Positions 1-46,025 of a stretch of 46,025 nt of DNA are shown piece after piece. Positions within the stretch are counted from its first letter, which is position 1, and each line of letters begins with the position of its first letter. The position numbers and the translations under genes were made by a program. Source of the DNA: Candidatus Velthaea versatilis (GTDB lineage Bacteria > Vulcanimicrobiota > Vulcanimicrobiia > Vulcanimicrobiales > Vulcanimicrobiaceae); the NCBI GenBank assembly GCA_003134035.1, contig PLAE01000236.1, positions 1-46,025 of the forward strand. Reading direction: 5' to 3'. The notes beneath the pieces are model-generated. The model saw only the letters and a program-made list of their open reading frames with translations, searched no databases and was not told the DNA's origin.

Positions 1-1
1 C

Positions 2-1744
<1,743 letters not shown>

Positions 1745-1977
1745 CAGTCTGCGGACAAACCCCCGTCGCGCAACGCCTGTCCGCCGAACGTTGCTCTTCG
1801 GTCACCGCGCCGCGTCGGTCTCTCATCGCGGCTCGTCGCGCCGGACCAACGTCTCGCGGGCCGGGACGCGCCAAGTGATAAAATTAAATGTTGGAAAGAC
1901 TCTCCGATTGCAGAGTTGAGTGCGGAACTGGGCTCCGGTGGGGAACCGTTAGAGCCTTGGAAGTATCCGATTCTGCT

Positions 1978-1993
1978 GGAGGTTATTATTTTG
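1978..1993 (+). promoter_or_regulatory. Shine-Dalgarno that fixes a TTG start
   Basis: GGAGG at 1978-1982, 8 nt before TTG 1991. It is one of the best ribosome-binding sites in the window and is the reason for choosing a TTG start for the HiPIP gene. Confidence 0.75.
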
Positions 1994-2266
1994 AGCGATC
2001 TGTCCCGGAAATCCGTTCTTATCAATCTGCTTACTCTTCCTTTGGCCGCCGCCGCGGCTGTCGCGACGGTCAGCGAAGCATCGGCCGCGGCGAAGACGCC
2101 GCAAAATGCCGTTCAATATCAGAGTACGCCCAAGGGCAATGCAAAGTGTTCGGGCTGTAAATTGTTCCTGCCCGGTAAAGATCCAAAGGCGAAAGGTCAG
2201 TGCCAGGTCGTCGCCGGCAATATCAGCCCCAATGGCTGGTGTGTCGTGTATTCGGCCAAGAGCTAA
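1991..2266 (+). CDS. High-potential iron-sulfur protein (HiPIP), exported
   Basis: A 91-residue HiPIP, a small periplasmic one-electron carrier holding a [4Fe-4S] cluster. Four cysteines (53, 56, 71, 84) have HiPIP spacing: C-x2-C-x14-C-x12-C, the last in the hallmark NGWCVVY. I place the start at TTG 1991 because GGAGG (1978-1982) sits exactly 8 nt upstream; a longer in-frame ATG at 1916 lacks such a site and would bury the signal. The N-terminus SDLSRKSVLINLLTLPLAAA then looks like a Tat signal with RK in place of RR, as expected for a protein that folds around its cluster before export, ending near the Ala-rich SEASAAA. It is likely monocistronic: 246 bp separate it from clpB, with an AT-rich TAAAAT box near 1879, and a GC hairpin follows. 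The redox partner is unknown. Confidence 0.88.
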   Translation: MSDLSRKSVLINLLTLPLAAAAAVATVSEASAAAKTPQNAVQYQSTPKGNAKCSGCKLFLPGKDPKAKGQCQVVAGNISPNGWCVVYSAKS

Positions 2267-2292
2267 ACCCGCGCTGGGGTTGGCGGTGAAGA

Positions 2293-2315
2293 GCGCCGGC
2301 GGGCCCGGCGCCTTT
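2293..2315 (+). terminator. Possible weak intrinsic terminator after the HiPIP gene
   Basis: Perfect 7-bp GC stem GCGCCGG (2293-2299) / CCGGCGC (2305-2311) with a 5-nt loop, followed by CTTT. The stem is strong but the T-run is short, so termination is plausible rather than sure. It lies between the HiPIP stop and the hydrolase start. Confidence 0.4.
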
Positions 2316-2337
2316 CGCGCTGTTTGGGTCGGCTGAC

Positions 2338-3237
2338 GTGGCGCACGCATCCATCGAGACGATTACCGTCCAAGCCAATGGGCAGCGTTTCGAGGTCGAT
2401 ACGTGCGGACAGGGTGATCGGCTAGCGCTCTGCTTGCACGGGTTTCCCGAAGCGGCGATTTCTTGGCGCCACCAACTCCCACTGCTCGCCGGGCTCGGCT
2501 ATCGCGCGTGGGCGCCGAATCAGCGCGGTTACGGCCACACGAGCCGTCCGCCGCGGGTCGCCGACTACCGCACCGACCTGCTCGTCGCGGATGTCGCGGC
2601 GCTCGTCGATGCCGCCGGCGCGCGTTCGGTAACGCTCATCGGCCATGACTGGGGGGCGGTGATCGCGTGGCTGTTCGCAACCGACCGCGTGCGTCCGCTC
2701 GAGCGGCTCGTGATCATGAACGCGCCGCATCCCGCGCTGTTCGCGCGCCGCGTGCGCGGCCCGCGTCAGGCGCTGCGCTCGTGGTACATGCTGTTCTTTC
2801 AAGTGCCGCTGCTCCCCGAGTTCGCCTTGCGCCGGAACCGTGCCGAACCGATCGCGCGCGCTTTCCGTTCCACCGCGGCCGACCCCAGCGGCTTTCCGGA
2901 CCACGTGCTCGACCTCTATCGCGCGAACGCGTGCGAACCGGGTGCCTTGACCGCGATGCTCAATTGGTATCGCGCCCTCGCCCGCGATGGCTGGCGCCTC
3001 GCACGACGACCGTACCCACCGATCGAAACGCCGACGCTTCTGATCTGGGGCGAAGCCGATGTCGCGCTCACCAAGGACACCACCGTGGGCACCGAGTCCT
3101 ACGTTCGCGATTTGACCTTGCGCTATTTGCCCGGCGTCTCGCACTGGGTTCAGCAAGACGCGCCGGACGTCGTTAACGCCATGCTCGCGGCATTTTTGCG
3201 CGGCGAGCACGTGCCGCAAGCTGCCCAGTGCGCATGA
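2338..3237 (+). CDS. Alpha/beta hydrolase, epoxide-hydrolase-like
   Basis: A 299-residue alpha/beta-hydrolase of the soluble epoxide hydrolase / haloalkane dehalogenase branch. Visible: the oxyanion motif HGFPE at residue 34, the nucleophile elbow GHDWG with Asp104 (Asp rather than Ser, typical of this branch), a cap region with FFQVP, a late-strand acidic stretch WGEADVAL and the catalytic His269 in GVSHWVQQDAP. The family opens epoxides or cleaves carbon-halogen bonds by an ester intermediate on the Asp; the natural substrate cannot be told from sequence. The start is GTG 2338, with no strong ribosome-binding site. No signal peptide, so it should be cytosolic. It appears to stand alone: a GC hairpin precedes it and a 336-bp gap follows. 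Confidence 0.85.
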   Translation: MAHASIETITVQANGQRFEVDTCGQGDRLALCLHGFPEAAISWRHQLPLLAGLGYRAWAPNQRGYGHTSRPPRVADYRTDLLVADVAALVDAAGARSVTLIGHDWGAVIAWLFATDRVRPLERLVIMNAPHPALFARRVRGPRQALRSWYMLFFQVPLLPEFALRRNRAEPIARAFRSTAADPSGFPDHVLDLYRANACEPGALTAMLNWYRALARDGWRLARRPYPPIETPTLLIWGEADVALTKDTTVGTESYVRDLTLRYLPGVSHWVQQDAPDVVNAMLAAFLRGEHVPQAAQCA

Positions 3238-3573
3238 GCGGGGGGACGATTCGTCGCTACTCGCACGGCCAGGGCTCGCTCGCGCGAGGACAGCTCGATG
3301 CGGCGTCCGAGGCGGCCCCGCCGCGGACCGAGCCTGCGGCCGCTCATCGTCCGGCGGGGTCTACGGTGATGTCGCCCTCGATTAGCACGCCGGACCGCGG
3401 TTCGCCCACCTACAGCGTTTCAAAGGCGCGCCCGATCCGCTGTCTGCGGTGCCGCCCGCGCCGGGAGCATTGACGCTAATCGCTTAAGGGCTCCCTTGCG
3501 GGGTAAAGCCAGGTGCGTCGCGATAACGGTTCCCGCGCGTTATTTCTCTGCTTGCTTACCGGAGTCGCTGAAA
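3238..3573. other. Intergenic gap before glgC
   Basis: 336 bp with no open frame I would accept as a gene; the frames present are short, Arg/Pro-rich and lack ribosome-binding sites. The first 240 bp are featureless and GC-rich. The last 100 bp (from about 3475) are likely the glgC promoter and leader: they hold a small CCC/GGG hairpin (3492-3503) and an inverted repeat (3523-3543). I do not recognise a known riboswitch or tRNA. Confidence 0.5.
3523..3543 (+). promoter_or_regulatory. Inverted repeat in the glgC leader
   Basis: ATAACG (3523-3528) and CGTTAT (3538-3543) are perfect complements around a 9-nt loop, followed by TTCTCT. It ends 17 nt before the GGAG that serves glgC. It could be a leader hairpin or an operator; nothing identifies the factor. 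Confidence 0.35.
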
Positions 3574-4839
3574 TTGGGGAGACAACTGACGGGCCTTGGT
3601 GCCCCGCTGAGCCGCCATGCGATGGCGTACGTGTTGGCGGGCGGCCGCGGCACTCGGCTCATGGAGCTTACGGATAAGCGGGCCAAGCCGGCCGTGTATT
3701 TCGGCGGCAAGTCGCGCATTATCGACTTCGCGCTCTCGAACGCGCTCAACTCGGGAATCCGGCGCATCGCGGTGGCGACCCAGTACAAAGCTCACAGCCT
3801 CATCCGGCATCTGCAGCGCGGCTGGAATTTTTTGCGCATCGAGCGCAACGAGAGTTTTGATATTCTCCCCGCCAGCCAGCGCGTTTCGGAAACGCAGTGG
3901 TACGCCGGCACCGCCGACGCGGTTTATCAAAATATCGACATCATCAACAGCTACGGGCCCGAATACATCGTGCTGCTCGCCGGCGATCACGTCTACAAGA
4001 TGGACTACGAGCAGATGCTGCAGCAGCATGTCGAACAAGGCGCCGACGTGACGATCGGCTGCATCGAAGTCCCGCGGCTCGACGCGCGCGCCTTCGGCGT
4101 CGTGCACGTCGACGAAACCGACCGCGTCATCGGCTTCCTGGAGAAACCCCAAGACCCGCCGGGGATGCCGGACAAACCGGACATGGCATTCGCCAGCATG
4201 GGCATCTACGTATTCAACACCAAGTTCCTGTTCGATGAGCTGCAGCGCGACGCGGCGAACGATTCGTCCGATCATGACTTCGGCAAAGACATCATTCCGT
4301 ACATCGTCAAGAACGGCCGCGCGGTCGCGCATCGGTTCGAGCGTTCGTGCGTGCGAACCACTCCGGACGCCGAAGCGTATTGGCGCGACGCCGGCACGGT
4401 CGACTCGTACTGGGAAGCCAACATCGACCTGACCGACTTCGTTCCGGCGCTCGACCTCTACGATACGAATTGGCCGATCTGGACCTACGGTGAGATCACA
4501 CCGCCGGCGAAGTTCATTCACGATGAGGACACGCGGCGCGGCACCGCGATCAGTTCGCTCGTGTCCGGCGGCTGCGTCGTGTCGGGCTCGATGATAAAGC
4601 GTTCGCTGCTGTCGACCGGCGTGAAAGTCCGTTCGTATGGGATTCTCGACGGCGCCGTGGTGTTGCCGTACGCGCAGATCAATCGCGCTGTCCGGCTGAC
4701 CAACGTCGTGATCGATCGCGGGGTCGAGATTCCCGAAGGTTTGATCGTCGGGGAGGATGCGGAGTTCGACGCCGCGCGTTTCCGCCGCACCGAACGCGGA
4801 ATTTGCTTGATCACTCAATCGATGATCGACGCGCTGTAG
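3574..4839 (+). CDS. glgC: Glucose-1-phosphate adenylyltransferase
   Basis: ADP-glucose pyrophosphorylase, the committing step of bacterial glycogen synthesis: glucose-1-phosphate + ATP gives ADP-glucose + PPi. The N-terminal nucleotidyltransferase signature [10 protein letters not shown] is at residues 20-29, then [20 protein letters not shown], the ADP-glucose-binding [18 protein letters not shown] and FLEKPQDPP, and a C-terminal left-handed beta-helix. With TTG 3574 as start (GGAG at 3561-3564, 9 nt upstream) the protein is 421 residues, close to the 431 of E. coli GlgC; ATG 3622 would cut into the approach to the catalytic loop, and the TTG further upstream at 3496 lacks an SD. glgA follows 15 nt downstream, so the two form an operon. 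No branching enzyme or phosphorylase is nearby. Confidence 0.95.
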
Positions 4840-4854
4840 GAGCGGTTCGCACCG

Positions 4855-6306
4855 ATGGCACGTCTGCGCGTCTTGTCGGTTGCCTCCGAGGTCTTCCCGA
4901 TCGTGAAGACCGGCGGCCTCGCCGACGTCACCGGCGCGTTGCCGCATGCGTTGGCGCGCGAGAGCATCGATGTCTCGACGCTGCTCCCCGGCTATCCCGC
5001 CGTGCGCGAGGTGGCGCGCGCGGCGACGGAGGTGCTCGCACTCGACGAGCTCTTCGGCGGGCCCGCGCGCGTGCTCGCCGCGAATTCCGCCGGACTCGAT
5101 CTCTTCATCCTCGATGCGCCGCATCTGTACGACCGCTTCGGTGGACCCTACGTCGGCCCCGACGGCAACGATTGGCCCGACAACGCGTTTCGTTTCGCGG
5201 CCCTGGGGCGCGTCGGCGCGCTCATCGGCAGCGGTGCCGTCGGTTCGTATCGGCCCGACGTCATCCACGCGCACGATTGGCAAGCCGGCATGGTGTGCGC
5301 GTACGTGCACTACGCGCCGCAGCGCGGTCCCGCGACGATCCTGACGATTCACAATTTGGCGTTCGCGGGCCGCTTCGCCGCAAGCGTCATGCCGGCGCTG
5401 GGCCTGCCCTCGCAGGCCTATTCCGTTGAGGGAATCGAGTATTACGGCGACGTCAGTTATCTCAAGGCGGGGCTGCAGTTCGCCGATCGGATCACCACGG
5501 TTTCGCCGACCTACGCGCTGGAGATCATGACGCCCGAGAGCGGGATGGGCTTCGATGGCTTACTGCGCGCGCGCGCCGACCGTTTCTCGGGCATTCTCAA
5601 TGGAATCGACGCCGACGTCTGGGATCCCGTGCACGACAGCTTCATCAGCGCGACGTACGATGCCGCGCAGGTCGCCAAGCGTTCGGCGAACGCGGCAGCC
5701 CTGCGCCGCCGCTTCGCGCTCGACGAGCGTCCCGACGCGCTGCTGGTCGGAATCGTCAGCCGGCTCTCATGGCAGAAAGGCTTGGATCTGCTGCTCGACG
5801 CTCTGCCGGTGCTGGTCGGGCGCAACCTGCAGTTCGCGGTGCTCGGCGCCGGCGATCCGGCGCTCGAAGCCGGCTTCACCGCCGCCGTCGCCGCGCATCG
5901 GGGGCGGATCGGCGTCTATATCGGGTACGACGAGGCGGTCGCGCACCTCATGCAGGCCGGTTCGGACGTCGTGCTGGTGCCCTCGCGTTTCGAGCCGTGC
6001 GGGCTCACGCAGTTGTGCGCGCTGCGCTACGGCGCGATCCCGGTCGTTTCGCGCGTCGGCGGTCTGGCCGATACGATCATCGACGCCAACGAGATGGCGC
6101 TGGCCGCCGGCGTCGCGACCGGCATCCAGTTCGCGCCGCCGACGAGCGCCGCGCTCGAAGCAGCGATCAACCGCGCCGCGCAGCTCTTCGCTCAGCCGGC
6201 GGTGTGGCAGCGCATGCAGCGCAACGCCATGGCGGCCGACGTCTCGTGGGATCGCTCCGGAACCCAATATGCGCGCCTCTACCGAGACGCACTCGCGTCG
6301 CGCTGA
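4855..6306 (+). CDS. glgA: Glycogen synthase (ADP-glucose, GT5)
   Basis: Glycosyltransferase family 5 enzyme that adds glucose from ADP-glucose to the non-reducing end of a growing alpha-1,4-glucan. 483 residues, the usual length. KTGGLADV at residues 18-25 is the ADP-glucose-binding loop; HAHDWQAG, the C-terminal Rossmann domain opening GIVSRLSWQKGLDLL, and the retaining-GT motif PSRFEPCGLTQLCALRYG are all present. The start ATG 4855 follows the glgC stop (4839) with AGGAG over the stop region. With glgC it makes the complete ADP-glucose route to linear glucan, suggesting carbon storage. Confidence 0.97.
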   Translation: MARLRVLSVASEVFPIVKTGGLADVTGALPHALARESIDVSTLLPGYPAVREVARAATEVLALDELFGGPARVLAANSAGLDLFILDAPHLYDRFGGPYVGPDGNDWPDNAFRFAALGRVGALIGSGAVGSYRPDVIHAHDWQAGMVCAYVHYAPQRGPATILTIHNLAFAGRFAASVMPALGLPSQAYSVEGIEYYGDVSYLKAGLQFADRITTVSPTYALEIMTPESGMGFDGLLRARADRFSGILNGIDADVWDPVHDSFISATYDAAQVAKRSANAAALRRRFALDERPDALLVGIVSRLSWQKGLDLLLDALPVLVGRNLQFAVLGAGDPALEAGFTAAVAAHRGRIGVYIGYDEAVAHLMQAGSDVVLVPSRFEPCGLTQLCALRYGAIPVVSRVGGLADTIIDANEMALAAGVATGIQFAPPTSAALEAAINRAAQLFAQPAVWQRMQRNAMAADVSWDRSGTQYARLYRDALASR

Positions 6307-6794
6307 CCCCGCGATGCCTCCTCCGAAGGGCTCTTGCATCGATGCCGCCGGCGCGGCACGACGCGCGGAGGCGGCGCGCCGCACAACACCACACACGCAC
6401 GATGTTACCGCAGACAAAATCGTCTCGTCGCGAGCTGCGTTGCGCTGGGGATCGGGCAGTTGTGCCGCTATGGAGACGTTGTTGATTGATCGCAGCATAC
6501 GATCAAATGGCTGCGCTCGATTAGCTGCGATCGCGGATGGCTCCTTGCAGCGAAGTCTTGACCCTAAAGCCCGAAACGAGCGTGTGGCAACCGGCGAACG
6601 TCCGCTAATCTTGTGACGCGGTCTTTATTTGCGGGTTTTCAACACTGGGTGGGCGGATTGTTGTTCGGTGGATACAAGGATCGCTGGAAACTAAAGTTAA
6701 TTAGAGAGGTTTCGCCAAAAACCACCGAGATTGCGACAACATTCATAGGAGTAACGTTACTGAGATGGTAGAGTTAGATACAGGAAGCAGGATT
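6307..6794. other. Intergenic gap after glgA
   Basis: 488 bp without a credible gene. Just after glgA an inverted repeat CGATGC (6312-6317) / GCATCG (6336-6341) could end the glg transcript, though no T-run follows. From about 6610 the base composition turns clearly more AT-rich than the surroundings, consistent with the promoter of the next gene; I could not fix a -35/-10 pair. AGGAG occurs at 6747-6751. No tRNA or known riboswitch was recognised. Confidence 0.5.
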
Positions 6795-7271
6795 ATGAAC
6801 CATATCAATGTCTCCGTAACGATGGCGCTTACCCCCGACCAAACGTTGGCGCGTCTGGAAAACTTTCTGCGTGAGAACGCGCCGGAGGCCGAGATGACCT
6901 TCACGCTGCGTGCGCCGTTCGACATTGCGAAACTAAATGTCGGTTTGACGCTCGCGCGCGACGTCATCGCGCGCTTCGCGCCGCTCGGGTCGCCGAACAG
7001 CGCCTATTCGATCGCCTGGCAACCCGTTGGTCCCGGACCCTTCCCGGCATTTGCCGGCACGATCTTTGTGACCCCGAGCGACGAAAAAGAAACCGAGTCG
7101 ATCGTGACGCTCGACGGGCACTATCATCCGCCGCTCGGTGTCGCCGGCGATGTCTTCGACGCGATCGTGGGCAAACACATCGCCCAGGCCAGCGCGGCCG
7201 ATCTGCTCGAGCGCATCTCGCTGTTCATCGACGATGTCGAAGTCCCCGCGGCCGTCGTTTCCGTCGCTTAA
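6795..7271 (+). CDS. Hypothetical protein, possibly SRPBCC-like
   Basis: 158-residue soluble protein with no family I can name with confidence. It starts MNHINVSVTM, then a helix (TPDQTLARLENFLREN), alternating strands (MTFTLRAPFD, YSIAWQPVGPGPFPAFAGTIFVT, ESIVTLDGHYHPPLGV) and a long C-terminal helix (VFDAIVGKHIAQASAADLLERISLF). The strand pattern closed by a long helix resembles SRPBCC/START-type ligand-binding proteins; that is inference. I chose ATG 6795 because AGGAAG lies 7 nt upstream; ATG 6765 has AGGAG 13 nt upstream and is the alternative (168 residues). No signal peptide. It is transcribed alone and faces a convergent gene. Confidence 0.75.
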   Translation: MNHINVSVTMALTPDQTLARLENFLRENAPEAEMTFTLRAPFDIAKLNVGLTLARDVIARFAPLGSPNSAYSIAWQPVGPGPFPAFAGTIFVTPSDEKETESIVTLDGHYHPPLGVAGDVFDAIVGKHIAQASAADLLERISLFIDDVEVPAAVVSVA

Positions 7272-7297
7272 CTTTCACACACATCGGCCCTGACCGC

Positions 7298-7315
7298 CGG
7301 CGCCACTGGGCGCCG
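7298..7315 (+). terminator. Hairpin between convergent genes
   Basis: Perfect 7-bp stem CGGCGCC (7298-7304) / GGCGCCG (7309-7315) with the 4-nt loop ACTG, 26 nt after the stop of the upstream hypothetical gene. No T-run follows, so it is at best a T-less terminator shared by the convergent genes. Confidence 0.4.
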
Positions 7316-7411
7316 TCTATAGTGAGCGTTCTGCGCTGTTCGGTAAGTGCGTAAGCGTGCGGCGCGGGCGATCGCGTGAAGACGTCATTGCGCGACGGCG
7401 ACGTGCGCCGC

Positions 7412-7966
7412 TTACATCCGCTTAAGCGCGCCGAGGTCGACGGGTCCGTACTGGCTTGTAAACGTGAGCAACGTCCGGTCCGACTGTTGCTGCGCGACGC
7501 CGGAGATGCGATGGTCGCCGGTATCGTATTCGCTCACCGTGCCGTCGCGTTCGACGATGAGCCGGCGCGCCTGATTGAAATACGCATAGCGGATCCCGTT
7601 TTGGCCGCCGGCGCTGTCCGGAGGTCCCAATTCCGCCGGCCACCAGTCGCCGTAGGCTCCTTTGGCCGGCGCTTCGGCGGACGCCGGAAGATCTGCCGCG
7701 GCGAGGTCGTCGCATAAGGCGCCGACACGCGCCTTGAGACCGTTGTTGAACATATCGCCGATCATCAGCATCCCGCCGCGCATCCATTGACCGTGGCCAC
7801 CGAACTCGCGATGGTCGAACTGCGCCATGCTGCGACTGCCGCGCGCCATCGCTGTCGCCAAGACCCGCACGGCATCGACGCTGAATCCGTGTTTTCGAGC
7901 AAGCTGTTCAAGGAGTGCCGGTTCGCTGGCGGAGGTATCGGACGTTCTCGTGGGCTGATTTGCCAT
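7412..7966 (-). CDS. Hypothetical protein with a Gly/Met-rich core
   Basis: 184-residue protein of unknown function. Three parts: an N-terminal helix (EPALLEQLARKHGFSVDAVRVLATAM); a central stretch FGGHGQWMRGGMLMIGDMFN followed by LKARVGALCDDLAA; and a C-terminal strand-rich part in which YAYFNQARRLIVERDG, VSEYDTGDHRISGVAQQQ and LLTFTSQYGPVDL look like a small beta sheet. The middle block recalls hypothetical proteins often carrying a SHOCT tag, from memory only. No signal peptide or membrane segment. It lies 144 bp downstream of typA on the same strand, with a palindrome in between; the start ATG has only a weak ribosome-binding site, so the exact start is moderately sure. Confidence 0.75.
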   Translation of the reverse strand: MANQPTRTSDTSASEPALLEQLARKHGFSVDAVRVLATAMARGSRSMAQFDHREFGGHGQWMRGGMLMIGDMFNNGLKARVGALCDDLAAADLPASAEAPAKGAYGDWWPAELGPPDSAGGQNGIRYAYFNQARRLIVERDGTVSEYDTGDHRISGVAQQQSDRTLLTFTSQYGPVDLGALKRM

Positions 7967-7987
7967 GGCGATTCATACTCGCTTTGC

Positions 7988-8004
7988 CGACCGGTATCCG
8001 GTCG
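7988..8004. promoter_or_regulatory. 17-bp palindrome upstream of a hypothetical gene
   Basis: CGACCGG (7988-7994), TAT, CCGGTCG (7998-8004): a perfect inverted repeat 22 bp upstream of the start of the minus-strand hypothetical gene and downstream of typA. It could be an operator or a hairpin ending the typA transcript; no T-run follows on the minus strand, which favours an operator slightly. Confidence 0.35.
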
Positions 8005-8110
8005 AATTCCGCTCGTCGACCGGCTACGCCGCGGCGCTTTCGTGCGCAAGCGTCGCCCAGGTGGCGGATGATCTCGGGGCGTCGGCAGCACCCCGGCACC
8101 CACCGATAAT

Positions 8111-9937
8111 CTAAGCGAAGACCTTATCGCGCTTGCGGCTGCGCAGCCGGTCGGTTTCGTTGAGCAGGCGCTTGCGGATCCGGATCGACTTCGGCGTGAC
8201 TTCGACGAGCTCGTCGTCCTCGATGAATTCGATCGCGCGTTCGAGCGACATCTCTTCGGGCGGCGAGACTTTGGTGCTGTCGTCGGAACCCGACGCGCGC
8301 ATGTTGGTCAGCTTCTTGGCACGCACGACGTTGATCGCGATGTCCTTGTCGTCGTTGGCCCGGCCGACGATCATGCCTTCGTACACGTCGACTTGCGGGC
8401 CGACAAAGAACCGCCCGCGCGATTCCAGGCCGACCATCGCGTACTCGGTGGTGACGCCCGAGTCGCTGGCGACGAGCGCGCCGTTCGAGCGGCCCGGGAT
8501 CGATCCGGCCAGCGGCTGATGATCGTAATACGTGTGCGACATGACCGCGGTGCCGCGCGAGAGCGTCAGCAGCTCGCCGCGCAAGCCGAAGATCGCCCGC
8601 GTCGGCATCGTATACTCGAGCCGGCGTGAATCGCCGACGGTGATCATGTTCGACATGATCGCGCGGCGCCGGCCAAGCGACTCGATGACCGGGCCCGCAT
8701 ACTCTTCGGCGACGTCGACGACCACATACTCGACGGGTTCCATCTTGACGCCGTTGCGTTCGCTGACGATGACCTGCGGTTTGGAAACGGCCAGTTCGTA
8801 ACCCTCGCGGCGCATCGTTTCGATGAGGATCGAGAGATGCAGTTCGCCGCGTCCGCGAACCTCGAAGGTATCGGCGCTTTCGGTATCGCTCACGCGCAAC
8901 GCGACGTTCGACTCGAGTTCGCGCATGAGGCGTTCGCGAATCTGTCGCGAGGTGAGGAACTTGCCTTCCTTGCCCGCGAACGGCGAGGCGTTGACCATGA
9001 AGTACATCGAGACCGTGGGCTCGTCGATCGCGACGGCGTTGAGGCCTTCGGGCGTCGCGGCGTCGGTGATCGTGTCGCCGATGTTGAGGCCTTCGATGCC
9101 CGACACGCAGACGATGTCGCCGGCGGCCGCTTCCTCGACGTCGACGCGGTCGAGGCCGGCGAACGTCAGCAGCTTGGTGAGCCGCAGGCCCGTCTCGACG
9201 ACGCCTTCGCGGTCGACTTTGGAGATCGGCGCGTTGAGCTTGGCCGCGCCGCGAAACACGCGTCCAATCCCGATGCGACCGACGTATTTGTTGTGATCGA
9301 TGGCCGAGATGAGCATCTGGAAACCGCCGTCTTCGGCGGGTGCCTCCGGAACGTGCTTGGCGATCGTCTCGAAGAGCGGCTCGAGATCGCTGCTCGCGTC
9401 ATCGAGATTGTACTTCGCGATGCCGGCCCGGCCGTTGGTGTAGACGACCGGAAACTCCGACTGTTCGTCGCTGGCGCCCAGTTCGATGAACAAGTCGAAC
9501 ACCTCGTCGACCACTTCTTGGGCGCGCGCGTCCTTGCGGTCGATTTTGTTGATGACGACGATCGCGCGCAGGTCGAGTTCGAGCGCTTTGCGCAGCACGA
9601 ACCGCGTTTGCGGCATCACACCTTCAGCCGCGTCGACGAGCAGCACGACGCCCTGTACCATCTGGAGTACGCGTTCGACTTCGCCGCCGAAGTCGGCGTG
9701 GCCCGGTGTGTCGACGATATTGAACTTCAGATCGCCATGCCGAACCGAGGTGTTTTTTGCCAAAATAGTAATGCCGCGCTCTTTTTCGAGCGGGTTGGAG
9801 TCCATCACCCGGACTTCGGTTGCTTGGCCTTCGCGAAATACGCCGCTCTGCTTGAGCATAGCGTCCACCAGCGTCGTCTTGCCATGATCGACGTGTGCGA
9901 TGATCGCGACGTTACGAATATCTGCTCGGGTTCTCAC
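8111..9937 (-). CDS. typA: Ribosome-associated GTPase TypA/BipA
   Basis: Translational GTPase of the TypA/BipA family, which binds the ribosome like EF-G and supports 50S maturation and growth under stress. With the GTG start at 9937 the protein is 608 residues, the usual length. GTPase motifs: G1 AHVDHGKTT (14-22), ERGITILAKNT (switch I), DTPGH (76-80) and NKID (130-133), followed by the beta-barrel domain, the two EF-G-like alpha/beta domains and the TypA-specific C-terminal domain (LTNMRASGSDD, ALEFIEDDELVEVTP-like end). An earlier in-frame start would add 16 residues unlike any TypA N-terminus. No Shine-Dalgarno precedes the GTG; instead TATACT lies 9 nt upstream, so the mRNA may have almost no leader. 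Confidence 0.97.
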   Translation of the reverse strand: MRTRADIRNVAIIAHVDHGKTTLVDAMLKQSGVFREGQATEVRVMDSNPLEKERGITILAKNTSVRHGDLKFNIVDTPGHADFGGEVERVLQMVQGVVLLVDAAEGVMPQTRFVLRKALELDLRAIVVINKIDRKDARAQEVVDEVFDLFIELGASDEQSEFPVVYTNGRAGIAKYNLDDASSDLEPLFETIAKHVPEAPAEDGGFQMLISAIDHNKYVGRIGIGRVFRGAAKLNAPISKVDREGVVETGLRLTKLLTFAGLDRVDVEEAAAGDIVCVSGIEGLNIGDTITDAATPEGLNAVAIDEPTVSMYFMVNASPFAGKEGKFLTSRQIRERLMRELESNVALRVSDTESADTFEVRGRGELHLSILIETMRREGYELAVSKPQVIVSERNGVKMEPVEYVVVDVAEEYAGPVIESLGRRRAIMSNMITVGDSRRLEYTMPTRAIFGLRGELLTLSRGTAVMSHTYYDHQPLAGSIPGRSNGALVASDSGVTTEYAMVGLESRGRFFVGPQVDVYEGMIVGRANDDKDIAINVVRAKKLTNMRASGSDDSTKVSPPEEMSLERAIEFIEDDELVEVTPKSIRIRKRLLNETDRLRSRKRDKVFA

Positions 9938-9946
9938 AACCCACGA

Positions 9947-9952
9947 AGTATA
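9947..9952 (-). promoter_or_regulatory. Candidate -10 box of typA
   Basis: TATACT on the minus strand, 9 nt before the GTG start. The position would put the transcript start at or within a few bases of the start codon. No good -35 sequence was found 16-18 nt further upstream. Confidence 0.35.
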
Positions 9953-10078
9953 GCAGAAAAAGGAAGGAAAGGCCACCGGAAGCAAACTTCGCCCCCGCGC
10001 CTCGATCCGACGGAAATCCAGCCCCCACCGGGCATGCCTTATGGTGCGCGTCGTCGGCGGCGCGCCGGGGGCGGGGGC

Positions 10079-10804
10079 TTAGCGGCCGAAGCGGCGTTGA
10101 CGGCCGGCGAAGGCAGCGAGCGCGGCGTCGAAGGCGTGGCCGTCGAATTCCGGCCATGGCGTAAGCGTCGACCACAGCTCGGTGTAGGCGCACTGGTAAA
10201 GTAAAAAGTTCGACAAGCGCAATTCGCCGCCGGTCCGGATCAGCAGATCCGGGTCGGGCAGCCCGGCCGTCGAAAGTTTCGCCCCAATGGCTTCGTCGTC
10301 GATCGCGTCGGGTTCGATTCGCCCGTCGGCCACGTCGCGCGCGAGTGCGCGGATCGCATCGCACAGCTCGGTCCGTGCGCTGTAATCGATCGCTACGTTC
10401 AGCAGCATGCCGGACGAAGCGCGCGTGCGCTCTTCCAGTTCGCAGAGTGCCTCGCGAACCGCGCCTGGGAGCCGATCACGCTTGCCGATGATTCGGGCCC
10501 GCACGTTGCCGCGCGCTAGCGCTTCGGCTTCGCGCCGCGCGAACATCCGTGCCAACTCCAGCAGCAACGCGACTTCGTCAGTCGGCCGCGACCAATTCTC
10601 CTCGGAAAACGCGTACACCGTCAGGACGTCGACGCCCGCTCGTGCGGCTGCCGCGACGGTTCGCTGCAGCGCGTGCGCGCCGCGCCGGTGACCGGCGATG
10701 GCCGGCAAGCCGCGCGCGCTGGCCCAGCGCCGGTTGCCGTCCATGATGATCGCCACATGGCGCGGGGCGGTGCTGATGAGGGGGGCGGCGAGCTCGTTGA
10801 TCAT
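10079..10804 (-). CDS. uppS: Isoprenyl transferase (undecaprenyl diphosphate synthase)
   Basis: Cis-prenyltransferase that extends farnesyl diphosphate with isopentenyl diphosphate to the C55 lipid carrier of peptidoglycan and other wall polymers. 241 residues; HVAIIMDGNRRWA holds the catalytic Asp22, then GHRRGA, the VYAFSEENWSRP flexible-loop motif, DYSAR and the C-terminal signature DLLIRTGGELRLSNFLLYQ with YTELW. The start ATG 10804 overlaps the stop of the upstream winged-helix gene in ATGA, so translation is coupled; upstream extension of the frame is only a shadow of that gene. It is the last gene of a three-gene operon. Cytosolic face of the inner membrane. Confidence 0.96.
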   Translation of the reverse strand: MINELAAPLISTAPRHVAIIMDGNRRWASARGLPAIAGHRRGAHALQRTVAAAARAGVDVLTVYAFSEENWSRPTDEVALLLELARMFARREAEALARGNVRARIIGKRDRLPGAVREALCELEERTRASSGMLLNVAIDYSARTELCDAIRALARDVADGRIEPDAIDDEAIGAKLSTAGLPDPDLLIRTGGELRLSNFLLYQCAYTELWSTLTPWPEFDGHAFDAALAAFAGRQRRFGR

Positions 10805-11163
10805 ATCTGCGGCAGCCAGGACGACGCGGGGGTGTCGTCGTGCGCGCGGTCGTGGACGGCGCGCACGACCGCCTCGAGTTCGTCGATGTAGGCCAGAAAA
10901 CGCTTGCGCCCGCTCGCGGTAATCCGCACGATCGTCGCCGGCCGGCCGTTGCCGCGCCGCCGTTCGAGCGTCACGATGCCGACTTCGGACAGCGCGTGCA
11001 GGTGGCGGTTGAGGTTGCCGTCGGTCAAGCCGCACGCATCTTGCAGGTCGGTGAAGCGCATGCCCGCCGTGTTGGCGACGAGGCACGTGCAGACGGCAAG
11101 CCGGCCGCGTTCGTGAAAGATCCGCTCGAGCCCGGAATAGGCGAAGGGTGCGTCGTTATCCAT
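10801..11163 (-). CDS. Winged-helix transcriptional regulator
   Basis: 120-residue DNA-binding protein of the winged-helix type seen in the HTH_27/ArsR-like group. FTDLQDACGLTDGNLNRHLHALSEVGIV is the helix-turn-helix, RRGNGRPATIVRITASGRKRFLAYIDEL the wing and following helix. No metal-binding Cys/His pattern of classical ArsR sensors is evident. It overlaps the membrane-protein gene by 8 bp and uppS by 4 bp. Such regulators often sit next to a small integral membrane protein and repress their own operon; the palindrome 11789-11803 in the leader is the obvious candidate site. Confidence 0.87.
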   Translation of the reverse strand: MDNDAPFAYSGLERIFHERGRLAVCTCLVANTAGMRFTDLQDACGLTDGNLNRHLHALSEVGIVTLERRRGNGRPATIVRITASGRKRFLAYIDELEAVVRAVHDRAHDDTPASSWLPQI

Positions 11164-11782
11164 GCTGGTGCCGACCGGCGTCTTGATGCAGAACGTCGTC
11201 GCGCAGGACCAGCGCGCCGATGACCAGTTGGCCGATGCCGAAGGTCGCCGGCATCACCCACCAGCGCAGCGCGTTGACATCTTGGGCGAATAGCAACGCC
11301 GACCCGGCCGCGCCGAACAGCCCGGCCACCGCCAGCACGCCGCGCGGGACCATCGCCCGCGAAGCGATCAAGCCCATCGCGTAGCAGACGCACCACACGC
11401 CGGGCAGCAAACCGTCGAGGTGACGGCTCAACAGCGCTGCCGTGAACACGCCGCCGGCGCCGATCGCGGGGGCGATCGTCATGCCGACGGTCCGCAGCTC
11501 GCAACGCGTGCGCCGGGTCCAATTGCGGGCCAGATACAGCAGGATCGCGCCGTAGTTGATCGCCAAGGCAAAGATCAAGCAGGCGATCCACATCGTCACG
11601 AAACGCGAGGAATCAACCGACGTTTGCGGATACGGCAACGCGAAGAACTGGTAAATCCCAATGACGATCGCCGCGCTGCCGCTCACCACGGCCGCTCCGC
11701 CCGACCAGCCGCGAAAACGCTGAACGGCAACGAGCCGGCTGCGAACTTCCTCGAGATCGGCGAGCGCCCGGGAAACTTCCAT
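11156..11782 (-). CDS. Integral membrane protein of a regulator-coupled operon
   Basis: 208-residue protein with a short cytosolic helix (VSRALADLEEVRSRLVAVQRF) and about six hydrophobic segments: SGGAAVVSGSAAIVIGIYQF, FVTMWIACLIFALAINYGAI, GMTIAPAIGAGGVFTAALL, LLPGVWCVCYAMGLIASR, GVLAVAGLFGAAGSALLFA and ALRWWVMPATFGIGQLVIGA. No catalytic motif. It is the first gene of the operon with the winged-helix regulator and uppS, and overlaps the regulator by 8 bp. This pairing is a known two-gene arrangement whose function is undefined; a role in envelope stress or lipid-carrier supply is inference from the uppS neighbour. Confidence 0.8.
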   Translation of the reverse strand: MEVSRALADLEEVRSRLVAVQRFRGWSGGAAVVSGSAAIVIGIYQFFALPYPQTSVDSSRFVTMWIACLIFALAINYGAILLYLARNWTRRTRCELRTVGMTIAPAIGAGGVFTAALLSRHLDGLLPGVWCVCYAMGLIASRAMVPRGVLAVAGLFGAAGSALLFAQDVNALRWWVMPATFGIGQLVIGALVLRDDVLHQDAGRHQHG

Positions 11783-11788
11783 TGTTCA

Positions 11789-11803
11789 CTTTGTAACACA
11801 AAG
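11789..11803. promoter_or_regulatory. Palindrome CTTTGT-N3-ACAAAG, likely operator
   Basis: Perfect 6-bp half sites around a 3-bp centre, 6 bp before the first codon of the membrane-protein/regulator/uppS operon and downstream of a TATAAT box. Dimeric winged-helix proteins bind such sites, so self-regulation by the second gene of the operon is the simplest reading. Confidence 0.55.
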
Positions 11804-11823
11804 CTACATCGGGCGCAACTCCT

Positions 11824-11829
11824 ATTATA
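11824..11829 (-). promoter_or_regulatory. -10 box TATAAT of the uppS operon
   Basis: Consensus TATAAT on the minus strand inside CCTATAATAGG, 41 bp before the start of the membrane-protein gene. Transcription would begin near 11817 and the palindrome 11789-11803 would fall in the first 30 transcribed bases. No clear -35 element. Confidence 0.5.
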
Positions 11830-11907
11830 GGGCCGCTGCCTTGCCGCGGCCTCGTCGCCCGGGACGGCATCCACAGCGACCGGCGAATCGCACGAGGGAG
11901 GGTTCGC

Positions 11908-13593
11908 GTGACGCAGAATCGTCCGTGCTCTGTGCCGCGTCCCGCTCTTTCGACTTGGCAGTTGCCGCTGCGTGCCTGGCAGCAAGAAGCTGTGCGCGCC
12001 TGGAACGCCGAGCGCCCGCCCGACGCGCTCGTGGTGGCGACGCCCGGTTCGGGCAAGACCCGCTTCGCCGCCCGCCTCGCGCACGCGCTCTTAGCGGAGG
12101 GCCGCGTTGCGCGGATCGTGGCGGTCGTGCCGCGCGAGCACCTCAAACTCCAGGTTGCCCGCACGATGGCGCAAGCCGGCATCGTGCTCGACCACGCGTT
12201 CGCAAACGCCGCGGGAGCGCCGGCAGCCGACGTGCACGGCGCCGTCGTCACCTATCAGCAAGTCGCCGCCGCGCCGGGGGTTTACGCGCGCCTGGTCGGC
12301 GGGGCGGGCGGCGGAACCGCCGTGCTGCTCGACGAGATTCATCACGCCGGCGATCAGGCGACCTGGGGCACCGCGCTGCGCACGGCCTTCGGGCGCGCCG
12401 TCCATCGGGTCGCGCTGTCGGGAACGCCGTTCCGGTCGGATGGGATGCCGATTCCCTTCGTCACCTATGCGGCCGGCATGTCGGTGGCGAATTTCACCTA
12501 TGATTACGCTTCGGCGCTGCGCGACGGCGTGTGCCGGGCGCTGGTGTTTCCGCTGCAGGGCGGTGAGGCTGAATGGATCAGCCGCGACGGCGCCGAGATG
12601 CGCGCCTCGTTCGACACGGGCCTAGCGCGGCGCCATGAGAGCGAACGGCTGCGCACCGCGCTTACCCAGCCGAACTGGGTCGGCGACGTGCTGCAAAAAG
12701 CGCATCTGCGACTGCTCGCGATGCGCGCCGCCGGGCAGCCTGACGCGGGCGGTCTGGTCGCGGCGATGAATCAGGACCATGCGCATTTCATCGCCGGCCT
12801 CATGCAGCGCCGCATCGGCGTGACGCCGGCCGTCGTGGTGTCGGACTTCGACGATGCCTCGCGGCGCATCTCGGCCTTCGCGCAATCGCGCGACCCCTGG
12901 ATCGTCGCGGTCCACATGGTGTCCGAAGGCGTCGACATCCCGCGGCTGCGGGTCGGCGTTTTCGCCAGCAACGTCGTGACCGAAATGTACTTCCGCCAAT
13001 TTTGCGGGCGCTTCGTGCGCACCACCGGCGGCAGCGCCGACGAACGCGAGGCGCACGTCTTCGTGCCCGACGATCACCGCATCCGCGCGCTCGCGACGCG
13101 CATCACGGTCGATGTTCGGGCCGGCCTCAAAGCCCGCGCCGAGCTCGGCGCCGACGCGGAGTCGGCCGCGGCGCGCCGGCCGCGCGAGGACGCCGGTGCG
13201 GGTCTGTACGCCTCGATCGCCGCGCAAGCCACCCAGACCCGGACGCTGGACTTCGGTCCGCTCTTCAATCCGGCGGCGTTTCTTGCCGCGCCGCCGGCGT
13301 CCGCCGCCACTCCCCCGCCGCCCGGTACGCCGGCGGCGGCGCGGGACGGCGCCGGCGGGATCGATCAACCGCCTGAAACGCACGCCGAGCGCAACGCCCG
13401 GCTGCGCAAGGCCGTGCACAGCCTCGTTTCGCAGGTGAGTTCGGCTTTCGGGGTCGATCACAAACTCGTGCACGCCACGCTCAACGAGCGCTGCGGCGGA
13501 CCGGTCGCGACCGCGACGGCGCGCGAACTCGAGCAGCGCCGCACGCTCATCATGCGCTGGCTGGCGCGTCGCCAGTACGACGGATTGCGTTAG
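11908..13593 (+). CDS. DEIH-box superfamily 2 helicase
   Basis: 561-residue SF2 helicase/translocase. A Q-like LRAWQQEAV precedes Walker A ATPGSGKT (Lys50), motif Ia VVPREHLK, motif II DEIH (142-145), motif III-type ALSGTPFRSDG, and a second RecA domain with VVSDFDDASRRI, VHMVSEGVDIPRLRVG and motif VI QFCGRFVR (Arg368, Arg371). The last 150 residues are Ala/Arg-rich with a Pro-rich linker and end in a helical domain (RKAVHSLVSQVSSAFG, TARELEQRRTLIMRWLARR). Architecture is that of ResIII-type helicases of unknown task. GTG start with GGGAGGG 5 nt upstream. No nuclease, methylase or other defence gene is adjacent, so a defence role is not supported. Confidence 0.88.
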   Translation: MTQNRPCSVPRPALSTWQLPLRAWQQEAVRAWNAERPPDALVVATPGSGKTRFAARLAHALLAEGRVARIVAVVPREHLKLQVARTMAQAGIVLDHAFANAAGAPAADVHGAVVTYQQVAAAPGVYARLVGGAGGGTAVLLDEIHHAGDQATWGTALRTAFGRAVHRVALSGTPFRSDGMPIPFVTYAAGMSVANFTYDYASALRDGVCRALVFPLQGGEAEWISRDGAEMRASFDTGLARRHESERLRTALTQPNWVGDVLQKAHLRLLAMRAAGQPDAGGLVAAMNQDHAHFIAGLMQRRIGVTPAVVVSDFDDASRRISAFAQSRDPWIVAVHMVSEGVDIPRLRVGVFASNVVTEMYFRQFCGRFVRTTGGSADEREAHVFVPDDHRIRALATRITVDVRAGLKARAELGADAESAAARRPREDAGAGLYASIAAQATQTRTLDFGPLFNPAAFLAAPPASAATPPPPGTPAAARDGAGGIDQPPETHAERNARLRKAVHSLVSQVSSAFGVDHKLVHATLNERCGGPVATATARELEQRRTLIMRWLARRQYDGLR

Positions 13594-13640
13594 GCCGGCC
13601 AAGAGGGGCCGCAAGCCCCGCGCGTCGATATTGGCACGGT

Positions 13641-15002
13641 GTGACGAGCTTGATCACGCCCACCGCCGAAGCCATCCCCTCCGCTGCGGAGCGCGCGGCC
13701 GCCGGACGAGCGTTGCGCGACCGTGTGCCGCGCTCGAGCCATTCGGCGTGGGTCGCGCCGCCCGACCGTCCCGATCCGCTGCGCACGCTCGAATCGACCT
13801 GCTCGGGACGCGTCGGCCGGCTCATCCCGCTGCGCAACAAACGCATGGCGGAGTCGCCGTTCGCGTTTTACCGCGGCACGGCCGACGTCATGGCGGCGGA
13901 CCTCGCGCGCACGCCGGTGACCGGCTTGCGCGTGCAGCTGTGCGGTGACGCGCACTGCCTCAACTTCGGCGCGTTCGCGACCCCCGAACGCCGGCTGATC
14001 TTCGACGTCACCGATTTCGACGAGACGCTCCCCGGGCCGTGGGAATGGGACGTCAAGCGGCTCGCCGCCAGTTTCGTGCTGGCCGGGCGGTCGATCAAAC
14101 TCAAAGACGGCAATGCGACCGTCGCGGTGCTGGCCGCGGCTCGCGCGTACCGGCTGCACATGCTCGACTTCGCCGCGAAACGCATGCTCGAAATATGGCA
14201 TGAGCGCATCGACGCGGCCGTGGTCGGGCCCGAAACGAGCGTCGACGACCGGCGCAAGCACAAGGCGATCGTCGAGAGTGCCAAGGCCAACTCGGTGCAC
14301 GCCGCCGTCGAGAAAATCACCGTGCCGGGCGCCGGGACGCGCATGTTCGTCGAAACGCCGCCGCTGCTCTACCATCCGAGTGGTCCCGACGACGGCGGCT
14401 TCGACATCGAGCACGTGATGCAGAGTTACGGCCAAAGCCTTGCCCCCGAGGTGCAATCGCTCATCGGCCGCTACCGTCTGGTCGACCACGCGGTGAAGGT
14501 GGTGGGCGTCGGCAGCGTCGGGACGCGCTGCTCGGTGGCGCTCGTCCAGGCCGACGTCGATGATGCGCTGATCCTCCAAGTCAAACAGGCCGGCCCATCG
14601 GTGCTCGAACCGCTGGCGGGTGCGAGCATGTTCGGCAGCCACGGCGAACGGGTCGTGCGCGGGCAGCGGCTCATGCAGACCGCCAGCGACGCGCTTCTCG
14701 GCTGGGGGACGTCGGGCGAATTCGACTTCTATGTGCGCCAATTCAAGGACAAAAAGGGTTCCGTCGACATCGCCGCGCTGGACGGCTTCGCGTTGCGCGA
14801 GTACGCCGAGATGTGCGGCTGGACGCTGGCGCGGGCCCACGCGCGATCCGGAGACGCCGCCCAGATTGCCGGTTACTTGGGGAAGCGCGATACGTTCGAT
14901 AAGGCGATCGCGCGGTTCGCGGTCCTCTACGCCGACCAAGCCGAGCAAGACTTCGCGGCGTTTCGCGCCGCGATTGATGCGGGGAAGATCCCCGTTGCCT
15001 AA
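13641..15002 (+). CDS. DUF2252 protein
   Basis: 453-residue DUF2252 family member, a widespread actinobacterial-type family with a predicted kinase-like fold and no established reaction. Hallmarks are FAFYRGTADVMAADL, then CGDAHCLNFG (Asp103, His105, Asn108) and FDVTDFDETLPGPWEWDVKRLA (Asp125, Asp127), which recall the catalytic and metal-binding loops of aminoglycoside phosphotransferase-like kinases, and the family stretch VVGVGSVGTRC with LQVKQAGPSVLE near residue 300. The start is GTG 13641, 47 nt after the helicase stop with a small GC hairpin (13605-13619) between; co-transcription with the helicase is possible. Cytosolic. Confidence 0.92.
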   Translation: MTSLITPTAEAIPSAAERAAAGRALRDRVPRSSHSAWVAPPDRPDPLRTLESTCSGRVGRLIPLRNKRMAESPFAFYRGTADVMAADLARTPVTGLRVQLCGDAHCLNFGAFATPERRLIFDVTDFDETLPGPWEWDVKRLAASFVLAGRSIKLKDGNATVAVLAAARAYRLHMLDFAAKRMLEIWHERIDAAVVGPETSVDDRRKHKAIVESAKANSVHAAVEKITVPGAGTRMFVETPPLLYHPSGPDDGGFDIEHVMQSYGQSLAPEVQSLIGRYRLVDHAVKVVGVGSVGTRCSVALVQADVDDALILQVKQAGPSVLEPLAGASMFGSHGERVVRGQRLMQTASDALLGWGTSGEFDFYVRQFKDKKGSVDIAALDGFALREYAEMCGWTLARAHARSGDAAQIAGYLGKRDTFDKAIARFAVLYADQAEQDFAAFRAAIDAGKIPVA

Positions 15003-15057
15003 GTCTTACTGGGTCTGGGGCCGGGCGGCTTTTTCCGGAAGGCGAGCCGGATTCGCC

Positions 15058-15237
15058 TTAGCTCAGACCCGTGATAACCCCGTAGCGGCGGGCAAGAGCT
15101 TGGCGCTCGTCGTCGAAGCGGGCGCGGATTTTCGCGGATTCAGCAATTGCCGCGGTGCCAAGGCGCTCGCTCTCGCGCTCTTTCCGGGCCTTCTCGGCGG
15201 CTTTGAGGGCTAGGGCGGATACTTTCTTTTCGCTCAT
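15058..15237 (-). CDS. Small charged helical protein, hypothetical
   Basis: 59 residues, almost wholly helical and rich in Ala, Arg, Glu and Lys (MSEKKVSALALKAAEKARK..., ending RRYGVITGLS). ATG 15237 with GAGGGG just upstream (short spacing). Divergent from the amidohydrolase 105 bp away and convergent with the DUF2252 gene. It resembles small nucleic-acid- or ribosome-associated basic proteins only in composition; no function can be given. It could be a chance frame, but composition and start site favour a gene. Confidence 0.5.
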   Translation of the reverse strand: MSEKKVSALALKAAEKARKERESERLGTAAIAESAKIRARFDDERQALARRYGVITGLS

Positions 15238-15342
15238 CCCCTCAGTATTACGGATCGGCGAAGAAGGACCCCCACGCATGCCGCCGACGGGTCGCCCCCT
15301 CGCACCACGATTCCCGCTACCGCGCTCAAGAGGGATACCCAT

Positions 15343-16146
15343 GTGCTTGACGTGCACACGCACCTCCATCCCCCGCGCTTGTTCGCCGCGATCCGGCGCT
15401 GGTTCGCCGAACGCAGTTCGTGGCAGATCGAGCATCCCAGCGAACCGGTGGCGGTCGCGACGGACTTGCGCGCCGCCGGCGTCGAGCGCTTCGTGTTCTG
15501 CAGCTACGCGCACAAACCCGGAATCGCCCGCGACCTCAACGCGTGGCTAGCCGAGACTTCACGCCGGCTCGACGGCTACGGTCTGCCGCTGGCGACGGTC
15601 CATCTCGATGATCCCGACGCCGCGGGCGATCTGCGCGCGGCACTGGCTGACGGCTGTATCGGGCTCAAGATCCACGAGGATGTCCAACGGCTGGCCGTCG
15701 ACGACCCGCGCTTCGATCCGATCTACGCCCAGTTGGCCGAGCGCGAGGGCTTTGTGCTCGCGCACATCGGCCCGATTCCCTGGGATCAAGACACCCAGCA
15801 AGGCCCGCGGCGGGTGGCGTCCGTGCTGGCGCGTCACCCGGCGTTGCGCGTCGTCGTCGCACATATGGGCGTGCCCGATACGGCGGCGTATCTCGAGCTG
15901 TGCGGGCGGCTGCCGAATCTGTTCATCGATACGACGATGGCCTTCGCGTCGGACGATTTGCGGACCACGGCCCAAGCGCCCGAGCTCGAAGCCGCCAGCG
16001 GTTCCATCGTTTACGGCAGCGACTATCCGAACATCCCCTACCCGTATTGCGCCGAGCGCGAGGCGATCGACGCCGTCGGTCTCTCGGAACTCGCCCGGCG
16101 GCGGATCTTCAGCGAAAACGCTCGCCGATTGTCGCCTTATCTCTAA
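15343..16146 (+). CDS. Amidohydrolase_2 family metal-dependent hydrolase
   Basis: 267-residue TIM-barrel hydrolase of the amidohydrolase_2 type (relatives: ACMSD, resorcylate decarboxylases, 4-sulfomuconolactonase). The metal site is visible: VHTHLHPP (His5, His7) at strand 1, a mid-barrel Lys in IGLKIHED, LAHIGPIP, VVVAHMG and the terminal Asp227 in YGSDYPNIPYPY. GTG 15343 is chosen because AGGG lies 8 nt upstream and the frame gives the canonical start; the overlapping ATG at 15341 is out of frame. Substrate unknown. Its TAA stop overlaps the TAG stop of the convergent DUF3810 gene in CTAA. Confidence 0.88.
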   Translation: MLDVHTHLHPPRLFAAIRRWFAERSSWQIEHPSEPVAVATDLRAAGVERFVFCSYAHKPGIARDLNAWLAETSRRLDGYGLPLATVHLDDPDAAGDLRAALADGCIGLKIHEDVQRLAVDDPRFDPIYAQLAEREGFVLAHIGPIPWDQDTQQGPRRVASVLARHPALRVVVAHMGVPDTAAYLELCGRLPNLFIDTTMAFASDDLRTTAQAPELEAASGSIVYGSDYPNIPYPYCAEREAIDAVGLSELARRRIFSENARRLSPYL

Positions 16147-17243
16147 CGCGTCCACGGCGCCGCGCGCGTCAGGGGCAGGCCGTCGCGATCGAGCGGCGTG
16201 GCGACGAGCACCTGAACGAAGAGCGAGTAGCTCACGACGCCGGCCGCAACCCGGTTGGCCCGCAAGTATCTATCGTAAAGCGCCCACTGCACGGCGTAAA
16301 TCTGCGGATTGTAATGCGATAGAAACCGCCGGCGCGCCGCGGCGAGGTCGGCCTGGACGAGCGGCGAGAGGTGCAGCGCGCCGCGGTTGGCGTCGGGCAG
16401 AAAGCCGTAGGCCCAAAACAGACCCGAGTACCGAATGAGCGGATCGCCGGAGCGCAGCGTGGTGAGCGCCGCGATCAGGTTCGCATCGCTCTCGTCGCCG
16501 AAGCCGGCGACGTGGCCCCACTCGTGCGCGATCGCGAAGGGCCGCTCGAAGGGCAAGAAGTCGGCGTTGAGCACGGTTTCGTAGGCGAAGGGATCCCATT
16601 CGCCGCCGATGCCGGCGAGCGCGAACCACCAGTTGAACAGCGTGCGCTTCGGCCGCGAAACGACGACCGGGTAGCGGTCGCCCAATCGCTGGACCACCGG
16701 TTCGAATGCCGCCTCCAGCCGCGTTTCGAGCTCGCCCTCGCTTTGGCGCTCGGCGTGCGCGCGGGGTGCCGTCGCGTTGAGGCCGGCGGCGATCGTCGCA
16801 CTGAATTGAGCGATGTCGCGCGCCGTCAAGCGCGCCGGATCGAACGCGACGCGCGCGACGATCGGCACGCGCCGGTAATTAAGCGCCCAAGCCGCATCAA
16901 ACCAGATGATGAGTCCGGCGGCGACGGCGGCGGTTTGGAGCAGCAAAACCGCGGCGCGGGCGGTCCGCGAACCGCGGCCGCGGCGCCAGCCGGCGATCCA
17001 CATCGCGAGCAGTCCCAGTACCGCCGCGATGAGCAGCACGTCGCCGGCGGCAAACGCAAGGCGGTTCGAGAGCGGCACGAACGATCGCTCGAGCCGTGCG
17101 TAGATGCCGTTGGCATAGCCGTTTTCGATCCAGCTTGCCGGCATCGGCATGATCTGCAGCACCACCGCCACGCCGATGAGAACCGCTGCCGCGAGGCCGC
17201 GCCGAAGGGCGCGTGCGCCGAGTCGCCCCCCAGCGGGGCTCAA
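16143..17243 (-). CDS. DUF3810 membrane metalloprotease-like protein
   Basis: 366-residue DUF3810 protein. Three N-terminal hydrophobic segments (LAAAVLIGVAVVLQIMP; VLLIAAVLGLLAMWIAGW; AAVLLLQTAAVAAGLIIWF) anchor an outward domain holding a gluzincin-like zinc site HEWGH (His240, Glu241, His244) followed by DESDAN, whose Glu251 could be the third ligand. The family's conserved IRYSGLFWAY and a C-terminal SHYNPQIYAVQWALYDRYL block are present. Family members are predicted zinc peptidases of unknown substrate. The likely start is TTG 17243, overlapping the GNAT stop as TTGA; the frame extends further upstream only as a shadow of that gene. Last gene of the sigma-factor operon, which invites a role in anti-sigma proteolysis (inference). 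Confidence 0.85.
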   Translation of the reverse strand: MSPAGGRLGARALRRGLAAAVLIGVAVVLQIMPMPASWIENGYANGIYARLERSFVPLSNRLAFAAGDVLLIAAVLGLLAMWIAGWRRGRGSRTARAAVLLLQTAAVAAGLIIWFDAAWALNYRRVPIVARVAFDPARLTARDIAQFSATIAAGLNATAPRAHAERQSEGELETRLEAAFEPVVQRLGDRYPVVVSRPKRTLFNWWFALAGIGGEWDPFAYETVLNADFLPFERPFAIAHEWGHVAGFGDESDANLIAALTTLRSGDPLIRYSGLFWAYGFLPDANRGALHLSPLVQADLAAARRRFLSHYNPQIYAVQWALYDRYLRANRVAAGVVSYSLFVQVLVATPLDRDGLPLTRAAPWTR

Positions 17244-18058
17244 GCGAAGAGCAAGGTCGACATCTCGCCGACGCAAACGAAACCGGTTCGCTCGTACAGG
17301 GCGATCGCGTCGGCGTTGAAGTCGTTCACGTATAAAGACAGCGTCGCGTTGGTTGCCAGCAGGCGTTTCGCAATCTGACCGAGCGCGCCCGTCGCGTGGC
17401 CGCGTTTGCGGAACGCGGGCGGCGTCCAGACGCCTTGGAGCTGGGCCGTCGCTGCGGTTTGGGCCCCCACATTGAGTTGGAATTTGATCTCGCCCGCGTC
17501 GGCGTAAATCCACCACAGTCCGCGGTCAATTGCGCGCCGGATGCCGGCGCCGAAACTGGCGCGATTGGCGCGCGGATCGTAGCCCAGCTCGCCCAGCATC
17601 ATCTCGGCCGAATTCTCGATCACGGCCTCGGCATCTGCCAGCGTCGCCGGTCGGACGTCGAGGTCTGGCGTCGGCGCGAGCGCTTGCGGCAGCAGTGCGT
17701 AGATCGGCTGACTAGCGCGCACGAGCACCGGCGAACGATGCCACACGCGGACGATGTCCCACAGGCGGTCGACCCGCACTTTGGGCCCGACGAAACTGCG
17801 CAAACCCGGGTGGCGGCGAAGCTCCGCGGCAAACGCTTCGACCGCCGCGTCGTCGTCGGCGGCCAGGACGAGCTGCGCGCCGAAAGAGATGACGCCGGTA
17901 ATGACCCCGGCGGCGTCGCGGGAAAGCATGATCTGATCGGGCGCGGCCGACCCATGGCCGCCTTCGAGCAACCACTGCAGAAACGCGTTTTCGTACGGCC
18001 GGCGGGCAACAAAGGCGATCGCGTCGCGGCGCGTCGAGCGGGTCAGCGGTTCGAGCAG
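17240..18058 (-). CDS. GNAT acetyltransferase with DUF4081-like N-terminus
   Basis: GNAT-family acetyltransferase of about 272 residues. The C-terminal half holds the acetyl-CoA fold: strand LQGVWTPPAFRKRGHATGAL with the pyrophosphate loop RKRGHA, then LSLYVNDFNADAIALYERTGF, the usual GNAT end. The N-terminal half (ENAFLQWLLEGGH..., VITGVISFGAQLVLA, LRSFVGPKVRVDRLW) resembles the DUF4081 domain that precedes such acetyltransferases. No ATG, GTG or TTG lies in frame between the anti-sigma stop (18079) and the conserved region; the best start is CTG 18058 with GAGGG 6 nt upstream (ATA 18064 is another). Acceptor substrate unknown. Third gene of the sigma-factor operon. Confidence 0.82.
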   Translation of the reverse strand: MLEPLTRSTRRDAIAFVARRPYENAFLQWLLEGGHGSAAPDQIMLSRDAAGVITGVISFGAQLVLAADDDAAVEAFAAELRRHPGLRSFVGPKVRVDRLWDIVRVWHRSPVLVRASQPIYALLPQALAPTPDLDVRPATLADAEAVIENSAEMMLGELGYDPRANRASFGAGIRRAIDRGLWWIYADAGEIKFQLNVGAQTAATAQLQGVWTPPAFRKRGHATGALGQIAKRLLATNATLSLYVNDFNADAIALYERTGFVCVGEMSTLLFA

Positions 18059-18078
18059 AAGTATCCCTCGGGCGACGG

Positions 18079-18870
18079 CTAGCTCAGCGGCCGGACGAAC
18101 GTCGCTTTTGACGTCGGCACCTTGCTCCCGCCTTCGGGTTCGACGCTCAGCGCGACGACGGACAAGGTATCGGCGTTTTCCGGCAGCGCGACGATTGCCG
18201 CTCCGGCCGGGCTGGGTGTAAAGACGATGCTGGGCGCCAGGTTCTTCGTCCCTTTGGCGATGGTCCAAGCCTGATATACTTTTCCACGCGGCAACGGCGG
18301 CAAAGAGTGCAGCGTCAAATACAGGTGGGAGCCGTGCTTCACAACTTCACCCTCCGGCACCGGGTAACGCTGGGCGTCGGGGGCCGTCAGATCAGCGATC
18401 ATCTCACGATCGCGCGTCCGCACGCGCTCGTTCTGCGCGATCTGCGACTGCAGCGCGGCCGCCCGCGAATTGGCATTGGCCAGTTCGCCGCGCAGCGAGA
18501 AATTCTGAATCGTACTGACCAGGGCGAAGAGCACGGCTGCGGCCGCGGCCAAACCAGCGCCCACGAACCAGCTCGAGCGCGCGCCGGCGGTCCGCCCGGA
18601 GCCGGTTGCACCCACCGGCGAGGCGGCCTGCTGGCGGACCGTCGTCATCAACCGCTGTTTCATCCGCGCCGAGCGCGCCGAATCCACCGGCTCCTCGGCG
18701 CTCAGTCCGATCAAGTCGGCGGTCGGCCGGAGCGCCTCAAACTCGGCGCGGGCTGCGGGATTCGCTAAAATGTATGCGGTAACGAGCGCATGTTCGCGCG
18801 CGGGCAAAACGCCCAACGCGTATGCCGCGACGAGGTCCATCATGGCCTCGTTGTCCGGCGAGTCGTTCAC
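18079..18870 (-). CDS. Anti-sigma factor, RskA family
   Basis: 263-residue single-pass membrane anti-sigma factor. Residues 1-60 form the cytosolic sigma-binding region (DLVAAYALGVLPAREHALVTAYILANP is the usual helix set; no zinc HxxxCxxC motif), residues 101-121 are the membrane segment (WFVGAGLAAAAAVLFALVST), 124-155 a short coiled coil, and the rest the RskA C-terminal domain with YQAWTIAKGTKNLAPSIVF and LSVVALSVEPEGGS. It starts GTG 18870, overlapping the sigma-factor stop in GTGA, the normal arrangement for a sigma/anti-sigma pair. The outer domain would sense an envelope signal, and release of sigma typically requires proteolysis. Confidence 0.93.
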   Translation of the reverse strand: MNDSPDNEAMMDLVAAYALGVLPAREHALVTAYILANPAARAEFEALRPTADLIGLSAEEPVDSARSARMKQRLMTTVRQQAASPVGATGSGRTAGARSSWFVGAGLAAAAAVLFALVSTIQNFSLRGELANANSRAAALQSQIAQNERVRTRDREMIADLTAPDAQRYPVPEGEVVKHGSHLYLTLHSLPPLPRGKVYQAWTIAKGTKNLAPSIVFTPSPAGAAIVALPENADTLSVVALSVEPEGGSKVPTSKATFVRPLS

Positions 18871-19379
18871 CGCGAGACCGTGCTTTGCAAGTCGCCGCGC
18901 AGCCGGCGCAACCCCGACCGGATACGCGTCTTGACGGTGCCCAGCGGAATCCCCGTGCGACGGGCGATTTCTTCGTGCGTGATGCCCCCGAAGAAGCCCA
19001 TCTCGATCGGCGAGCGCTGTTCGTCCGGGAGTGCGGCGAGCGCCGAGCGGACGCGCTGTGAATCGATCTTCGCGAAGACGATTTCGTCGATGCTACCCTC
19101 GGTGGCGATGTCGGAGGGGATTTCGGCGGTTGCGCGCGACGCGCGGCTGCGCAGCACGTCGAGCGCTCCGTTGCGCGTCACGCGCGCCAGCCACGCGCCG
19201 AAGTTTCCGTCGCGGAACGCGTCGGGCGACTTCCAAATTTTTAGAAATACGGATTGGGTCAAATCTTCGGCCATCGTTGTATCGTTTAGCATGCGCAGCG
19301 CGATTCCGAAGACAAGGCGATGGTACGCGTCGTATAGGTGCTCGAACGCGACGGAGTCCCGTGCGCGCAGTCGCTCCAT
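18867..19379 (-). CDS. ECF RNA polymerase sigma factor
   Basis: 170-residue extracytoplasmic-function sigma factor, of the SigK/RpoE type. Region 2 runs FEHLYDAYHRLVFGIALRML...AEDLTQSVFLKIWK; region 4 is LAALPDEQRSPIEMGFFGGITHEEIARRTGIPLGTVKTRIRSGLRRLR. ATG 19379 is preferred; GTG 19400 would add seven residues and neither has a strong ribosome-binding site. Its partner anti-sigma factor follows directly. ECF factors usually drive their own operon; the promoter must lie in the 122-bp divergent region 19380-19501, but I could not pick a convincing AAC/CGTC pair. Confidence 0.95.
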   Translation of the reverse strand: MERLRARDSVAFEHLYDAYHRLVFGIALRMLNDTTMAEDLTQSVFLKIWKSPDAFRDGNFGAWLARVTRNGALDVLRSRASRATAEIPSDIATEGSIDEIVFAKIDSQRVRSALAALPDEQRSPIEMGFFGGITHEEIARRTGIPLGTVKTRIRSGLRRLRGDLQSTVSR

Positions 19380-19501
19380 AAGACGTGCCCCATCTTCCAC
19401 AGTCGGCGAGGTTCGCGCCGCTCGCCGCAAGCCCTCGAAGGCACAACGTAGCCCAAAGCTGCTTGGATGCAGCTCGTTGCGTGCGGAATGGTAAACAGCA
19501 G

Positions 19502-19831
19502 ATGAAGAGCAGACGGCCGCGTGACCGCAGTTTTTTGCACATCGCCGCGTGCGCGGCGACCGGCGGGTTTTTGGCGCTGGGATGTTCGATCGGCATCCCA
19601 CTGTACAATGCGCTGCACCACCGGCCGGTGACGCCGGAGTTTTTCTTTTTCGGCGTGTGGGGATTCATCGCGCTATGCGGGGCGGCGGGCTGCATCCATA
19701 CGTATTTGATCTCCGGCGATCCGCCGGAAAAGCCGCCTAAAGGCGGCGTCCCCGTGCGCGAACTGCGCTTGATCGAAGGCGGTAAACCGAGCGCGGAACG
19801 CAGCGACGACAGCACGCGGCGCGCCGCGTGA
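19502..19831 (+). CDS. Small two-TM membrane protein, hypothetical
   Basis: 109 residues: a basic N-terminus (MKSRRPRDRSF), a first hydrophobic segment IAACAATGGFLALGCSIGIPL, a short loop (YNALHHRPVTPE), a second segment FFFFGVWGFIALCGAAGCI and a polar C-terminal tail. No recognised family. ATG 19502 is taken as start; the frame runs further upstream but into the divergent promoter region. The stop overlaps the sirtuin GTG in GTGA, so the two are translated together. Confidence 0.72.
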   Translation: MKSRRPRDRSFLHIAACAATGGFLALGCSIGIPLYNALHHRPVTPEFFFFGVWGFIALCGAAGCIHTYLISGDPPEKPPKGGVPVRELRLIEGGKPSAERSDDSTRRAA

Positions 19832-20562
19832 GCGAAGTTCGCGCGATCCTCCCCGCGTTGCGCGAACTGCGCGAGCGGATCGCGCGCGCGCAGTCGCTCT
19901 TCGTACTGACCGGATCGGGTATCTCGTCGGAAAGCGGTTTGCCGACGTTTCGCGGCGTGGGGGGATTGTGGCGCACGCACCGGGTCGAGGAGCTGGCGTC
20001 ACCGGACGGTTTCGCGCGCGATCCGCAGTTGGTCTGGACATGGTACAACGAACGCCGCGCGGCGCATCGGGCGGCGACGCCGTCGGTCGCGCACCGCGCG
20101 CTCGCGCAGCTCGAAGCGCAGCATGCGGACTTCACGCTCGCAACGCAAAACGTCGACTCGCTGCATCTGCGCGCCGGTTCGAAAAACGTCATCGAATTGC
20201 ACGGCCATCTGCGCGAGGCGCGCTGTACGGATTGCGCCGCGCGCCGGCCGCTGGACGAGCCGCTGCCGCTGGCCGCGATCGAGCATGCGTGCGGTGGGCG
20301 CTGGCGCCCCGACATCGTGTGGTTCGGCGAACCGCTGCCGCCGGCGGCGTGGCAGCGCGCGATCGAGTCGGCGCGACGCGCCGATGTGATGCTCGTCGTC
20401 GGGACGTCGGGGCTCGTTGCGCCGGCGGCGTCGATTGCGACCCGGTACGCGGCCGCTGCCTACGTCATCGAAATCAATCCCGACCCGACCGCCATCTCCA
20501 CGCACGTCGACGTCTGCGTTCGTGGGCGCGCTTCGGACGTGCTGCCCGAACTCGTCGCGTAA
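19828..20562 (+). CDS. Sir2-family NAD-dependent protein deacylase
   Basis: 244-residue sirtuin that removes acyl groups from lysines using NAD+. Motifs: GSGISSESGLPTFRG (NAD loop), TQNVDSLH, catalytic His125 in ELHGHL, DIVWFGE and VGTSGLVAPAA. Tyr73-x2-Arg76 in WYNERR matches the YxxR pair that lets CobB/SIRT5-class enzymes accept succinyl- and malonyl-lysine. The zinc site is altered: CTDC (133, 136) is intact but the second pair reads EHACGG, so only Cys155 remains, with His153/Glu152 where the first Cys should be. The GTG start overlaps the upstream membrane-protein stop. Confidence 0.93.
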   Translation: MSEVRAILPALRELRERIARAQSLFVLTGSGISSESGLPTFRGVGGLWRTHRVEELASPDGFARDPQLVWTWYNERRAAHRAATPSVAHRALAQLEAQHADFTLATQNVDSLHLRAGSKNVIELHGHLREARCTDCAARRPLDEPLPLAAIEHACGGRWRPDIVWFGEPLPPAAWQRAIESARRADVMLVVGTSGLVAPAASIATRYAAAAYVIEINPDPTAISTHVDVCVRGRASDVLPELVA

Positions 20563-20686
20563 TTCCAACCGCGTTGCGAGCGGCGCTCGACCGGCGTGCG
20601 CCGGGCGCGCGGTTTGCCCGTCGGATCGCGCGCGCTTCGCGCTGCATGAAGTCGGACGTTCGAGCGGTAAGTTGCGCTGGTTCGGC

Positions 20687-21877
20687 ATGCACGCAGCGAA
20701 CGAGATCGCGCTTGGCACAACGGCGTTTGTCGAACTGCTGGGCGCCGCCGTGCTCGTTGCGATCGTCGCCGAACGCATCCGCCTGCCGGCGGCCGTCGCG
20801 CTCGTTGGGTTCGGGGCGATCGTCTCGAGCACGTCGCCGGTCGCGCTGCCGTTCACCTTCGGACCGGCGCTGGTGTTCATCTTTTTGCCGCCGCTGATCT
20901 TCGAGGCGGCCTGGAACCTCGATGGCGGCGCCCTGCGCCGGATGGCCTGGTCGATCTCGGTGCTCGCCGTTCCGGGCGTGCTGCTCACGACGGGCGTGAT
21001 CGCTTGGGGTTTGTCGGTGAGCGGGCAGTTGCCGCTGGTCTCGGCGTTTATGTTCGGCACGATCGTTTCAGCGACCGATCCCGTCGCGGTGATCGCGATC
21101 TTCCGGCGTTTGAACGTGCCGGTCGACCTGATGACGCTCGTCGAGGGCGAGTCGATCGCCAACGACGGCGTCGCCATCGCGCTCTACGGCATCGCGCTCG
21201 CCTTGGCCCAAACGCCGGCGGCATTCGACGCGTGGACGATCGGGTGGAAGGCGGTCATCGGGGTCATCGGCGGCATCGCGGTCGGTGCGGTTGCCGCCGC
21301 GCTCATCGGCATCGCGGTGCGCGGCGCCCGCGACCGGTCGGTCGAGCTGACGGCGACGATCGTCCTGGCATACACGGCGTACGGAATCGCCGGCTCGCTC
21401 GAATTTTCGGGCGTGTTCGCCAGCGCCGCGGCCGGAATTACGCTGAGCGCGATGCGCGGTTTCGTTTTAACCGCACAGGGACCCGAAGAGATCGATCGGT
21501 TCTGGGAGGTCGTCGCGTTCGTCGCCAACGCCGTCGTTTTTTTGGGCACGGGCCTGCTGCTGCAGATCCCGCGGTTGCTGCACGAGCCGCTGTTGGTGCT
21601 CGCGGCGATTGTCGCCGTCGTCGCCTCGCGTGCGCTGCTCGCTTTCGCGGTGCTGCCCGCCCTCGGCGTCGGACGCTTGTTGCCGGGGTGGCGCGCGACG
21701 GCGTTCTGCGCCGGAATGCGCGGCGCGTTGTCGCTGGCGCTCGCGCTCGGTTTGCCGGCGGATTTCCCGCAGCGCGGCGGCATCATCGACGCCACCTTCG
21801 CCATCGTGCTCGTCACCTTGGTCTTACAAGGCGCGACGATCGAAACGCTGCTGCGCCGAGTGCTGCGCGTGCGTTGA
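20687..21877 (+). CDS. CPA1-type Na+(K+)/H+ antiporter
   Basis: 396-residue membrane antiporter of the CPA1/NhaP group with about twelve hydrophobic helices. The ion-binding helices are clear: SATDPVAVIAIF with Asp131 and EGESIANDGVAIALY with Asn159-Asp160, the ND motif of electroneutral antiporters; a later helix contains GMRGALSLALALGLP. It exchanges sodium or potassium for protons, for pH and salt homeostasis. Unlike many CPA1 members it has no large C-terminal cytosolic tail. ATG 20687 is preferred; TTG 20672 is possible and neither has a strong ribosome-binding site. It lies 124 bp after the sirtuin on the same strand. Confidence 0.93.
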   Translation: MHAANEIALGTTAFVELLGAAVLVAIVAERIRLPAAVALVGFGAIVSSTSPVALPFTFGPALVFIFLPPLIFEAAWNLDGGALRRMAWSISVLAVPGVLLTTGVIAWGLSVSGQLPLVSAFMFGTIVSATDPVAVIAIFRRLNVPVDLMTLVEGESIANDGVAIALYGIALALAQTPAAFDAWTIGWKAVIGVIGGIAVGAVAAALIGIAVRGARDRSVELTATIVLAYTAYGIAGSLEFSGVFASAAAGITLSAMRGFVLTAQGPEEIDRFWEVVAFVANAVVFLGTGLLLQIPRLLHEPLLVLAAIVAVVASRALLAFAVLPALGVGRLLPGWRATAFCAGMRGALSLALALGLPADFPQRGGIIDATFAIVLVTLVLQGATIETLLRRVLRVR

Positions 21878-21882
21878 CTCCC

Positions 21883-22950
21883 TTAAAGTCCGGCCGGCGG
21901 TCCGTTGCCGTTGTCGTACGTGGTTGGCCGGGCCGGGGGATCGGGGAAAATCGGGCCCTCGTTCGCATCGTCGAAGCGCGACGGCGCGCGAAAGTCGGGG
22001 AGCGCGAAGGCGGAGTCGGCGGCACTTTCCGCCAACCGCCGGCGCGCCGTGAGCGGCGCTGCCGGATCGATGAGCTCGACGCGCGGCAGCGGGGCGATCT
22101 CGGGCGGCGGCGGCATCGCTCGTTGGGCCGCGGGCGCTTCGATCGCGGTCTCGCGGAACACGTGGGCCGCGGGCATCGCGAGCGGCGCGTCGCCTCTGAG
22201 CAGACCCAGCACGACGTAGGCGTCGGTCAGCCGTTTGAGGCCCGGCAGCGGGTGGCCGACCAGCGGCAGGACGGAGAACAAGTGCCGCACCGGTTTGCAG
22301 GTCGCCGCGCTTGCCACGATCGACGCGCTCAAGTCGGTCGTCGCTTCTTGCAAGCGCGCGGCGACGAGCGTCTCGGGCCCCACGACGGTGAACACACGCC
22401 GCTCGTGAAAGCCCGCGTCGCCCGCGATCACCGTCCCCGAGTTGATCCCGATGCTGACCCGGAACGAGGGCCGGCCCGCAGCTCGCCAGCGCGCATCCAT
22501 CGTGTCCACGAGCCGCACGATATCGATTGCCGCGCGCAACGCGTGCTCTTCGGCCGCCGCATCCTCGAGCGGGACGCCGAACACGCCGATCATCCCGTCG
22601 GACAGGAACTTGTCGATCATTCCGCCGTGCTTTTGGAACGACGTTCCCGCCAGTGCAAAGAATTCGTTGAGATAGCGTAACGTTTCTTCGGCGCTGAGAT
22701 CCTCGGCGAAGCCGGCGAAATTTTGAATGCGGCAGACGGCGATCGTGGCCTGCATCGCGCGGCCCGTATACAGCCGCGGATCTTTGCGGCGCAACAACTC
22801 GTCGACGATCGGCGGCGCGACATAGCGCGAAAAGAGTGCGCGGATGCGCGCACTTTCGGAGCGTTCTGCTTGGTAACGTACGGCGAGGACGCCCAACGCG
22901 GCAAGCGCTGCGAGCGCGCCGATGAGGAGCAGCCCCGCGAGGATTGCCAT
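21883..22950 (-). CDS. Membrane-anchored degenerate class III cyclase
   Basis: 355-residue protein: one N-terminal membrane helix (about residues 3-24), a short linker (RIRALFSRYVAPPIVDELL, the usual cyclase lead-in), a class III adenylate/guanylate cyclase domain (about 65-240) and a low-complexity Pro/Ala tail. The fold signature is clear (IDKFLSDGMIGVFG, SIGINSGTVIAGDAG, FTVVG, AARLQ), but catalytic residues are missing: the first metal Asp is Arg74 (CRIQNF in place of the usual xDIxGF), the substrate-specifying Asp is Val186, and the transition-state Asn is Leu195. Asp118, Lys114 and Arg199 remain. It is therefore probably inactive or a binding/regulatory pseudocyclase. It is divergent from a hypothetical gene 37 bp away. 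Confidence 0.85.
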   Translation of the reverse strand: MAILAGLLLIGALAALAALGVLAVRYQAERSESARIRALFSRYVAPPIVDELLRRKDPRLYTGRAMQATIAVCRIQNFAGFAEDLSAEETLRYLNEFFALAGTSFQKHGGMIDKFLSDGMIGVFGVPLEDAAAEEHALRAAIDIVRLVDTMDARWRAAGRPSFRVSIGINSGTVIAGDAGFHERRVFTVVGPETLVAARLQEATTDLSASIVASAATCKPVRHLFSVLPLVGHPLPGLKRLTDAYVVLGLLRGDAPLAMPAAHVFRETAIEAPAAQRAMPPPPEIAPLPRVELIDPAAPLTARRRLAESAADSAFALPDFRAPSRFDDANEGPIFPDPPARPTTYDNGNGPPAGL

Positions 22951-22987
22951 AGGACGGTTGCCTGCGCCGTCGGAATGATCGGGACCT

Positions 22988-23395
22988 ATGAGCGATTTGG
23001 CGTTTTTACGCGAACGGATCGAATCTTACGCGGACTATACAGATGACGCGGCCCGCAGGCTGTCCGACGAGCAGATTCGCGCGTATGCGGGCGAGGCGCT
23101 CGCACGTTTGCGCGAGCGGTTGGCGCCCGGCGGTGCCGAAGGCCAAGCGCTGGAAGCGCTGCTGCTGCGCTGCCAATTCGTCGAACAAACGAAGGCCCGG
23201 GTCTTCGACGCTACGGCTGTCGATGCGGCGCAGATCGCGGCGACGGCCGCCGCCGACCGCGACGTGGTGAACATCGCCGACCGTGCCGACACCGTCGCTG
23301 CCGCCGATCTCGGCGTGTTGCTCGTGCAGCTTGCCGCCGCGTTCGAGCGCCGCTGGCCGGCGGCCGGCGGCACCCTCGAGGTCCCCGGCCGTTAA
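22988..23395 (+). CDS. Hypothetical helical protein
   Basis: 135 residues, almost all predicted helix: LAFLRERIESYADYTDDAARRL, IRAYAGEALARLRERL, ALEALLLRCQFVEQTKARVFDAT, then an Ala/Asp-rich stretch and VLLVQLAAAFERRW. Soluble, no membrane segment or signal, no family recognised. ATG 22988; no clear ribosome-binding site. Its upstream neighbour on the other strand is the degenerate cyclase, with only 37 bp between starts, so a shared divergent promoter is likely. It ends 7 bp from the convergent ABC ATPase gene. Confidence 0.7.
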   Translation: MSDLAFLRERIESYADYTDDAARRLSDEQIRAYAGEALARLRERLAPGGAEGQALEALLLRCQFVEQTKARVFDATAVDAAQIAATAAADRDVVNIADRADTVAAADLGVLLVQLAAAFERRWPAAGGTLEVPGR

Positions 23396-23402
23396 CGCCG
23401 TT

Positions 23403-24416
23403 TCAGCCGGCGCTGCTTTGGCCTAGTCGCAGGCCGCGATCGTCGAAGCGGTGCACGAGTGCGTCCGGCGCCGAGAGCCCGATCGGCTGACCGATCGCGA
23501 CGTGGGCCTCGCCCGCGACGCGCACGGTCAGTTCTCCGGCACTCGTGCGGACGTAAAGGAACGTATCGGAGCCGAGGTGTTCGGCGTGGCGCACGGTGCC
23601 GCTCCAGCGCGGCGCGTTGGCGGCAAGCGTCAGGTGTTCGGGCCGGATGCCCAGCGTGTGCGCACCGGCGCGCAGCGCATCGTCGCCGCCGATGAAATTC
23701 ATCTTGGGCGAACCAATGAATCCCGCGACGAAGAGGTTCGCCGGCATCGTGTACAGATCGATCGGCCGGCCGACTTGCTGGATCGTGCCCGCGTTGAGCA
23801 CGACGATCTTGTCGGCCAGGGTCATCGCTTCGATTTGGTCGTGCGTGACGTACACCATCGTGCTGCCCAGCGCGCGGTGCAGGTTGGCGATCTCGATGCG
23901 CGTGTTGACCCGCAGCGCCGCATCGAGATTCGAGAGCGGCTCGTCGAACAGGAAGAGCTTGGGCGCGCGCACGATCGCGCGGCCGATCGCGACCCGCTGC
24001 CGCTGGCCGCCCGAGAGGGCCGCCGGTTTGCGTTTGAGCAGCGGTCCCAATTCGAGCATCTCCGCCGCGGCTGCCAGCCGGCGCTCGATCTCCGCGCGCG
24101 GCAAGCCCTCGCGTTTGAGCGCCAAGCTCATGTTGTCCGCCACGTTGAGGTGCGGATAGAGCGCGTACGTTTGAAACACCATCCCGATGCCGCGCTTGGC
24201 CGGCGGCACGCCGTCGGCGCTCGCGCCCGCGATGCGCACGTTACCCGAGGTCTGCTCTTCGAGGCCGGCGACGATGCGCAGCAGCGTTGATTTGCCGCAG
24301 CCCGACGGCCCAACGAACACGACGAAGTCGCCCTCGTCGACACACAGATCGATGCCGGTCAGCACCTCGGTCGAGCCGAAGCGCTTGGTGATGCCGATCA
24401 GCTCGAGCGCGTTCAC
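23403..24416 (-). CDS. ugpC: Sugar ABC transporter ATP-binding protein (UgpC/MalK type)
   Basis: 337-residue ATPase of the carbohydrate-uptake (CUT1) importer. Walker A GPSGCGKST with Lys42, Q-loop MVFQTYALYPHL, signature LSGGQRQRVAIGRA, Walker B LFLFDEPLSNLDA, the H-loop VTHDQIEAMT, then the TOBE-type C-terminal domain (LGIRPEHL, GSDTFLYV) typical of MalK/UgpC/MsmK. Such subunits often serve more than one importer. Last gene of the ABC operon, 28 bp after the MalG-like permease. The gene symbol marks the type; glycerol-phosphate specificity is not implied. Confidence 0.95.
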   Translation of the reverse strand: MNALELIGITKRFGSTEVLTGIDLCVDEGDFVVFVGPSGCGKSTLLRIVAGLEEQTSGNVRIAGASADGVPPAKRGIGMVFQTYALYPHLNVADNMSLALKREGLPRAEIERRLAAAAEMLELGPLLKRKPAALSGGQRQRVAIGRAIVRAPKLFLFDEPLSNLDAALRVNTRIEIANLHRALGSTMVYVTHDQIEAMTLADKIVVLNAGTIQQVGRPIDLYTMPANLFVAGFIGSPKMNFIGGDDALRAGAHTLGIRPEHLTLAANAPRWSGTVRHAEHLGSDTFLYVRTSAGELTVRVAGEAHVAIGQPIGLSAPDALVHRFDDRGLRLGQSSAG

Positions 24417-24444
24417 CGGTCCGCTCGCGACTTCGCGCGCAGTG

Positions 24445-25281
24445 TCACTTCACGGCGCCGGACGTGATCCCGCGGATGAGATTTTTCGAGAAGATGAGGT
24501 AGAGCCCGACGACGGGGAAGATGCCTAGCGAAAGTGCGGCCAGCACGGCGTTCCAGTCGGTGACGTATTGACCGATGAACTGTTGGGCGCCCAGCGTTAT
24601 CGTCTTGGTCGCTTCGCCGGGCGCGAGGATCAGCGGAAACCACAGGTCGTTCCAGATCGGAATCATCGTGAACACCGCGACGGTCGCAATCGCCGGCCGC
24701 ACCAGCGGCAGCACCAGCCAAAAGTAGATCTCGTATTCCGATAGCCCGTCGACGCGACCGGCGTTCTTGAGATCGTCGGAAATGGTGCGCATGAATTCGG
24801 TCAGCACGAACACCGCGACCGGCAGCCCCGAGGCGACGTACACCAAGATGAGTGCGACAAGCGTGTTGACCAAGTGCCCGGCGACCATGAGTTCGAGAAT
24901 ACCCACCGTGCCCAAGCGGATCGGGATCATGATCCCGAGCATCAAATACAAAGCCGTAAGCGTATTGAGCCGGAAGCGGTATTCGGCCAGCGCGAACGCG
25001 GCCATCGAGCCGAAGGCGATGATGCCGGCCAGCGATGCCAGCGTGACGATCAAGCTGTTGGCGAAGTAGCTGCCGAACGCGCCGGTTTTCAAAACCGTGG
25101 TGTAGCCGACGAGATCGAAACTGCCGGGCCCGGGGAGGGCCAGCGGCGCGAGAAAGATCGCCCGCCGCGACTTGAACGAGTTCATGACGATGAAGAGCAC
25201 GGGCAGCACGGCGACCGCCGTATAGGCGATGAGCACGGCGTGCGCGGCAAGCATTCGGCCGCGCACCGCGCGCCTGTTCAA
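24445..25281 (-). CDS. Sugar ABC transporter permease, MalG-like
   Basis: 278-residue inner-membrane permease with six hydrophobic helices beginning LIAYTAVAVLPVLFIVMNSF. The cytosolic EAA loop that docks on the ATPase reads GRVDGLSEYEIYFWLVLPLVRPAI, and the C-terminus IRGITSGAVKG-like ending is typical of MalG. It pairs with the MalF-like permease 16 bp upstream to form the channel of a CUT1 importer. Confidence 0.93.
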   Translation of the reverse strand: MNRRAVRGRMLAAHAVLIAYTAVAVLPVLFIVMNSFKSRRAIFLAPLALPGPGSFDLVGYTTVLKTGAFGSYFANSLIVTLASLAGIIAFGSMAAFALAEYRFRLNTLTALYLMLGIMIPIRLGTVGILELMVAGHLVNTLVALILVYVASGLPVAVFVLTEFMRTISDDLKNAGRVDGLSEYEIYFWLVLPLVRPAIATVAVFTMIPIWNDLWFPLILAPGEATKTITLGAQQFIGQYVTDWNAVLAALSLGIFPVVGLYLIFSKNLIRGITSGAVK

Positions 25282-25297
25282 TGTCGACCCGTTGCTC

Positions 25298-26224
25298 TTA
25301 AAATTGATAGCGGCTGATCTTTCGCTGCACCGCGAACAGATAGACGCACACGCCCGCGAGGATGATCAGAAACATCATCGTCGCGACCGTCGCGCCCATG
25401 TTGGGATCGCCCAGTTGGAGCTGATAACCGAAGAACGTGCGGTAGAGCAGCGTGCCCAGGATGTCGGTCGAATAGTTGGGCGCCCCCAGCGCCCCCTGCG
25501 TCACGTAGACGAGATCGAAGGCGTTGAAGTTGCCGACGAACGTGAGGATCGAAATCATCCCGATCGTCGGCCAGATCAGCGGCAGTTTGACGCGGAAGAA
25601 TTGCGCGATCCCGACGACGCCGTCGACTTCGGCGGCGTCGATGATCTCGTCCGGGATCGAGATGAGCGCCGCGTAAGCGAGCATCATCGGCACGCCGACG
25701 TATTGCCAAACCGAGATGAAGCCCAGCGTCGTCAGCGCCGAACTTTCGCGGCCGAGATACGGCGCGAAGAGCCCCTTGAGGCCGACGGCGCCCAGCAGAC
25801 TCGGCGCCACGCCCCACAGCGGCGAAAGGATCAGCTTCCAGCCAAAACCGACGATGACGAACGAGAGCAGCGTCGGCAAGAAGATCGCCGTGCGGTAGAA
25901 CGCGCCCGCGCGCAGCCGCGGCAGCGCGAGCAACGCCGCAAGACCAATCCCGATCGGATTCTGCAACATCTGAATGACGAAGAAATAGACGTTGTTGCGC
26001 AGCGCGTTCCAGAACCCCAGCGACTGGCGCTCGTCGAAGAAGAGCACGCCAAAATTCGCCACGCCGTTCCAGACAAAGTGATTACCGCTCGTGGTGAACA
26101 GCGACAGGCGCAGCGTCTCGAATAGCGGGACGATCATCACCGCGGTGTAGATCAGCACCGCGGGCGCGAGAAACACGACGATGTGCGTGCGGTTGCGGCG
26201 CGTCCGCGGCGGCACGCGCGTCAC
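25298..26224 (-). CDS. Sugar ABC transporter permease, MalF-like
   Basis: 308-residue permease with a basic N-terminus (MTRVPPRTRRNRTH) and six helices, the first IVVFLAPAVLIYTAVMIVPL. EAA loop: AAEVDGVVGIAQFFRVKLPLIWPTI. The length without the large MalF periplasmic insertion fits the shorter UgpA/LacF type. The GTG start overlaps the binding-protein stop in GTGA, so the two are coupled. Confidence 0.93.
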   Translation of the reverse strand: MTRVPPRTRRNRTHIVVFLAPAVLIYTAVMIVPLFETLRLSLFTTSGNHFVWNGVANFGVLFFDERQSLGFWNALRNNVYFFVIQMLQNPIGIGLAALLALPRLRAGAFYRTAIFLPTLLSFVIVGFGWKLILSPLWGVAPSLLGAVGLKGLFAPYLGRESSALTTLGFISVWQYVGVPMMLAYAALISIPDEIIDAAEVDGVVGIAQFFRVKLPLIWPTIGMISILTFVGNFNAFDLVYVTQGALGAPNYSTDILGTLLYRTFFGYQLQLGDPNMGATVATMMFLIILAGVCVYLFAVQRKISRYQF

Positions 26225-27489
26225 TTCGCGGGCTTGTACCAGCTATCGAGGCCCTTTTGAAGTTTGGCCGCCGCGACCGCCGGCGCATCGGTTCCGTTGA
26301 TCACGTTCGAGCCTTCGACCCAAAACATGTTTTCAAGATTCGGCGTGCCGCGCGAGAGGATTTGATAGGTCGGCCGGATCGTCGATTTGCACGTGCCGCG
26401 CCAGCTTGCGAACTGCAGCGCCAGCGGATCGCTCAGGGCGACCGGCGCGCGCTGCAGGCTGAAGAAGCCGGGGAGCGCGTTGGCATACAGCTTGGCGAAT
26501 TCGGGTGACGCGACCCATTCCAAAAAGGCTTTGGCTTGCGCGGGATGCGGCGATTTCGCATTGAGACCCAGCGCGATGTCGGGGTGATCGGAGATGTAAC
26601 ACGTGTCGCCGGCCTTCTGCACCGGCGGCGCAAACGCGCCCAGCGCGAACGTTGCCTGCTTGCGGAAACCGCTGATCTCCCACGAGCCCGCCGGATAGAT
26701 CGCGGCCCGGCCCAGCGTGAAGAGGTTCTGGCTGTCGGCGTAGGACTGCGCCTCGAATCCGTCGCCCAAATACGGGCGCCATTTGGCGAGCACGGCGAAC
26801 GGTTCGACCCATTGCGGGTCGGTCAACTTCGCTTTGCCGTGGATCAGCGCCAAGCGGCCCGTCTCGCCTTTATAATACGTTGGGCCGATGTTCTGGTAGC
26901 CCATCGAGGCGGTTTCCCAGCCCTCTTTGGTGCCCAGGGCAAGCGGAACGTACGTGCCGTCGGCCTTGATCTTCTCGAGCAGCGCGAAAAACTCGGGCAC
27001 GGTCGCGGGCGGCTTGAGTCCGAGCTTGTCGAAGGCGTCCTTGTTATAGATGAAGCCGTGGATGACGGCCGCCATCGGGACGCAGAACGTCGTTTTCCCG
27101 TCGTCGGTCGTCCACGCGGTGCGCGCGACGCTCGAGAAGTTGCCCATCCCTTTGAGCCCGTTGAGCGGGACGAGCCGGCCCTTTTGAAAGAGCTGCAGCG
27201 ATGCGTCGAACGGCCGGCACGTGATGAGGTCGCCGGCCGTCCCGGCATCGAGCTTGGAGTTGAGCGCCGCGTTGTATTCCGTCGGCGCCGTCGGCTCGAA
27301 CTTGACGATGATATCGGGATGGGTTTTCTCGAATGCGGGAATGATTTTCTCTTGCCAGATCGCGAGGTCATCGTTGCGCCAGCTCTCGATCGTCAGCGTG
27401 ACGGGCGCCGCCCATACGGCGCCGGCGCCGGCGCATGTCAATACGGCGATCAACGCCAAAACGCCGAAGATGAATCTCGGAATGCTCAT
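26221..27489 (-). CDS. Extracellular sugar-binding protein (family 1)
   Basis: 422-residue periplasmic binding protein of the CUT1 importer and first gene of its operon. Signal peptide: MSIPRFIFGVLALIAVLTCAG... ending near VWAAP. The mature part starts VTLTIESWRND and has the family-1 pattern IIPAFEKTHPDIIVKFEP, AALNSKLDAGTAGDLITC and AFLEWVASPEFAKLYA. There is no lipobox Cys at the cleavage site, as expected for a free periplasmic protein in a diderm. The ligand is a sugar or oligosaccharide; the neighbouring GH20 enzyme suggests amino sugars. It starts 50 bp from the divergent MFS gene. Confidence 0.94.
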   Translation of the reverse strand: MSIPRFIFGVLALIAVLTCAGAGAVWAAPVTLTIESWRNDDLAIWQEKIIPAFEKTHPDIIVKFEPTAPTEYNAALNSKLDAGTAGDLITCRPFDASLQLFQKGRLVPLNGLKGMGNFSSVARTAWTTDDGKTTFCVPMAAVIHGFIYNKDAFDKLGLKPPATVPEFFALLEKIKADGTYVPLALGTKEGWETASMGYQNIGPTYYKGETGRLALIHGKAKLTDPQWVEPFAVLAKWRPYLGDGFEAQSYADSQNLFTLGRAAIYPAGSWEISGFRKQATFALGAFAPPVQKAGDTCYISDHPDIALGLNAKSPHPAQAKAFLEWVASPEFAKLYANALPGFFSLQRAPVALSDPLALQFASWRGTCKSTIRPTYQILSRGTPNLENMFWVEGSNVINGTDAPAVAAAKLQKGLDSWYKPAK

Positions 27490-27539
27490 GCCCGAACTTT
27501 CTCGCTGCCGCGGCGCGGTACGTTGAGCGGGGTCCTTCT

Positions 27540-29132
27540 GTGAGCGCGAGCCCGGCCCTCCGGGAGCCGAAAGCGCGCGCCAATCCGCCGCTCGAACACA
27601 ACTATGCCGTCAACGTCGCACTCGTCGTCTTGGCGCTCTTTCCGGGCCTGATCAACACCAGCGCGATCGGGTTGCTGGGTCCGGTGATCGGTGCGGATCT
27701 CGGCGTGAGGCCCGACGCCGTCGGCCGGCTGCCGCTTTTCAACGATGCGGCTCTCGCGTTCGGCGCGCTGCTGGCGGCCGATCTGGTGCGCTTTTTCGAC
27801 GCGCGGCGGCTGTTCTACGTGCTGTTGGGCGTTTCGCTCGTGACGTCACTGGTGAGCGCGCTGACGACCAACTTCGCGCTGTTGGTCGGCGCGCACATCG
27901 TGCACGGATTGGTCGCCGGCAACCTCTTTATCGTGATGCTGCCGCCGCTGGTCACCGGCTTTGGCGCGAAGCGGCTGGGCAGCACGGCGCTCGTCCTCGT
28001 GCCCAGCCTGTTCGGAGCCGCGACGCTGGGTCCGGTCCTCGCCGCGCTCGTTGCGGCGCCGCACGCGTGGCGGGCGATCTTCGGCGCCGAAGTCGCCGTC
28101 GCGATCGTCACGATCGCGCTGGCGGCGCGCACGCTGGCCGCCCGGCCGCCGGCCGAACCGGACGCGCGACCGGACTGGTTCGCGCACATCGTGTCGGGCC
28201 TCGCCGCGATCTCGATCTTCGTGGGCGCGGGCGGGCTGGCGGGCCACGATTGGACCGATCTCGCGGCGACGATCCCCGTCGCCGCCGGCGTCGCGCTGTT
28301 CATCGTGCTCATCGCCGGCGAGAACTTCTTACCGCACGCGCTCGTGCCGGTGCGCGGACTCTCGACGTCGCTCGCCCTCGTCGGCATCGTCGCGACGATG
28401 GTCGGCAGCGCGTGCTTCGCCGCCTTGACGCAAGCGTTCATCCTCGTGCTCGAACGGCTGCACGGTTTGGATCTGCGCGCGACGGGTTTGGCGTTCTGGC
28501 CCGAGTTCTTTGCCGCGCTGCTCGCGGGCGCGATCTTTGGGCGGCTGGTGACGACGCGCTGGATCGCGGTGGTGGGAATGGGCGGCCTGGGCATCATCGG
28601 CCTAGCGCTGGTGCTGGTTCTCGCGCGCTGGCCGCCGACGGCGGCCGAGGTCGCCGCGCTGACGTTCCTCGCCGGCCTGGGATCGGGCTGCGCGGTCACG
28701 CCGGGCTTGCTGCTCGTGGCGTTAACCTACCCGCGCAGGAGCGTCGGACGCGCGCTCGCAATGCTCAACCTGCTGCGCTTGACCGGCACCTACGTTAGCG
28801 GACCGCTGGCCGAACACAGCGTCGGCTCGCGCACGCGCGACTATTTCGCGGCCACGCGGGCGGCCCGCCACGGCATCGACCGGACGGTGCGCGAGTTCGT
28901 TCTCTACGGTCGCGTGGCGCCGGGGATCGACCGGCACGCCTTGCAGTCCGCGCTCTCCGCCGGCATTCACGACGCGCTCGTCCTGGTGCTCGCTCTGTCA
29001 TGTGCGGGTCTTGCGGCGATCGCCGTGTTGCTCGTCCGTTTGCACCGGCCGTTGATCGCGCCGGATCTGAGCGCGTTCGATGCCGGCGGGGCGGCCCTGC
29101 CCGCGACGACCGGATCGCGCCAACCCCGTTGA
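27540..29132 (+). CDS. MFS transporter, DHA2-like
   Basis: 530-residue major-facilitator protein with about 14 hydrophobic helices, the DHA2 (drug:H+ antiporter-2) size. Early helices carry GLINTSAIGLLGPVIGADLGV and RLPLFNDAALAFGALLAADLV; a motif-A-like DARRLFYVLLGVSL follows, and the motif-C-like VPSLFGAATLGPVLAALVAAPHAWRAIF is typical of exporters. A non-hydrophobic loop near residues 410-460 (RTRDYFAATRAARHGIDRTVREF) lies before the last helix. GTG start. Export substrate unknown. It heads the plus-strand run with the GH20 enzyme and the PDZ-tailed transporter. Confidence 0.88.
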   Translation: MSASPALREPKARANPPLEHNYAVNVALVVLALFPGLINTSAIGLLGPVIGADLGVRPDAVGRLPLFNDAALAFGALLAADLVRFFDARRLFYVLLGVSLVTSLVSALTTNFALLVGAHIVHGLVAGNLFIVMLPPLVTGFGAKRLGSTALVLVPSLFGAATLGPVLAALVAAPHAWRAIFGAEVAVAIVTIALAARTLAARPPAEPDARPDWFAHIVSGLAAISIFVGAGGLAGHDWTDLAATIPVAAGVALFIVLIAGENFLPHALVPVRGLSTSLALVGIVATMVGSACFAALTQAFILVLERLHGLDLRATGLAFWPEFFAALLAGAIFGRLVTTRWIAVVGMGGLGIIGLALVLVLARWPPTAAEVAALTFLAGLGSGCAVTPGLLLVALTYPRRSVGRALAMLNLLRLTGTYVSGPLAEHSVGSRTRDYFAATRAARHGIDRTVREFVLYGRVAPGIDRHALQSALSAGIHDALVLVLALSCAGLAAIAVLLVRLHRPLIAPDLSAFDAGGAALPATTGSRQPR

Positions 29133-29180
29133 GGGCGCCCGAGAGGCTTTCGCTGACGCGGACGCGCAAGCGCGCTCCCA

Positions 29181-31157
29181 ATGGCTGCCGTTCGCGCCTG
29201 CGTCGCAATCGCAATCATCTTTTTGCTGCGGCCGGGCGCGGCGCGCGCGGCCTCGCCGCCGGCGCTGGTCCCGGCCCCGCTGCACGTCGCGTGGACCCGC
29301 TGCCGAGGCGGCGGCTTCGCGCTCGACCGTCCGCTGCGGTTCGCCGCGGGCATCGATCCGGGGGGCCTCGCGCTCGTGCGCGAACGCTGGGGCGCGCTGG
29401 GCATCCCGGCGCCGGTGCGCGCGCCGCGCGCCGACGTCCAAAACGTGCGGCGTGCCGGCGCCGGCTATCGGCTCGATGTCGAGCCGGCCGCGGTTCGGAT
29501 CGCGGCCCCAAGCGGCGAAGCCGAATTCGATGCGCTCGCGACCCTCGCGCAGCTTCCGGTGCGCGACGGCGGGCGCTGGCGGCTGCCGTGCGCGGCGATT
29601 CGCGACGCGCCGGCGCTGCGCTGGCGCATCGTGTCCGACGATATCTCGCGCGGGCCGTTTCCCACGCTGCGCTATTTCAAGGAGCGGATCCGGACGCTGG
29701 CGGGCTTGAAGATCAACGGCTGGTCGCCGTATATGGAGCAGGTCTTTTTCGACCCCGCGCATCCGTATGTCGCTTTTCCGAACGCACTGCACGCCGGCGA
29801 GCTGCGCGAACTGGCGGACTACGCGCGGCGCTTCCACGTCGCACTGATCCCCGAGCAACAGACGTTCGCGCACATGCACGAGACGCTCAAGTTCCAGCGG
29901 CTCGGCGGCCTGGCGGAATTGCCGCACGGGTATCTGCTGTCGCCCAGCGACCCCGGGACGTACGCCTATCTCGAACCGCTGCTGCGCGCCGAACTCGCGG
30001 CCGCGGGGCCGGTGCCGTTCTTTCACATCGGTTCCGACGAGCCGCTGGACCTTGGCCGCGGGCGCACGCCGCGCACGGCGCAGGTGTTCGCCGCGCACGT
30101 CACGCGGCTGGCCGCCGTCGTCGCCCAGACCGGCGCGCGGCCGATGATTTGGGACGACGCCATTCAGGCCGATCCGACGATCTTGAGCTTGATTCCCAAG
30201 GGCACCGTCGTCGTTACCTTTCACTACGGCGCCGAAGCGTCGTTCGTGAAGTACATCGCGCCGGTCGCCGCGGCCGGCTTCGATCAAATGGTCTCGCCCG
30301 GCGCGAACGACTGGAACGAGGTCTACGCCGATCTCGACACGGCGTACGCCAACGCGGCCCAATTCGTGGCCGACGGCAAGGCGGCGCACGTGCTGGGAAT
30401 GTTCGACACCGTCTGGCACGACGACGGTGAATCGCTCTTCGAGGCGACGTGGGCGCCGGTCGCGTTCGCCGCGGCGAGTGCCTGGCAAACGGCGCCGGTC
30501 GACCGCGCGCGCTGGCATGCGACGTTCGCGCGGGCGTTTTTCGGTTCGGACGACGCGGGATTCGGCGCCGATCTCGACGCGCTCGCAGCGATGCGCGATG
30601 CCTTGCACACGAAGCCGGAAAGCGATCCGCCGAACTACTTGTTCTGGAGCGATCCGTTCGATCCGCGGCTGCAGGGACGGCTCGATCCCGGCGCGGTCGC
30701 GCTGATCCGCAATCGGGCCGAGGACGTGCTGACGCATTTGGCGCGCGCGGGGCCGCCGCTGCACCGCAACGCGGCCGAGGTCATGCGCCTTGGGGCGCTG
30801 CGCTACGACGCGCTGGGGCGGCGCTTCGAGATCGGAACCGAAGCGCGCGACTATTACGCCGACGCGCGCGCGCACGCCGCCGCGCACGCTGACGGGCCGG
30901 TGTATCGCGGGCTCAACGTCGTAAACTATCTGTGCTGGGAATTACGCGACGAAATGACGGCGATCGCACCGCTCTACGCCCGCGCGTGGAGTTACGAGAG
31001 CACGCCGCCGGGACTCGCGCGCGTCGCGGTGCGCTACCGGCTCGCCGCCGAGCAAGCGACGCTCGACGCCGACCGGTTCAACGCCGCCGCGCGCGAAGAC
31101 TATCTGCGCGACGGGTTGCTGCCGCCCTTCGAGCGCGTGCTGGACCGCGCGAATTGA
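29181..31157 (+). CDS. GH20-family beta-N-acetylhexosaminidase-like enzyme, secreted
   Basis: 658-residue secreted glycosidase. Signal peptide VRACVAIAIIFLLRPGAARAAS, then a GH20b-type N-terminal domain (ALVPAPLHVAWTRC...), a TIM barrel beginning FPTLRYFKERIRTLAGLKINGW, with the catalytic Asp-Glu pair Asp286-Glu287 in FHIGSDEPLD, and ARPMIWDDAI. GH20 enzymes release terminal GlcNAc/GalNAc by substrate-assisted catalysis in which the Asp positions the acetamide. The motif reads GSDE rather than the common GGDE, and the barrel is divergent, so the exact glycan is uncertain. The C-terminal 200 residues are helical. Its stop overlaps the start of the next gene in TTGA. Confidence 0.82.
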   Translation: MAAVRACVAIAIIFLLRPGAARAASPPALVPAPLHVAWTRCRGGGFALDRPLRFAAGIDPGGLALVRERWGALGIPAPVRAPRADVQNVRRAGAGYRLDVEPAAVRIAAPSGEAEFDALATLAQLPVRDGGRWRLPCAAIRDAPALRWRIVSDDISRGPFPTLRYFKERIRTLAGLKINGWSPYMEQVFFDPAHPYVAFPNALHAGELRELADYARRFHVALIPEQQTFAHMHETLKFQRLGGLAELPHGYLLSPSDPGTYAYLEPLLRAELAAAGPVPFFHIGSDEPLDLGRGRTPRTAQVFAAHVTRLAAVVAQTGARPMIWDDAIQADPTILSLIPKGTVVVTFHYGAEASFVKYIAPVAAAGFDQMVSPGANDWNEVYADLDTAYANAAQFVADGKAAHVLGMFDTVWHDDGESLFEATWAPVAFAAASAWQTAPVDRARWHATFARAFFGSDDAGFGADLDALAAMRDALHTKPESDPPNYLFWSDPFDPRLQGRLDPGAVALIRNRAEDVLTHLARAGPPLHRNAAEVMRLGALRYDALGRRFEIGTEARDYYADARAHAAAHADGPVYRGLNVVNYLCWELRDEMTAIAPLYARAWSYESTPPGLARVAVRYRLAAEQATLDADRFNAAAREDYLRDGLLPPFERVLDRAN

Positions 31158-33133
31158 CCGGAGTCGCGATCGTCGCGGCGTTTGCGGCGCTCGCGGCACT
31201 GATGATCGCGCGCAAACTGCCGGCGCTCTTGGCGGTGCCCGTCATGGCGCTCACGATCGGAGCGCTCGCGGGCGTCGGCCCAGCGGGTCTGGGCGATATC
31301 TTCGCCAAGGGCGCGGTGCTGCTCGCGCCGACGATCGCGACGCTGATCTTCGGCGCGCTGCTCAGCCGGGTCGTCCTGTCGACCGGCATCGCCGAAACCG
31401 TCGTGACCGTCGCGGCCGAATTCGGCGGCGACCGGCCGCTGGTGCTCGCGCTCGTCGTCTGCGTCGCGGTCGCCCTGCTGTTCACCTCGGTGACGGGTCT
31501 GGGTGCCATCATCATGATCGGCACGATCGTGCTGCCCGTGATGCTCACCGTCGGCGTGCCGCGCGCGACCGCCGCGACGCTTTTTCTCATGGCCTTCGGC
31601 TTGGGCTACATCTTCAATCTCGCGCAGTGGAAGTTCTACACCCAGATCTTCGGCGCCGATCAAAGCGTGTTTGGCGCGTACATCTACGTGCTGGCCGCGA
31701 TCGAAGTGCTGGCGATCGCGGCGTACGCGGCGGTCAGCGCGCGCACGAATCGCGATTACGCCACGTTCGCGTTGCCGGCGGCGGAACCCAAACGCCGCGT
31801 TCCGCTCATCGCGCTCGTGACGCCGGTGCTGCCGGTCGTGCTGTTCAAAGTCTTGAGCCTCGACGCGACGGTGGCGTTCGCGCTCGCCGCGCTTTTCGGC
31901 GTGCTCGTCACGCGTCCGCGCGATGCGGTGCAGACGCTCATGGCGGCTTGGATTCGCGGTCTGGAGGACGTCGGCCCGGCGGTCATCCTGATGCTCGGCA
32001 TCGGCATGCTGCTCTTCGCCGCGAAGCTGCCCGCCGTCGCCGCCGCCGTCACGCCGCTCATCGCCGCGGTCGCGCCGCGCACGCCGCTGGCGTACGTGAT
32101 CGTGTTCGGGCTGTTGAGTCCGCTCGCGCTCTATCGCGGACCGCTCAACGTGTACGGCGTCGGGATCGGCGTGTTCACCGTGCTCGCGACGATGCACGTG
32201 CTCGCGCCCGTCGCGCTCGTCGCCGCGGTGATGGCGGTCGTGCAAGTGCAGAACGTGTGCGATCCGACCAACACCCAAAATGTCTGGGTCGCGAACTTTA
32301 CCGGCGTCGGCGTCGACCGGATCACGCGGCTGACGCTGCCGTATCAAGTCGGCGTCGCAACGCTGGCGGTGATCGCGGTCGCGCTCTTCGGCGCCCAGCT
32401 CTTCGGCACACCGCTCTTCGGCCGCGCGCCGTTCGCGTTCGCGCATCCGGCCGCCGCCGCGGAGTTGGGCGGGTTGACGGCGCCCGCCGCGGCGGCCGCG
32501 ACGATCGCCGTCATGTCCGCCGACGCCGCCGCGGACGACGCCGCGAACGAAGTCCGGACGGCGATCGCGCACGGCTGGCGCGGCTACCGGACCGTCGCAA
32601 CGAAGACCGATCCGGCCGCCAGCGATTGCTTGGCGAAGCCGTATGCCGCGGTCGTCCGCGTGTCGGTCGAACGCGACGGCGGCGAACGCGACATCGGGAT
32701 CGAACTGCAGGACTGTGCGGGTTGGAGCGTCGATCAATGGCACGCGCAAGGCAACGACATCGCGCGGCTCGCACTCGACGTGCTGTTCCGGCTGCGCTTG
32801 TGGATGCACGACCGGCCGGCCCTCGCCGCCAACCTCTTCGGCCGCGGCTTGGCCTACGATCCGGCGACGGGGCCGACCTATTTCTACACGCTCTTCAAAC
32901 CCGCCGACGGCTATATGCGCGCGATCGTGCGGCCGGGCGGCCCGGCGTACACCGCCGGCTTACGGACCGGCGATGTGATCGATAAACTCGACGGCAAGTT
33001 TTGGTGGGAGTACGGCACCTACCAGACCGAGCTGCGCGCCTACGACGGTCAGCCGCACACCTACGACGTCGAACGCGGCGGAATCGGCGGACCGCCCGTG
33101 CACGTCGCACTGGGCGCTCCGTTTCGCGGCTGA
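31154..33133 (+). CDS. Multi-TM transporter fused to a PDZ-like domain
   Basis: 659-residue fusion. Residues 1 to about 430 are an ion-transporter-superfamily permease (GntP/DcuC/citrate type): about eleven helices, with GALLSRVVLSTGIAETVV, LLFTSVTGLGAIIMIGTIVL, GLGYIFNLAQWKFYTQIFG and QVQNVCDPTNTQNVWVANF. Then a linker domain with two Cys (SDCLAKPY, LQDCAGW) and a C-terminal PDZ-like domain from about residue 576 (MRAIVRPGGPAYTAGLRTGDVIDKLDG). The start is TTG 31154, overlapping the GH20 stop as TTGA; the frame upstream is only a shadow. The frame is uninterrupted, so the fusion is real in this sequence. Substrate unknown; location suggests a sugar or sugar acid released by the GH20 enzyme. 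Confidence 0.8.
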   Translation: MTGVAIVAAFAALAALMIARKLPALLAVPVMALTIGALAGVGPAGLGDIFAKGAVLLAPTIATLIFGALLSRVVLSTGIAETVVTVAAEFGGDRPLVLALVVCVAVALLFTSVTGLGAIIMIGTIVLPVMLTVGVPRATAATLFLMAFGLGYIFNLAQWKFYTQIFGADQSVFGAYIYVLAAIEVLAIAAYAAVSARTNRDYATFALPAAEPKRRVPLIALVTPVLPVVLFKVLSLDATVAFALAALFGVLVTRPRDAVQTLMAAWIRGLEDVGPAVILMLGIGMLLFAAKLPAVAAAVTPLIAAVAPRTPLAYVIVFGLLSPLALYRGPLNVYGVGIGVFTVLATMHVLAPVALVAAVMAVVQVQNVCDPTNTQNVWVANFTGVGVDRITRLTLPYQVGVATLAVIAVALFGAQLFGTPLFGRAPFAFAHPAAAAELGGLTAPAAAAATIAVMSADAAADDAANEVRTAIAHGWRGYRTVATKTDPAASDCLAKPYAAVVRVSVERDGGERDIGIELQDCAGWSVDQWHAQGNDIARLALDVLFRLRLWMHDRPALAANLFGRGLAYDPATGPTYFYTLFKPADGYMRAIVRPGGPAYTAGLRTGDVIDKLDGKFWWEYGTYQTELRAYDGQPHTYDVERGGIGGPPVHVALGAPFRG

Positions 33134-33279
33134 TTGCGTGGCCGGCGCGGGCGAACACCGATCCGCGCGGCGACCATAGCCCCGTGCTGCACGAGTTGGC
33201 GGACCGTGGTATGCGGCAAAGCTGAAAGAAGCACTCATAAACTTAACTTGGTTTGACGATATCTTACACGGAGGAAGCA

Positions 33280-33633
33280 ATGATGATGAACGCGATGTCT
33301 ACCGACCAGTTGGCCCCCTTGCGCAGCATCGTGTTTGGGGCGATCGACGCCTGGAACACCAATCATCCCCAGGCGCTGCATTCGCGCCGCGAGCGCGGCT
33401 GTGTGAACGTTGCGCAGGTCTACGCCGATGCGAGCGGCGCGCCGACGTACACCATCACGATCGTTTGTGCGCTGGCCGGACCGGCCCCGCTCACCTTTCA
33501 CGGCCACGATCTCGCCGCGACTGTCGAGCACGCATGCGTGACCGTCGAGCGTCGGATCGAGCACGAACTTCGTGGCCGAGCGCTCAAGGTGAGCGAATAC
33601 GAAGCCGAGCGCAAATACGGCGTCGCGGTTTGA
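33280..33633 (+). CDS. Hypothetical protein, faintly HPF-like
   Basis: 117 residues. ATG 33280 has GGAGG 5 nt upstream (33270-33274); ATG 33283 at 8 nt is equally good. The protein has an N-terminal helix (LAPLRSIVFGAIDAWN), two strands (NVAQVYADAS, YTITIVCALAG) and a helix LAATVEHACVTVERRIEHEL. The strand-then-helix with alternating charged residues is reminiscent of S30AE ribosome-hibernation proteins, but the resemblance is weak. No signal peptide. It stands alone, with an AT-rich promoter region upstream. Confidence 0.75.
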   Translation: MMMNAMSTDQLAPLRSIVFGAIDAWNTNHPQALHSRRERGCVNVAQVYADASGAPTYTITIVCALAGPAPLTFHGHDLAATVEHACVTVERRIEHELRGRALKVSEYEAERKYGVAV

Positions 33634-33689
33634 GGTCCTCATGCGTATTCTCTGGCTTCGGCGGAAAATTAGCCCCGCGGTGAATTCAT

Positions 33690-34979
33690 TTAGCGGTGTT
33701 CCACGAACCGCGGGTCAATAGCGCGGTCCAGAACCGAATCGAAGGTCGTAAGCGGGCAGTCAAAGCTCGGGCATCCCGGAAGAAAAACCGGCACCATGAG
33801 CGGCGCCGCGTTTCGGAGCGACGTGCCTGAGCGAAGTTCGTCGAGCGTCTGCGCGCTAAAAAGGATCCGCACGAACGCTCCGCTCGAACCCGATGGCGGG
33901 GCATAGAGCTCGAACACGAGGGCGCCGCCGGGCGGCGTATCGTTTGGTTGATATCCCGGAATCAACCAAGAGACATGGAGCATGCCGGCGAGGGTTTCGA
34001 GATTGGTGTCGTGGCCGACGAATGCGGCGAACCGGACGCCGGGCGGAACCGGAGTTTGCGCGCGCCGCTTGCCGTCGGCGCTCTGATCGATCGTTGCACC
34101 GAGGGTCGCGAGCAGATTCGAACCCTGCGCCGTTGCCGTGTACGACGTCTCGGTCGTGACGATGTATTTGAGCATATGGAGTTGCGATAGCCACAGAAGC
34201 GTCGGCGCGTCGACACGGCCCCACCCGACGTCGGCCATCGGCATCCCGTCCGCATACTCGAGGATGAAGTCCTCAACGGCGGTTGAGCCGAGCTCGACAG
34301 GACCGCTCAGGGATGTCAGTCCGGTTTTTTCGCTCGCCGACAGAGAACTCGGAACGCTGGTAATCGCTGGGCATTGACCGGCCGCGCAGCCGAGAATCGA
34401 TTCGAGCGCGGAAAAGGCCGCGCGGTTTGCCGTGACGAGGGCGGCGGGGTCATTGCCGATCGCGCCGGCAACCGAAGCGCGCGCGGCGATCGGGTCCGCT
34501 TTGCCCAGTGCCGGCAGCGCATGGAAGATCGGGTCGACGGTCGCGTCGGCAACGTGTTTGAGAATCCCGCAACTCGGAGCGATTCCGGAAATCAACGCGT
34601 CGGCAGTCGCCTTGGTGCGCTGCTCGACGTCCGCCCACACAAAGACCGCGCCGGCCGGCGGACATCCCGTCTCCGGCAAGAGTCCCGCCTGCGCATAGCG
34701 CCGGCGGTATGCCTGACCTTCGATCGTCATCAGCGCCGCACCGTGCGCCGTGAGATAACCCGGCGGCGTATTCCAGGCCGGCCAAGGACGCGCGGCATAG
34801 GCGCTGAGCTTACCGGGATCCGTTGGCGAACGTACTCCGTGACGGCTAAAGATCATCACCATGCGCAGCGGCTCAGCATCCGCGGCGGAGGGCGCGTTCC
34901 CGGCGCCGGCTCGCACTGCCGAAAGAAGACAAAGGACGGCCGTAACGAGTGCGCGCAGAGCGGAACTGATCGGTTTCAT
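33690..34979 (-). CDS. Secreted histidine acid phosphatase (AppA/Agp type)
   Basis: 429-residue periplasmic phosphatase of the two-domain histidine phosphatase family, which includes phytases and glucose-1-phosphatase. Signal peptide MKPISSALRALVTAVLCLLSAVRAGA. Catalytic RHGVRSP with Arg46 and nucleophile His47; the second-half HD motif is GHDTN (His323-Asp324), the acid being Asp324. Several Cys (ETGCPP, SCGIL, LGCAAGQCP, PGCPSFDCP) could form disulphides, as in AppA. It would release phosphate from organic esters outside the inner membrane. Divergent from a beta-propeller gene across a region with palindrome and tandem repeat, likely its control region. Confidence 0.93.
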   Translation of the reverse strand: MKPISSALRALVTAVLCLLSAVRAGAGNAPSAADAEPLRMVMIFSRHGVRSPTDPGKLSAYAARPWPAWNTPPGYLTAHGAALMTIEGQAYRRRYAQAGLLPETGCPPAGAVFVWADVEQRTKATADALISGIAPSCGILKHVADATVDPIFHALPALGKADPIAARASVAGAIGNDPAALVTANRAAFSALESILGCAAGQCPAITSVPSSLSASEKTGLTSLSGPVELGSTAVEDFILEYADGMPMADVGWGRVDAPTLLWLSQLHMLKYIVTTETSYTATAQGSNLLATLGATIDQSADGKRRAQTPVPPGVRFAAFVGHDTNLETLAGMLHVSWLIPGYQPNDTPPGGALVFELYAPPSGSSGAFVRILFSAQTLDELRSGTSLRNAAPLMVPVFLPGCPSFDCPLTTFDSVLDRAIDPRFVEHR

Positions 34980-35064
34980 TGCGGTGCTGCTCTCTTAGGC
35001 GTCACGCGTCGCGCGTTCCTCGCCGTAGTCGCTGCGTCGAATTGCTCGCCGACGAGCCATATCA

Positions 35065-35080
35065 TTCATGATTGCATGAA
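35065..35080. promoter_or_regulatory. Palindrome TTCATG-N4-CATGAA
   Basis: Perfect 6-bp inverted repeat around ATTG, 86 bp upstream of the phosphatase start. Suitable size for a dimeric regulator; no known factor matched. Confidence 0.4.
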
Positions 35081-35141
35081 CGGCAGATGATCGCGAAGAT
35101 GTTGTTGGATCGATAAGCCGATCTTAATGCTTTGTTCACCT

Positions 35142-35175
35142 CGTTTAAGCGGCGATCCCCGTTAAGCGGCGATCC
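35142..35175. repeat. Two tandem 17-bp repeats in a divergent control region
   Basis: Two adjacent 17-bp units (35142-35158, 35159-35175) sharing TTAAGCGGCGATCC exactly and differing only in the first three positions. They sit between the acid phosphatase and the beta-propeller gene, about 75 bp upstream of the latter. A two-copy direct repeat in a promoter region is typical of OmpR/PhoB-class binding sites, which is a suggestion only. Confidence 0.6.
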
Positions 35176-35235
35176 GCATTGCGGAGCAGCCGCAAACGCG
35201 ACGGGGTGGTTCATCTTCGATTCATTTCGGATTGC

Positions 35236-35241
35236 TAATCT
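35236..35241 (+). promoter_or_regulatory. Candidate -10 box of the beta-propeller gene
   Basis: TAATCT ending 9 nt before ATG 35251, the same distance as the TATACT box before typA. No Shine-Dalgarno lies between, so the mRNA may be leaderless or nearly so. Confidence 0.3.
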
Positions 35242-35250
35242 AAGCGCGAT

Positions 35251-36171
35251 ATGCCACTCATACCGATGACTCCGCCCATGCCGGTTCCGCTGGCGGGCGG
35301 ATTCGACTACGTCACGGTCGACGCCGCGCACCGGCGCGTTTACGCCGCGCACACCGCGGCGAATTCGCTGCTCATCGTCAACGCGGATTCTGGTGCCATC
35401 GAGCACCAGATCGCCGTCGGGCCGATGCACGGCGTTGCGTACACCGCGGACGGCAGCAAGGTGTATACTGGTAACGGCGACGCGCGGAGCGTCTCGGAAA
35501 GCGACCCGGCGACGTTCAAGGTCCTGCGCAGTGTGGCGGTTGCCGGTCCGGTCGACGCGATCGCTTTCGACGAAGCAAACAAACACATCTACGCCGACGA
35601 AGATGACGGAACGCGAATCTTCGTCATCGATGCCGCGACGATGAAGCAGGTCGCGACCATCGAGTTGCCTGGACACAAACCGGAGTATTTGGCGATCGAT
35701 CCATCCACGCACACCGTATATCAGAACATCGCCGACAAGTCCGAAGTCGTCACAATCGATCCGGACAAGCTCGATGTCGCAACGACGATTCCGACGCCCG
35801 AACTCGTCAGCAATCATCCGCTGCAGTTTGATGCGGCGTTCAAGCAACTCGTCGTCGGCGGCGCCAACGGCGTCCTCAGCGTCTATGACGCGGCCGGCAA
35901 GAAGCAGTTCGAGACGACGATGCCGGCCCACGTTGATCAATGCGACCTTGATCCGCAAACGCACCGTTTGGCGTGCGCGGCGGGTACGGGCTTCACCGTG
36001 TTCCAGTTGGCCGCGGACGCGCCGCCCAAAGTAATCGGCACCTACGCGGGCTCGTACCGAATGCACACGCTCGCCTTCGACGGTAAAACGCACGATGTGT
36101 GGGCGGTTATGGTCGACCAAGCGGGCGGCACAAACACGGGCTACGTTCAACGCTTTTCGGTCCGGCCGTAG
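35251..36171 (+). CDS. YncE/YVTN-type beta-propeller protein
   Basis: 306 residues of repeated four-stranded blades, each with the D..T..V.. pattern: AAHRRVYAAHTAANSLLIVNADSG, GSKVYTGNGDARSVSESDPAT, ANKHIYADEDDGTRIFVIDAAT, STHTVYQNIADKSEVVTIDPD, FKQLVVGGANGVLSVYDAAG and RLACAAGTGFTVFQLA. About six to seven blades, as in YncE-family proteins, which are usually exported and bind partners or DNA. Here an in-frame TAA at 35236 fixes the start at ATG 35251, and no signal peptide is visible, so this copy may be cytosolic or use another route. It ends 9 bp from the convergent adaptor gene. Confidence 0.87.
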   Translation: MPLIPMTPPMPVPLAGGFDYVTVDAAHRRVYAAHTAANSLLIVNADSGAIEHQIAVGPMHGVAYTADGSKVYTGNGDARSVSESDPATFKVLRSVAVAGPVDAIAFDEANKHIYADEDDGTRIFVIDAATMKQVATIELPGHKPEYLAIDPSTHTVYQNIADKSEVVTIDPDKLDVATTIPTPELVSNHPLQFDAAFKQLVVGGANGVLSVYDAAGKKQFETTMPAHVDQCDLDPQTHRLACAAGTGFTVFQLAADAPPKVIGTYAGSYRMHTLAFDGKTHDVWAVMVDQAGGTNTGYVQRFSVRP

Positions 36172-36180
36172 GGGGTGTGG

Positions 36181-37569
36181 CTATCCGCCGCCGCTGGGCG
36201 CGAGCAGATCGAAGGCACCTTGCGCAGCGACGTGCTCGCCGGCGCGGAGGCCCGTGCCGACCAACGTGCGCTGATCGTCGCCGTCCAGGATCGTAACTTT
36301 GCGCGGGACGAACCGCGCCGGACTTCCGGCCGGGCGTTCCGCGACGAAGACGATCGACGAACCGTTTTCGGGATCTTCGACGATCGCACTCGTCGGAATC
36401 ACAATACCGTAGCGTTCGCCGACGTCGATCGTCGCTGCGACCGCATCACCCGAAACGGCACCCGGCGGCGCGCCCGTAACGGTAACGATGGTGGTCTGCG
36501 TCGACGGATCGAGGATGGGCACCACGGCGCGCACGCGTCCGCGGCCGCCGCGCCCGCTGTCGGCCGCCGTCATCGTCACCGCATCGCCGGGCCGCACGCG
36601 GCGCGCGTCGGCGCCCAGAACCGTTAAGCTGACGTCGCTGCTCTGCGCGGGTCCGACGACGATTGCGGCCTGCGTCGGGTCGACGGCTTCACCAGGATGT
36701 TTGAGGATCGCGGTCACGACGCCGTCCGCGGCAGCCGCGAGCGTGGCGACCGCGAGCGTTCGCTGCGCGGCCGCGTAGTGTGCCCGGGCCGCCGCGGCCT
36801 CTGCCGCGGCCACGTTGATTTGGGCGCGTGCGGCTTGCACGTCACTCTGCCCTTGGGTTACGTCGGCGCGCGCTTGCGCGAGGGCCTCGCCGATGCTCGA
36901 TCCGGCGCTCGCTAATTTCGCCCGATCGGCAGCGGCCTGCGCGCGGTCGAAGAGGAGTTCCGCCCGCGCGGCCTCGACGTCTTTGAGCGCGGTGACGCCG
37001 CCCGCATAGAGTCGGGTTGCGCGGTCGGCGGCAAGCCCGTCGACGCTCACTTTGGCCGCGGACTGACGGACCGCGGCGAGCGCCGCTTCGCGGTCGCTTT
37101 GGGCACTGGCCGTGCCGCTTTCGAGTGACCGCAGCCGGCCGCGCGCCGCGGCAAGGCGCGCTTGCGCAGCTGCCAACGCGCGGCTTGCGACCATGCCGCC
37201 GCCGTAGCTCGCCGCCGCGGCGAGCGCGTCGTTGCGCGCCTGCGCGACATCCAGCGCGATGCCGGTCGTATCGAGTTCGGCCAGCGGTTGCCCGGCCCGC
37301 ACCGCTGCGCCGACGCGAACGTCGACCCGCGCGACGATGCCGGTAGTAGCAAAGGCGAGTTTTGCTTCACCGCCGGACGGAACGCCGACCCGGCCTTGCG
37401 CGCGGACGCGCAGGACGTAGCGGGCGAACACCGCCGGCGCGACGGGAACGGCCGGCGCAGCGCGAACGGCGGCCGGAACCGTTCCTGCATTGCGCTGCCG
37501 CAGGACGACCAGCGTGCCGGCGACAAGAATCGCGATCGCGCAGATGCCGACGATCGCGCGGCGGTTCAT
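36181..37569 (-). CDS. HlyD-family periplasmic adaptor of an RND pump
   Basis: 462-residue membrane-fusion protein. N-terminal membrane anchor (AIVGICAIAILVAGTLVVLRQR), a lipoyl/barrel-sandwich half-motif FATTGIVARVDVRVGAAVRAGQPLAELDT, a long Ala-rich alpha-helical hairpin (about residues 110-260) that docks on TolC, a second barrel half (ADGVVTAILKHPGEAVD), beta-barrel and membrane-proximal domains (GIVIPTSAIVED). Its ATG overlaps the stop of the upstream RND-TolC gene in ATGA, so adaptor and pump are coupled. It connects the inner-membrane pump with the outer-membrane channel. Confidence 0.93.
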   Translation of the reverse strand: MNRRAIVGICAIAILVAGTLVVLRQRNAGTVPAAVRAAPAVPVAPAVFARYVLRVRAQGRVGVPSGGEAKLAFATTGIVARVDVRVGAAVRAGQPLAELDTTGIALDVAQARNDALAAAASYGGGMVASRALAAAQARLAAARGRLRSLESGTASAQSDREAALAAVRQSAAKVSVDGLAADRATRLYAGGVTALKDVEAARAELLFDRAQAAADRAKLASAGSSIGEALAQARADVTQGQSDVQAARAQINVAAAEAAAARAHYAAAQRTLAVATLAAAADGVVTAILKHPGEAVDPTQAAIVVGPAQSSDVSLTVLGADARRVRPGDAVTMTAADSGRGGRGRVRAVVPILDPSTQTTIVTVTGAPPGAVSGDAVAATIDVGERYGIVIPTSAIVEDPENGSSIVFVAERPAGSPARFVPRKVTILDGDDQRTLVGTGLRAGEHVAAQGAFDLLAPSGGG

Positions 37570-40500
37570 GAATCAACCTCCAGCCCCAATACCGTTTGCG
37601 CTTTGAGCCGATCGTATTGGGCCGAGAGCGCATCGACGACGGCCTGCACGTACGTCGCACGCGATGTGCTTAGATCAAGACTCGTCGACGCGCCGTTTTC
37701 GTAACCGAGCGTCGCCGCGTCGAGTTCGGCGCGCGCGGCGGCGAGCGCCGTAAGCACGGCGCGTTCGGCTTCGATCGACGCGGCGGCCGTCCGCGCCGCG
37801 GACGCGACTTCGAGCGCGACCGCGCGGCTAACGCCGTCGCGGTGCGCGCGCGCGGCATCCAGCAGCGCCGCTTGGGCGTGCACCCGGGCCGCAACGCTGC
37901 CGCCGAGGGGGACCGACACCAGCGCGGACAGCGTTGGACCCTTTACGGGAAAGCCGGAATCGATGCCGCGCGCGTAGCCCGCGCCGAGCGTCACCGCCGG
38001 GAACGCGCCGCCGCGCGCGGCAGCGACGCCGGCAGCGGAGGCGCGAACGTTCGAATCCGCCGAACGCACCTCGGCGCGCCGCGCAAGCGCCAAGTCAACC
38101 GCGACGTCCGGGGACGGAACCGGAGCTGGGGCCGGCACCGCCGCGGCGGCCGTCGCCGCGAAGGCCGCCATCGAACGGTCGACCTCATGAGCCAGCGCAT
38201 CGGTGGCCGAACCGTCGTCGGCGTTGGCGGTCGCGAGATCGGCCTGGGCGCGAGCGAGGGCGACTTGGGCCCGCACGACGTCCAGCCGCGGTGCCTCCCC
38301 AGCGGCGTAACGCGCCTGCGCGGCGCCCAGTTGCCGCTGCGCGGAGCCGATCGCGTCGGCGCGCGCGCCCCGAACGGCGCGCGCTTTGAGCGCGCCGTAA
38401 TACAGAGTGATTGCTTTGATGCGCTCGGTGCGTTCGGCGGCGAGTTCGTCGCTTTGGGCCGCGCGAACGGCAGCGGCGGCCGCGCCGATCAGCGGCGCCA
38501 ATGCGGCGAGATCGCCCAGCGCGACTTGCCCCCCATACTGCGTCGATCGCTGAGCGATCGCGCCGCCGGGAGCGCCCTGGGGCGCTTCGACATAACTGCC
38601 GACCAAGGCAAAGCCGTTGGTCGAACGCGCTTGCGCAAGCCCGGCGCGCGCGCCGTCAAGTGCGGCGCGCGCGCTACGAACGTCCGGCGATGCGACGACC
38701 GCGAGCTGCTGCGCCGCTGCCAAATCGACTTGCGCGAACCGCAACGTGGTGAGGGCCCCCGGCGGAACCTCTTGCGCGCTCGCGGTGCGCGGCGCGCCCG
38801 ACAGAATCGCGAGCAGCAGCGCCACGGTTCCCGCGCGCAGCGCCCGGCGGCGCGCGAAAGCGCCCGAGAACGTCGCATACAGCACCGGGATGAGGACCAG
38901 CGTAAAAATCGTCGCGGTCGACAATCCGCCGATCACGGCGACGGCGAGTGGACGTTCCATCTCGGCCCCCGCACCCAAACCTAGCGCCAGCGGAAACAAG
39001 CCCCCGATCGCGGCCAGCGTCGTCATCACGATCGGCCGCACGCGCGTCGAACCCGCCGTCAGCAACGCCCGCGTCACGTCGTCCCCCGCCGCCCGCCGGC
39101 GATTCGCAACATCGATGAGCAGAATCCCGTTCTTCACGACGATGCCGACGAGTAAGAGCAACCCCATGAACGACGACACGTTGAACGGGGTCCGCGTGAC
39201 GAAAAGCGCCGCGGCGACCCCGACGAGCGCGAGCGGAATGGCGCATAAGATGACGAGCGGCAGACGAAACGAGCCGAAGGTCGCGAGCATCACGCCGAAC
39301 ACCAGCGCGACCGCGATGCCGATGACGGCGCCGAACTCGCGGAAGGACGCTTGCTGCGTCTCGTACGCGCCGCCGATCGCCGCTGCGTATCCCGGCGGAA
39401 GCCCCGACCCGGCGAGCGCTGTTTTTACGCCGCCGATCACGTCCGACAGCGACGCATCCCTGATGTTTGCCGTCACCCGGTCGATGAGCCGGCCGTTCTC
39501 CTCGTTGATGTCGCTGGCGCGCGGCGGCTCGTCGATCCGCGCAAAAGCGCCCAGCGGCGCCGGACCGTTCTTGGTGAAGAGCGTCGAACCGCCGATCCCG
39601 CTCGCGCCGAATGCGCCGGCAACGCGCACGATCACGGGAATCGTCGCACTCTCGCCCGGGATCTGCGCGGCGGCGGTCCCTTGCGTGCGCGCGCCAACCG
39701 CGTCGCCCAAATCGGCGGCGCTGATGCCGAGCGCGTCGAGTCGCGCGCTTTGCGGGGCGATGCGCACCGCGGGATCGTCGTAAACGATCCCGTCGAAGCT
39801 GTCGACGACACCGCGCACCTTCGCGATGGCATCGGTCGTCTTGTCGGCAACGTCGAGCAGTTTGGCTTGATCCGGTCCGCTGATCGTCACCTCGATGGGC
39901 TGCGGCGTCCCGGACAGATCGTTGATTTGGTCCTCCAAGAGCTGATGGAAGTCGAGATTCGCGGCCGGCACGGCAGCGCCGAGCGCATTGCGCAAGCGAT
40001 CGGAGATCGCGTCGTATCCGGCGCGCGCGCCCGTGCGCAAAGCGACGCGCAGCGTCCCCGTGTTCGGCTGGGTCGGCGAAAAACCGTTGGTATCGACCCC
40101 GCTGAGCCGGCCGACGGACAGCACGTCCGGGTCGCCCAAGACAAGCCGATCCAGTTTGCCTGCCGCAGCATCGCTGTCGGCCAGCGTGGCGCCGGCCGGC
40201 AGCGTGTATTTGATCTCGAATTCGCCTTCATCGAGCTTGGGCAAAAAGTCGTTCGGCAATTGGACCAACAAGACGAACGTTACGACGAGCACGACACCGC
40301 CGGCGGCGTACACCGCGCGCCGATGCCCCAGCGCCCAGCGCAGAATCGGTTCGTAGAACTCACGCAAGCGATCCGCGCGCTCCGCCGGCGGCGGCGCGCC
40401 CTTCAGGAACGCATGCGCGAGGATCGGGGCGACACCAACCGCCAGGCCGAGTGAGACGAGCAGTGACACCGCCAAGGTGAAAGCGAGGGCGCGAAAAAAA

Positions 40501-41888
40501 AAGCCCGCCACGCCCGAAAGTAAGCCCAACGGAATGAAAACAACGACGGTCGTCAAAGTCGAGGCTGCCATCGCGCCGGCGATGTGACCGACCGCCGTCG
40601 CGATCGCGGCCGCGTGCGATTCGTTGGGATACTCCGCGCGTCGACGCGCGATCGCTTCGATCACGACGATTGCGTCATCGATGATGAGTCCAACGGCAAT
40701 CGCCAATCCGCCCACGCTCATGAGGTTGAGTGATTGCCCCGACTGTTCGAGGACGAGGATGGCGATCGCTAACGCGAGCGGGATGATCGCGGCGGCCACC
40801 AGCGTCATCCGAACGCTGCGCAAGAACAGATAGATGACCACGACGGCTAGCACGGCGCCCAGGAATATCGCGTCTCGCAACGATCGCTGCGAATCGACGA
40901 TGAGGCGCGTTTGATCCCAATACTTGACGATCTCGACATCGGCGGGCAAGGCACCGCGAACCGCCGCTAGCCGGGCCTCGAAGGCGTTCGCGAGACTCAC
41001 GACGTCGGCCCCGGCGAGCGGGAAAGCGTTGAGCACCACGGCGTGCACGCCGTTCACGGCCGCCGCAGCGACCGCGGGGCCGACCCCGAGCCGGACGGTG
41101 CCGAGCATGCCCAGCGGGACCGTACCGCCGCCTTTGAGCGGAATTCCGATCGCCCCAAGAGTGCGCACATCGTGGATCGACGAGTCGATGAGCAGAACGT
41201 AACGCTGATGGTAGCGGACAGCCGTGCCGGCGGATTGCACGGTGCTCGCCGTGCCGATCGCCGCGGCCGCGTCGGCCGCGGACAACCCGACGGCGGCGAG
41301 CGCCGCCGGCGCGAGTTCGACGCGGTATTCAATCGGCGGGCCGCCGACGACCGACGTGCGCCCCAGGCCCGGCGTGCCGGCGAACGCGGGCACGATGCGC
41401 GTCGTCACGAAGCTGTTCAGCGCCGCTTGCGACAGGACGCGCGAGGTTAGCCCGTACGAAAGAGCCGGCTCGGCGTTCGGGTTGACGATCACCGCCTCGA
41501 TGCCCTTGGCCTCCGGCAGGGTCGGCGCAATCGCTGAGATGACGCTCCGAACGTATTGCAGGTCCTCGCGCGGATCGCTGTGGGTATCGAAATCGATGAG
41601 GATCTCGGCCGACCCTTGGGTGGACGTCGCGCGGACACGGGTCGCCGCCGGCAGCGTTCCGAACGCCGTTTCCAATGGCCGCGTAACGGCGATCCGAACC
41701 CGATCCGGCGGCAAATCTCCGGCGTCCGCGACGACGTCGATGCGCGCGAAGGACATCGCCGGGAAGATACTCTGCGGTGCGATCAGATAGGAACGCACAC
41801 CGAGCGCCGCCAGCACGAGCACGACGAAAAGAATGACCTTGGCGCGACCGAGGACGAGTTCTGCTATGTTCACGAACACCGCTACCAT
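37566..41888 (-). CDS. RND efflux permease fused to a TolC-like outer-membrane factor
   Basis: 1440-residue single chain. Residues 1 to about 1015 are a complete HAE1-type RND pump: TM1 near VILFVVLVLAALGV, porter and docking domains, TM4 relay Asp404-Asp405 in GLIIDDAIVVIE (AcrB D407/D408), TM10 Lys919 in GIVVKNGILLID (AcrB K940), and TM12 IFTLVLIPVLYATFSG. Next comes basic ARRRALRAG and a signal-like helix TVALLLAILSGAPRTASA|Q (about 1021-1038, AxA site). Residues 1039-1440 are a normal-length outer-membrane factor with both OEP repeats (QARYAAGEAPRLDVVRAQ; YENGASTSLDLSTSRATY). Start ATG 41888, 29 bp from the divergent response regulator. GTG 38825 could be an internal start. No stop or frameshift separates the parts. 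Confidence 0.9.
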   Translation of the reverse strand: MVAVFVNIAELVLGRAKVILFVVLVLAALGVRSYLIAPQSIFPAMSFARIDVVADAGDLPPDRVRIAVTRPLETAFGTLPAATRVRATSTQGSAEILIDFDTHSDPREDLQYVRSVISAIAPTLPEAKGIEAVIVNPNAEPALSYGLTSRVLSQAALNSFVTTRIVPAFAGTPGLGRTSVVGGPPIEYRVELAPAALAAVGLSAADAAAAIGTASTVQSAGTAVRYHQRYVLLIDSSIHDVRTLGAIGIPLKGGGTVPLGMLGTVRLGVGPAVAAAAVNGVHAVVLNAFPLAGADVVSLANAFEARLAAVRGALPADVEIVKYWDQTRLIVDSQRSLRDAIFLGAVLAVVVIYLFLRSVRMTLVAAAIIPLALAIAILVLEQSGQSLNLMSVGGLAIAVGLIIDDAIVVIEAIARRRAEYPNESHAAAIATAVGHIAGAMAASTLTTVVVFIPLGLLSGVAGFFFRALAFTLAVSLLVSLGLAVGVAPILAHAFLKGAPPPAERADRLREFYEPILRWALGHRRAVYAAGGVVLVVTFVLLVQLPNDFLPKLDEGEFEIKYTLPAGATLADSDAAAGKLDRLVLGDPDVLSVGRLSGVDTNGFSPTQPNTGTLRVALRTGARAGYDAISDRLRNALGAAVPAANLDFHQLLEDQINDLSGTPQPIEVTISGPDQAKLLDVADKTTDAIAKVRGVVDSFDGIVYDDPAVRIAPQSARLDALGISAADLGDAVGARTQGTAAAQIPGESATIPVIVRVAGAFGASGIGGSTLFTKNGPAPLGAFARIDEPPRASDINEENGRLIDRVTANIRDASLSDVIGGVKTALAGSGLPPGYAAAIGGAYETQQASFREFGAVIGIAVALVFGVMLATFGSFRLPLVILCAIPLALVGVAAALFVTRTPFNVSSFMGLLLLVGIVVKNGILLIDVANRRRAAGDDVTRALLTAGSTRVRPIVMTTLAAIGGLFPLALGLGAGAEMERPLAVAVIGGLSTATIFTLVLIPVLYATFSGAFARRRALRAGTVALLLAILSGAPRTASAQEVPPGALTTLRFAQVDLAAAQQLAVVASPDVRSARAALDGARAGLAQARSTNGFALVGSYVEAPQGAPGGAIAQRSTQYGGQVALGDLAALAPLIGAAAAAVRAAQSDELAAERTERIKAITLYYGALKARAVRGARADAIGSAQRQLGAAQARYAAGEAPRLDVVRAQVALARAQADLATANADDGSATDALAHEVDRSMAAFAATAAAAVPAPAPVPSPDVAVDLALARRAEVRSADSNVRASAAGVAAARGGAFPAVTLGAGYARGIDSGFPVKGPTLSALVSVPLGGSVAARVHAQAALLDAARAHRDGVSRAVALEVASAARTAAASIEAERAVLTALAAARAELDAATLGYENGASTSLDLSTSRATYVQAVVDALSAQYDRLKAQTVLGLEVDS

Positions 41889-41917
41889 GCCACCCGAACA
41901 TGACGTGACGATGAACG

Positions 41918-42595
41918 ATGCGCATCCTCTTCGTCGATGACGACGAGCGCCTGGCGGGCTTGGTACGGCGTGGTTTAGGCGAGTCTGGGCACGTGGTCGA
42001 CTGCGCGCTGGGCGGGAGTGCCGGCCTGATCTTCGCGACGGAGCGCGCTTACGACGCCATCGTCCTCGACGTGATGATGCCGGAACTCGACGGCTTTGCC
42101 CTCGTCCGTCGGCTTCGCGGCGAAGGGAACAACACACCCATCCTGTTTTTAACGGCCCGCGATGCACCCGAGGACACGATCGCGGGCCTCAACGCGGGCG
42201 CGGATGACTACCTGCGCAAACCGTTCGTGTTCGGCGAGCTCGAAGCACGCCTGCGCTCGATCGCGCGCCGGACGGCGCCGTTGAACAACCAGCTGCTGAC
42301 GGTCGCCGATCTCACCTTCGACGTGCAGACGCGGCGCGCCAAGCGCGGCGCGCGCGAGATCGAGCTCACCGCGCGCGAAGGGGCTTTTCTCGAATATTTT
42401 ATGCGGCACGCGGGCCGGGTCATGACGCGCGCGATGATCGAAGATACGCTGTGGACGATCGACAATGCGAATACCTCGAACATCGTCGACGTCTACGTGC
42501 GCCGGCTGCGCGCCAAGCTCGAAGCTGCCGGCGAAGTCCGGTTGCTGCACACGTTGCGGGGCGCCGGTTACCGGCTCGAGGCGCCGCGCACGTGA
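41918..42595 (+). CDS. OmpR-family response regulator
   Basis: 225-residue two-component regulator. Receiver domain with DDD (7-9), phospho-acceptor Asp51 in IVLDVMMPELDG, LTARDAPED and Lys101 in LRKPF; a C-terminal OmpR winged helix with ELTAREGAFLEYFMRHAG and TSNIVDVYVRRLRAKLEA. The kinase starts 8 nt downstream. Divergent by 29 bp from the efflux operon, which it most likely regulates. Confidence 0.97.
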   Translation: MRILFVDDDERLAGLVRRGLGESGHVVDCALGGSAGLIFATERAYDAIVLDVMMPELDGFALVRRLRGEGNNTPILFLTARDAPEDTIAGLNAGADDYLRKPFVFGELEARLRSIARRTAPLNNQLLTVADLTFDVQTRRAKRGAREIELTAREGAFLEYFMRHAGRVMTRAMIEDTLWTIDNANTSNIVDVYVRRLRAKLEAAGEVRLLHTLRGAGYRLEAPRT

Positions 42596-42603
42596 GGACA
42601 GGT

Positions 42604-43995
42604 ATGTCGTTACGCAATCGGCTGGCGGTGTCGTTCGCGCTTGCACTCGTGCTGGCATACATCGCGATCGCGGTCGGCGCGGTCGTCGTCGTCAGTCGCG
42701 TACTGCGAGCATCGATTGACGGCCGGTTGACGACCGTCGCGCAAGCGGTGACCGCCATCGCGGGCGACGATCGCGACGAGATCGATCGCGAGGATCGCCA
42801 ACAGTTCGCCGCGGTCACCGCCGACGCCGGGGGTGCCCTGGTGTTGGATGCCGCGGGCGGGATGGTGTTAGGCACGACACCGGACATTCCGCCTTGGGTT
42901 ATCGCCGCACTCCGCACCGCGCGCATCGGCCGCCCGTTCACTGCGGCAAGCGACGGCCGCGAACTGCGCGTCATCGTCGAGCGGCGTCGAAGACCCGAGG
43001 TGAACAACCGCATCATCGTCTGGCAATCGATGCAGATCGTGCACGACGTCGAAACGCCGCTCGTCCTCGTGCTGAGCGGTTTCGGCTGTCTGGTTTTGTT
43101 CGTCGGTTACTGGGCCGGCGCGCAAATCGCCAAGCGCGGATTGCTTCCGCTCACGCGGATCACGGCGATTGTCGCGGAGATCGCGGCGAACGACCTTAGC
43201 CTGCGCGTCGGACCGCAACCCCATGAAGATGAATTGGGGCTGCTCGCCGCCACGTTCGATCGAATGCTCGATCGACTCCAAGCGGCCTTCGAGCGCCAAC
43301 GCCAGTTCACGGCCGACGCTTCGCACGATCTGCGCGCTCCGCTTTCGACGCTACGCGCCGAAGTCGACTTGGCGCTGCGGCGCGAGCGAACGAACGCCGA
43401 ATACCAATCGGCCCTGCGCGAGATCGCCGCGGATGCCGATCAGCTCGAGCATCTTATCGACGCCTTGCTCGCGACTGCGCGCAGCGATTCCGGCGACGCG
43501 GATCTTCGCCCGTTCGATCTCAATCTGATCGTGGAGGCGTCGGCGGCGGAGATCGAACCCTTTGCCCGAGCGAGGAATGTGAAAATCGACGCCGACCTCG
43601 CGCCCGACGTTCGCATCCTCGGCGACACGAGTCTGGTGGGTCGCGCCGTGCTCGCGACTTTGCACAATGCGGTGAAGTTTACGCCGGCCGAGCGCTCGAT
43701 CCACCTCAGCGTCATTTCCGCGGCGAGCCAGGCGCGCTTGTGTGTGCGCGACGAAGGGCCGGGCTTTACCGATGCGGCGCTCGCGCACGCACTCGACCGC
43801 TTTTGGCGCGATGACGGCGCGCGCGGCCGCAGCGGCAGCGGGCTTGGCCTCGCTATCGCGCACGCGATCGTCCGTCGCTGCGGCGGTGAAATCACGATCG
43901 ACAATCCCGCGGCGGGCGGAGCGCAAGTGACAATGACCTTCCCGTTGCTGGACCGCGCTCGCCCGCTGCGCGCCGTACCGGCCGGCAGCGACTAA
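42604..43995 (+). CDS. Sensor histidine kinase
   Basis: 463-residue membrane kinase partner of the upstream regulator. Two membrane helices (about 9-31 and 153-173) flank a periplasmic sensor domain of about 120 residues; then HAMP (about 174-226), the HisKA domain with phosphorylated His241 in SHDLRAPLS, and an HATPase_c domain with Asn355 in LHNAVKFTP, DEGPGF and GSGLGLAIAHAIV. ATG 42604 preceded by AGGACAGG. The H-box reads HDLRAPLS rather than the common HELRTPL, a minor variant. Its TAA stop overlaps the TAG stop of the convergent TonB receptor in CTAA. Confidence 0.95.
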   Translation: MSLRNRLAVSFALALVLAYIAIAVGAVVVVSRVLRASIDGRLTTVAQAVTAIAGDDRDEIDREDRQQFAAVTADAGGALVLDAAGGMVLGTTPDIPPWVIAALRTARIGRPFTAASDGRELRVIVERRRRPEVNNRIIVWQSMQIVHDVETPLVLVLSGFGCLVLFVGYWAGAQIAKRGLLPLTRITAIVAEIAANDLSLRVGPQPHEDELGLLAATFDRMLDRLQAAFERQRQFTADASHDLRAPLSTLRAEVDLALRRERTNAEYQSALREIAADADQLEHLIDALLATARSDSGDADLRPFDLNLIVEASAAEIEPFARARNVKIDADLAPDVRILGDTSLVGRAVLATLHNAVKFTPAERSIHLSVISAASQARLCVRDEGPGFTDAALAHALDRFWRDDGARGRSGSGLGLAIAHAIVRRCGGEITIDNPAAGGAQVTMTFPLLDRARPLRAVPAGSD

Positions 43996-46025
43996 ATCCG
44001 CGCGTTGACTTGAATCGAGAGCAGCCGCGGCTGTAAGCCAAAGAGCTCGTCCTGGGTCATTGCGCCGATGCCCACCACTTGACCGATCGCGGAGGCATCA
44101 CCAGTGTACTGACGATTCGTCGGGGCGGCCAACTGTTCGCCGAAGTAGCCGTAGCTCTGTGCGTTCTGGTTGAATAGGTTGTAGGCGCTGAACGTCAGCG
44201 ACAAATTCCGGCCGATCGATTTCGAGAGGAAGCCGTTGTAGTACGTGTATGCCGGCCGGTTTAAGGTGTTGTTGTTGCCGATGTAGTAGAGCTGAAGCTG
44301 GGCCTCGTAACCGCGCAGCCCCGCGTAGTCCGCACCGACGTTGAACTTGTGCAGCGGGATGCTGTAGATTTGGCCGCCGTCAAGGATCCACGGGTTGTTG
44401 ATGAGCACGTTGGCCGGTTCGCCGAATTGTTGCGAGGACTGGATGTCGTAGCTGAAGTCGACGCGGATCCACGGCGCAAGGCGGATACGGCCAGCCGCCT
44501 CGATCCCGCGGTACAGCGCGGACTGGGCGTTGAAATAGCCCGACAATCCGAGCCGCGGCGAGATATCGGCAGCCGTGAACGCGGTTCCGCACGCCGTATT
44601 GATTTTGGTGGCGTATGCGCCCAAGGCCCCGGCGATATTGGGGTTGGCGAGCGCGATCGGCGTGATCGGAAACGCTCCCGCGAAAATCTGGTCTTTCACG
44701 CTCGAAAGGTAGGCCACGACATTGACCGATGTATCGGACCAGAAGCGGTGACCGTACGCAGCCTCGAGATCCGACGACCGTTCCGGCTTCAGAGCCGGAT
44801 TGCCGCCCGACGCGACGACGTTGGGCACGACGGGATTGCAGGACGCATTCAAGCTATTGGGATTCGAGAATTTCGAGAGCAGGGCCCCATCAACGGTAGT
44901 GATCGACGGATCGCCATCGGCTTGCCCCGCCGTGAGCCGGACGACGTCGTGTGCCGTCGGCTTCAGGACGAGCGAAACGCGCGGATCGAGCGTTGTGTGT
45001 TGCGTGACGCTGCTGCGCCGGTCCCAAACGTTGAGGAACGTCGAGATCCGGTCGGTGAACGTGTAGTTGTCGCGCAGGAAGAAGCTGTAGTCCCCCTCGC
45101 CCAGCGTCGCCTGCGGCGTAAACGACACGGTGTTCGTCTTCGAGTCGTACGCGCGGTTGTCGCCCGACGTCTGCTGGTGTTCGACGAAGTAGCCGAAGCC
45201 GACGTCGTTCTTTTCCGTTGCGATGTCATCCGTGGCCAGAAAGCCGTGAGTGAGGTAATTGTCTTGATATGTCCCCGTACCGGTTAAGAACGTGCCGGTC
45301 GGGTCGAGGCCCGCTGCCGCATCCGAGTTTTTATGGAAGTTGTAATAATCGCTGAAGGCGCTGAACGACAGGGCATTGAGTCCGATTTGCGAGGTCACGC
45401 GCCCAGCGAAGTCCTGCAGACTCGTGCCGCGGTTGCGGTCCTCGCCGCCGCCGTCGGGACCGGATGTCGCCGCGGCGAGTTGCTGCGCGGTCAAGCACGC
45501 GTTCGGGTTGGCGTTGGTGACGGCCAGGTAGCCACCCGGGCAATTCGTTGGAGTACTCTGAATCGCTGCTAGACGCGTCTGGTACGGGTAATAGTCATTG
45601 TCGCCGTTCCCGGTACTGTCGGCGTGCGTATTGCTGTCGTACGCGGTCAACGTCAGCGCCGTGGACGGCGTGAAATTATAGCGCAGCTTCGCGAGATCGT
45701 TGAGCACCTTGAAATTGCCGCTGACCGAGTAGGTGTTCAGCGCGGTATTGCAACTCGTGATGTCGGGCTGAGTGCCGCTTCCAAGACACGTACCGTTGTT
45801 GTTGAGGTTCGCATTATTGTTCGGGCGAAAGCTTTGGAACACCAGACCCGGCGCCAGCGGGCCGTACGTGCCCTGCACGTCGTGGCCAAACGAGTAACCG
45901 AACCGGCCGATCGAACCGGTCGTCTTCACCAGCGTCTCCGCCGTCCCGTCGTTGCCGAACGACTGGAGTACCGCACCGTGCGAGCGCGAGGTCGCCGAAA
46001 GCGTCTGGAGATCGATGGTCCCGCC
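43992..46025 (-). CDS. TonB-dependent outer-membrane receptor, C-terminal part
   Basis: At least 677 residues; the frame stays open to the right edge, so the signal peptide, TonB box and most of the plug lie outside. The visible start GGTIDLQT is the usual end of the plug domain. The rest is a beta-barrel rich in aromatic strand ends and long polar loops (TLTAYDSNTH, YSFFLRDNYTFTDRISTFLNVWDRR, NPALKPERSSDLEAAYGHRFW, IRVDFSYDIQ, YEAQLQLYYIGNN, LSLTFSAYNLFNQNAQ), ending LLSIQVNARI. NPALKPERS is a conserved receptor motif. It imports a bulky ligand (siderophore, vitamin or sugar) using TonB energy; the ligand is unknown. It is strong evidence for a diderm organism. Confidence 0.93.
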   Translation of the reverse strand, partial: GGTIDLQTLSATSRSHGAVLQSFGNDGTAETLVKTTGSIGRFGYSFGHDVQGTYGPLAPGLVFQSFRPNNNANLNNNGTCLGSGTQPDITSCNTALNTYSVSGNFKVLNDLAKLRYNFTPSTALTLTAYDSNTHADSTGNGDNDYYPYQTRLAAIQSTPTNCPGGYLAVTNANPNACLTAQQLAAATSGPDGGGEDRNRGTSLQDFAGRVTSQIGLNALSFSAFSDYYNFHKNSDAAAGLDPTGTFLTGTGTYQDNYLTHGFLATDDIATEKNDVGFGYFVEHQQTSGDNRAYDSKTNTVSFTPQATLGEGDYSFFLRDNYTFTDRISTFLNVWDRRSSVTQHTTLDPRVSLVLKPTAHDVVRLTAGQADGDPSITTVDGALLSKFSNPNSLNASCNPVVPNVVASGGNPALKPERSSDLEAAYGHRFWSDTSVNVVAYLSSVKDQIFAGAFPITPIALANPNIAGALGAYATKINTACGTAFTAADISPRLGLSGYFNAQSALYRGIEAAGRIRLAPWIRVDFSYDIQSSQQFGEPANVLINNPWILDGGQIYSIPLHKFNVGADYAGLRGYEAQLQLYYIGNNNTLNRPAYTYYNGFLSKSIGRNLSLTFSAYNLFNQNAQSYGYFGEQLAAPTNRQYTGDASAIGQVVGIGAMTQDELFGLQPRLLSIQVNARI

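Follow-up and report, generated by a model that had tools for sequence, protein, structure and literature searches.

To our knowledge, few secondary transporters carry accessory periplasmic domains, and ties between extracellular hydrolysis and import are known mostly from TonB-dependent and binding-protein systems. The termini of ArsB are both periplasmic, and the linker between its two halves is cytoplasmic (PMC13381914). An IT-fold TRAP permease, VcGluQM, bears a periplasmic "claw" (DUF3394) that is predicted to hold the binding protein (PMC11574862). Among the open papers of PubMed Central, we found nothing in print on PDZ-bearing permeases, nor on the fusion described here in Eremiobacterota, and searches on pairings of permease and oxoprolinase and on fusions cut by signal peptidase gave no paper that is used here.

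A permease and a two-domain tail in one gene

The window (the whole stretch of 46,025 nucleotides from Candidatus Velthaea versatilis that was analyzed) contains a single open frame of 659 codons at 31154..33133 on the + strand, encoding an ion-transporter (IT) superfamily permease, a linker, a TolB-N-like domain, and a PDZ domain in one 659 aa protein. Its TTG start overlaps the stop codon of the preceding GH20 gene (TTGA). The first-pass annotation had described a permease and a PDZ-like domain in one unbroken protein and proposed looking for other permeases with the same tail; both folds are predicted, and the fusion junction is spanned, with both parts present, in 82 of 90 same-family genomes (all excluding the window's own). 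According to a tally of the match table, 71 of the 90 have one full frame, eight are truncated but still cover the junction, and three have frame breaks inside the permease. Despite frame breaks in a few relatives (L061/L086, L068/L087, L100, and L101), the recurrence of the same single frame rules out a frameshift joining two genes, which the annotation had raised against itself, as well as an assembly mistake, and confirms a real gene of one family of uncultured Eremiobacterota.

The permease domain comprises residues 1-416 (31154..32401, + strand). In the AlphaFold2 model, its best structural match is ArsB (10tp; Z 26.5, rmsd 3.9 Å, 398 residues aligned), and further matches include VcINDY (Z about 23) and SiaQM (Z 22); the matches to ArsB and VcINDY show the inverted-repeat IT fold with two hairpins, so the earlier assignment to the IT superfamily holds. 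No curated Pfam or NCBIfam family scores above its cut-off in the window permease, and in the family alignment GntP_permease and CitMHS each occur as weak matches in 2 of 34 rows. Membership in DUF3394/TRAP was also considered and rejected: the window protein has no Pfam match to it, and a search of 148 genomes from the phylum found none, with controls positive in 2 of 14.

Following the linker, the TolB-N-like domain occupies residues about 448-566 (32495..32851, + strand) and matches TolB (2hqs) over most of its length (Z 9.7, rmsd 3.0 Å, 106 residues aligned), a middling Z that is to be read as a match of fold only. This domain had been overlooked by the first-pass annotation, which took the tail for a linker with two cysteines followed by a PDZ domain alone. 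The two residues, Cys492 (32627-32629, + strand) and Cys521 (32714-32716, + strand), instead lie in this folded domain between permease and PDZ, are both kept in 30 of 30 rows, and probably form a disulfide. The C-terminal ∼90 residues (570-659; 32861..33130, + strand) have a genuine, CtpA/CtpB-like PDZ fold, as the annotation had expected from structure prediction: the AlphaFold2 pLDDT is 95.9, and the match to CtpA has a Z of 10.8 (rmsd 2.6 Å, 87 residues aligned). In the window protein alone, PDZ_6 scores below its cut-off of 27 (23.9 bits, E 3.5e-5), and the model and structure search exclude a chance sequence match. PDZ is found in 30 of the 34 family-alignment rows; of the remaining four, three consist of the permease alone and one is truncated at its contig end. 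Mean pairwise identity is 0.67 for the PDZ domain versus 0.65 for the permease, i.e., the two are equally conserved, and the PDZ domain has two family-specific, near-invariant stretches, WWxYGT and RA(Y)DGxPH.

The tail, whose side of the membrane the first-pass annotation had not settled, is most likely periplasmic, because the C-terminus of ArsB, the best structural match, is on that side. A K/R-rich loop at about 197-215, between the two permease halves in the charge profile, agrees with the cytoplasmic inter-half linker of ArsB, and the two invariant cysteines also count in favor of a periplasmic location. The fold relatives of the tail domains are periplasmic proteins, and where the tail is encoded separately it begins with a hydrophobic leader, which points to the same side. 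The plug of a TonB-dependent receptor is encoded immediately outside the window, which fits a cell with two membranes.

The GH20 gene and the conserved neighborhood

The upstream gene (29181..31157, + strand) encodes a GH20-family (beta-N-acetylhexosaminidase-like) protein with an N-terminal hydrophobic leader and a HIGSDE motif. Pfam Glyco_hydro_20 and 20b are both over their cut-offs in it, with the GH20 catalytic domain at 26.9 bits against a cut-off of 22.3, and the HxGxDE motif occurs in 49 of 53 relatives. All 31 named same-family loci whose sequence extends upstream have GH20 there, on the same strand, and the conserved gene order is GH20, permease-tail, (M20), Hydantoinase_A. Hydantoinase_A lies downstream in 30 of 35 loci, and in the other five the sequence ends within 4.7 kb downstream; in the window's genome, the M20 gene (C254:47377-48729) and the Hydantoinase_A gene (C254:48768-50822) are just past the window's end. 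Scans for promoters and terminators were empty or at background level. At permease-only loci elsewhere in the phylum, the permease adjoins Hydantoinase_A at 13 of 20, with neither GH20 nor tail, and therefore the permease can do without GH20.

The link between permease and tail is further evidenced by relatives in which the parts are separate. In all four genomes of the sister family f2, the permease and the tail are encoded by two neighboring genes, an arrangement that together with the fusion in 71 of 90 genomes is Rosetta-stone evidence for this link. In G005 and G039, two genomes that no longer have the permease at this locus, GH20 is immediately followed by a tail gene that starts with a hydrophobic leader. 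The leaders of separate tails lack a positive n-region, which counts against the reading favored below. In the tail tree, both separate tails from genus g6 are placed at an unresolved basal fork of the same-family rows, a position that fits either a pre-fusion state or a later split. Fused, split, and permease-less forms thus coexist in one bacterial order, and their occurrence side by side makes coupling, tethering, and possible cleavage testable by comparison.

We tentatively favor a reading in which the gene product is an inner-membrane IT-superfamily importer, with 10 membrane helices, two hairpins, and both ends outside, whose C-terminus would bear a periplasmic TolB-N-like and PDZ module with probably one disulfide. 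In the periplasm, this module would act as partner to the exported GH20 glycosidase from the preceding gene. That enzyme may release a product extracytoplasmically from an amino-sugar-containing substrate; release would be coupled to import, and the M20 and Hydantoinase_A-type enzymes that the cluster provides in the cytoplasm would then use the imported product. The module might perhaps link GH20, or its bound substrate, physically to the permease, in which case the contact would be made via the conserved PDZ surface and not via the GH20 C-terminus. If true, this would be a first functional lead for these Hydantoinase_A-associated permeases, an IT-superfamily family that has no name yet.

Alternative roles for the tail

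An alternative that is plausible, if somewhat doubtful, is that the product is a polyprotein, in which signal peptidase I would cut the linker after the last helix, so that one gene would give rise to the permease and to a TolB-N/PDZ protein set free in the periplasm, as in the two-protein state of the relatives. If the linker is cut, nothing tethers the module to the permease. The linker (residues 417-447; 32402..32494, + strand) is of low confidence and appears disordered, with AlphaFold2 pLDDT under 50 at 420-424 and 428-437, and it contains a candidate signal-peptidase motif, AFA, at residues 428-430 (32435-32443, + strand), with AAA at 434-436 as an alternative. Among 21 non-redundant relatives (under 80% identical), 18 have an AxA at a constant position, its end lying 14-15 residues beyond residue 416, while the best window in 2000 shuffles reached 12 and none (0/2000) was as good; this shuffle test overstates the significance, because the rows are related. 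The idea, the motif variants tried, and the alignment at the motif were also post hoc, arising after the linkers had been inspected. The linker is Ala-rich, and AxA anywhere within it is not enriched (20 of 21, versus 19.0 expected from shuffles). Various residues fill the middle position (A, L, Y, F, N, Q, R, or S), and P is the commonest residue at -4 (11 of 21). The leaders of separate tails likewise end in A (ALIA/QF, SALA/FP) before the same PG(L)xAP stretch, in keeping with cleavage, but about 14 residues separate the candidate site from the helix, and the distance from helix to signal-peptidase site is usually shorter. Overall, the fixed motif suggests a putative release of the tail by signal peptidase.

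A broader version, which we regard as rather unlikely, combines such release with the role favored above: a portable two-cysteine TolB-N/PDZ cassette, which trypsin-like proteases also carry, would have been welded to an importer, making the operon product self-processing; the last helix would act as signal sequence, and the module freed into the periplasm by signal peptidase would serve the exported GH20, so that the degradation of glycan or peptidoglycan would be tied to import and to processing of the Hydantoinase_A type.

It is unlikely that the tail serves the permease alone, as a domain for gating or docking in the manner of the VcGluQM claw (PMC11574862), with no relation to GH20. That precedent on an IT-fold TRAP permease and the fusion of tail to permease in most genomes speak for such a role; against it, the tail accompanies GH20 without the permease in G005 and G039, and no substrate-binding-protein gene was recognized among the recurrent neighbors scanned.

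Still less probable is a protease-derived cassette for quality control or sensing, which would bind exposed C-termini or peptide signals in the periplasm and regulate import. Its PDZ relatives are CtpA, CtpB, and HtrA, and the same cassette, including the second cysteine and PDZ, is C-terminal on proteins of five sampled genomes, with Trypsin_2 present in all three of those that were scanned (profile E 5.5e-14 to 1.1e-8 in a set of five proteins). However, WWxYGT and RAxDGxPH are absent from the protease versions read, and these family-specific near-invariant residues suggest a ligand other than that in the proteases.

The first-pass annotation had tentatively tied the PDZ domain to the translationally coupled GH20 enzyme by binding of its free C-terminus, and the gene coupling speaks for a functional link, as do the constant upstream position of GH20 and its adjacency to the separate tails of G005 and G039; binding to the C-terminus itself is highly improbable and unsupported, because GH20 endings are variable (last residue R 22, P 22, Q 3, S 3, H 1, K 1, W 1, i.e., R or P in 44 of 53 loci, some of which are identical genomes under two names).

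Comparison with known systems

The fold of residues 1-416 is shared with ArsB and other IT-superfamily permeases (VcINDY/DASS, the SiaQM TRAP M-subunit, and YdaH), and the inter-half cytoplasmic linker of ArsB is at the same place as in the window permease. The window permease differs from these in its low identity (only 14%), its extra C-terminal two-domain tail, and its Hydantoinase_A gene partner. Fused TRAP permeases with the DUF3394 claw, such as VcGluQM, likewise have a permease of IT fold and, close to its C-terminus, an additional globular domain in the periplasm, but that claw is mostly beta and lies between the last two membrane helices, unlike the window tail.

For the tail, the TolB N-terminal domain has its fold in common with residues about 448-554, and LpoB, PelC, and GNA1162, which are periplasmic or lipoprotein relatives, are further fold relatives in the Foldseek list; in contrast to TolB, the window protein has no beta-propeller, and its domain has two invariant cysteines. 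CtpA/CtpB and HtrA share the PDZ fold (the CtpA Z being the highest), whereas the window protein has other invariant residues and no protease domain, the profile search for HtrA/Ctp matching its chain in PDZ stretches only. The whole tail also has its like in Trypsin_2 serine proteases that these bacteria encode (L123-L125, with L126 and L127 alike by profile), which have the same TolB-N-like and PDZ cassette at the C-terminus, placed there after a protease domain and in the window protein after a permease.

The fused gene and its domains

The fused frame at 31154-33133 on the forward strand is open across 659 codons from a TTG start overlapping the stop codon of a GH20 (beta-N-acetylhexosaminidase-like) gene upstream, and the nearest named relatives of this genome (G000, contig C254) are Candidatus Eremiobacterota MAGs. 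AlphaFold2 modeled the whole protein with a mean pLDDT of 86.7 (34-row alignment) and the tail alone, residues 436-659, with a pLDDT of 95.9 (35-row alignment). In a structure search with the model, residues 1-416 have the ion-transporter superfamily fold: ArsB was top among the re-aligned chains (Z 26.5, rmsd 3.9 Å, 398 aligned), followed by NaCT, NaS1, VcINDY, and others, including the TRAP permease SiaQM, and no Pfam or NCBIfam permease family reached cut-off for this part. A linker of low model confidence (residues 417-447) leads into a domain similar to the TolB N-terminal domain (residues ∼448-566; Z 9.7, 106 aligned), and residues 570-659 form the PDZ domain anticipated by the first-pass annotation, nearest to CtpA (Z 10.8) and CtpB (Z 10.7). 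Both cysteines, kept in 30/30 rows, lie inside the TolB-N-like domain, so the stretch earlier described as a two-cysteine linker is in fact folded; in a periplasmic tail, the two would very likely form a disulfide. Pairwise identity averages 0.65 over the permease, 0.42 over the TolB-N-like domain, and 0.67 over the PDZ, which also contains near-invariant, family-specific stretches (WWxYGT and RA(Y)DGxPH) and is strongly constrained.

Distribution and gene neighborhood

A search of 148 genomes with the whole protein gave matches in 114. Among 90 same-family genomes (the window's own excluded), 71 hold both parts in one full frame, including G053, in which two contiguous pieces fall within one 652-codon frame; the single permease-PDZ protein proposed earlier thus recurs in relatives. 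In the others, the match spans the junction but is cut (8), spans it with a frame break inside the permease (3), is ended uninformatively by contig ends (4), comprises the tail without a permease at that locus (2, both in genus g6), or is absent (2). A frameshift or assembly artefact is ruled out by the relatives with a single full frame. The four genomes of the sister family f2 encode permease and tail as two neighboring genes, not in the same frame; at one such locus (L070), a possible GTG start codon for the tail overlaps the permease stop (CTG TGA) and leads into a hydrophobic leader. Farther off in the phylum, 21 genomes match in the permease part alone, and none of the 14 genomes of family f3 has any match. 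Frame breaks in the permease part at L061/L086, L068/L087, L100, and L101 represent assembly errors or decaying genes. Two records titled Rhodospirillales carry the gene yet group with Eremiobacterota rows, L056 in the tree and L061 by its match and gene order; these labels are probably wrong.

A same-strand GH20 gene lies upstream at all 31 named same-family loci with upstream sequence (four further loci are uninformative, their sequence starting no more than 3 bases from the match), with a gap between the matches of <70 bases in 26 and of 0.5-4.5 kb in five (L036, L038, L039, L040, and L058). Downstream, Hydantoinase_A (Pfam) occurs at 30 of 35 named same-family loci, the remaining five having ≤4.7 kb of downstream sequence, and an M20 dipeptidase-type gene often intervenes; in the window's genome, both genes lie just beyond the window's end, ∼14 kb past the tail. 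Of 20 permease-only loci fetched, 13 also have Hydantoinase_A next to the permease, which makes the permease-Hydantoinase_A pair the wider unit and GH20 plus tail the portion seen only in this order. In the two g6 genomes (G005 and G039), the tail, with a hydrophobic leader, lies directly 3' of GH20; at another site (L084, L085), a diverged copy of the permease adjoins Hydantoinase_A. The permease family also directly adjoins Hydantoinase_A at L073 (5368-8768), L062, L080, L091, and L093-L096, in other parts of the phylum and also in a single MAG labeled Acidobacteria; such pairs look like a transport-and-use unit. Separately, a 1533-aa reverse-strand frame at 37566-42167 encodes, in one chain, an AcrB-type RND efflux permease (residues 103-1100) and a TolC-type outer-membrane efflux protein with two OEP stretches, the best at 1356-1525. 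Such a fusion of inner- and outer-membrane components is unusual.

Location and possible role of the tail

The tail's fold relatives are periplasmic proteins, and hydrophobic leaders open the separate tails. A study of ArsB describes ten membrane segments plus two hairpins, with the N- and C-termini both periplasmic and a cytoplasmic linker, Arg199-Val221, connecting the halves (PMC13381914). The equivalent permease loop, 197-215, is K/R-rich in the charge profile. Together with the invariant cysteines, these features point to a periplasmic tail, and a two-membrane cell is consistent with the TonB-dependent receptor plug encoded close to the end of the window. The tail profile also finds the TolB-N-like plus PDZ cassette at the C-terminus of five other proteins in the same bacteria (L123 1937-3742, L124 2365-3942, L125 1723-3075, and matching frames in L126 and L127; E 5.5e-14 to 1.1e-8 when only these five proteins are searched), of which the three scanned, L123-L125, are trypsin-like (Trypsin_2, Pfam) serine proteases. 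The second cysteine aligns in all five and the first also in L125 and L127; the strongest such match in the 149 phylum genomes searched had E 1.3e-12 for its genome. This recurrence makes the cassette a portable extracytoplasmic unit.

The suggestion that the PDZ binds the GH20 C-terminus is unlikely, since GH20 proteins have no common ending (of 53 loci, some from one genome listed under two names, 22 end in R and another 22 in P). We tentatively favor, at somewhat under even odds, an importer that carries a periplasmic partner module serving the exported GH20 enzyme; release of the product would be tied to its import, and Hydantoinase_A and M20 enzymes would act inside the cell.

Alternative readings and known systems

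Somewhat less probable, and in part compatible with the importer-partner reading, is a polyprotein cut within the linker. An AxA ending 14-15 residues past residue 416 occurs in 18 of 21 relatives <80% identical (best window in 2000 shuffles, 12), with a variable middle residue and proline commonest at -4, at a location corresponding to the leader end in separate tails. This motif, which resembles a signal peptidase I site, is a candidate site and a lead rather than a result, given the relatedness of the rows, the abundance of Ala in the linker, and an idea formed only once the linkers had been seen. That the tail is a claw-like domain belonging to the permease seems improbable. Among published systems, the closest parallel found is the TAXI-TRAP permease VcGluQM, whose periplasmic claw (DUF3394) is predicted to hold the transporter's binding protein (PMC11574862); the claw differs from the tail in fold and position, and DUF3394 was absent from the 148 genomes searched. 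More doubtful still is a protease-derived sensing cassette, for all that the same cassette occurs on the trypsin-like proteases. These readings are not mutually exclusive, and their probabilities do not add up to one. Searches of open PubMed Central papers yielded nothing on point for PDZ-bearing permeases or an Eremiobacterota version.

Follow-up and report, generated by a model that had tools for sequence, protein, structure and literature searches.

Recurrent fusion of an RND permease and a TolC-like outer-membrane channel in a single reading frame with a predicted internal signal peptide

Abstract

One continuous open reading frame in the window (the whole 46,025-nucleotide stretch of DNA analysed here) encodes both the RND permease and the outer-membrane factor (OMF) of a tripartite pump. 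The RND-OMF fusion, seen in a few uncultured bacteria, is real, conserved and recurrent, with at least three separate origins. The best reading, to which we assign a probability of about four in five from the sequence evidence, is that of a polyprotein that would be cleaved in trans by signal peptidase I, yielding pump and channel 1:1. The wider proposal, that the fusions which arose at least three times in the phylum are each a signal-peptidase-processed polyprotein, fixing pump:channel stoichiometry at synthesis for products bound for two different membranes, is in our judgement rather probable. To our knowledge, polyproteins are rare in bacteria, and one that supplied both a pump for the inner membrane and a channel for the outer would, if true, be an unusual means of fixing a 1:1 ratio in a tripartite pump. 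Repeated origin from genes that overlap by a few bases would also mark out a simple path from translational coupling to a polyprotein, and the fusion offers a natural test both of cutting by signal peptidase I within a 13-helix precursor and of the delivery of an outer-membrane protein from such a precursor. For annotators there is a warning, in that a channel may hide within a long 'RND transporter'.

Background

Pumps of the MdtABC/AcrAB-TolC and MexAB-OprM type resemble that of the window in having an RND permease, an OMF and an adaptor in one operon; they differ in that the permease and OMF of the window are one translation product, with the putative OMF signal peptide inside the chain. 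A possible parallel is FbcH of Bradyrhizobium japonicum, a cytochrome b/c1 polyprotein that signal peptidase reportedly cleaves, in work attributed to Thony-Meyer, Hennecke and co-workers from 1989-1991. By analogy, a polytopic inner-membrane protein would be followed in both by an exported partner whose internal signal peptide allows its release by signal peptidase, with 1:1 output. The proteins are, however, unrelated, and the second product of FbcH stays at the inner membrane, whereas that of the window must reach the outer membrane. Database entries from the Bacteroidota probably also include chains of about 1,430-1,460 aa in which ACR_tran and OEP are combined and which carry a CusA/CzcA transporter annotation. 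Their domain order would be that of the fused chain described here; they belong to the heavy-metal (CusA/CzcA) branch and to another phylum, and would be separate fusions. A search of the literature brought up no account of RND-OMF fusions occurring in nature; a large review, in the passages found, mentions engineered AcrB trimers and fusions of SecDF type and no others (PMC8277102). The permease, OMF and adaptor described here are ordinary members of their families and we do not claim that the combination of ACR_tran with OEP is unique; what is new is the repeated origin of the fusion with a conserved internal signal peptide.

Results and discussion

Two complete pump components in one frame

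The minus strand, read from 41888 to 37566, runs through 1440 codons without a stop (Table 1). A sequence-only reading of this DNA had proposed that the resulting chain comprises a full RND permease and a full TolC-like factor, and profile and structure comparisons bear this out: both halves are complete. The Pfam ACR_tran match (PF00873) is full-length (E=4e-187; 624.6 bits against a curated cut-off of 28). As that reading had also held, key residues are kept, in the permease at least, where the proton-relay motifs are 'IIDDAIVV' in TM4 (401-409; DD), 'VVKNGILL' in TM10 (917-924; K) and 'TRVRPIVMTT' in TM11 (948-957; R), and line up with MdtB. The nearest solved structures by sequence are MdtB and ZneA. 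Under the CusA/CzcA model TIGR00914 the permease scores 396 bits, below the curated cut-off of 701.45, and with the HAE-type NCBIfam models it likewise stays short of the cut-off. OEP (PF02321) is matched twice in the frame, above cut-off, with 1263-1432 as the best stretch. An AlphaFold (AF2) model of the OMF half, built with 29 related sequences, has a pLDDT of 88.6 and the duplicated helix-strand-strand-helix plan; Foldseek matches it over the full length to TolC, with an E of 8e-22, and to OprM and CusC, with TM-scores of about 0.6-0.7 (0.69 for CusC).

The linked periplasmic adaptor gene that a tripartite pump operon requires is present as well. Its product scores above the RND_mfp cut-off, and its ATG and the stop codon of the fused gene share a 4-nt overlap (ATGA; 37566-37569), a kind of junction that recurs at other fused loci.

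Table 1. Features of the pump region of the window, with residue numbers of the fused chain
Feature	Position	Strand	Remarks
Periplasmic adaptor (RND_mfp)	36181..37569	-	Above cut-off; third pump part
Fused RND permease / outer-membrane factor frame	37569..41888	-	1440 aa; stop codon 37566-37568
RND permease part, ACR_tran	38868..41861	-	Residues 10-1007; 12 membrane helices expected; DD / K / R relay motifs intact
Putative internal signal peptide	38775..38852	-	Residues 1013-1038: n-region RRRALRAG, h-region TVALLLAILSGA, c-region PRTASA
Predicted signal peptidase I site A1038/Q1039	38772..38777	-	Both residues invariant in 6/6 aligned fused joints
Outer-membrane factor, predicted mature chain Q1039-S1440	37569..38774	-	402 aa, about 41 kDa; OEP, TolC fold
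Semi-tryptic peptide expected from Q1039 if the chain is cut			QEVPPGALTTLR
Tryptic peptide expected across A1038/Q1039 if the chain is uncut			TASAQEVPPGALTTLR
OmpR-type response regulator	41918..42595	+	Divergent from fused gene
Open frame with partner sensor histidine kinase	42451..43995	+	True start lies within frame

Separate genes in relatives and repeated fusion

Sixty related genomes were searched with the whole protein. Of the 22 loci compared, that of the window among them, 20 encode permease and channel separately. At 19 of these 20 unfused loci a channel start codon lies in another frame and shares 4 or 1 nt with the permease stop, and at all seven loci checked the adaptor start likewise overlaps the channel stop. 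Overlaps at both junctions indicate that the ancestral state was a translationally coupled trio. Separate searches with the channel alone covered the family (99 genomes) and then the class and phylum (149 genomes); the phylum scan returned a channel orthologue in 43 genomes (E below 1e-59), six of them fused. A scan of named genomes gave one locus, from a relative without the fusion (JAJYFL010000004.1, 'MAG: bacterium isolate DBS1-2.bin29'). Of the 5000 best plasmid records, none aligns over 80% of the fused chain, and a single, unfused RND gene is present on the one plasmid of Flammeovirga that was searched. At two loci, L012 (G017) and L013 (G049), the channel match is in two pieces with extra sequence between them, which may be an insertion that separates the two OEP repeats.

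The fused frame occurs in six genomes of three genera: that of the window (G000), four from different species in a sister genus, and one from a third genus (G093). The channel lies inside the long permease frame in G112 (1447 codons), G116 (1453) and G093 (1444); in G113 the frame is cut by the contig start. Independent assemblies from further species thus show the conservation of the fusion in related genomes, which the sequence-only reading had left to be looked for. It had named two separate genes in all close relatives as grounds for refutation; most relatives do have separate genes, but a clade of five species and one independent lineage are fused. A sixth copy, in G008, has a fused frame of 1324 codons and a frameshift at about permease residue 245 (L010:5127-5133; L074 near 9343) in a single-contig genome; it could be either a sequencing error or a decaying copy.

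In maximum-likelihood trees of both halves, the copy from the window groups with those of the fused g9 species, and the G093 copy nests next to the unfused G007 and G017. A single fused clade is rejected by the AU test (p=6e-5 for the RND half and 0.002 for the OMF half), which implies a second, separate origin of the fusion in the third genus. A fifth species, G115, belongs to the same genus as the four fused ones, yet has a separate permease and channel pair (L073, G115:C75) and a more distant channel, which groups with the lineage of G093, G007 and G017; this pattern would fit horizontal exchange of the operon from one lineage to another. The third fusion comes from a more distant family of the phylum and belongs to a different RND subfamily; it lies at L098:2-3580 (G131:C358) and is cut by the contig start. 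Four unfused relatives of it (G135, G136, G139, G140) have adjacent separate genes.

Might an assembly or sequencing artefact have joined two overlapping genes? The overlap of 4 nt in relatives means that a one-base error could merge the frames; the genomes are mostly drafts, and the G008 copy is frameshifted elsewhere in the gene. The fused state is nevertheless repeated in five other assemblies from two other genera, and the joints vary in length yet stay in frame, with the ATGA overlap lost rather than shifted. These independent assemblies make an artefact very unlikely, to the point of being barely credible. That the pump is decaying, with an inactive channel part, is highly unlikely also. 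The frameshift in G008 would fit decay, but the frames are open over their full length in G000, G112, G116 and G093, the OMF of the window retains 54-60% identity to the other fused copies of its clade together with the full TolC fold, and the fusion has arisen repeatedly with signal peptides intact.

The joint

Residues 1009-1043 of the window chain read GAFARRRALRAGTVALLLAILSGAPRTASA/QEVPP, the slash marking the predicted cut, and pass from a basic stretch through a 12-residue hydrophobic core (1021-1032) to A1036-S-A1038/Q1039. The sequence-only reading had placed basic residues, a hydrophobic helix and an AxA site at about 1021-1038, which is right to within a few residues. Its view that these make up a signal peptide buried mid-protein is strengthened by the retention of the layout in the six fused orthologues, which represent two independent fusions, and in the third fusion outside that group. 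The joint of the latter (G131), though unrelated, has the same plan and reads KASGTPAAILVVVIFAALVLRPAVAA/P, with AAILVVVIFAALVLRPAVAA/P as the putative signal peptide.

When the joints of the six genomes are aligned from the last conserved Gly of the permease (G33) to the first conserved Phe of the channel (F75), length and sequence both vary between these two residues, and the only invariant columns are R38, A62 and Q63, that is, the n-region Arg and the -1 and +1 residues of the predicted cleavage site. The six joints end in ASA/Q, ATA/Q, VQA/Q, ARA/Q, TRA/Q and ARA/Q. Signal-peptide character was scored by a simple rule, each joint being compared with its own shuffles; only 0-2.5% of shuffles match the real joint, which thus beats 97.5-100% of them. 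For G113 the top-scoring cut of the rule falls a few residues ahead of the aligned TRA/Q. No 19-residue hydrophobicity window at the joint reaches the membrane-helix threshold, which the permease helices do reach. Main-clade joints are 30-34 codons long and differ by whole codons, so that the frame is kept, and the pattern of GC by codon position through the six orthologous joints is the same as in the flanks; third-position GC is lower in the G131 joint. When the joint was modelled by itself, AlphaFold gave a poor result (pLDDT 59, and about 40 at the joint), which was set aside.

Several free channels of relatives also end their signal peptide in xAQ (TSAQ in G007, ALAQ in G034). The ending is thus inherited from free channels, and part of its conservation could be history rather than selection; the significance of Ala-Gln lies in the motif having survived while the surrounding sequence changed.

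A further possibility is that the channel is made mostly from an internal start near the joint, the fused frame being incidental, and we consider this distinctly unlikely. A GTG, encoding the conserved Val of 'IPVLY', does lie upstream of the signal peptide in most copies, and G113 has an ATG ahead of the Arg-rich stretch. That Val codon, however, belongs to a permease motif and is GTG in unfused loci too and GTT in G093, while the other in-frame starts sit within the hydrophobic core. In the fused loci no ribosome-binding site was seen before any candidate start near the joint, and no usable internal start is conserved. Any ribosome completing the permease would, moreover, make the fused chain regardless.

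A polyprotein probably cut by signal peptidase I

Cleavage, topology, outer-membrane delivery and stoichiometric benefit are all points that we infer, as follows. An operon of permease, channel and adaptor genes with short stop/start overlaps would have lost the stop between permease and channel, giving one polyprotein. RND permeases have twelve helices and then end in the cytosol. The permease would thus insert with its C-terminus in the cytosol, and the signal peptide that once stood at the N-terminus of the channel, retained at the joint, would start Sec translocation of the channel; the earlier proposal that an extra helix sends the TolC part to the periplasm appears topologically right. 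Signal peptidase I would cut after Ala1038; the mature channel, of about 41 kDa, would then move on to the outer membrane, and the permease would keep a short additional C-terminal helix. Pump and channel would be made strictly 1:1, as suits a 3:3 pump, and the adaptor, needed in other numbers, would stay a separate, translationally coupled gene. Equal numbers of pump and channel are a sound expectation from the fusion, and 1:1 synthesis of two parts that assemble 3:3 is its likely gain.

The chain had been called self-processing, which is not upheld, since it contains no protease; a genome-encoded signal peptidase I would act in trans. Five of the six fused genomes, that of the window included, encode the enzyme; its profile (PF10502) was not found in G112, a genome that is 83% complete.

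The sequence-only reading had also allowed for an uncut chain, a 13-helix permease covalently tied to the channel. A single frame does encode both parts, and the hydrophobic joint could in principle serve as a signal anchor. Its 12-residue core is, however, of signal-peptide and not of anchor length, and the cleavage residues Ala-1 and Gln+1 are the best preserved within an otherwise scrambled joint. Geometry also disfavours the tether. The channel barrel stands on the adaptor, above the periplasmic domain of the permease, and its first helix (H1) lies in the equatorial ring, midway along the roughly 100 angstrom alpha-barrel of the periplasm (PMC8277102). In the model the first confident helix begins about 18 residues past the cleavage site; about 18-25 residues separate the hydrophobic core from this helix, or 60-90 angstrom fully stretched, where more than 100 angstrom are needed to reach mid-barrel. 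A lasting tether is therefore unlikely, because the linker cannot span to the outer membrane, and with a linker too short for an uncut chain, cleavage by signal peptidase I is the best-supported reading.

Genomic surroundings

The OmpR-type response regulator encoded divergently from the fused gene is the likely controller of the pump operon. Just 29 bp (41889-41917) separate the two starts, which is tight for two promoters, and one of the two starts may lie further in. Further out, the pump region is flanked by a frame at 43992-45929 that matches TonB-dependent receptor beta-barrels and by one at 33690-34979 for a histidine-phosphatase-branch-2 protein.
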